From positions 1 through 35,685 of the forward strand of contig CAIUCS010000166.1 in assembly GCA_903897715.1 (NCBI GenBank): a stretch of 35,685 nt of DNA, given 5' to 3'. The stretch's first letter is position 1, and each line of letters opens with the position of its first letter. The notes under the pieces are model-generated. The model saw only the letters and a program-made list of their open reading frames with translations. It was not told the DNA's origin and searched no databases. The DNA is from an uncultured Synechococcales cyanobacterium (GTDB lineage: Bacteria; Cyanobacteriota; Cyanobacteriia; CAIUCS01). Shown here piece after piece: positions 1-35,685 of this stretch. The position numbers and the translations under genes were made by a program.

Positions 1-155
1 AGCCCCGATGACTTGCGTCTCCCTAGGGGATAGGGGGAATTAGAATTTTAAAGTCCTTTGCCTTAGGGAGAAGGATTTAGGGTGAGGTTCAGCGTCAAAA
101 CCAGAAGCAGGTTTCTAACTATTGATGCCTTTCATTCATCGTGAGTTCAGGTTAT
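1..155. other. Left-edge non-coding stretch
   Basis: No convincing gene is seen. Around 55-95 is a short run resembling half of the C-rich/G-rich palindromic repeat better preserved at 10733-10887 (a block like AGGGAGAAGGATTTAGGGTG). This is probably repeat debris beyond the 3' end of the minus-strand oxidoreductase gene. Confidence 0.3.
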
Positions 156-1331
156 TTACAGTCTTTGCAAAAGTTGTTCCTTGACCCAAAGAGCAGTCCC
201 TGGTGCCAGGAAAACACCATTACGATAATGACCCGTAGCCCATAACATATTTTCAATGGTATTAGACCACTGTAAAACGGGAGCAGACTGGTTGATTGGT
301 CGGGGACGTATACCCCACCAATGACGTTCAATTGTGGCTTGGGTAAGGGGTGGACAAAGTTCCACCGCCTGCTGCCACAATTCCTTTGCAACGGCTTGGG
401 ATGGTGTGGGATCCAATGGATCCCAGCCCGATGGAAACTCCACAGTGGCTCCTACCCAATAGGTGGGGCTAGGGGTTGCAATGGGGATAAAATGGAGCCC
501 CTGTCCTGTCAGGACGGGATGGAAACCTTGGTTATCCATAGAACCTGACCACAACTTTGCCGGTAGGAGTACCTGCCAGGCTTGACCTAATACGGGTTCA
601 AACTGGGGATGGACTTGATGATGATTTGTTGTGGAAAGTCCATGGGCAGGTAGGGTAGGACAGGGGGTAATGGCATTGTTGCCAATTCCTGCCGTCAGGA
701 TTAGGTAGTCCGTGTCCAATGATTCTTTTCCATGGAGCCCCTGGAGTTGAATTGTACGGATGGGTTGCTTCTCATCGCCATTGAAGGTGGCAAGGGAGGT
801 ATTAAATCGAAAATGAACCCCCCGATGCTGGGATATGGTAACTAAGCTTTGAATCAGCCTTAGGGGGTTTATCTGGCGATCGCGGGGAGAGTAGACAGCA
901 CCTTGAAAAGAACCATAATTCAGGTCAGGAAATTTGCTATGAACCTCAGTCAAAGACCATAGGTCTAGTTGATAGCCTTGATGTTGACGTTTTTCTTGTA
1001 AAACCTGCCAACGTTCCCAATTTCCATCCACCTCACACAGTTGGACGATGCCACATCGATTCAAACCCACATTGGCTAATGGGGGAGAAAATTCCCGAAA
1101 CTCCTCCAATAGGGTGTCATATCGTCTGAGGCTTTCTGCCCGTAGTTGCCAACTACGTCCCTGTATTTTATGGCTGATCACTCCCATACAAACCCCCAGA
1201 GCGGCACTACTACATCCCATGCCTGGCTGGGATCGCCCTTCAATGACAGTAATCTCTACATTTTTCAGGGTGGAGAGTTCATAAGCGATACATGCCCCTA
1301 CCACCCCACATCCAATCACTGTAATTTTCAC
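156..1331 (-). CDS. FAD-dependent oxidoreductase, ThiO (glycine oxidase)-like, DAO family
   Basis: A 391-residue flavoenzyme of the D-amino-acid oxidase/glycine oxidase fold. The N-terminus shows the dinucleotide-binding GxGxxG motif at residues 7-12 (GCGVVG), followed by the acidic residue ending the second strand (VIEGR). Near the C-terminus, a WWGIRPRP segment and GHYRNGVFLAPG resemble the substrate and FAD pocket of ThiO. Glycine oxidases make dehydroglycine for the thiazole part of thiamin. In many cyanobacteria ThiO is fused to ThiG; this one is stand-alone and no other thiamin gene is nearby, so the substrate is uncertain (glycine, sarcosine or another amine). The length is normal for the family and the ATG at 1331 places the Rossmann motif directly at the N-terminus. 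It is the leftmost gene and reads away from the phosphohexomutase. The family is secure; the thiamin role is inference. Confidence 0.85.
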   Translation of the reverse strand: MKITVIGCGVVGACIAYELSTLKNVEITVIEGRSQPGMGCSSAALGVCMGVISHKIQGRSWQLRAESLRRYDTLLEEFREFSPPLANVGLNRCGIVQLCEVDGNWERWQVLQEKRQHQGYQLDLWSLTEVHSKFPDLNYGSFQGAVYSPRDRQINPLRLIQSLVTISQHRGVHFRFNTSLATFNGDEKQPIRTIQLQGLHGKESLDTDYLILTAGIGNNAITPCPTLPAHGLSTTNHHQVHPQFEPVLGQAWQVLLPAKLWSGSMDNQGFHPVLTGQGLHFIPIATPSPTYWVGATVEFPSGWDPLDPTPSQAVAKELWQQAVELCPPLTQATIERHWWGIRPRPINQSAPVLQWSNTIENMLWATGHYRNGVFLAPGTALWVKEQLLQRL

Positions 1332-1416
1332 AGTTGTACCAAAATTTCCTAAAGCTTAAGTCATTGCTGAAAATAGATGGGTTAGGGAAAGAAGGGCTTT
1401 ATTGTAAAATGACGAT

Positions 1417-1605
1417 CTAAATAACCTCCCATTCCTGGGATGTAACATCCCCCACATCCCCACCTTCTTCCTCGTCCAAAACGGGAAGGGATGGCGGGTC
1501 ACCGCCTCTCTGTTGGGAGTCAGGAAAGGGATAGGGTAAGGGCTGCAAGTTGGGATGCACCCAAGCCCAAGGCGTTGGAATGTCCCCTTTCCATTGTGCT
1601 GGCAT
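1417..1605 (-). CDS. Small hypothetical protein (62 aa), tentative
   Basis: A short reading frame with a Pro/Trp-rich first half (TPWAWVHPNLQPLPYPFPD) and an acidic second half (DEEEGGDVGDV). I do not recognise it. In favour of it being real: an AGGAG Shine-Dalgarno-like run lies about 14 nt upstream of the ATG at 1605 and 11 nt upstream of an in-frame TTG at 1608, the composition is protein-like, and it fills an otherwise empty 320-bp gap between the oxidoreductase and the divergently read phosphohexomutase. Against it: very short, low complexity, and no recognised domain or signal peptide. Its start lies only about 50 nt from the start of the divergent phosphohexomutase gene, so the two would share a promoter region. 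Confidence 0.4.
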   Translation of the reverse strand: MPAQWKGDIPTPWAWVHPNLQPLPYPFPDSQQRGGDPPSLPVLDEEEGGDVGDVTSQEWEVI

Positions 1606-1652
1606 CAATCCCAGTGTAACTCCTAATCAACCTTCACTCTAAACCAAGTACC

Positions 1653-3167
1653 ATGACACACGAGCTAAATTGGAAGAAATTACAAAATGGGTCAGATATC
1701 CGTGGTGTTGCCCTAGAGGGGGTAACAGGCGAACCAATAAATTTATCACCAGAAGTTGTCTACCGCTTAGGGCAGGCGTTTGGGCATTGGTTAGCTACGG
1801 AAACAGGGAAACAGGGGGAAGGGTTACGGGTGAGTGTTGGTCGAGATAGTCGCATATCGGGTCCCCGGTTAATGCAAGCCTTTATGGAAGGTTTGGTATC
1901 CCTGGGTGTGAAGGTCTATGACGTAGACATGGCATCGACTCCGGCAATGTTTATGAGTACGGTTACCCCTGGATTTAACTGTGATGCTGGTGTGATGATA
2001 ACCGCAAGTCATCTGCCTTTTAATCGTAATGGGCTTAAGTTTTTTACCACCCAAGGGGGCTTGGAAAAAGAAAACATTACGGCGATTTTAAACCTAGCGG
2101 CACAGGGTGCCATCCCTTTATCCCCCAAACCAGGCACCATTGAATCAATGGATTTTATCTCCGTTTATGCCGATCAATTAGTACACTTCATTCGCACCCA
2201 GGTGCAACACCCCATCCACCCCCTCTATCCCTTAACGGGACTCAAAATTATTGTAGATGGGGGCAATGGGGCTGGTGGTTTTTACGCAACAAAGGTATTG
2301 GAACCCTTGGGGGCGGATGTGACCGGGAGTCAATTTTTAGAGCCTGACGGGTTGTTCCCTAACCATGTCCCCAATCCTGAAGACAGGGAAGCGATGGAAT
2401 CAATTTGTCAAGCAGTACTCACCCATCAGGCAGACTTTGGTATTATTTTTGATACGGATGTAGACCGAGCGGCGGCAGTGGATCATCAAGGTCAGGAGTT
2501 AAATCGTAACCGTTTAATTGCGCTTATTGCTGCCATTGTTTTGAAGGAACATCCTGGTTCAACCGTAGTAACCGATTCCATTACATCAGATGGGTTGACT
2601 ACCTTTATTGAACAGGAATTAGGGGGCAGGCATCATCGGTTTAAGCGAGGATACAAAAACGTCATTAACGAGGCGATTCGTCTCAATGAGGTAGGGGAGG
2701 AGTCTTGGTTGGCAATTGAAACCTCAGGTCATGGGGCAATGCGGGAAAACTATTTCTTGGATGATGGAGCATATCTGGTGAGTAAACTCTTGATCGAATT
2801 AGCTCGATGTCGGCAATCGGGTCAGTTCTTAACCTCCTGTATTGCTACGTTGCAACATCCCCAGGAAAGTGAAGAGATCCGGCTTCAAATCAACACAGAA
2901 GATTTTCAAACCTATGGACATTCTGTCCTGGCAGCACTGAAACCATTTGTGGAAAGCCAACCCCATTGGGCGATCGCTCCCCAGAATTTTGAGGGTATTC
3001 GGGTCATTTGCTCTGGTCAACAGGAACAGGGTTGGTTTTTGCTCAGGCTTTCCCTTCATGACCCTGTATTACCCCTGAATATTGAATCCAATGTTCAGGG
3101 GGGGGTTGAGGTTATTCGGAATCAACTGCTAGGTTTTTTAGATACTTTTAAAGAGCTGCAACGGTAA
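1653..3167 (+). CDS. Phosphoglucomutase/phosphomannomutase family protein
   Basis: A 504-residue alpha-D-phosphohexomutase, which moves phosphate between C1 and C6 of hexoses through a phosphoserine enzyme. Diagnostic sites appear in the correct order: the active serine loop TASHLPFN with Ser119, the Mg2+ loop DTDVDR with Asp267, Asp269 and Asp271, and the sugar-binding ETSGH at about residues 356-360. The start MTHELNWKKLQNGSDIRG fits the family, whose first domain opens with a short strand ending in an xDIRG motif. It is slightly longer than bacterial ManB/GlmM (about 450-470 residues). Substrate choice among glucose, mannose and glucosamine phosphates cannot be read from motifs, so no symbol is given. 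It is transcribed alone, about 330 bp upstream of the EbfC gene on the same strand. Confidence 0.9.
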   Translation: MTHELNWKKLQNGSDIRGVALEGVTGEPINLSPEVVYRLGQAFGHWLATETGKQGEGLRVSVGRDSRISGPRLMQAFMEGLVSLGVKVYDVDMASTPAMFMSTVTPGFNCDAGVMITASHLPFNRNGLKFFTTQGGLEKENITAILNLAAQGAIPLSPKPGTIESMDFISVYADQLVHFIRTQVQHPIHPLYPLTGLKIIVDGGNGAGGFYATKVLEPLGADVTGSQFLEPDGLFPNHVPNPEDREAMESICQAVLTHQADFGIIFDTDVDRAAAVDHQGQELNRNRLIALIAAIVLKEHPGSTVVTDSITSDGLTTFIEQELGGRHHRFKRGYKNVINEAIRLNEVGEESWLAIETSGHGAMRENYFLDDGAYLVSKLLIELARCRQSGQFLTSCIATLQHPQESEEIRLQINTEDFQTYGHSVLAALKPFVESQPHWAIAPQNFEGIRVICSGQQEQGWFLLRLSLHDPVLPLNIESNVQGGVEVIRNQLLGFLDTFKELQR

Positions 3168-3495
3168 TATTTTGCGAATACTCCCCCTAAGGGCAATCTA
3201 TGGGAGAGTATCCCAATTTTGCAGGTTTGCCCTCATCCCCTAACCCCTTCTCCCTTTTGGGGGAAAATGTAGCAAAAAATATAGAATCAAGTCCCCATAG
3301 AGTATTGGGAGACTCTAAACGGACGCAGAGACAGAGTAGGACTACCCGGTGGCGTCAGTGAGTGAAGTGTCGAGAATTACCGTGGCTTCAGCCCGGTGAG
3401 TATGTCAAGGGAAAATTCCCAAGAAAACTATACAAACTTTCCCTCAAAATAGGCATAATAAGTTAGCGGATTTTATATGGAATTAACACAGAGTC
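3168..3495. other. Intergenic region upstream of the EbfC gene
   Basis: A 328-bp gap. It contains a C-rich repeat-like stretch at about 3230-3270 (CCCTCATCCCCTAACCCC followed by a complementary GGGGG run), similar to half of the palindrome at 10733-10887. The relic of an IS200/IS605 right end occupies about 3325-3411 and is listed separately. A possible -10 box CATAAT lies at 3454-3459, 37 nt before the EbfC start; no good -35 is seen 17 bp upstream. No gene is apparent. Confidence 0.5.
3325..3411 (+). mobile_element. Orphan IS200/IS605-type right-end relic (omega-RNA-like tail)
   Basis: The stretch ends in an imperfect hairpin at 3379-3397 (ACCG-t-GGC / TTCA loop / GCC-CGGT) followed by GAGTATGTCAA. 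This is the layout of the right end of cyanobacterial IS605 elements, where the tnpB 3' end, the omega-RNA scaffold and the terminal hairpin overlap. The sequence before it (GGTGGCGTCAGTGAGTGAAG) resembles the end of tnpB in such elements. No tnpA or tnpB reading frame survives next to it, so it is either a solo end or a non-autonomous remnant. The call rests on recalled resemblance; an alignment to ISfinder ends would settle it. Confidence 0.55.
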
Positions 3496-3843
3496 ATGAA
3501 TAAAGGTCAAGGATTTGGTTTCGGTTTAGGCAAAATGAAAGAACTTACCGAAGCTTTTAAAAAGGCTCAACAGGTTCAAGAAGGAGCCAAACAACTTCAG
3601 GAAGAACTGGATCGTTTAGAAATTGTGGGTCAAGCGGGCGGGGGATTGGTTAAGGTCACAATTAGTGGCAACCAAGCTCCTATTCGGGTAGAAATTTCTC
3701 CTACCGCTTTAGCCGAAGGGGCTGAGGTGTTGTCGGATCTTTTAACGATCGCAATGAAAGAAGCCTATGAACATTCAACGGCAACGATGAAACAAAAGAT
3801 GGAAGCACTGACTGCGGGTCTCAGTTTGCCTGGTCTTGGATAA
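3496..3843 (+). CDS. YbaB/EbfC family nucleoid-associated protein
   Basis: A 115-residue small DNA-binding protein. The features are typical: a Gly/Phe-rich opening ([14 protein letters not shown]), a long amphipathic helix rich in Lys/Gln/Glu (residues about 12-40), the central sheet with [13 protein letters not shown], then a second helix with [21 protein letters not shown]. YbaB/EbfC proteins form dimers shaped like tweezers and coat DNA, affecting its organisation and transcription. Length is normal (about 105-120 residues). In many bacteria it sits beside dnaX-recR; here it stands alone, and its stop lies 16 bp from the end of the convergent histidine kinase gene. Confidence 0.93.
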
Positions 3844-3859
3844 GGTCTTGCCATAATCT

Positions 3860-5581
3860 TCACTCCAAGGGAAGGAATATGGTCAGAATTTCACTTTCAT
3901 TGGGGCGTTGACGCACAATTAATTTAGCTCCAAGGGCTTGAAATAGGTTTTTAGTGACTGATAACTTCAAACTGAGACTGCCAGTTTCAGGTTGAAACAT
4001 TAGTAGCTGTCCCAAGGATTTAAGGCTTGGTCTAAAAGTTTTTTCTTTGGGTGCAATTCCTCCATCCTGGGGGTGGTCAGATTCACTATAGTTCAATTGC
4101 TGAACCGGATTCGCTTGAAGTTGAAGTTTTAATTGATTGCCTGCATAAACCACCTTAACTTGAATGTGGCTGCCACTGGGAAAGTTCCGCGTAAACCGCT
4201 CGATCAAGCTGGTGAGTACTTGATCGAGCATGGTGGGGTCACTGACGACCTTTGGCATTTTAGGAGGTAAGATAACTTCTAGTGTATGTCGCCGTTGACC
4301 ACACTGTTGCTGCCAATGGGGAATGCATTGTTGAAATACTTGGGCAACGGACATGGGCATAAGGGGCACTACTGGTTGTTTTAATTCAGAAGTTTCTAGT
4401 TCTGCTGCTCTGAAAATCAAACTAAATCGATTAATTTGTTCTGTACATTCCCGATCAATCGCTTCTAAGTGCGGTAACAGATCAGAGGGCAGGGTTCTAC
4501 GTTTTAATAATAATCGGGTCAAGGTACGGATTGTAGCGAGAGGGGTGCGAACTTCGTGGGCTATGGCTTGCAGTAATTCCACATCCACTGGTTGATCATC
4601 CTTAGGGATATGGGATAAAGAGGCTGCAAGGTTGTGGTTTCCGTCCATTGATACGGCGAAGGGCTGACTATCCCCAATGTTGGTGACTTGGTCTGTGGGG
4701 GAGAATGGATGGATCACCTCCGGGGTTTGATGAATGGAGTTTAAGGTTCTATTGTCCTTAACTAGGGATGGGGGATTAGATAAATACCCTAGAAGTAGAC
4801 GACTGAATTGCATCACCCATTGATAATCCGGAGACATAGGAGGGAATTGATCCCATAGTTTGTCCCATTTACTCAGGTAGTGGGGAGCAGTCAAAACCAC
4901 CCGCGATCGCAGTGCCTTCCAAGCAGCCTCCACCACCTCAGGAGCGAATGAAAATTGAAATTGCAACCTCTCGGTATGTTCCCATCCCAAAACCAAGACT
5001 AAACTAAATTGAGGGGTTAACAGTAAGCAAAACTGCTCCTTCGTTAAGGGATCCATGGGCAATAGGGAGAGGACAGGGTTGTCCACAGTTACTATATTAC
5101 AACTAGCCCCAGGCAATAGTTGTGGAGTTAACCCATAATTAGTATCAGTAGGGGCAGGATTGAATAACCAACTGGAGTAGTGGATAGAGGTTTCAGAATG
5201 GGTTAAGACTGGTAAAGAACCAGATATAACCATTCCTTGGAGATATGGTGACGGATTAGTGTTCTCTAAGTTTTGGAGTAAACCATTCATGGCAGCAACT
5301 GCCCCGTGCCATTGATGAACCGCTTGGTGATCCGAGGAACGGGGGTTTGGTTTAGTGTTGCCAGAATGAGGAGAAACCCACGGGGAGTTAGGGAAAGGCT
5401 GCCCCATCACCAACTCCCCGTGGGTTAATAGTTCAGATAGAGTTGGCAGTACCCAGGAATCCACCACAATCTCCTTCAAAGATAGTCCACCGTCAACCAA
5501 TTGCAGGAAAACCTTAAAGAACTTAGTGGTGCAGAAAAATTTAGCAAGGGTTGTCAGATGTAAGTTCTCGAAATGAGACAA
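3860..5581 (-). CDS. Histidine-kinase-like protein with degenerate ATP-binding domain
   Basis: A 573-residue protein. The C-terminal half begins with a clear HisKA dimerisation/phosphoacceptor helix, AHEVRTPLATIRTL, with the candidate phospho-histidine at residue 342. The region that should be the HATPase domain is poor: the N-box helix reads LDQVLTSLIERF, without the Asn that coordinates Mg-ATP, and I see no DxGxG G1 box or GxGLGL G2 box, although the terminal strands (LIVRQRPNESEILTIFLPLE) look like the end of a kinase. The N-terminal 330 residues contain no recognised PAS, GAF or membrane segment. It could be a pseudokinase or a phosphoacceptor scaffold. The only start giving full length is the TTG at 5581, so the true N-terminus is uncertain. 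It marks the left border of the A+T-rich island. Confidence 0.75.
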   Translation of the reverse strand: MSHFENLHLTTLAKFFCTTKFFKVFLQLVDGGLSLKEIVVDSWVLPTLSELLTHGELVMGQPFPNSPWVSPHSGNTKPNPRSSDHQAVHQWHGAVAAMNGLLQNLENTNPSPYLQGMVISGSLPVLTHSETSIHYSSWLFNPAPTDTNYGLTPQLLPGASCNIVTVDNPVLSLLPMDPLTKEQFCLLLTPQFSLVLVLGWEHTERLQFQFSFAPEVVEAAWKALRSRVVLTAPHYLSKWDKLWDQFPPMSPDYQWVMQFSRLLLGYLSNPPSLVKDNRTLNSIHQTPEVIHPFSPTDQVTNIGDSQPFAVSMDGNHNLAASLSHIPKDDQPVDVELLQAIAHEVRTPLATIRTLTRLLLKRRTLPSDLLPHLEAIDRECTEQINRFSLIFRAAELETSELKQPVVPLMPMSVAQVFQQCIPHWQQQCGQRRHTLEVILPPKMPKVVSDPTMLDQVLTSLIERFTRNFPSGSHIQVKVVYAGNQLKLQLQANPVQQLNYSESDHPQDGGIAPKEKTFRPSLKSLGQLLMFQPETGSLSLKLSVTKNLFQALGAKLIVRQRPNESEILTIFLPLE

Positions 5582-5770
5582 CAGACAAAAGAGGTAAGAG
5601 ATAAGTTAATTAAGATTACCAACAAACGATCTCAGTCTTATATCAATATCCCATTTCTATCTTCAGATACAAGAACAATTTCGTCAATGGCTCAAACCAA
5701 AAGATCATTGACTCTACTTTCAATTGGGGCTAATTGTTTCCAGAATCTAATTATAAAGCACAATAAATTT

Positions 5771-6660
5771 TAGAGGGTTTCCTTTTAAAGGCTTTGCACC
5801 TGCACGGGATGATGTATCATAAGGGGAAGAATTTTTAGCAGGCGATCGCCGCGAGGAGCGAATCAAGATGAACTGTTCAAATTGTGACTCCAATCATATC
5901 AGAAAAAACGGACAGAGAAGGGGATAACAAAATTATCCATGTAAGAATTGTAGTCATCAATTGATTGAATCTTATTCTCCTAGAGGTTATTCCCAAGATG
6001 GGAAGGAAGCATGTTTAATTATGGATGTAAATTAGGGGAATTGAATGAATAACTAACGTACATCACAATACAGTCATTCGATGGGTCAAAAAGCTAGGTC
6101 ATCAGTTATCAGATAGTACTAATACTTACCAGGCATCTGAAGTTTGTCAACTGGATGAGTTAGAAATATTGATTGGTAAAAAAACAAGTGTGGGTTTAGA
6201 CAGTTGTAGATAAAACACCTTCGGGAATGATTCAATATACAGTGAGAGATCAAAGTGCCAAAACATTTGCCAAATGATGGAAAAAGATAGAGCGAAGTCC
6301 TATTTTTGGATTACGGATGGCTATAAAGTGTACCCAAAATTTATTCCCGATGGAGACCAAATTATTAGTAAAACATCAATGACTAGAGTTGAGGGAGAAA
6401 ACAGTCGTTTGCGTCACTATTTAGCCAGACTACATCGTAAGACATTTTGTTATTCTAAGTCAAAAGAGATGCGATGCGTTTCAATTAAGCTACTAATTTA
6501 TTACCTAAGAAAAAAAAGTCTTTCTGCCATAAGTTGGGTGTGACTTTCAGGGTGTGATTAACAATGTAATCTCGCTTCGCAAACGTCCTATAAGAGAAAT
6601 GTTTCAAATTAGGAGAGAATCTTAAATCATCCCGTAAATACGCAACGCTCTTTTGAAGAA
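5771..6660 (+). mobile_element. Decayed IS1-family insertion sequence
   Basis: A remnant IS with a broken IS1-type transposase between imperfect terminal inverted repeats. Reading inward, both ends share TTGC, six variable bases, then ACGGGATGAT (5794-5813 on the left; 6626-6645 on the right as reverse complement). Weaker similarity continues outward (CCTTTTAAAG versus TTCTTCAAAAG). A 9-bp direct repeat AATAAATTT flanks the region (5762-5770 and 6661-6669), consistent with the 8-9 bp target duplications of IS1 elements, though it is A+T-only and could be chance. Exact ends are uncertain by 5-15 bp. The right end lies about 15-40 bp from the start codon of the ABC exporter. Confidence 0.75.
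5868..6543 (+). pseudogene. IS1-family transposase, frameshifted and interrupted
   Basis: Conceptual reading from the ATG at 5868 starts as a zinc-ribbon InsA-like domain: CSNC at residues 3-6 and CKNC after an in-frame TAA at 5925, followed by a SYSPRGYS segment. After more stops and shifts comes HNTVIRWVKKLGHQLSD (helix-turn-helix) and QLDELEIL (start of the DDE catalytic region). The last open piece (6274-6543) reads ITDGYKVYPKFIPDG and TRVEGENSRLRHYLARLHRK, the C-terminal signature of IS1-type transposases. At least three disabling changes are present, so no active enzyme is made. Confidence 0.85.
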
Positions 6661-6684
6661 AATAAATTTAATCACCAAATTCTA

Positions 6685-8829
6685 ATGAGATTACAAATTG
6701 TAAAGCAACATAGCGAAGAAGATTGTGGAGCAGCTTGTCTTGCGACCGTAGCAAAATATTATAAAAAAATGTTTACCCTTAACCGAATAAGGGTAATTGT
6801 GGGAACTGGGCAACAGGGTACAACTTTATTAGGACTGAGAAGAGGGGCGGAGTTTCTTGGTTTTAATGCTCGTTCCGTCCAAGCTTCAACTGCAATTTTG
6901 CAAAAGATGAACTTAATAACCTTCCCGGTTATTATTCATTGGCAAGGCAATCATTATGTTGTACTGTATGGAAAAAAAAATAATAGGTTCATTATCGCTG
7001 ATCCAGCAGTTGGAATACGTTATATCGATGAAAAAGAGCTAGTAATTAATTGGACAAACTTCATCATGTTGATGCTGGAACCTGATCCAGTCAGGTTTTT
7101 TCAGCAATCTGGAGACCAAGTCCATGGAATTACACGATTTATTAAACGTATTTCTCCATATAAGTGGATTCTTCTTGAATCCTTTTTAATCAATATTGTA
7201 CTTGGCTTGATATCTTTAAGTTCACCCCTGTTAATTCAAATTTTAACTGATGATGTCTTAGTTCGTGGTGACTCAAACTTACTTAGAGGAATTGCGATCG
7301 CTATCATTATTATGACTTTATTGAGCAGTGCTCTAAATGTGGTACAGGCACACTTAATCACTCAATTTGCCCAACGTTTACAATTGGGGTTAGTAATGGA
7401 ATTTGGACGTAAACTTCTTAAATTGCCATTAAGTTATTATGAAGCCCGTCGAAGTGGAGAAGTTACCAGTCGTTTACAAGATATTCAGCAAATTAACCAA
7501 CTTATTTCTAATGCTATTATATCATTGCCAAGTCAGTTTTTTATTGCATTAATTTCATTAGCACTGATGTTATTTTATAGTAGCAAACTCGTGTTAACGG
7601 TAATTTTACTTGCATTGCTTTGCACAATTACAACTATTATTTTCTTGCCTGCTTTACAGCAAAGAATTCGTAGTGCTATAGTGTTAGATGCCGAAAACCA
7701 AGGTCTATTAGTTGAAATTTTTAAAGGGGCATTAACACTAAAGACTACAGTTGTGCATCAACAATTTTGGGAAGAGTTACAAGGACGGTTTAGCCGACTT
7801 GCTCGATTGGTTTATGGTAGTGCCCATATTGGAATTATTAACAGTACTTCTTCAGATTTAGTTTTAAGTATAGGCAATATCGTTTTACTTTGGTTAGGCA
7901 GTAATCTGGTCATTGGGGGGGAACTTAGTATTGGTCAACTGCTTGCTTTTAACAGTATGAGTAATAGGTTTCTTGGTTTTATCAATGCTATGATTCACTT
8001 CATTGAAGAGTTTACTCATGCTAACATCGCTACTGAGCGATTATCGGAAGTTATCGATACCCAGCAAGAAGGAGATGAAACACAGGTCAAAGCTTTTGTT
8101 GAAATCCCATCATCTGCGGACATAGAATTAGTTAATTTGAGCTTTTTTCACACAGGTCGGGATAATTTAGTTGATCGCCTAACTTTAAAAATACCTGGTA
8201 CTAAAACAACTGTCATAATAGGGAAGTCTGGTTGTGGCAAAAGCTCACTGGTAAAACTCATTACAGGGCTTTATCCTTATCAAACAGGTAATATCCGAAT
8301 TGGAAACTTTAACCTAGAAGACTTAGAACTTGATTGCTTACGTCAGCAAGTCGTTCTAGTTCCTCAGGAACCTTTTTTTTGGAGTCGTTCAATTCTTGAA
8401 AATTTTCAGTTAGGGTCTCCCAATGTTTCTTTTGATAGAATTGCTAGTGCTTGTCAAGTAACCGGCGCAGATGAATTCATCAGTAAACTACCAGGAAAAT
8501 ACCAAACTATCTTAAGTGAATTCGGGACTAATTTATCAACTGGACAGAGGCAAAGATTAGCAGTGGCAAGGGCAATTGTTTCCAATCCACCTATCTTAAT
8601 TTTAGATGAGTCCACAGCTAACCTTGACCCGGCTAGTGAAGCTCAAATGCTAAATCATCTGTTAAGTTTTCGTAGGGGGAAGACAACACTTATAATTAGC
8701 CATAGACCTAAAGTAATTGAGCGAGCTGATTGGATTATTTATCTTGAACAAGGAGCTGTAAAACTAAATGGCACTCCGGCACAATTGAAAAGTATTCAAG
8801 GTGAGCATTTGATTTTTTTTAATCAATAA
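6685..8829 (+). CDS. Peptidase C39-containing ABC exporter (PCAT) for double-glycine leader peptides
   Basis: A 714-residue transporter in one chain. Residues 1-125 form a C39 cysteine protease: oxyanion Gln8, nucleophile Cys14 in SEEDCGAAC, His90 in GNHYVV and Asp106 in ADPAVG, a complete catalytic set. About residues 150-430 are the ABC type I membrane domain with several hydrophobic segments. The ATPase domain has Walker A GKSGCGKSS from 513, signature LSTGQ at 617-621, and Walker B ILILDE with Asp641-Glu642. Such proteins cut a leader after GG/GA/AG and export the remainder through HlyD and an outer-membrane channel. The N-terminus fits the family exactly, so ATG 6685 is used although no clear Shine-Dalgarno precedes it. 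A dead IS1 element ends just upstream. It converges with the adaptor gene and is visibly A+T-richer than flanking core genes. The peptide gene at 10350-10613 is the obvious substrate. Confidence 0.93.
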   Translation: MRLQIVKQHSEEDCGAACLATVAKYYKKMFTLNRIRVIVGTGQQGTTLLGLRRGAEFLGFNARSVQASTAILQKMNLITFPVIIHWQGNHYVVLYGKKNNRFIIADPAVGIRYIDEKELVINWTNFIMLMLEPDPVRFFQQSGDQVHGITRFIKRISPYKWILLESFLINIVLGLISLSSPLLIQILTDDVLVRGDSNLLRGIAIAIIIMTLLSSALNVVQAHLITQFAQRLQLGLVMEFGRKLLKLPLSYYEARRSGEVTSRLQDIQQINQLISNAIISLPSQFFIALISLALMLFYSSKLVLTVILLALLCTITTIIFLPALQQRIRSAIVLDAENQGLLVEIFKGALTLKTTVVHQQFWEELQGRFSRLARLVYGSAHIGIINSTSSDLVLSIGNIVLLWLGSNLVIGGELSIGQLLAFNSMSNRFLGFINAMIHFIEEFTHANIATERLSEVIDTQQEGDETQVKAFVEIPSSADIELVNLSFFHTGRDNLVDRLTLKIPGTKTTVIIGKSGCGKSSLVKLITGLYPYQTGNIRIGNFNLEDLELDCLRQQVVLVPQEPFFWSRSILENFQLGSPNVSFDRIASACQVTGADEFISKLPGKYQTILSEFGTNLSTGQRQRLAVARAIVSNPPILILDESTANLDPASEAQMLNHLLSFRRGKTTLIISHRPKVIERADWIIYLEQGAVKLNGTPAQLKSIQGEHLIFFNQ

Positions 8830-8882
8830 CTAGTGAATAATTGTCAGTCCCTCAAGTTTATGTATTTATGTCACTAGTTATT
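8825..8882. terminator. 11-bp inverted repeat between convergent exporter and adaptor genes
   Basis: AATAACTAGTG at 8825-8835 is perfectly complementary to CACTAGTTATT at 8872-8882, separated by 36 nt. The left arm overlaps the exporter stop codon and the right arm lies just past the adaptor stop. The position between two converging genes suggests a bidirectional transcription end. The stem is A+T-rich and the loop long, so it is not a strong intrinsic terminator. It could instead be a relic of an inserted repeat. Confidence 0.35.
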
Positions 8883-8894
8883 AGGGCTAATCTG

Positions 8895-10298
8895 TTAAGT
8901 ACCTATAAATAATCTTGCTTTTCTTAAGATAAAAATAAACATAGATTCTTCATCCGAAATAATGTCAACCTTTACTTCCATTCCAGGTTGGATTTCATAT
9001 TTATTTTCACTTTTGAGCAGAAAAGTTTTTTCAGGTTCAATCACAACCTCAAAATAAGAAGTCTCTGTTGATCCATCTTGAGTTTGATAGATCCCTTGGT
9101 TAGATGCTTTAAGAGTAATGGCATCAGCAGATATGGACATCACTTTTCCCTTAAGAATTCCATAATCTGTATAAGCATAGGCTGAAACTCGCATAACTAC
9201 CTCATGTCCTATTCTGACTTTGCCAACATCTTGGGGAGTTACCCTTGCTTTAACAACTAATGGTTTTTTTTCAGGTGAAATCTGGGCGATAATATCTCCA
9301 AGACGAACAAATTGTCCCTCATTACGAACTCGAAGTTCCAAAATAGTACCACTTACTGGAGCACGAACTAATGTATTTAGTAAGTCATTATTCATCTTTT
9401 GTAAATCTTTCTGAGATTCACTTACTTGGACTTGCAGTTGAGCCTTTTGTTGTAGTAAGGATTCTATCGTTCGTTGTAGTGTTGCAAGACTAGATTCTCC
9501 TTTAGATCTTGATTGTTCAACCTCTCCCTGAGCAACATCCATTGCGGCTTTAGTTGGACTGAGCATTTGTTGAGCGCGTTTTAATCTGGCTATTGCTGCA
9601 AGATAAGCTTGGCGTTTAATTTCTACTTGGATGTTAGCAATAGCACCTTCTATCCTAGCATTTTCATAGGCATCAAATTCAATTTTTGCTGCATCTAAGT
9701 TGGCTTGTGCCTCTTGAACTTCTCTAACAGCTATTGCTTGTTTATCAGAATATTCTCCTTGCACTCGCTTGAATTCTGATTGAGCTGAACGAATTGTCTG
9801 TCTCATTAAATTCTGTTCAGCAATAATCTGTAAATTTAAATCGAACCGCTGTTTTTCTAAGGATTGAATTTGAAACTCTCCATACTCAATGGCTTTTTTC
9901 AATTGAGCGATACCAGTTTGGAGTGGAGTATTATCAATTCGAGCAATAACTTGTCCTAACTCAACTCTTTGAGTTTCCTGTACCTCCAGTGTTTTGATGG
10001 TACCTTCCATGAGTGCTTGTACAATTTTTGTTTCTCCGCTTGGGCGTACTGAAGCAATGGCTTGCACTGTAACAGGGGAAGGCGTGATTGCTGACAAGGC
10101 AACCATAATACCTGTTGTACACAATAAAAAAATACCCCCAATACTAGCCCAATGACTGACTGGGGGGATAAAATCATCTTCATCTAAGGGAGTAACAAAC
10201 CCCTGTTTGCTAAGGCATGCATTTGTTTGAAAATGAGAAGCCTCAGTGGTTGTTTTGTTTGGACTGACAGACAACGTTCTGGAACTTAAGTGAGTCAT
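8895..10298 (-). CDS. HlyD-family periplasmic adaptor subunit
   Basis: A 467-residue membrane-fusion protein linking an ABC exporter to an outer-membrane channel. A cytoplasmic N-terminus of about 47 residues precedes one membrane segment (SIGGIFLLCTTGIMVAL, roughly 51-68). A first lipoyl half follows (VQALMEGTIKTLEVQE), then a long Gln/Glu/Lys/Ala-rich coiled-coil hairpin (about 115-300), the second lipoyl half (LVRAPVSGTILEL) and a beta-barrel region with GMEVKVDI near the end. This order is the HlyD pattern. It lies 51 nt downstream of the leader-peptide gene on the same strand, probably co-transcribed, and converges on the C39 exporter, its likely partner. No TolC-like channel is in the window, so a genomic copy elsewhere is presumably used. 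No good Shine-Dalgarno is seen before ATG 10298. Confidence 0.9.
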   Translation of the reverse strand: MTHLSSRTLSVSPNKTTTEASHFQTNACLSKQGFVTPLDEDDFIPPVSHWASIGGIFLLCTTGIMVALSAITPSPVTVQAIASVRPSGETKIVQALMEGTIKTLEVQETQRVELGQVIARIDNTPLQTGIAQLKKAIEYGEFQIQSLEKQRFDLNLQIIAEQNLMRQTIRSAQSEFKRVQGEYSDKQAIAVREVQEAQANLDAAKIEFDAYENARIEGAIANIQVEIKRQAYLAAIARLKRAQQMLSPTKAAMDVAQGEVEQSRSKGESSLATLQRTIESLLQQKAQLQVQVSESQKDLQKMNNDLLNTLVRAPVSGTILELRVRNEGQFVRLGDIIAQISPEKKPLVVKARVTPQDVGKVRIGHEVVMRVSAYAYTDYGILKGKVMSISADAITLKASNQGIYQTQDGSTETSYFEVVIEPEKTFLLKSENKYEIQPGMEVKVDIISDEESMFIFILRKARLFIGT

Positions 10299-10349
10299 CA
10301 GTTTTGTATGACGGATTATTTTTAACTAAGGTGATTATAGTTAAAAATT

Positions 10350-10613
10350 TTAAGTTACAGCAATACTAGTCACTCCAGTATTCGTTAAAATAGCTTTACC
10401 ATAATTAGGACTTCCAGGATTTAAGTCAAGTTGATAAACATTACCTCGACCTCCCCGAATTTGGACAATAAATCCATAATCGCCGTCAGGATAACTATAT
10501 CTTTGCCCATTACTAAGAAATAAAACACCAGCCGAAATTGCTGATTCCTCTTCAACACTCAGTAACATGAAATCCTGTTGGTCATTCATTTGGAGCAATG
10601 AAACGTCAGTCAT
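10350..10613 (-). CDS. Secreted-peptide precursor with double-glycine-type leader (87 aa)
   Basis: Start chosen at ATG 10613 because a perfect AAGGAGG lies 8 nt upstream; an in-frame TTG 24 nt further out would put that ribosome site inside the gene. Residues 1-29 look like a C39 leader: L18-S19 (-12/-11), E22 (-8), I26 (-4) and A28-G29 (-2/-1), with cutting predicted after G29. The predicted 58-residue product begins VLFLSNGQRYSYPDGDYGF and ends GVTSIAVT. It has nine Gly, five Tyr and no Cys, His or Trp, so it is not a lanthipeptide or disulfide bacteriocin, and no modification enzyme is nearby. It is followed after 51 nt by the HlyD adaptor and is the only nearby candidate substrate for the C39 exporter. 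Possible roles are bacteriocin, signal or biofilm regulator of the EbfG kind. The function is inferred from leader and context only. Confidence 0.8.
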   Translation of the reverse strand: MTDVSLLQMNDQQDFMLLSVEEESAISAGVLFLSNGQRYSYPDGDYGFIVQIRGGRGNVYQLDLNPGSPNYGKAILTNTGVTSIAVT

Positions 10614-10617
10614 ATTA

Positions 10618-10624
10618 AAAACCT
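10618..10624 (-). promoter_or_regulatory. Strong ribosome binding site deciding the peptide start
   Basis: AAGGAGG on the minus strand, about 8 nt before ATG 10613. It is the best Shine-Dalgarno match in this part of the window and fixes the start of the leader-peptide gene. It suggests high translation, as expected for a secreted peptide. Confidence 0.7.
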
Positions 10625-10653
10625 CCTTAAGACTCAAGGTCTATTTTGAAATT

Positions 10654-10659
10654 ACTATA
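10654..10659 (-). promoter_or_regulatory. Possible -10 box of the peptide-adaptor operon
   Basis: TATAGT on the minus strand, one mismatch from TATAAT, about 40 nt upstream of the peptide start. No convincing -35 hexamer is seen 16-18 bp upstream, so an activator may be needed or the call may be chance in A+T-rich DNA. Confidence 0.35.
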
Positions 10660-10732
10660 TCACATCACAAATATTGAATCGAAATTATTTGTTTATTTGA
10701 ACACATCTAAATTTTTAACCAAAAGGTTTCAA

Positions 10733-10887
10733 CTGATTGACTGACAAAACTTCTCAGCCAAAACTCCGTAAGCCCTCACCCTAGCCCTCTCCCGATGGGA
10801 GAGGGAACCGTAGGAGTGGATCGGCTCCCCTCGCCCCCTGAGAGAGGGGTTGGGGGTGAGGGCGTACAACTTTTGTCAGTCAACCAG
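10733..10887. mobile_element. MITE-like palindromic element (about 155 bp)
   Basis: The two ends are inverted copies: CTGATTGACTGACAAAA at the left and, as reverse complement, CTGGTTGACTGACAAAA at the right. Inside them, CCCTCACCCTAGCCCTCTCCC is mirrored by GAGAGGGGTTGGGGGTGAGGG, and a smaller CTCTCCCGATGGGAGAG hairpin is nested within. An 8-bp direct repeat GGTTTCAA lies immediately outside the left end (10725-10732) and one base outside the right end (10889-10896), fitting a target duplication. There is no coding capacity. C-rich fragments near 60-95, 3230-3270 and 11330-11370 look like pieces of related repeats. Confidence 0.65.
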
Positions 10888-10964
10888 GGGTTTCAATGGG
10901 GTGTTGCATCAATGAAAAATGAATTGGCAGCATTCACTTTTGGCAAAAATACACAATCAAAGGG

Positions 10965-11072
10965 TCAGTAAACCATTGAGATTATGGTATTCCCGAACCT
11001 TAAGATAGCAAAACAGTCAATATAAGAAGTAATCTCCCTGATCAAAACGTTAGTTCTCAGTATTACATTCAT
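10965..11072 (-). CDS. Possible 35-aa peptide with strong ribosome site
   Basis: ATG at 11072 is preceded by AAGGAGG with 7-nt spacing, as good a site as that of the leader peptide. The product begins MNVILRTNVLIREITSY and ends GNTIISMVY. There is no double-glycine motif and one Cys, and it is not recognised. It may be a real small peptide, a leader frame, or the remnant of a duplicated and decayed precursor gene, since it sits upstream of the peptide operon on the same strand. Confidence 0.3.
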   Translation of the reverse strand: MNVILRTNVLIREITSYIDCFAILRFGNTIISMVY

Positions 11073-11403
11073 TACATCACCTCCTTGTTGGGCATTAGTT
11101 GTTTGACTCAACGGAGGACGGGAATATGGTGCTAATGCTCTACAAGGAGGCATTTCCAATGAACCGTTACGGGAGCATTACAATACAGGGATTGATGTAA
11201 ACGCCTGTACTTCTAGAATCGTAAATATTTTCTAATCCCTTTAATGGTCTGTTTCACCGAACTGTAAGACTTTAGGTAACCTGAGTTCGGGATTAGCCAA
11301 GGGCTTTAATCGTTGCAAACCTGCTTCACCTCACCCCCCAGTCCCGGTGCTGGTTGGTGAGGGCGACTGAACTTAAATTGAACCTCATTTTAAGGATGAT
11401 TAG

Positions 11404-11737
11404 TCGGTGGCTTTTGATGGGGTTTACTCCCATCTGCGGGATGCTCAAGTGTTTACCTATTTATTGATTCTACTTTCAACTGCTACCTTGATAGCTATAA
11501 TTTTTGAGGCAATGGTGATGCATTTGAGGCAAAAAGCTACCATTGATTGGCACAAGCATCGTGGCTTTTCTGCAACTCAGTTCCCGTCAGCTTCAATTCT
11601 TCTTTACCAACAGAAATTATCTCCTCTTTAGGACAATCTTACCAGAAGCGACTCTCCTCCTGCCTTTGCTTCTGCTGCCAAACGCGAGATGTTAGAGTTT
11701 CATATTGAATTTAGTCGTACTCCTGACACCTCATCAT
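11404..11737 (+). pseudogene. Interrupted hypothetical gene with a hydrophobic segment
   Basis: An open stretch from about 11404 (ATG at 11407 or just downstream) reads VYSHLRDAQVFTYLLILLST, a hydrophobic segment, and stops at 11629-11631. The same frame then stays open to a second stop near 11737 (for example AKREMLEFHIEFSRTPDTSS), with protein-like composition. This suggests one longer gene carrying a nonsense mutation. I do not recognise the family. Confidence 0.3.
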
Positions 11738-11977
11738 AAGACTGGTTCAGCTTTCCACACCACCAAGATTTAAAGAATTAGAGTCACTCTTCCCAACTCA
11801 AATTAAAAGTCAGAAACAAGTTTTTCTGGGAAAAATCTGTTTCAACTTCTATCAAAAAAACGAATTGATTTTCAGTAAAACTAATTCAGTATTTCCTACT
11901 GTCGAAACATTGAATGGTGAGTGAAAAGTTGGTGCTTTCACTTGGAGCAAGACCGAACATGATTCAGTTACCCCAAC

Positions 11978-13903
11978 CTAGGCGGAGACTAATTGCTTAG
12001 AGGGCAGAGTTGTATATTCAGCAACAATTTGACGAAACTCTTCACCTTCAATTGTCTCTTGATCTAACAACAGGTCAACTAACCGATCAATGAGCAACCG
12101 TTGTTCACGAATTATCTGGCGTGCTTGGTGATAACAATGATGGACGATTTCCCTGACCTGATGGTCAATTTGGATGGCAATTTCTTCCGAGTACTCGCTG
12201 CGAGTCCCCAAATCACGACCGAGAAAGATTTCGTTTTGAGATGTTTCCAGTGTGAATAAACCTAGGTCAGACATACCGTAGCGGGTAACCATCTCTCGGG
12301 CTAAATCAGCAACACTACGAATGTCAGAACTAGCGCCAATGGTCACTTCTGCATCACCGAATACTTCCACCTCGGCTGCCCGACCTCCTAGCATAATTGT
12401 AATTTGATCAATCAACCAGGCACGGGTATATAGACCACTATCAATCATATCTTCCCCGTAAAGAGGTTGGGCAAAGCCACCCACCCCCCCGGAACGGGGA
12501 ATAATGGTAACTTTATTCAGTGGCTCAGCATGGGGTAGTAGGGTCATTAATAGGGAATGCCCAATTTCATGATAAGCAATGAGTCGTTTTTTCTTGCTAT
12601 CCAATAGGGGGGTTAAACTTAACCCGACGGTAATTCGGTCAATGGCATCATCTATTTCAACCATAGTGATGGCATCCTTACGGCGACGGGCAGTAAGAAT
12701 TGCTGCTTCATTTAATAGATTAGCCAAATCAGCACCAGAAAACCCTGGAGTACGGCGGGCGATGATGTCTAGTGAAATATCTGTGCCTAATTTTTTATTA
12801 CGGGCGTGGACTTCCAAGATTCCTAAACGCCCCTTTAAGTTAGGTAAGTCTACTGTGATTTGACGATCAAATCGTCCTGGTCGCAGTAATGCCGCATCTA
12901 AAACATCCGGTCGATTGGTGGCTGCAATGACAATAGTGCCAGTGTTTACTTCAAACCCATCCATTTCGGTCAGTAATTGATTGAGGGTCTGTTCCCGTTC
13001 ATCATTGCCGCCTCCAATTCCAGCACCTCGTTGCCGACCAACGGCATCAATTTCATCAATAAAAATTAAACAGGGGGCATTTTCTTTGGCTTTACGGAAC
13101 AAATCCCTGACCCGGGATGCCCCAACTCCCACAAACATCTCTACAAATTCAGAACCAGATACACTGAAAAAAGGAACACCCGCCTCTCCTGCGATCGCCC
13201 TTGCCAATAGGGTTTTCCCAGTTCCGGGTTTCCCGACTAGCAATACCCCCTTAGGAATGCGGGCACCCAATGCGGTAAATTGCTCTGGCTGTTTTAAGAA
13301 AACCACAACTTCTTGAAGTTCTTCTTTGGCTTCAGCAATACCCGCCACATCCTCAAACATCACGCCGGTTTTTGCTTCCATTTGGAATCGTGCTCGGGAC
13401 TTGCCAAAGCTCAAGGCTTGATTGGAGGCATTGGCTGAACGACGGAGTATCATCAGTAGGATACTCACCATTAATACCACTAAAAATAAGTTCAAGAGTA
13501 AGTTGACTGCTGCACTACTATCTGTCGTTCTTTGTACTTCAAAATCAATTGATTTAACTCGGCTCAACTCTACTAATTCCGGGTTTTGAGCCAGCAACAC
13601 CACACTTTTTTCTTCTTTTTCGCCCTTGAGGGTAACTTTAGCAATTTGACGAGTGGGGTCAAACTGGATTTTCTTAACCTGTTGAGTTTCGATTTTACGG
13701 AGTAACTCACTATAACTGATTATATTACTTTCAGTATTTGCCATGGCAGGGTTGCCCATGAATACCCCATGACAAACCACACAACTTGCTATAATTTTTC
13801 CTACTAATTGCCTAAATTGGTTGGCACAAAACGGATTTTTTTGTATCGGAACCCCTACTTGACTAGGTTTTAGATCATCCAACCGAATTTGCATAGTAGA
13901 CAT
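11978..13903 (-). CDS. ftsH: ATP-dependent zinc metalloprotease FtsH
   Basis: A 641-residue membrane-anchored AAA protease that degrades damaged membrane proteins; in cyanobacteria FtsH complexes maintain photosystem II. An N-terminal hydrophobic segment (about 33-55) ends in AMA like a signal-cleavage site, then a lumenal/periplasmic domain, a second membrane segment (about 131-153), Walker A GKPGTGKT at 224-231, Walker B FIDEID with Asp283-Glu284, the second region of homology (about 326-343, ending RPGRFD) and the zinc site HEIGH at 445-449. The length is usual. Two oddities: Walker A has Lys where most FtsH have Pro, and the first hydrophobic segment contains CVVCH (residues 41-45), which matches the c-type heme motif. 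Which of the four cyanobacterial FtsH types it is was not determined. It marks the return of core genes right of the island. Confidence 0.95.
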
Positions 13904-13994
13904 GGTGTTGATTTGAATAGATTCTTTTTTATGGTTATGCCCATAGGAACATAACTCTCCTGTGAATACTATAACCAGTATAACCTGGCATTTT

Positions 13995-15029
13995 TCATCT
14001 GTGGGTCGTCAACAGGTTATTCCCTGATAAATGGTCGATGGCTTGATCTAATACCCTAAAACCATCCATAACCGTTTCAATAACCGCTAATTGTCCCCGT
14101 AATTCAGCAGCTCCCGGAAAACCCTTACAATACCATGTCATGTGTTTCCGAGCCTGACGCACCCCCCGTTCCCCCTTATATGCCCAGAGCATTTCCAGGT
14201 GGTTTCGGGCACATTGTAAGCATTCCACAGGAGTAGGCTTGGGTAACGGTTCACCTGTCTTGAGAAAGTGATCAATTTCGCCAACCAAAAACGGATAACC
14301 CAAAGTGCCTCGGGAACACATCACCCCATCAGCGCCTGTCATTTCTAAACATTCAACCGCCGCAGACACTGAAAAAATATCACCATTGGCAATCACTGGG
14401 ATGGAAAGAATTTCTTTAACCCTGGCTATCCATTCCCAACGTGCCGAACCATTGTATCCTTGAGCCCTGGTACGGGCATGAACCGTAATCATTTGGGCAC
14501 CAGCATCTTCCATGCGCCGAGCAAAGTCCAAAATTGTAATCTCCTGTTCCGTCCAGCCAATGCGAGTCTTCACCGTCACCGGAACATCTACTGATTTTAC
14601 CACTGTCGCAACGATGGCTGCGGCAACATCCGGTTGTCTTAAGAGGGAAGACCCCCCTCCATTTTTGGTGATTTTATTGACCGGACAGCCCATATTAATA
14701 TCGACTGTATCTGCTCCCTCCTCCACAGCCCTCTGGGCAGCCTCCGCTAAAAAGTCAGGGCGACAGTCAAATAACTGAATGCTAACTGGCTTTTCATGGG
14801 GATCAAGCTCCATCAACTTGGGCAACTCTCCCACATAGTGGAGACCAGTGGCGTTGACCATTTCGGTATACATCATGGAGTCAGGGGCATACTTTCTGAC
14901 TAATCTTCGGAACACTAAATCAGTCACCCCTGAAAGGGGAGCCTGAAGTACCCGACTAGAAAGGGAGACTGACCCCAATTTTAGGGGTGGAGCCAGTCGT
15001 GTGCGTAAATTAGGGGAAAGGGGAATCAT
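13995..15029 (-). CDS. dusB: tRNA-dihydrouridine synthase (DusB-like)
   Basis: A 344-residue FMN-dependent TIM-barrel enzyme that reduces uridines in the tRNA D-loop with NADPH. Seen: the N-terminal [19 protein letters not shown] with the FMN-binding start, the catalytic cysteine in [19 protein letters not shown] (Cys115), VTVKTRIGW with the basic substrate residues, [10 protein letters not shown], and the glycine-rich phosphate loop ANGDIFS followed by GVMCSRG. Length and order match DusB. It is 91 bp downstream of ftsH on the same strand; operon membership is uncertain. Confidence 0.93.
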
Positions 15030-15062
15030 TAGGGAGAATTATAACCACTTTCGTTAAAACAG

Positions 15063-15368
15063 CTATGCCCCCTGGGATGAAGGCTGACCAGAGATGGTAC
15101 TGACCCTAGGCTGTACATCTGTCAGTTCAACTTCCTTCATTTCAATGTGATTTAATAAAGTAGTCACAAAGGCAAACAATAAAAATGGTAACGAAAGCAC
15201 TAATATTATACCAACTGTAGCCAAGGCGTATATAGGACGAGTTGTACCCATTAAAGCCAAAGCAGCAGCCAAACTCAGAAAAATAACAATTAACCAAACG
15301 ATGATCTGCCCGTAAATGTCCCCAAATGTAAGCGTACAAATAAAGCGATACCGTTGAATCGTATTCAT
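15063..15368 (-). CDS. Small membrane protein of unknown function (101 aa)
   Basis: Two predicted membrane segments (roughly 21-42 and 46-73) and a polar C-terminal tail of about 28 residues (EMKEVELTDVQPRVSTISGQ). GAGAGGGAC a few bases before ATG 15368 can serve as ribosome site. It lies 33 bp upstream of the Dus gene on the same strand and may be co-transcribed with it. An overlapping frame of similar size on the same strand lacks such hydrophobic regularity and is judged a shadow. No family recognised. Confidence 0.65.
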   Translation of the reverse strand: MNTIQRYRFICTLTFGDIYGQIIVWLIVIFLSLAAALALMGTTRPIYALATVGIILVLSLPFLLFAFVTTLLNHIEMKEVELTDVQPRVSTISGQPSSQGA

Positions 15369-15485
15369 GGAAGTCCCTCTCTAAAGCCCTCAGGTTATTT
15401 ATTAGATTAAAGTTTTTATTTGATTCTGACAATTAAAGTAATGGTTCTATACCGTTCGCAACAATGCGTTACATCGGGGCAATTA

Positions 15486-16673
15486 TCAGTCGTTCATTAT
15501 CAGCCTTCTCAGCCGAACCCCCACCCCCGTCCCCAATAAAGCGAAGAAAATCCAAAGCCAGCCATGCAAACTTGTAGAGGCAATTCCGCCGAAGTAAGCG
15601 CCCACATTGCAACCAAAGGCTAACCGAGCCCCGTAACCCATCATTCCTCCCCCGAGCAAGGCTGCCCCAACGGCGGCGACAGAGATAGGGGGGCGTAGGG
15701 ATAATCGTCCAGCTAATGCTGCTGCCATGGCTGCTCCTAAAATAACCCCCAAGTTTGTCAGGGAGGTAAAATCAGACCAGATACTGTTTTTTAATGCTTC
15801 CGCTCCTACCCCCTGGCTCCAAAATTCGCTGGTAGAAGGGTTCCAGCCCAAGGACTGAGCCAGTTTAGCACCCCACAAGGTAAACCCCCAGGTTACTCCC
15901 CAAGGGCGACCAGCGACGAGTAAAGTCAGCCAATTTAGCAGTGCCAGACCAATGGCACCCCCCACCAAAGACCAGGGACCATGGATTAGATTAAGGGGTT
16001 GGGATGGGGGTTTTACAACTGCCGCGGACCGAGTCAGGGATTTGTATCGCCATAGAACCCATCCTAGTAAGGCAAGTAATGAAAGTTGGAGTAAAACCCC
16101 GTACCAACCAAAGCTATTTAATAAGGAAATGGGTGCATGGCGGGGTAAGGATTGCCATAGGGAACTGGTTACACTTTCCCAGAAAGAACCTGCCATGAAA
16201 CTAACCAGGGTAATGCCCATTCCCATGCTGCCAGCCCCTATGGTGTAAAGAGTTCCACAGGCACAACCGCTGCCAAGTTGCATCCCTACTCCAAATAGAA
16301 ACGCACCGATAGCTCCTTGGACTGCGACAGGGGCTAATGCACCCCTCAAGGGACTTGCCCCTAGGGTTCCATGGAGTAAGAAGGGGGCAAAAAGTAAGGT
16401 GGCGATGGATAACATGAGGACTTGTGCCAACATACCATCCACCTCTCCCTGACGAAACCACTTGCGGTAAGCCGAAGCAAAGCCAAAACCAGCATGGTAC
16501 AAGGTAATTCCAAATCCCGCTCCAATTAGGAAGAGACTGCTGTGACGCCAACTGATGGATAACAAATAAACAGTGATACCAAGGGTTATCATTAGGAAAG
16601 ATAACACCACTTTCCCCTGGGGGCGACCCATGGAGGGGTGGAGATTGGGAGAATGGGTTGAGTTGAATGTCAT
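15486..16673 (-). CDS. YeeE/YedE family sulfur-compound transporter
   Basis: A 395-residue polytopic inner-membrane protein with roughly nine or more hydrophobic segments. Two conserved cysteine loops identify the family: GSGCACGTLYTIG in the first half and FGCNVGAYFGG near the C-terminus. These are the duplicated SulP/YeeE-type repeats, in which cysteines relay thiosulfate in the TsuA/YeeE transporters. The family imports thiosulfate or related sulfur compounds; the exact substrate is inference. No TusA-like partner is adjacent. The start is about 130 bp from the divergent radical-SAM gene, so the gap probably holds both promoters. Confidence 0.88.
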   Translation of the reverse strand: MTFNSTHSPNLHPSMGRPQGKVVLSFLMITLGITVYLLSISWRHSSLFLIGAGFGITLYHAGFGFASAYRKWFRQGEVDGMLAQVLMLSIATLLFAPFLLHGTLGASPLRGALAPVAVQGAIGAFLFGVGMQLGSGCACGTLYTIGAGSMGMGITLVSFMAGSFWESVTSSLWQSLPRHAPISLLNSFGWYGVLLQLSLLALLGWVLWRYKSLTRSAAVVKPPSQPLNLIHGPWSLVGGAIGLALLNWLTLLVAGRPWGVTWGFTLWGAKLAQSLGWNPSTSEFWSQGVGAEALKNSIWSDFTSLTNLGVILGAAMAAALAGRLSLRPPISVAAVGAALLGGGMMGYGARLAFGCNVGAYFGGIASTSLHGWLWIFFALLGTGVGVRLRRLIMND

Positions 16674-16802
16674 TGATGATCACATTGGGAGAACTCTCTC
16701 CCAATAGCGTTATTGTTGACTATGGGGTCTAAGTGACTGATAATAGGGAGGATCCATGGCTAATGTTACCATGATCACGCTGACATAAAGGGGAAAGTAA
16801 CT

Positions 16803-19472
16803 ATGTCCGTTGCAGTTAACCCATTGCTCACTCCTGATATTTCCCGCCCTGCCCGCTATCTTGGGACTGAAGTAGGTTCCCACCATAAGCCATGGGAGGA
16901 AGCAGTGGTGCGATGGGTACTCTCCTATCCGGAAGTCTATGAGGTGGGTGCCTCCAATTTGGGTCATATTATTCTTTACAATATCCTGAATGTCCAACCC
17001 CGTCAATTATGCGATCGCTCCTATTTGCCGGGAATGGATTTGTCCACTAAGCTACGAGAAACAGACACTCCATTATTTGCAGTTGAGTCGCGACGTGCTC
17101 TATGGGAGTTTGATTTAATTGGTTTCAGCCTTAGTTATGAGTTAGGGGCTACGAATATCTTAGAAATGCTCTCCCTTGCCCATATTCCCCTCACGTGGCA
17201 AGAAAGAATGACTGGAGATAGGGATCTAAGGCTGGCAAGTGACCCTATGCTACCCTTGGTCTTTGCAGGGGGACAAACTGCAACCTCTAACCCTGAACCC
17301 TATGCAGACTTTTTTGATTTCATTGTTTTGGGGGATGGAGAAGAATTACTACCAGAGATTGGTTTAATTGTTGAAGAGGGGAAATTAGCAGGTCTGAGTC
17401 GATTAGATTTATTACTGGATTTAGCCCAAATCCCTGGAGTATATGTTCCTCAATTCTATGGGAGGGGGGATGACGGGGGGGTTTATCCCCTGCGAACGGA
17501 TGTGCCGAGGCAAATTTTAAGACGGGTAGCCACTCCAATTCCCCACTATTCTATTGGACTAGTTCCTTACCCACAAACGGTACATGACCGATTGACCGTC
17601 GAAATTCGTCGGGGATGCACTAGGGGTTGTCGATTCTGTCAGCCAGGCATGCTAACCCGCCCAGCCCGAGATGTGGATCCTGATGCCGTCATTACCGCCA
17701 TTGAAGATGGAATGGGGGCAACTGGACATAATGAATTTTCCCTCCTGTCGTTGAGTTGCTCTGACTACCTGGCACTCCCAGCGTTAGGAATGGAAATCAA
17801 AAATCGCTTAAAGGATGCCAATGTCTCCCTATCGCTTCCCAGTCAACGGGTAGACCGCTTTGATGAAAATATTGCCAAAATCATTGGGGGTACCCGTAAC
17901 ACTGGTATTACATTTGCTCCGGAAGCGGGCACCCAGCGTTTGCGGGATATTATTAATAAGGGATTAACCAATGAAGAGCTACTCAGGGGGGTAAAAACTG
18001 CCTATGAACAGGGATGGACTAAAATCAAACTCTATTTCATGATTGGACTACCCGGAGAGACAGACGAGGATGTGCTGGGGATTGCTGAAACGGTGCGATG
18101 GCTAAAGCAGGAATGTGGAGGGATTGGACGTCGTCCTTTAGGGTTTAACCTCACCATTTCTAATTTTACGCCCAAGCCCCATACCCCTTTTCAATGGTAT
18201 TCGGTGGCTACATCGGAACTGACGCGCAAACAACAATTACTTCGTCATGAGTTGCGTACAATTCGAGGGCTGAAAGCTAATTTCACAGATGTACGCATTT
18301 CGGCAATGGAAGACTTTGTGGGTCGGGGCGATCGCCGTTTAGGGTCTGTCATTCGTCATGCTTGGGAATTAGGAGCTAGGGAAGACTCATGGTGGGAAAG
18401 CCTTGATCGGGCTTTTGAAGCTTGGAGTCAGGCGATTACTGCCGGCGGGCTTACTTGGAAATATCGATTGGTGGAGCAGGGTAATTGGCTCAATAGTCAG
18501 GAAGGCTACCCAGCGGATGCATCCCAACCCTTTCCCAATGTCTCAGTACCCCTGCCGTGGGATCACTTGGATACTGGCATTCAAAAACAGTGGTTAGTTG
18601 ATGACTGGCACCGGGCATTACAATCAGTGACAGTACCTGATTGTTCATTTGATGGTTGTTCTCACTGCGGGGTGTGTGGTGTAGAGTTTGGTCATAATGT
18701 GGTCGTCCCGCCTCCCCCTATCCCTGAATTTATGGGTAATTTTACCCCCCCCACCAATCGGGTTCAACGGCTACGGGTTTCCATTGGCAAGTTGGGGGAG
18801 ATGCGGTTTATTAGTCATTTGGATTGGCTGCGTTTATTAGACCGAGTGGTGCGTCGAGCATCGATTCCTATTGCCTTTACGGGTGGATATCATCCTTCAC
18901 CGCGGATTGTTCCTGCCAATGCTTTACCATTAGGGGTCACCAGCTCCGGGGAAATCATTGATTTTGAATTGAGTTGTTGGGTGGATCCCATGAAATTTTT
19001 AAATTTGTTACGGGAATACTTACCCGCAGACATGCCAGTTTTTCAAGTGGCTGAAGTGGATCTGAAAAGCCCCTCAGCCACTCAATTATTAATCCAAGCC
19101 GAGTACCACTTAACGGTTACCACCCTCGAAGAAGGGGTTGATCCACCTCAATGGCAAACTTGGATCAACAGGATTTTGGACTCTACCCACATTGTGACAA
19201 GTCACAAAACTAAATCAGGGCAGATACGCACTGTCAATCTACGGGATCGCCTTAATTCTCTATCTTTAATTCCGTTTCCGAATCCCACAATCGGTGAAAT
19301 TCATTATCTTGGGAGTTGTCGTAATGATGGCACCCTGCTCCGTCCAGAGCATCTAATTGTGATGCTAGAGCAGGTTGCCCACCAACCCTTTCGATTGCTA
19401 AGCAGCCATCGACAGCAGTTAATTTTAACGGATGTACTCTTTGAGAACACTATTCCGATTGGGGTGACGTAA
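16803..19472 (+). CDS. B12-binding radical SAM protein fused to a DUF2344 domain (TIGR03960/TIGR03936-like)
   Basis: An 889-residue two-part protein. Residues 1-200 are a B12-binding-like domain ([19 protein letters not shown], later [21 protein letters not shown]). The radical SAM core follows with the [4Fe-4S] motif CTRGCRFC (Cys272, Cys276, Cys279), then segments such as [11 protein letters not shown] and [18 protein letters not shown]. From about residue 650 comes the DUF2344 module ([38 protein letters not shown]). Between them is a cysteine-rich [13 protein letters not shown] patch that may bind another cluster. The reaction is not established; in many bacteria these genes sit near RNase G or ribosomal genes, suggesting RNA or ribosome modification. 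The 3' end overlaps the convergent sigA gene by 48 bp. Confidence 0.92.
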
Positions 19473-20609
19473 TTTACGTAAAGCTTTTGCTTCAATTTGT
19501 CGAATCCGTTCTCGGGTAACCGTAAAAATTTGTCCAATTTCTTCTAAGGTTTTCATCCGTCCATCGTCCAAGCCATAGCGTAGGCGCAAAACATCCCGCT
19601 CCCTGGGGCTTAGGGTACTGAGTACACTTTCCAAGTCTTCCCTTAATAAATGCTTAGAAACCTGGTCTTCGGGGGTTTCTCCATCAGATTCAATAAAGTC
19701 TCCTAACCGGGAATCCTCTTCTTTTCCAATTGGTGTTTCTAAAGAAATGGGTAATTGGGCAGACTTGGCAATAAACCGAAGTTTTTCAATGGTCATCTCC
19801 ATGCGGGTGGCAATTTCTTCTTCCGTAGGTTTCCGTCCCATTTCCTGGGAAAGGAGCTTGGTGGTTTTCTTAATCCGTGAAATTGTCTCATAAAGATGCA
19901 CAGGTAACCGAATCGTACGAGACTGATCCGCAATGGCACGGGTAATTGCCTGACGGATCCACCAAGTGGCGTAGGTAGAAAATTTATACCCTTTTTCGTG
20001 GTCAAATTTTTCAGCCGCCCGAATCAACCCCAAACTTCCTTCTTGAATCAAATCTTGGAAAGAAAGTCCACGGTTCATATATTTTTTGGCAATCGATACC
20101 ACCAACCGCAGATTAGATTGCACCATCTTGTCCTTAGCCCGACGTGCCACCTTCAACCGACGAATGAATAGTTTAGGTTCTTCACCCACAGCTCCCGCCC
20201 ACTCTGCGGGGAGAGGTTCACGACCATGCTGCTTAAACAGTTTTTCACGGATCCGTTCCAATTCCAGCAAGTCAGCAATTTTTCGCGCTAACTCAATTTC
20301 CTCATCTGCCCGTAGTAAACGGATTCGACCAATTTCTTGTAAATATAAGCGAATTGAGTCTTCAGTGTAGTGTTTTTTCTTGGTTTGGGACTTCCGCCGG
20401 GTAGCACGGGGTTTACCAGCCTTACTAGGGGACTCCTCATCATCTTGAGCATCACCAAATTCTTCATCAATGTCATCATCAACTAAAAGATGGATAACAG
20501 GATTTGGCTCAGCTTCAAATCCATCTAATTCCAAATGAACCAGTTCAGGTTCAGACCTAACTAGCTCACTTGGCTCAAATGTTAGGAGTAACTCATTAGC
20601 CTGGGTCAT
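19425..20609 (-). CDS. sigA: Principal RNA polymerase sigma factor, group 1 (SigA/RpoD)
   Basis: The housekeeping sigma-70, 394 residues from ATG 20609. This start is preferred over an upstream in-frame ATG at 20744 because GAGGAAAG precedes it and the protein then begins [13 protein letters not shown]. After an acidic, poorly conserved region 1.1 and a basic linker come region 1.2 ([16 protein letters not shown]), region 2 ([31 protein letters not shown], and the -10 reading [13 protein letters not shown]), region 3, and region 4.2 ([20 protein letters not shown]) ending NSVLKEYIR, the typical cyanobacterial SigA terminus. The smaller size, compared with proteobacterial RpoD, is normal in cyanobacteria. 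Its 3' end overlaps the radical-SAM gene by 48 bp; a 690-bp untranslated region precedes it. Confidence 0.95.
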
Positions 20610-21303
20610 GCCGCTTTCCTCATGCTCCTTATTTAACGAAATCAATATTTTTGAAAAATTAACCGTAACTAGTGATGGTTTCTTCCATAGAAGAGGGAAC
20701 CGTGGGGCAACTCCCTTCAGAGCCCCTATGATTACCAGAAACAATGGCTCTTCCCGCAGCTAAGGCGGGGTAAGTTGTCAGAGGTATGAGGGTTTCAGTT
20801 ATTGAGCCAGATAAAGTATAAGGCTCAATAGAACATTGCTTTCCTGAAGAAGTTCATCCTGTGAACATCTTTCTTTACTTTATATACCCGTTATTAGTTT
20901 AACGAGAGAATGACAAATTAATTTTCAAAAATTAAAATCCATACCAGTAAAAATCTCCAGAAACTCCCCTACACCCAGTTAAAGTTCAAACCAACTATTC
21001 TATTAACCCGATAACCGCTCACTTTATCCCACAACCCATTATTCGTTTTAGAAAAGAAGTAAAAGGGTGACTGGTGATGATTTGGTTTATGAAATTCTAA
21101 CAATCTTTCTATGGTTCAAACGGATCTGTTCCCTTTATCAACTTAAACTGTTACAAACCCCCCTTAAATGTCTCAAAAAGCCATAAATCTTCATATTGTT
21201 CCATAACTGCGGTTTATTTTTAGGACACAATCCTATAGATGGGTACTTCCCTCCTTTTTTTCGTGGTTGGATGGGTTCCATGACAATGGAGGTCTGTTGA
21301 AAA
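20610..21303. other. Long intergenic region upstream of sigA
   Basis: About 690 bp between the murD end and the sigA start. No coding frame or RNA gene is convincing. On the minus strand near 20878-20885 is a TATATAA-like stretch that could be a -10 element, without a clear -35. Long upstream regions with several promoters are known for cyanobacterial sigA genes, so most of it is probably regulatory leader. Confidence 0.4.
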
Positions 21304-22731
21304 TTAGGTTGCTAATGTGTCCACGACAGAACCCTTTGGATTACCCCATCGGTTTTGGCACAATGTGCGAAAATCATCCCCCCGTTGTTCAAAGTTGGCA
21401 TAGTGATCAAAACTGGCACAAGCCGGTGAAAGCAGCACCACTTTAGCACCGTATTTCAAGGCTAGATCCATTGACCTGGGTACAGCGGCAGCCATAGTTT
21501 CCACAACTTCGTAGGTCTGATAATTCACTTGCTGGAGGCGACGGGCAAAAAGAGGAGCTGCATCGCCAATTAACAGGACTGCCGCTGCCTTAGCTTGGAT
21601 AGTTGCTAACCATTGATGATCATCTCCAGACTTGGCTTTGCCCCCCGCAATTAAGATAACTGGGGCTGGAACTGAGGCAAGTCCAACTTCAGCCGCGTCA
21701 TAGTTGGTGGCTTTACTATCATTGATAAAGTCTACTCCCTGCCATGTACAAATGAGCTCTAGTCGATGGGGAACTCCTGGAAAGTCAGAGATAGCCTTGG
21801 CAATCACTTTTGCTGATATTCCGGCGATGTGGGCAGCCATCACTGCCATTAATAAATTCTGTTGGTTGTGGACTCCTCCCATCTTCAGAGAATCAACGGG
21901 TAAAATTGGTTGTCCAGCAATTACCACCCATCCTGCCTGGATATAACATCCCCGTTTCACATCACCCAGGAGAGCAGACTGACCATGGGTACTGGTCCAC
22001 CAAGCCCCCGACCATTGCTGAAAACCATGTTGATGTAACCATGGGTCATCCCCGTTGAGTATTTGATCTGAAGCGTGGTGTAATAACTGAGATTTAATTG
22101 CTGCGTAATTTTCTAGGGTTTTATGACGGTCAAGGTGATCGGGTGTCAAGGTAGTCCAAATGCCGATTCGAGGGGCTAATGTGGAAGATGATTCGATTTG
22201 AAAGCTACTGATTTCAGCAATAATCCAGTCAATGGTTCTGGTTGCATCAGAAGTGGATGGATCCTGAATCTGCCTGGCAATTTCGCAGGCTGCCTTGCCA
22301 ATATTCCCACATGCTGGGGCATGCAGTCCTGCAGATTGGAATATGGCTGCAATTAAAGCAGTGGTGGTGGTTTTTCCGTTGGTTCCTGTGATGCCGATCC
22401 ACTGATGGGATTGTAGGTTACGCCATGCAAGTTCCATTTCACCAATGGTTTCAATGCCTTGATTCCGTGCTTGCAGTAAGCCAGGATGATCCCAAGGAAC
22501 TCCTGGGCTTACCACAATTAATTGTGGCGTATCGGTTGGGTCAACTAGTGGGTAGGCTAATGGATCTCCTAACTGGACATCAATCCCCCTGTCTGCCAAG
22601 CTGGTTTTTTGATGAATCAATGCCGGGGAATATCCCCCATCCCGAATAATGACGTGCCACCCTTGATAGTGTAATAATGTGGCAGCGGCTAAACCTGATT
22701 TTCCTAATCCAATGACGTGTGCGATCGCCAT
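21304..22731 (-). CDS. murD: UDP-N-acetylmuramoyl-L-alanine--D-glutamate ligase
   Basis: Adds D-glutamate to UDP-MurNAc-L-Ala in the cytoplasmic stage of peptidoglycan synthesis. ATG 22731 is chosen since GGAGAAC lies just upstream and the protein then opens with the Rossmann-like [17 protein letters not shown]; an upstream in-frame ATG would add 27 unlikely residues. The ATP loop is [12 protein letters not shown] (from about residue 113), followed by the central-domain segments [20 protein letters not shown] and [10 protein letters not shown] at the start of the third domain. 475 residues is slightly longer than E. coli MurD. It lies 89 bp downstream of pipY on the same strand, so it may be read through from the pipX operon. 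Confidence 0.95.
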
Positions 22732-22820
22732 ATGTTCTCCTACCCTATTCCAACGGTATCTAATCGGGCTGTGTAGAATTGAATCACCAATGGGTTCTGT
22801 CCATTGCATCAACCCTGATT

Positions 22821-23522
22821 TTAAGGTCGTTTACCAAAAAGAAGTTGTCCCAGCCTCACCATAGTGGTATTGGCTTGAATCGCTTGGGTGTAATCCCCTG
22901 ACATCCCCATGGATAGTTCTGTCATGGTTAAATTCTGCCATGGTTGGGAACGGATGGAATTTGCCAAATCCTTGGTTCTTTGAAATAGATCCTGGATCTG
23001 GTCGGGAGTAAGACCTAATGGACAAATTGTCATTAATCCCTGAATTCGTAGGTGATGGCATTGGTCTAATTTTGGTAAATCCATCATTAGTTCTGGGACT
23101 GACCAACCTGACTTATGTGGGTCGGGAACTAGTTTCACTTGTAAGAGTAGATTAGGATTATGGCTTAACTCTGCTGCCAACTGATCAATACGCTGGGCTA
23201 ACGTTAGGCGATCAACCGAGTGAATCCATTGAAAGTGTTCTATGGTCTTACGAACTTTGTTGGATTGAAGATGACCAATAAAGTGCCAGGTGATTCCAGG
23301 AAGGTCTTCCAATTCTTGTTGTTTAGCGATCGCTTCCTGTAGTCGATTTTCACCAAAATCTCGGATCCCTGCCTTATATGCAAGTCGTATGGTTTGACTG
23401 GAAACTTGTTTGGAAACGGCAATCAACCGGACAGGGGTGGGTAAAGACTGACGAATGAGGAGAATACGTTCCTCTATAGTCATGGTTTCTAAATTAGCAG
23501 TAGTTAGCCCATTCATGGACAT
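22821..23522 (-). CDS. pipY: PipY, PLP-binding homeostasis protein (YggS family)
   Basis: A 233-residue PLP-binding protein with the fold of the alanine-racemase N-domain but no known catalytic activity. The PLP lysine is in LIAVSKQ (Lys38), followed by [24 protein letters not shown] and the phosphate-binding [13 protein letters not shown] near the end. In cyanobacteria the gene next to pipX is called pipY and is involved in vitamin B6 and amino/keto-acid balance. Here it follows pipX by 18 nt on the same strand, as in other cyanobacteria. ATG 23522 and the ATG two codons later are both possible. Confidence 0.93.
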
Positions 23523-23540
23523 ATGCGATTTGGTTGGTTC

Positions 23541-23810
23541 CTACTCGAAGGTTTGTTTCCGAATTAATTGCAGTTGATGATGTTCAGAAAGCATTGCCTG
23601 ACGACGGAAGAACCTGAGCTGCCCATCAACTAAAATCCGGGCATCTGAACGGGTAATTGGTTCAAATCGAACGCCATCTGTGCTTGTGGTCACCAAAAAA
23701 AATAGGCGTTGAGCATAGAGTGATGCAAATAGTTCCTTTTCTTCTTCTAAAAAGCAAACTCTGAACAACAATCCAAATGTTGGGTGGTTTAAGTAGGTTT
23801 CGTTACTCAT
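23541..23810 (-). CDS. pipX: PipX, PII- and NtcA-interacting protein
   Basis: An 89-residue protein found only in cyanobacteria. The N-terminal Tudor-like domain (NHPTFGLLFRVCFLEEEKELFASLYAQRL) binds either the PII T-loop or NtcA, followed by FEPITRSDAR and two C-terminal helices (QLRFFRRQAMLSEHH). PipX is the co-activator of NtcA when 2-oxoglutarate is high and is captured by PII when nitrogen is plentiful. Length and order match the family. It lies directly upstream of pipY (18 nt), the conserved arrangement. The 109-bp gap to nanE is A+T-rich; I see no clean NtcA box (GTA-N8-TAC) in it. Confidence 0.95.
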   Translation of the reverse strand: MSNETYLNHPTFGLLFRVCFLEEEKELFASLYAQRLFFLVTTSTDGVRFEPITRSDARILVDGQLRFFRRQAMLSEHHQLQLIRKQTFE

Positions 23811-23919
23811 TCATCAAAGGATATTGTAATATAAACCATATTGATAAGGATGATTTATATTCTACCATTGAGGGGTTTCATGCTCAGTTCATTCATTTCA
23901 AGAACCTCACTAATCCTAA

Positions 23920-24624
23920 TCAATCTGAATGCATTTCGGAACAGTATTGTCCAACTTGTATATCAATACCAGTAATCGCTGTACCCACAACCACAGCAAA
24001 AGCTCCAGCATCAATTGCTGCTCGTGCCATGGAAGGTGAGGCAATTCCACCCTCGCAAATACAGGGAACAGTTAATTGGTTTATCATTTGCTTCAGTAAA
24101 TCATACCCTGGCGGAATTTGATGTTGGGTGCCATGGGTATAGCCATACAGTGTTGTGCCCACCATGTCAGCCCCTGCCGCCTCGGCTGCAGTTGCTGATT
24201 CAATGGAATCTACATCAGCCATAACTAATTTACCAAGGTGTCCATGGATGTGTTCAATAATGCCATGTAGGGTTTCCCCATTGGGTCGTTTTCGTAAGGT
24301 TGCATCTAAGGCAATAATATCCGCCCCAGCGGCGGCGATCGCCTGGGCATGAACGAGTTGGGGGGTAATATAGACCTCATACCCTGGAATGGTTTGTTTC
24401 CATAGACCAATGATAGGAACCTTGACCCGCTGCCGTACGGCTTGGACATGGGAGGGGGTGTCCACTCGTATCCCCACTGCTCCGCGGTTAACCGCAGCTT
24501 CGGCAATAGCTGCAATGACCATTGGTTGATGAATGGGGGAATCAGCAGGGGCTTGACAAGAAACAATCAACCCTTTTCTGAATGAGGACAAAATGGGAGG
24601 TACGACCAACATAGGGGAAAACAT
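23920..24624 (-). CDS. nanE: Putative N-acetylmannosamine-6-phosphate 2-epimerase
   Basis: A 234-residue TIM-barrel epimerase interconverting ManNAc-6-P and GlcNAc-6-P. Seen: GLIVSCQAPADSPIHQP (phosphate region), AVGIRVDTPSHVQAV, VPIIGLWKQ, ADIIALDATLRKRPNG with the conserved Asp and Lys/Arg, LVMADVDSIESA, and the C-terminal GGIASPSMARAAIDAGAFAVVVGTAIT phosphate site. Family fit is good. No other sialic-acid gene is present, so it probably serves amino-sugar recycling, which is inference. It lies upstream of pipX on the same strand. Confidence 0.88.
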   Translation of the reverse strand: MFSPMLVVPPILSSFRKGLIVSCQAPADSPIHQPMVIAAIAEAAVNRGAVGIRVDTPSHVQAVRQRVKVPIIGLWKQTIPGYEVYITPQLVHAQAIAAAGADIIALDATLRKRPNGETLHGIIEHIHGHLGKLVMADVDSIESATAAEAAGADMVGTTLYGYTHGTQHQIPPGYDLLKQMINQLTVPCICEGGIASPSMARAAIDAGAFAVVVGTAITGIDIQVGQYCSEMHSD

Positions 24625-24788
24625 AAGGATTCAGTAATCCTACCGTTCATGGGGGATTTTTCCATTTACAATAATCAAAATATCCTGACATTTACTCAAA
24701 AAATCAACAAGACTTAATCTCTTCTTCCAATCCTTCTGATAAAGATTGGGCTAGTCTGGAAGTGATCATTGACTTTAGGGGACAAGTT

Positions 24789-26198
24789 ATGGCGAAACAA
24801 AGCTTTGGACTGATTGGTTTGGCCGTAATGGGAGAGAACTTAGCTCTCAATATTGAACGCAATGGATTTCCCATTGCTGTCTACAATCGTTCATCTGACA
24901 AAACCGATGCCTTTATGGCAAATCGTGCCCAAGGCAAAAATGTTAAACCCACCTATACCATCGCTGACTTCGTAGCATCATTGGAGCGACCACGACGTAT
25001 CCTGATTATGGTAAAAGCTGGGAGTCCTGTGGATGCAACCATTGATCAACTCAAACCCCTACTTGATCCGGACGATATGATCATTGATGGGGGTAATTCA
25101 CTCTATGAAGATACGGAACGACGGGTAAACAGCCTAGAAAGCAGTGGATTACGATTCATTGGCATGGGAGTTAGTGGCGGTGAAGAGGGTGCTTTAAATG
25201 GTCCTAGTCTCATGCCCGGGGGGACTAAGGCTGCCTATGAATCCATTGAACCCATTGTCACCAAAATAGCCGCTCAGGTTGATGACGGTCCCTGTGTTAC
25301 CTACATTGGTCCAGGAGGGTCAGGGCACTATGTAAAAATGGTACACAATGGGATTGAATATGGGGATATGCAACTAATTGCAGAAGCCTATGATCTACTC
25401 AAAAATGTAGCTGGGTTATCCCATACCCAACTCCATGAAGTGTTTGCCGAGTGGAATACCACTGAAGAGCTAAATTCATTTTTAATTGAAATTACTGCTA
25501 ATATCTTTACCCACATTGATGACTATACCCACGAACCCTTGGTGGAGTTAATCTTAGATAGTGCCGGACAGAAGGGAACTGGGCGTTGGACAGTGGTTAG
25601 TGCCTTGGATTTGGGAGTGCCAATCCCCACGATTACTGCTGCCGTCAACGCCCGGATTATGTCGGCTTATAAAACGGAACGGGTAGCTGCGGCACGTCAA
25701 CTATCGGGACCTTCGTCTACGATTGGTGGTGACGTTCAATCCTTCATTTCCCAAGTTCGGGATGCCCTTTATTGTTCCAAGATTTGTTCCTATGCCCAAG
25801 GGATGGCTCTGTTAAGTGCTGCTTCAACTCAATTTAAGTACAATCTTAATTTGGGAGAGGCGGCACGGATCTGGAAAGGAGGATGTATCATTCGGGCTGG
25901 TTTTTTAAATAAAATCAAGCATGCGTTTCATGAAGAACCAACCCTACCCAACCTGTTGTTGGCTCCAGAATTTAAACAAACAATTTTAGACCGTCAAGGG
26001 GCATGGCGAGAAACATTGGCAACGGCAGCGAAACTAGGGATTCCTGTTCCTGCCTTTAGTGCATCGTTGGATTACTTTGACAGTTATCGCCGCGATCGCC
26101 TCCCCCAAAACCTAACTCAAGCCCAGCGGGACTACTTTGGTGCCCATACGTTTGAACGGATTGATAAACCTGGTGTTTTTCATGCCCCATGGTTTTAA
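24789..26198 (+). CDS. gnd: 6-phosphogluconate dehydrogenase, decarboxylating
   Basis: Third enzyme of the oxidative pentose-phosphate pathway: 6-phosphogluconate + NADP+ gives ribulose 5-phosphate, CO2 and NADPH. In cyanobacteria this supplies reductant at night. ATG 24789 is preferred: AGGGGAC precedes it and MAKQSFGLIGLAVMGENLALN puts the NADP-binding GLxGLAVMG at the N-terminus. Further on are MIIDGGNSLYEDTERR, GGEEGALNGPSLMPGG, the catalytic KMVHNGIEYGDMQ, and IKHAFHEEPTLPNLL. A C-terminal RDYFGAHTFERIDKPG is typical. 469 residues is the normal size. Transcribed alone and divergent from nanE. Confidence 0.97.
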   Translation: MAKQSFGLIGLAVMGENLALNIERNGFPIAVYNRSSDKTDAFMANRAQGKNVKPTYTIADFVASLERPRRILIMVKAGSPVDATIDQLKPLLDPDDMIIDGGNSLYEDTERRVNSLESSGLRFIGMGVSGGEEGALNGPSLMPGGTKAAYESIEPIVTKIAAQVDDGPCVTYIGPGGSGHYVKMVHNGIEYGDMQLIAEAYDLLKNVAGLSHTQLHEVFAEWNTTEELNSFLIEITANIFTHIDDYTHEPLVELILDSAGQKGTGRWTVVSALDLGVPIPTITAAVNARIMSAYKTERVAAARQLSGPSSTIGGDVQSFISQVRDALYCSKICSYAQGMALLSAASTQFKYNLNLGEAARIWKGGCIIRAGFLNKIKHAFHEEPTLPNLLLAPEFKQTILDRQGAWRETLATAAKLGIPVPAFSASLDYFDSYRRDRLPQNLTQAQRDYFGAHTFERIDKPGVFHAPWF

Positions 26199-26269
26199 GC
26201 TGACTATAACCCCATGTTTATAGTAGACTTAGCACCAAAAACCATCACCATCCTGCACCAAGACTGCTC

Positions 26270-27583
26270 ATGACTATTCAACTATCCACAATGACCCTAT
26301 TCCCCAGACAGACTCGACGAGCAGTCCTAGCAGTGATGGGATTGCTCGTCAGCGGCTTAGTCAGTTGTAGCCCTAGTTCCCCATCCGTCCAGCAGCCTAG
26401 AGGTGGCAAGGCGGAAATTGAATTTTGGACAATGCAACTCAGTCCTAAATTTGATGGTTACTTCCAGCAACTCATCGCAAATTTTGAAACCCAAAATCCT
26501 GGAATTGCAGTGCGTTGGGTGGACGTTCCTTGGACTGCAATGCAAAGTAAAATCCTGACGGCTGTTTCAGCAAAAACGGCACCAGATGTGGTAAATCTTA
26601 ACCCTGACTTTGCTTCCCAGTTAGCTGGACGTAAGGCTTGGTTATGGTTGGATGGGAAGGTGACGGATAGGGATCGTAATCAATACTTCCCAAAGATCTG
26701 GCGGGCAGGCACCTTGGAGGGGCAAAGTTTTGGCATTCCCTGGTACCTAACAACGAGGGTGATGATTTATAACACCCAACTTCTAAAGCAAGCTGGTATC
26801 ACCCAACCTCCTGCCACCTATGCCCAGTTGGCTCAGTTGGCAAAACAGGTACGACAAAAAACAGGAAAATTTGCCTTTTTCACCACGGTTGTCCCTGAGG
26901 ATTCAGCGGAAATTTTAGAATCAATGGTTCAGATGGGAGTAACATTAGTGGATGCCAATGGAAAAGCAGCTTTTAATAATCCTATTGGGAAGCAGGCATT
27001 TCAGTATTGGGTGGATTTATATCAGTCAGGGTTATTACCAAAGGAGGTATTAACCCAAGGGCATCGTCAAGGAATTGAACTATACCAAGCTGGAGAAACA
27101 GCCCTGTTAATGTCCAGCCCTGAATTTTTAAATACCATTGGGAATAACGCCCCAGCCATTGCTGCCGTCTCCGCCACCGCCCCTCAAATTAGTGGCGATA
27201 CTCAAAAGAAAAATGTGGCAGTGATGAATCTGGTCATTCCCCGTGATTCGGATCAACCAGATGCTGCCCTTAAGTTTGCCCTATTTGTCACCAATGCTGA
27301 TAACCAACTGACCTTTGCGAAAGCAGCTAATGTACTCCCTTCCACTGCTCAAGCGCTGAAAGATCCCTTTTTTACCACCCTCCCCCCCAATAGGACGGCT
27401 GTTGACCAGGCTCGGATTGTGAGTGCCAATCAGTTGAAAACGGCTGAAGTTTTAATCCCTGTTATCAAGGATATTAAGGTATTACAAAAGATTATTTACA
27501 ATCAATTGCAAGCAGCCATGCTAGGGCAAAAATCAGCGAGCCAAGCGACGGCTGATGCCGCCTCTGAATGGGATGGACGGTAA
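26270..27583 (+). CDS. Sugar-type ABC transporter substrate-binding lipoprotein
   Basis: A 437-residue family-1 extracellular solute-binding protein. The signal peptide contains TRRAVLAVMG (twin Arg16-Arg17), a hydrophobic core and the lipobox LVSC with Cys33 as lipidation site, so the mature protein is a membrane-anchored lipoprotein. The binding fold follows: IEFWTMQ, a segment similar to FETQNPGIAVRWVDVPW, then APDVVNLNPDF. The ligand is unknown; the family binds mono- and oligosaccharides or glycerol phosphates. No permease or ATPase genes are adjacent, so the rest of the transporter must be elsewhere. The RRxxL-like motif could mean Tat export. An in-frame ATG at residue 8 is an alternative start. 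It lies 9 bp upstream of surE. Confidence 0.88.
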   Translation: MTIQLSTMTLFPRQTRRAVLAVMGLLVSGLVSCSPSSPSVQQPRGGKAEIEFWTMQLSPKFDGYFQQLIANFETQNPGIAVRWVDVPWTAMQSKILTAVSAKTAPDVVNLNPDFASQLAGRKAWLWLDGKVTDRDRNQYFPKIWRAGTLEGQSFGIPWYLTTRVMIYNTQLLKQAGITQPPATYAQLAQLAKQVRQKTGKFAFFTTVVPEDSAEILESMVQMGVTLVDANGKAAFNNPIGKQAFQYWVDLYQSGLLPKEVLTQGHRQGIELYQAGETALLMSSPEFLNTIGNNAPAIAAVSATAPQISGDTQKKNVAVMNLVIPRDSDQPDAALKFALFVTNADNQLTFAKAANVLPSTAQALKDPFFTTLPPNRTAVDQARIVSANQLKTAEVLIPVIKDIKVLQKIIYNQLQAAMLGQKSASQATADAASEWDGR

Positions 27584-27592
27584 GAGGGTCTG

Positions 27593-28420
27593 ATGAAACT
27601 ATTGATTAGTAATGATGACGGGGTATTTGCCCTTGGTATCCGCACCTTAGCCAATACCTTAGCTGCTGCCGGACATGAGGTCTTTGTCATTTGCCCTGAC
27701 CGAGAACGTTCGGCAACGGGTCATGGTTTAACGTTGCATCAGCCTATACGGGCAGACCGTATAGAATCCATTTTTCATCCCCATATCCAAGCTTGGGTTT
27801 GCTCTGGAACTCCATCCGATTGTGTCAAACTGGCACTGGGAGCATTACTAGATCATCCCCCTGATTGGGTTCTATCCGGGATTAACCATGGTTCCAATTT
27901 AGGTACCGATATTCTGTATTCTGGTACGGTGTCAGCTGCCATGGAAGGAGTAATGGAAGGAATACCCTCCATCGCCCTAAGCCTGGCAAGTTTCTCATCT
28001 CAGAATTTTCAACCTGCTGCGGAGTTTGCAACCCTATTGTTAGAAGACTTCCGTCAACATCGATCATCAGAATTAATGTTGCTTAATGTGAACATTCCAG
28101 CAGTGAGTGGTTCGGAGATTAAAGGGGTAAAGCTAACTCGACAAGGGGTGCGGCGCTACGTGGATTTGTTTGAAAAACGAATTGACCCAAGAGGTAAAAC
28201 CTATTATTGGCTAGCTGGGGAATTAATGGAAGATATTGAAACTGAGGAAGATCGGGTACAGTCTGTGCCAACAGATGTGGCAATGATTCGACAAAACTAC
28301 ATAACCCTGACACCGTTACAATACAATCTTACCTATCAACTGGGATTAGAGTTTTTGAACCAAAAAAGTACCCATTTGGATCATCGGATGAAGCTGAAAA
28401 TTGCAAATCAGGAGTGGTAA
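27593..28420 (+). CDS. surE: 5'/3'-nucleotidase SurE
   Basis: A 275-residue metal-dependent phosphatase acting on nucleoside 5'- and 3'-monophosphates, linked to stationary-phase survival. The metal site is visible as LLISNDDG (Asp8-Asp9), with further ligands in the conserved [20 protein letters not shown] and [13 protein letters not shown]. Slightly longer than the E. coli enzyme, with a polar C-terminal extension. The gap of only 9 bp from the binding-lipoprotein gene suggests co-transcription. It ends 6 bp from the convergent FtsL-like gene. Confidence 0.95.
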
Positions 28421-28426
28421 AACCGC

Positions 28427-29029
28427 TTAGTACCCTGTAGGAGTAGTGACCGGAGTACAAATTAAATGCTCACAGGGTAGTTCCGTTGTTTGGCTTTCCA
28501 TAGAAAGGATGGGTCGCTGGGGTAAACCGGGAGAGACGAAAATTAAAGTATTCTTATCTTGAGGAATAAATCCATGATAGGGATTCTCAGCTTCTTGCAC
28601 CAATTGATATTTTAGTGTTTCATTAATAATTGTGATGTCTTTTTCGTTCCGTTGGAGCAATTGTAATCGGCTGTGGGCTTTATTCCAGGCTTCCTGATTC
28701 TTAAATGCCAGGCTATATAAACCTAAAGTGGCGATCGCTCCCACCACCCCCAGCGTCATTATCACTTGCTGAGTTAGCATTAGCCTCTTGATCAACTTGG
28801 GCATCAGAGGGCGTTTGGGAATCTGGACAATGGGATTGGATACAGCACTTCCTCCCTGTTGGGTTGCAGGGAGGGGATGTCTTCTCTGAGAAGATGATTT
28901 GGGGGAGTGGGTTGCAGAAATTGGATTCTGACCCGGGTAAAACCCCCTTTCGACCTTATGGGCTGAACTTCTGGTAATCAAACTTGACTTTGCACCTACT
29001 AGTTGGAACCGAGTGGGACGACTGAGCAT
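28427..29029 (-). CDS. Single-pass membrane protein with FtsL/FtsB-like topology
   Basis: About 200 residues from the preferred ATG 29029; a longer form from ATG 29107 adds 26 residues overlapping the divergent DUF3288 gene. The N-terminal 80 residues are basic, Ser/Pro-rich and probably disordered and cytoplasmic. One membrane segment follows (QQVIMTLGVVGAIATLGLYS), then a short heptad-like helix (AHSRLQLLQRNEKDITIINE) and a non-conserved tail. This layout resembles FtsL/FtsB-type division proteins, but no sequence-level match is claimed. Probably a conserved cyanobacterial hypothetical. Confidence 0.6.
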   Translation of the reverse strand: MLSRPTRFQLVGAKSSLITRSSAHKVERGFYPGQNPISATHSPKSSSQRRHPLPATQQGGSAVSNPIVQIPKRPLMPKLIKRLMLTQQVIMTLGVVGAIATLGLYSLAFKNQEAWNKAHSRLQLLQRNEKDITIINETLKYQLVQEAENPYHGFIPQDKNTLIFVSPGLPQRPILSMESQTTELPCEHLICTPVTTPTGY

Positions 29030-29071
29030 ATTCAATACGGGCTGAACTTCATCAATAGATTCAATTACGGT

Positions 29072-29365
29072 ATGGAAAAAAATGTGGAAAATCAAGAGCA
29101 AATTCATCCATTATGGGCAAAGGATCGAAAAATTGTAGATACTTTACTGAATGGTCAACCGAGCGACTTCAATCGAGTAGAACTTGCTCGTTTACTTATC
29201 CGTTACCAGGGATTTCCAGGTGCCAGAGATATTCAACATGACCTCGAGGCAGTCTTAAAACGCTGGCAATTAAATGAGAGTGAATTATTTGAACAGACAA
29301 GAAAGATCCATGGAGAAGGACATATCTATCGGGGCAAGGGAGAACAATCAGAAGACTGGAGTTAG
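29072..29365 (+). CDS. DUF3288 family protein
   Basis: A 97-residue cytoplasmic protein of a family found in cyanobacteria. The conserved core reads DRKIVDTLLNG, then DFNRVELARLLIRYQGFPGA, and ends in a helical LKRWQLNESELFEQTRKIH segment. The function is unknown. ATG 29072 is chosen because the family begins with a short polar stretch before HPLWAKDR; an upstream in-frame ATG at 29003 would overlap the start of the divergent membrane-protein gene. About 40 bp separate the two start codons, so promoters must overlap. Confidence 0.75.
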   Translation: MEKNVENQEQIHPLWAKDRKIVDTLLNGQPSDFNRVELARLLIRYQGFPGARDIQHDLEAVLKRWQLNESELFEQTRKIHGEGHIYRGKGEQSEDWS

Positions 29366-30090
29366 CACTCGTTTCCTGGACGAAAATAATTTTATCGGAG
29401 ATAGGAAATTATAACAATCATAGCCACAGGTGGGGAAGGTGAATGACCACAGGTAATCAAAAAGTTTCTCCCGTCTCAAGACTAAACCTGAGAGAGGCTA
29501 AATGATGTTGTTCCATTCTTGGAAGGGGAAAAAGACTGTAACTCATACTGCGTTTATGTACCATTCAACTCATATTCTACAGGTTGCCTTTGGTCTTCAA
29601 ATGTGCATATAGTTACAGATCATCAGAGCCATAAAATCCTGATTATCAACCTGGAAATACTTAAACCAACCTGAGTTGTACACTACAAACATTGGATATG
29701 GAAAGTGGTTTTAAGGTTTTATTCCCCATAGCTGTGGATGCTGAATAAGGCTCTCAGTCATTCCTTCTACAATGGATACCCAACAAACGACATCAACCAT
29801 GACAATATGGAACATGACATTCATCCTTTTATTATTTTTATGGAAATTAGACTAATTATTCTAACGAAATAACATAATAATGAACTTATTTTTGGTATAC
29901 CTATTGCCTTTATTAGTGAGGGCAAAAGAATTATTGATGGGAGCTTAGCCAATTTCTACAGTTATAACTAGAAAGTACAGTATTAATTGATGCGTCAGAT
30001 TAAAGCTATTACAATTAATATCTCACCATGTAATAGTATTAGAATATAGTATTATAATAAGCTTATTGTCTGAGGGAATTGAATTAAAAT
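29366..30090. other. Non-coding region upstream of cyAbrB
   Basis: About 725 bp, becoming strongly A+T-rich toward the right. I see no gene, tRNA or repeat in it. The last 120 bp probably hold the cyAbrB promoter, listed separately. The length suggests complex regulation or a lost gene. Confidence 0.4.
30053..30058 (+). promoter_or_regulatory. Candidate -10 box of the cyAbrB gene
   Basis: A perfect TATAAT lies about 32 nt before the start codon at 30091, a plausible distance for a short leader. No good -35 is seen; the surrounding region is A+T-rich, so chance cannot be excluded. Confidence 0.4.
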
Positions 30091-30516
30091 ATGGATGACA
30101 TACCAACCACTCCAATTACAGGTAAGGCTTTATTACAAAAAGCCAAAGAGTTATCAAGAATGCCCCGCAAAGAAATAGCCCGTCGTTGTGGATATGTCAG
30201 CTTTACCAACTCCGGGCGAGCTAGAATTAACTTGACTGATTTTTATGATGCTTTATTAGCTGCCAGAGGTTTGGATTTAAATCCGGAAACTTCTAAGGAT
30301 GGACGGGGAAGGGAGCCTACTTATTTGGTTAGTGTTCATAGAAATGGACAGATCGTAATTGGCTCAACCTATACACAGGAAATGCATTTGAAACAAGGGG
30401 ATGAATTTCTCATTAAACTTGGATATAAGCATATTCACTTAGTGCAAGTGGATAAGAATAAAACAGATGAAACTGATACCGATTTTGATGATGAAGACGT
30501 GGATAGTGACTATTAA
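30091..30516 (+). CDS. cyAbrB-type transcriptional regulator
   Basis: A 141-residue AbrB-like DNA-binding protein of the cyanobacterial cyAbrB family. The N-terminal half carries the family block ALLQKAKELSRMPRKEIARR and GYVSFTNSGRARINLTDFYD; the C-terminal half forms the AbrB-like swapped hairpin domain (YLVSVHRNGQIVIGSTYTQEM, then GDEFLIKLGYKHIHL). These proteins influence carbon/nitrogen balance, hydrogenase and cell differentiation genes. The tail is very acidic (TDETDTDFDDEDVDSDY), which is unusual for a DNA binder. It ends 7 bp before the convergent cysteine desulfurase gene. Two paralogues (A and B types) are usual in cyanobacteria; which this is was not decided. Confidence 0.9.
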   Translation: MDDIPTTPITGKALLQKAKELSRMPRKEIARRCGYVSFTNSGRARINLTDFYDALLAARGLDLNPETSKDGRGREPTYLVSVHRNGQIVIGSTYTQEMHLKQGDEFLIKLGYKHIHLVQVDKNKTDETDTDFDDEDVDSDY

Positions 30517-30523
30517 ATCGTTG

Positions 30524-31705
30524 TCAAAATAGGATTTTCCTGCCATGACGTAGGGATTGAATCATTGCAACTGTCTCTGTTGCCACAGCATCAATTTCCT
30601 GGGCAGTCGTAAACCTGCCTAGACCAAAGCGAATTGAAGCAAGGGCTTGGGGGGTAGACCGACCTAATGCCTTTAGAACATGGGAAGGGTTAGCGTTGGC
30701 ACTTGTACAGGCTGAACCAGAAGACACAGCGGCGATGGGTTGCATTCCTAACAGTAACGCTTCGCTATCCACGCCAGCAACACTGATATTGAGATTGCCA
30801 GGAAGGCGTTGGCTAGGGTGACCATTTAAAAACACTCCTTCCAAGGAGCTGAGGGTACACCATAGGTTCTCCCTCAGTTGGGTTAACCGTTGGGTTTCAT
30901 GATCCATTTCTGTGAGTGCCAGTTGTATAGCTTTGGCAAATCCAACAATCTGAGGGGTGTAAAGAGTACCGGAACGCATTCCATGCTCATGACCACCCCC
31001 ATGAAGTTGGGGTGCTACTTTTACCCTTGGTGTATGTTTACGGATATATAATGCCCCAATCCCTTTAGGACCATACACCTTGTGGGCGGTTAAAGACATC
31101 AGGTCTATACTCATTTTCTCCACATGTAACGGAATTTTACCAATGGCTTGGGCAGCATCGGTGTGAAATAAAATGTGGCGATCGCGGCAAATCTGTCCAA
31201 TTACTTCAATGGGTTGGAGAACTCCAATTTCATTATTCGCTGCCATTACAGAAACCAAGATAGTATCTGAACGAAGGGATTGCTGAAATTGATCTAAATC
31301 AATGAATCCATCAGGTTGAACCGATAGCAGGGTTAAGTCAAAACCGAGGGATTGTAGGTAATCAAACGGGTCTAAAACAGCCCTGTGTTCAGTTTGAACC
31401 GTAATTAAATGTCGTCCCCGGTCAAAATAAGATTCGGCTACTCCTTTGATGGCTAAATTATTCGCTTCAGTAGCTCCGCTGGTAAAAATAATTTCACCAG
31501 ATGTTGCCCCAATTGCCGCAGCGACAATTTCTCGAGCTTGGGTGATGGCAGTTTCCGCCTCCCAACCGTAGAGATGATTGGTACTGGCTGGATTTCCAAA
31601 ATGGGTGGTAAAAAAAGGGATCATTACTTCCACCACTCTAGGATCAACTGGTGTAGTACTATGGCAATCTAAATAAGTGGGGCGATACATATTTTGTTCA
31701 ATCAT
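30524..31705 (-). CDS. Cysteine desulfurase (NifS/IscS family)
   Basis: A 393-residue PLP enzyme that takes sulfur from cysteine as a persulfide for Fe-S clusters, thiamin and tRNA thiolation. The PLP lysine is in SLTAHKVYGPKG (Lys209), and HTDAAQ provides the cofactor Asp. The active cysteine lies in SSGSACTSANANPSHVL (Cys333) on the long loop typical of group I IscS/NifS enzymes. Start ATG 31705 gives MIEQNMYRPTYLD; the ATG five codons later is equally plausible. It lies 19 bp downstream of the CbiG/CobE-like gene on the same strand, so the two may be co-transcribed. Confidence 0.93.
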   Translation of the reverse strand: MIEQNMYRPTYLDCHSTTPVDPRVVEVMIPFFTTHFGNPASTNHLYGWEAETAITQAREIVAAAIGATSGEIIFTSGATEANNLAIKGVAESYFDRGRHLITVQTEHRAVLDPFDYLQSLGFDLTLLSVQPDGFIDLDQFQQSLRSDTILVSVMAANNEIGVLQPIEVIGQICRDRHILFHTDAAQAIGKIPLHVEKMSIDLMSLTAHKVYGPKGIGALYIRKHTPRVKVAPQLHGGGHEHGMRSGTLYTPQIVGFAKAIQLALTEMDHETQRLTQLRENLWCTLSSLEGVFLNGHPSQRLPGNLNISVAGVDSEALLLGMQPIAAVSSGSACTSANANPSHVLKALGRSTPQALASIRFGLGRFTTAQEIDAVATETVAMIQSLRHGRKILF

Positions 31706-31724
31706 TCAGTTGTTTTTATAGTTT

Positions 31725-32180
31725 CTAACCTACCTCCATCCCACCTTGGGCAACTGCAATTGTAACGACTCCTGAACAACCATCAAGACGATACACTTGC
31801 TTTGGAATAACAATCATGGGTGGCAGTGGGGAAGAGGAAAGGGCAGCAGCGTAGGCACATGCCTCGGCAACACTGTCAGTACCCACCTTTGTGCCCACTA
31901 TCATGGATGGAGTGGGAACGGGGAGTCCTTGTAAATAAGTGGCAGAAAAACTCAGCAGGGGTAATTGGTACTTTTTACAAAATGTCAGTAGTCCCTGTTC
32001 ATCTTTCCGTAACTCTAAGGTTGCAATTCCAACCACTGTTTCAAATATAAGACCATGGGTTGTAAACACTTGCTCTACCGCATTTTCAAACACAGACTGG
32101 TCTGTTCCCTGACGACAGCCAAACCCTATCCAAAGGAAGGGACAGGATTGATGGGAGGAGGGGTAATTAGTCATCTCCAT
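31725..32180 (-). CDS. Stand-alone CbiG C-terminal/CobE-like cobalamin biosynthesis protein
   Basis: A 151-residue protein matching the C-terminal domain of CbiG, also found alone as CobE. Recognised pieces: the opening WIGFGCRQGT, VVGIATLELRKDEQGL, LSFSATYLQGLPVPTPS, then GTDSVAEACAYAA and a final VIPKQVYR...TIAVAQ block. CbiG opens the lactone ring of cobalt-precorrin-5A; CobE's own role in the aerobic route is unclear. No other cobalamin gene is near. The shared strand and 19-bp gap to the cysteine desulfurase suggest an operon. It borders the dead IS605 element. Confidence 0.85.
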   Translation of the reverse strand: MEMTNYPSSHQSCPFLWIGFGCRQGTDQSVFENAVEQVFTTHGLIFETVVGIATLELRKDEQGLLTFCKKYQLPLLSFSATYLQGLPVPTPSMIVGTKVGTDSVAEACAYAAALSSSPLPPMIVIPKQVYRLDGCSGVVTIAVAQGGMEVG

Positions 32181-32216
32181 TGATACTGGAAGTTATGAAA
32201 GTGACAACTCCCACCG

Positions 32217-32240
32217 TCAACCGCTAAGAGCGGTCTGAAG
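32217..32240 (-). ncRNA. Right-end hairpin of the IS605 relic (omega-RNA 3' remnant)
   Basis: A perfect 6-bp stem (ACCGCT/AGCGGT, triloop) at 32220-32234 with flanking C/G tracts, ending in a TTGTCAC tail. In intact IS605 elements this end forms the 3' part of the TnpB guide RNA scaffold. Only the last 60-70 nt remain here, because the deletion that removed the tnpB 3' half also removed most of the scaffold. Confidence 0.45.
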
Positions 32241-32275
32241 GGGGCTTCTCAAATTCACAAATGAGAGTTCTTGTC

Positions 32276-32785
32276 TCATTTGATGTTAAACCTATCAGGG
32301 ATTGGACGGTGGAGGACAACTGGAATCTCACCAATTTTTGACAGCTTTACTATGCCATCTGTTAAGTGTAACCCAGCCCTTGAGCTATTAACTCTAGGAA
32401 AGGTGAAAGAACAAATATCCCCCTGTTTCTGAAATCTAGGCTTACCTCCTTTCTTACCAGTTTTATCAGGAATTGACCACCCCTTCCAAGATTTATCCAA
32501 CCCCATTCCATTCTGTTGTTGGCAGTCAGTATAAATCTCCTTGTACTCAGGAAATAATCCTTTCGTTTCTGTAAGGTCAGCCGAGTAATCTACGTTGCTT
32601 GAAATTTCGCCAATTGGCTCACTTGTCAGACTGCAACGGTTCAGATGAGATCTAGTACGACGTAACCAGTCTAATCTCTGCCCTAGAGTATAATTCCAGT
32701 GACGACGTAACAATTCTCTCCAGTGGCTCAAGGTCGCCCCCTGTAGGAGTGTTGGTTGCAATCGGCACTGATACGTTAGTAGCAT
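32276..32785 (-). pseudogene. TnpB (IS605 OrfB), C-terminally deleted
   Basis: A 169-residue open frame equal to the N-terminal portion of cyanobacterial TnpB: MLLTYQCRLQPT, then RRHWNYTLGQRLDWL, PEYKEIYTDCQQQN, KGGKPRFQKQGDI, FTFPRVNSSRAG and VLHRPIPDRFNIK. Intact proteins have about 400 residues and a RuvC nuclease after this point; here the frame stops right away and the element's right-end hairpin begins within about 40 bp. An internal deletion therefore removed the whole nuclease half and the zinc finger. The fragment might still be expressed, but it cannot cut DNA. Confidence 0.85.
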
Positions 32786-32811
32786 TATACTATTATGTCC
32801 TATTTAGTGCC

Positions 32812-33200
32812 ATGAGCTATAACAAAGGCGCAGGGCAACCGCATACAAAAATTAATATATCAATAAGAGCTAATTTTTATCACCTTATTGCGAAAAATCT
32901 TATTAGTTAAAGCATCTGGAAAGATTGCAAGAAATCGTTGCTAATACCTGTGAACAGTGGAGCAGCACACTGACTGATTTTAACGGGGAGTCCCACCACG
33001 TTCATCTGGTAGCAATCAGCAAGTTAGTGCATAACTTAAAGACTGTTTCTAGTCGGTTGATTCGTAAAGAGTATGCGGATGGCATCAACTAAATTATAGT
33101 AAGCCAGCGTTCTGGACTGGAGCCTATTTCCTTGACAGTTGTGGCGGCGTTACTATGGATCAGGTCAAACAATAGGTTGAACATCAACGTGAAATCCCAG
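32812..33200 (+). pseudogene. TnpA (IS200/IS605 Y1 transposase), multiply broken
   Basis: Conceptual pieces match the IS200 transposase: a start-like MSYNKGAG at 32812, then in another frame LERLQEIVANTCEQWSSTL, GESHHVHLVA (the HUH metal motif), NLKTVSSRLIRKEYADG, a stop, a frameshift, and SKPAFWTGAYFLDSCGG with a further stop before VEHQREIPD. The tyrosine-bearing C-terminal region is thus disrupted and residues appear to be missing between the HUH motif and the NLKTVSS helix. No active enzyme is possible. Confidence 0.8.
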
Positions 33201-33422
33201 ACTAATGGTTCCCTCGTCCCACCCCTTCAGTATTGAGGTCTACGATTATCAATTTACCCAGGGGGGGTTACTCAGGGGGGGAGCCCTATGTCCTGTTAAA
33301 GACCACCCTAACAGGGAAAGGGATGGGGCGGCTTAAGCCGTTCATGGTATACTTATGGTAACCTGCTAGATGGGCATAACTCCCAATAGCAAACTAACCC
33401 CTCCATTCCCTACCTTACCCCT

Positions 33423-33674
33423 ATGCCTCCTTTATCTAGAAAAGTCTCCCCAAAGCGATTTATTGCCGATACCTCTCAATTAATGGTTCGGGCTGAAGAA
33501 TTAATTAATGCTGCTTCAAATCGTTATCGGATTACTGTACAGGTGGCTAATCGGGCTAAACGTCGGCGATATGAAGATTTTGACAGCGGGGAAGATCCAA
33601 TCATGAAGCCTGTTTTGCGGGCAATTTTAGAAATGGCTGATGAACTGACCCAACCTGAAATTATTGGTGAATAA
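33423..33674 (+). CDS. rpoZ: DNA-directed RNA polymerase omega subunit
   Basis: An 83-residue subunit that assists folding and binding of the beta' subunit; in cyanobacteria it also supports primary sigma factor recruitment. Recognised by [36 protein letters not shown] and [13 protein letters not shown]. Length is normal for cyanobacterial omega. The next gene starts within a few bases of its stop, suggesting co-transcription. Confidence 0.93.
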
Positions 33675-33678
33675 GGCA

Positions 33679-34341
33679 ATGAGTCATTTCAGTTCCTTGT
33701 TTTTCCGTGCTTTATTGATGATGGGTGGGGCGATAGTCGTCACTGCCGAGTTATCAAGTTTCCTACCCGTTTTGTCCCAACTCCCGCCCCAAGAACCCAC
33801 CCCGGGATCAACCCAAGGAGAAACCCAGTCCCCTATGGTCACCCCGCCTCGAATCAAACTTCAGGATGCTTGGCAGCAGGTCTATCGCAGGTTACCCAAC
33901 TTCCCTTTGGAAAACAACTACATCGACATTCAAACAAAACGGGTTGTCCAAGACAACACCTTAGCGGGTCGGTTAATTCGATACCATATTTATACGAAAG
34001 GGCGACCTGCCACTTCCCGATTAGACTGGAAACTTACCTTGGCTGATTATTTAGGGGTGAACGAATTCCTTCAGACGGACGACTATCCCAGTGCTACAGC
34101 CTTAACCATCAATCCAATCCAAGGCGATACCAACGTCATTCGGGCTTTGACCCTCCTCGAAAGAAATGTCTTAATCAAAACACTTGTGGCTGTATTTACA
34201 CCCCCATCCACTTCCCAGACTGGCATCCGTCCCACCACTCCTCTCTCCTCTCCCGTTCTCCTCCCCGTCCAACCCATACTTCCTCCGGTTAAGCCTACGA
34301 ACAGTCAACCCAAAGCTGCCGACTTACTCGTTCAGCCGTAG
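33679..34341 (+). CDS. Exported proline-rich hypothetical protein
   Basis: 220 residues from ATG 33679, 4 bp after the rpoZ stop; an in-frame TTG at 33664 would overlap rpoZ. The N-terminus is a signal peptide or anchor (SSLFFRALLMMGGAIVVTAE). A Pro/Thr-rich linker follows, then a globular region of about 110 residues (QDAWQQVYRRLPNFPLENNY, then TKRVVQDNTLAGRLIRYHIY), and a Pro-rich tail (PILPPVKPTNSQP). I think it is a conserved cyanobacterial periplasmic or wall-associated protein of unknown function. The order rpoZ - this gene - DUF1818 suggests one transcript. Confidence 0.75.
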   Translation: MSHFSSLFFRALLMMGGAIVVTAELSSFLPVLSQLPPQEPTPGSTQGETQSPMVTPPRIKLQDAWQQVYRRLPNFPLENNYIDIQTKRVVQDNTLAGRLIRYHIYTKGRPATSRLDWKLTLADYLGVNEFLQTDDYPSATALTINPIQGDTNVIRALTLLERNVLIKTLVAVFTPPSTSQTGIRPTTPLSSPVLLPVQPILPPVKPTNSQPKAADLLVQP

Positions 34342-34343
34342 TT

Positions 34344-34727
34344 GTGGGAGGGAATCAATTTATACAAACAGGTCAGGGGTGGCGGTTAGGTTGGAACCCT
34401 GATGCTGTGGAATATAAGGCGTTAGTGGGTGGAGAGGAATGGTCAGTTGAACTGACTGCCAGGGAGTTCAATCTTTTTTGCCAGTCGGTTCAGCAATTGT
34501 CAGAGACGATGAAATCTTTAGTCACCCAGCTAATGGAAGAAGAACTGGTCAGTTGTGAATTGGAGACTGAATACCTATGGATGGAAGTTGAGGGGTTCCC
34601 AGATGCCTTTCGCCTATCATTTATTCTAAACCAGGGACGGTGTGTGGAAGGGGGTTGGTCAGCCTCCATTACCTCTGAGTTAATCAAGGGGCTAGCAAGG
34701 ATTCAACGGTTCAGGGTTGAGAATTAA
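34344..34727 (+). CDS. DUF1818 family protein
   Basis: A 127-residue protein of a family found in cyanobacteria and plastid-bearing organisms. Seen: GQGWRLGWNPDA, EWSVELTAREFNLFC, LVTQLMEEELVSCELE, LWMEVEGFPDAFRLSFIL and the ending region VEGGWSA. The function is unknown. It begins with GTG 34344, two bases after the upstream stop, with no good Shine-Dalgarno, so translation is probably coupled to the preceding gene. Confidence 0.8.
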   Translation: MGGNQFIQTGQGWRLGWNPDAVEYKALVGGEEWSVELTAREFNLFCQSVQQLSETMKSLVTQLMEEELVSCELETEYLWMEVEGFPDAFRLSFILNQGRCVEGGWSASITSELIKGLARIQRFRVEN

Positions 34728-35295
34728 AACTCCACTGGTTTTTTGTTTCCGCTTTAACCATCAGCGATATTCCAATCTGCTTTATCAGATGAGGGAGTTA
34801 TTCAATTCGGATAAAGTTAGGTGTATTTCTCGCGAATGTATGCAGCGTATTCAGACCAACAACCGTTGTTTTTAGTGGCAGAATCATTGAAAACTATTGG
34901 CATCTGTTTCAGGGAAGTATGTTAGGCGAATTTCATCACCAAAAGGCGGATTGGCTGAGTGGGGTGGAATTTCACAAATCGCAATATGCAAAAATGTAGC
35001 ATTAATTGGCATCGGAAATATGTACACTCAAGCATTAATCGCTAACAAAACCACGCAGAGGACGCGCCAAAGGCTCACACCGCATATGGTCAACAATTCC
35101 AAATTCAAAATTTGATGGCTCTGAAAGCTTTATACCAACAGGACTGTATAATTCTTGATAATCTGGGCGATCGCTGGAATAGCATAAAATCCATCTGAAT
35201 TTGGAATTACTGATTGAGAGTGCTAGGGGTTGATATTGACAATAGTTTATGATAAGGAAAATGATGTTGCTTCAGTTCCTCATCCCAACCAACCA
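34728..35295. other. Intergenic region before the Uma2 gene
   Basis: About 570 bp. A 72-codon frame at 34897-35115 has no ribosome site or recognisable content and is not called. One HIP1 octamer lies near 35168. No repeat, RNA gene or terminator is convincing. Confidence 0.35.
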
Positions 35296-35685
35296 ATGGC
35301 TCAAGAAACCCTAGTAATTCCAGCGAATCCACAAGGGATCAAGCTACCACCAACCCAAAATGAACTACCTTCTGATGATGGTATTCCCATGGAAACCCAG
35401 CGACACGGACTGCAAATGCAGTTATTAGTCAGACCGCTCTCCCAATGGTTAAAAACTCAAGGACGAGAAGCGTTTGTGGGGGGTAATATGTTTATTTACT
35501 TTAGCCCCAATCAAGTGCGGAACGAAGATTATCGTGGATCTGATGTGTTTGTTGTCTTGGATGTGCCTCGAAAAGAGCGGAAAAGCTGGGTCCTCTGGGA
35601 AGAAGAAAAAGCTCCTGATGTGGTGATTGAGTTGCTTTCTGAAAGTACAGCCCAAAAAGATAAAGAAGAGAAAAAACTCATCTAT
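35296..35685 (+). CDS. Uma2 family endonuclease (DUF820), 3'-truncated by the window edge
   Basis: 130 codons run from ATG 35296 to the edge without a stop. The N-terminal 30 residues are polar and variable. The PD-(D/E)XK-like core then follows: MQLLVRPLSQWLKTQGREAF, VGGNMFIYFSPNQ, the nuclease Asp region in NEDYRGSDVFVVLDVP, and APDVVIELLSESTAQKDKEEK with the Glu-containing strand and basic residues. Members are very abundant in cyanobacterial genomes and their role is unknown; restriction-like or transposon-linked functions have been suggested. The missing end should hold about 80-100 residues. Confidence 0.85.
   Translation, partial: MAQETLVIPANPQGIKLPPTQNELPSDDGIPMETQRHGLQMQLLVRPLSQWLKTQGREAFVGGNMFIYFSPNQVRNEDYRGSDVFVVLDVPRKERKSWVLWEEEKAPDVVIELLSESTAQKDKEEKKLIY

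Follow-up and report, generated by a model that had tools for sequence, protein, structure and literature searches.

A probable PteB/EbfG-like leader-cleaving secretion system with a single lineage-specific cargo in a cyanobacterial genome

The window, by which we denote the whole 35,685-nt stretch of DNA analyzed here, corresponds to contig 166 in a cyanobacterial genome of 2.86 Mb, the only genome of its family in the set searched. It harbors a set of three genes: a C39 peptidase-containing ABC exporter of the short type on the forward strand (6685..8829, 714 aa) and, on the reverse strand, a HlyD-family periplasmic adaptor (8895..10298, 467 aa) and an 87-aa precursor with a double-glycine-type leader (10350..10613, with the stop codon at 10350-10352 and the ATG at 10613). 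Exporter and hlyD are convergent. An earlier interpretation made from the letters alone, the sequence-only reading, had given the coordinates, strands and lengths of the three genes exactly, and the 51 nt that it had placed between precursor and adaptor are indeed the distance from the precursor stop to the HlyD ATG. It had also reported no modification enzyme nearby, and a domain scan of the neighboring genes found none; the same scan found neither a LanM nor a second, peptidase-less ABC transporter among the neighbors at the locus. Directly upstream of the exporter lies the C-terminal part of an IS1-family transposase (6274-6543; NCBIfam transpos_IS1, 3.1e-17), a fragment that may relate to the unusual orientation of the exporter gene, and a HisKA histidine kinase gene (3860-5581) occupies the other side of the exporter. 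A radical SAM protein with Radical_SAM_N2 and DUF2344 domains, encoded 6 kb off (16803-19472), is not obviously a peptide maturase.

The exporter starts directly with its C39 domain, without the N-terminal CAP_ED domain, and is therefore of the short type. Pfam places Peptidase_C39 at 6691-7074 (3.6e-36), ABC_membrane at 7174-7971 (3.4e-30) and ABC_tran at 8173-8619 (2.4e-28), all on the forward strand. The protein thus combines fused ABC membrane and ATPase domains with the catalytic Cys, His and Asp and the oxyanion Gln of C39 (AMS/PCAT) exporters; these residues, Q8, C14, H90 and D106, had been described as intact and are invariant across nine aligned short-type exporters. Its C39 domain is the only one found in the genome. 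The exporter is 72% identical to that of G333, a genome from another cyanobacterial family, and 53% identical over 711 aa to PteB of Synechococcus elongatus, in the same short-type group, which bears out the previous designation of PteB/EbfG as the nearest studied system.

A full Shine-Dalgarno sequence, AAGGAGGT, stands 7 nt before the precursor ATG (10621..10628, reverse strand). The leader, delimited with a leader profile and a MAFFT alignment, covers residues 1-29 (10527..10613, reverse strand) and ends in ...DFMLLSVEEESAISAG; the predicted mature product comprises the remaining 58 aa (10353..10526, reverse strand). The leader was scored with an ungapped profile built on 16 leaders from precursors located beside related exporters in other genomes, the window being excluded. 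It obtains 14.4 bits and ranks first among 1,592 window frames, the next one scoring 7.5, and 10 of 20,000 shuffles reach its score. The double-glycine-type pattern that had been noticed in the sequence alone is hence more than chance. A HMMER version built on the same leaders is weaker (4.6 bits, top of 277 small ORFs, equaled by 12 of 2,000 shuffles). When whole precursors are aligned with MAFFT, the AG of the window lines up with the GG of 12 related precursors, and the Glu residues at -8 and -7 are common to several related leaders. The Ala at -2 is unusual. Double-glycine leader types before the cut are listed as GG, GA and GS (PMC6363468), and the window precursor carries AG instead; the earlier view of AG as an established cut motif is not supported. 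True leaders left out of the profile score between 11 and 37 bits, with the GA leader of EbfG4 at 11.0, and the window leader scores lower than all compared leaders except one. Searching the genome itself with the leader alignment yielded no other candidate, with an 18-column model of low power that likewise left the window's own leader unrecovered.

The precursor is known as one sequence only. We found no relatives of it in Pfam, NCBIfam or PHROGs, in 59 relatives, 390 class genomes and 65 genomes of G333's family, or among the genome_contigs, viral contigs and plasmids. Together with the AG in place of GG, this would fit a chance frame or a decayed gene, in which case the true substrate of the exporter would be encoded elsewhere. 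We regard such an origin as highly improbable, since the frame has the best leader of all those in the window, a consensus Shine-Dalgarno and a position directly before hlyD, and since missing core homologues are usual for this type of cluster. The weak hits obtained in the class genomes were rejected as homologues: two of them (L004 and L008) lie opposite a long frame reading as DNA polymerase I, and two others (L003 and L013) lie inside other genes and have no leader.

Several non-coding elements surround the precursor gene. Directly after its stop codon and before hlyD there is an AT-only hairpin of 11 A-U pairs with a 9-nt loop (10318..10348, reverse strand), and the whole 96-nt region around it folds beyond chance (z -3.8, 0 of 200 shuffles), with no U-run after the hairpin; a role in balancing precursor against adaptor mRNA is a guess. 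On the other side, a MITE-like element (10733-10887) with 27-nt terminal inverted repeats (81%) and a palindromic GC-rich middle stops some 120 bp upstream of that gene's ATG and may therefore touch the precursor's promoter; its stretch 10755-10885 recurs in at least 40 copies in the genome at 91-100% identity. A 12-nt perfect inverted repeat lies between the convergent ends of exporter and hlyD (8825..8882), and a short inverted repeat with 19-nt arms, 89% complementary and 33 nt apart, is found at 11080-11150. Promoter and terminator scans returned no more than shuffles give.

The adaptor matches Pfam HlyD_3 (2.3e-17) and NCBIfam type_I_hlyD (4.6e-52, under that model's curated cut-off). At E 1e-40 or better, it has relatives in 82 of the 390 class genomes, the window's own genome counted, the best one being 56% identical and residing in G333. 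A single OEP/TolC-type outer-membrane protein was found in the genome, encoded on another contig, C33, so that calling the locus self-contained, as the sequence-only reading did, is an overstatement; with one C39 domain and one such protein in the genome, a full secretion path is nevertheless plausible.

G333 contains the nearest system found (locus L062). Its precursor, of 77 aa, is encoded just before the exporter, with a leader of the form ...LFVELSSDEEAQIQGG. As in the window, the locus has one short precursor. The G333 leader ends in ELSSDEEAQIQGG; in contrast to the window core, with which it gives no alignment, the G333 core has two Cys. The precursors of G058 and G010, of 107 and 108 aa, have leaders ending in IQGG and Cys-free cores rich in Gly, Pro, Asn and Phe. 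Precursors with GG adjoin related exporters or adaptors in G058, G010, G318, G190, G334, G269, G130, G192 and S. elongatus, the last being identified (L082) by frames that hold the EbfG peptides printed in PMC4997328. The cores of these related systems are alike only among near relatives. Exporter and hlyD are divergent in G333, G058 and G010 and run in the same direction in S. elongatus, whereas they converge in the window. A FastTree phylogeny of 27 exporters joins the window with G333 (0.98) and then with G058/G010 (1.0), inside the short-type exporters, to which PteB also belongs, with the long type set apart; PteB is not the nearest neighbor, and the deeper branching is weakly supported.

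The domains, the intact active site, the leader pattern, the sole C39 domain of the genome and the recurrence of the same gene set in relatives lead us to propose, with good confidence, that this is a PteB/EbfG-like type I secretion system that cleaves leaders and serves one lineage-specific cargo. Precursor and HlyD adaptor would be made together, the former from a strong ribosome site, and the N-terminal leader of the precursor would dock on the C39 domain of the exporter, which would cut after Ala28-Gly29 during export. Exporter, HlyD and the outer-membrane protein from contig C33 would then pass an unmodified 58-aa protein out of the cell. Against this proposal stand the AG, outside the GG, GA and GS types (PMC6363468), and the low score of the leader among those compared. 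Export of the 58-aa product and a cut at AG are inferred as most likely.

The composition of the core agrees with the previous count (58 aa, with nine Gly, five Tyr and no Cys). It had been highlighted as an undescribed, Gly/Tyr-rich and Cys-free product, but this is not special: clusters of this type are known for cores with almost no conservation (PMC3140520), and several relatives likewise have cores that lack Cys and abound in Gly, Pro or aromatics. A single-sequence structure model of the product is all-beta with a pLDDT of 50, too poor for use. Two likenesses of the core were rejected. The first is to a family of SH3-like small cyanobacterial proteins (L022, from G206), which resembles the core by eye, aligns with it pairwise in BLAST at 41% over 56 aa and fails the profile control: against the family profile, 95 of 5,000 shuffles do as well as the core, and the hhalign value is 4.9%. 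These proteins, of about 100 aa, occur in 33 of 242 genomes in up to eight copies each (alignment A3), with the consensus F.IG.RV.W....DFG.I.G...YH.I.LD..SPS....DWAFE.DLEL; they belong to no Pfam family and show a weak likeness to the C-terminus of nitrile hydratase beta (0.021).

The second likeness would make the core one beta-propeller blade, which would assemble into an extracellular ring. The best class hit falls in a propeller-like protein and covers residues 44-78 at 39% (E 4.4e-4, counted for a single genome), and TolB blades head the PDB list behind a ribosomal protein. Once 390 genomes are counted, however, the class hit is close to chance, the core matches no Pfam repeat family, and the supporting profile had been picked after the fact. 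The reversed core matches SAKe proteins, which we take to be designed propellers, at E 7.7e-9, a much stronger match than that of the real core to TolB; repeat proteins thus attract inflated hits, and on this control we dismiss the blade as scarcely tenable.

What the exported product does is addressed here by analogy. In S. elongatus, efficient secretion of the EbfG proteins, like biofilm formation, depends on the C39 Cys (PMC4997328); EbfG1-3 assemble into amyloid, and EbfG4 has been located in the matrix and on the surface (PMC9981879). For the window product, a role as an extracellular or cell-surface biofilm-matrix protein has, in our estimate, slightly less than an even chance. It is suggested by the relation of the exporters, since the core has no detectable similarity to the EbfG proteins, and cores without homology make the analogy with S. 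elongatus a loose one. A crude AGGRESCAN-style aggregation score fails to separate the amyloid EbfG1-3 from EbfG4 and so carries no information on the role. That the product might be a new small beta-rich extracellular protein, unrelated to EbfG and forming a matrix or surface fiber in this lineage, we consider rather unlikely; were it true, one type of exporter would have recruited unrelated structural proteins repeatedly.

A signal or some other role is a tentative possibility. Its specific form, a secreted peptide pheromone perceived by a kinase, for which the HisKA protein (3860-5581) would be an example, appears decidedly unlikely: a peptide pheromone of 58 aa would be a long one, and the kinase, more than 1 kb off and behind the transposase remnant, is linked to the product by nothing beyond the presence of its gene on the exporter's other side. 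Favoring a signal, C39 exporters release quorum peptides in other bacteria (PMC6363468). The same export machinery might also serve an unmodified class II-type (microcin-like) bacteriocin acting on other cyanobacteria, which we hold to be doubtful though worth weighing. Wang 2011 named such clusters bacteriocin clusters (PMC3140520), and the leader type is that of class II bacteriocins; yet no small immunity-type gene was recognized adjoining the precursor, up to E 10 the product matches none of the bacteriocin families of Pfam, NCBIfam or PHROGs, and the one relative that has been studied acts in biofilm formation. The remark in the sequence-only reading that the core resembles no known bacteriocin class holds in that it matches nothing in the collections searched.

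As a leader-cleaving export system of the PteB/EbfG kind, the locus offers a clean case for the little-studied group III systems, the genome having just one C39 exporter, with one evident cargo. One exporter and one 87-codon cargo gene are well suited to learning the purpose of such systems outside S. elongatus, and the comparison with G333 illustrates fast cargo turnover, exporters 72% identical carrying cores without any similarity.

Among known systems, class II bacteriocins and microcins share with the window C39 processing and the leader pattern L-S-x2-E-x3-I/V-x-(G)G, from which the window departs in having Ala at -2 and Glu, not a hydrophobic residue, at -7; it also differs in that no immunity gene and no class II core signature were recognized. 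PteB, like the window exporter, is a short-type C39 protein of 714 aa with a HlyD partner, and the EbfG precursors, like that of the window, are small, leader-bearing, free of Cys and unaccompanied by modification enzymes. Cut sites other than GG occur in S. elongatus and are predicted in the window: processed EbfG N-termini follow GG and GA, the cut of EbfG4 after GA having been seen by mass spectrometry (PMC4997328), and the window precursor would be cut after AG. S. elongatus has four precursors against the single, putatively AG-cut one of the window, which is 7-15% identical to EbfG1-4 with the leader alone in common. The departures of the window from known systems are the AG, in place of GG or GA, at the predicted cut, the exporter convergent to its partners and the AT-only hairpin after the precursor.

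Group III clusters combine a short-type exporter with HlyD and lack the LanM of group IV and the extra ABC transporter of group V (PMC3140520). Wang 2011 described very little core conservation and assigned one group III cluster to S. elongatus PCC 7942 (PMC3140520). The window fits this description in its short-type exporter, its HlyD, its short precursor with a double-glycine-type leader (Ala at -2), its unconserved core and the absence of a LanM or second ABC transporter alongside, and has one precursor against a group III average of 3.89. The precursor, having no Pfam or NCBIfam match, is not recognizably NHLP, N11P, HetP or DUF37. The earlier interpretation was therefore right about the kind of system and overstated its novelty, divergent Cys-free cores being often found in this cluster type. 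The machinery is already known, and what is new is an orphan cargo without known relative; judged by its genes, the system falls among the group III clusters already published for cyanobacteria, where PteB/EbfG is the case that has been studied.
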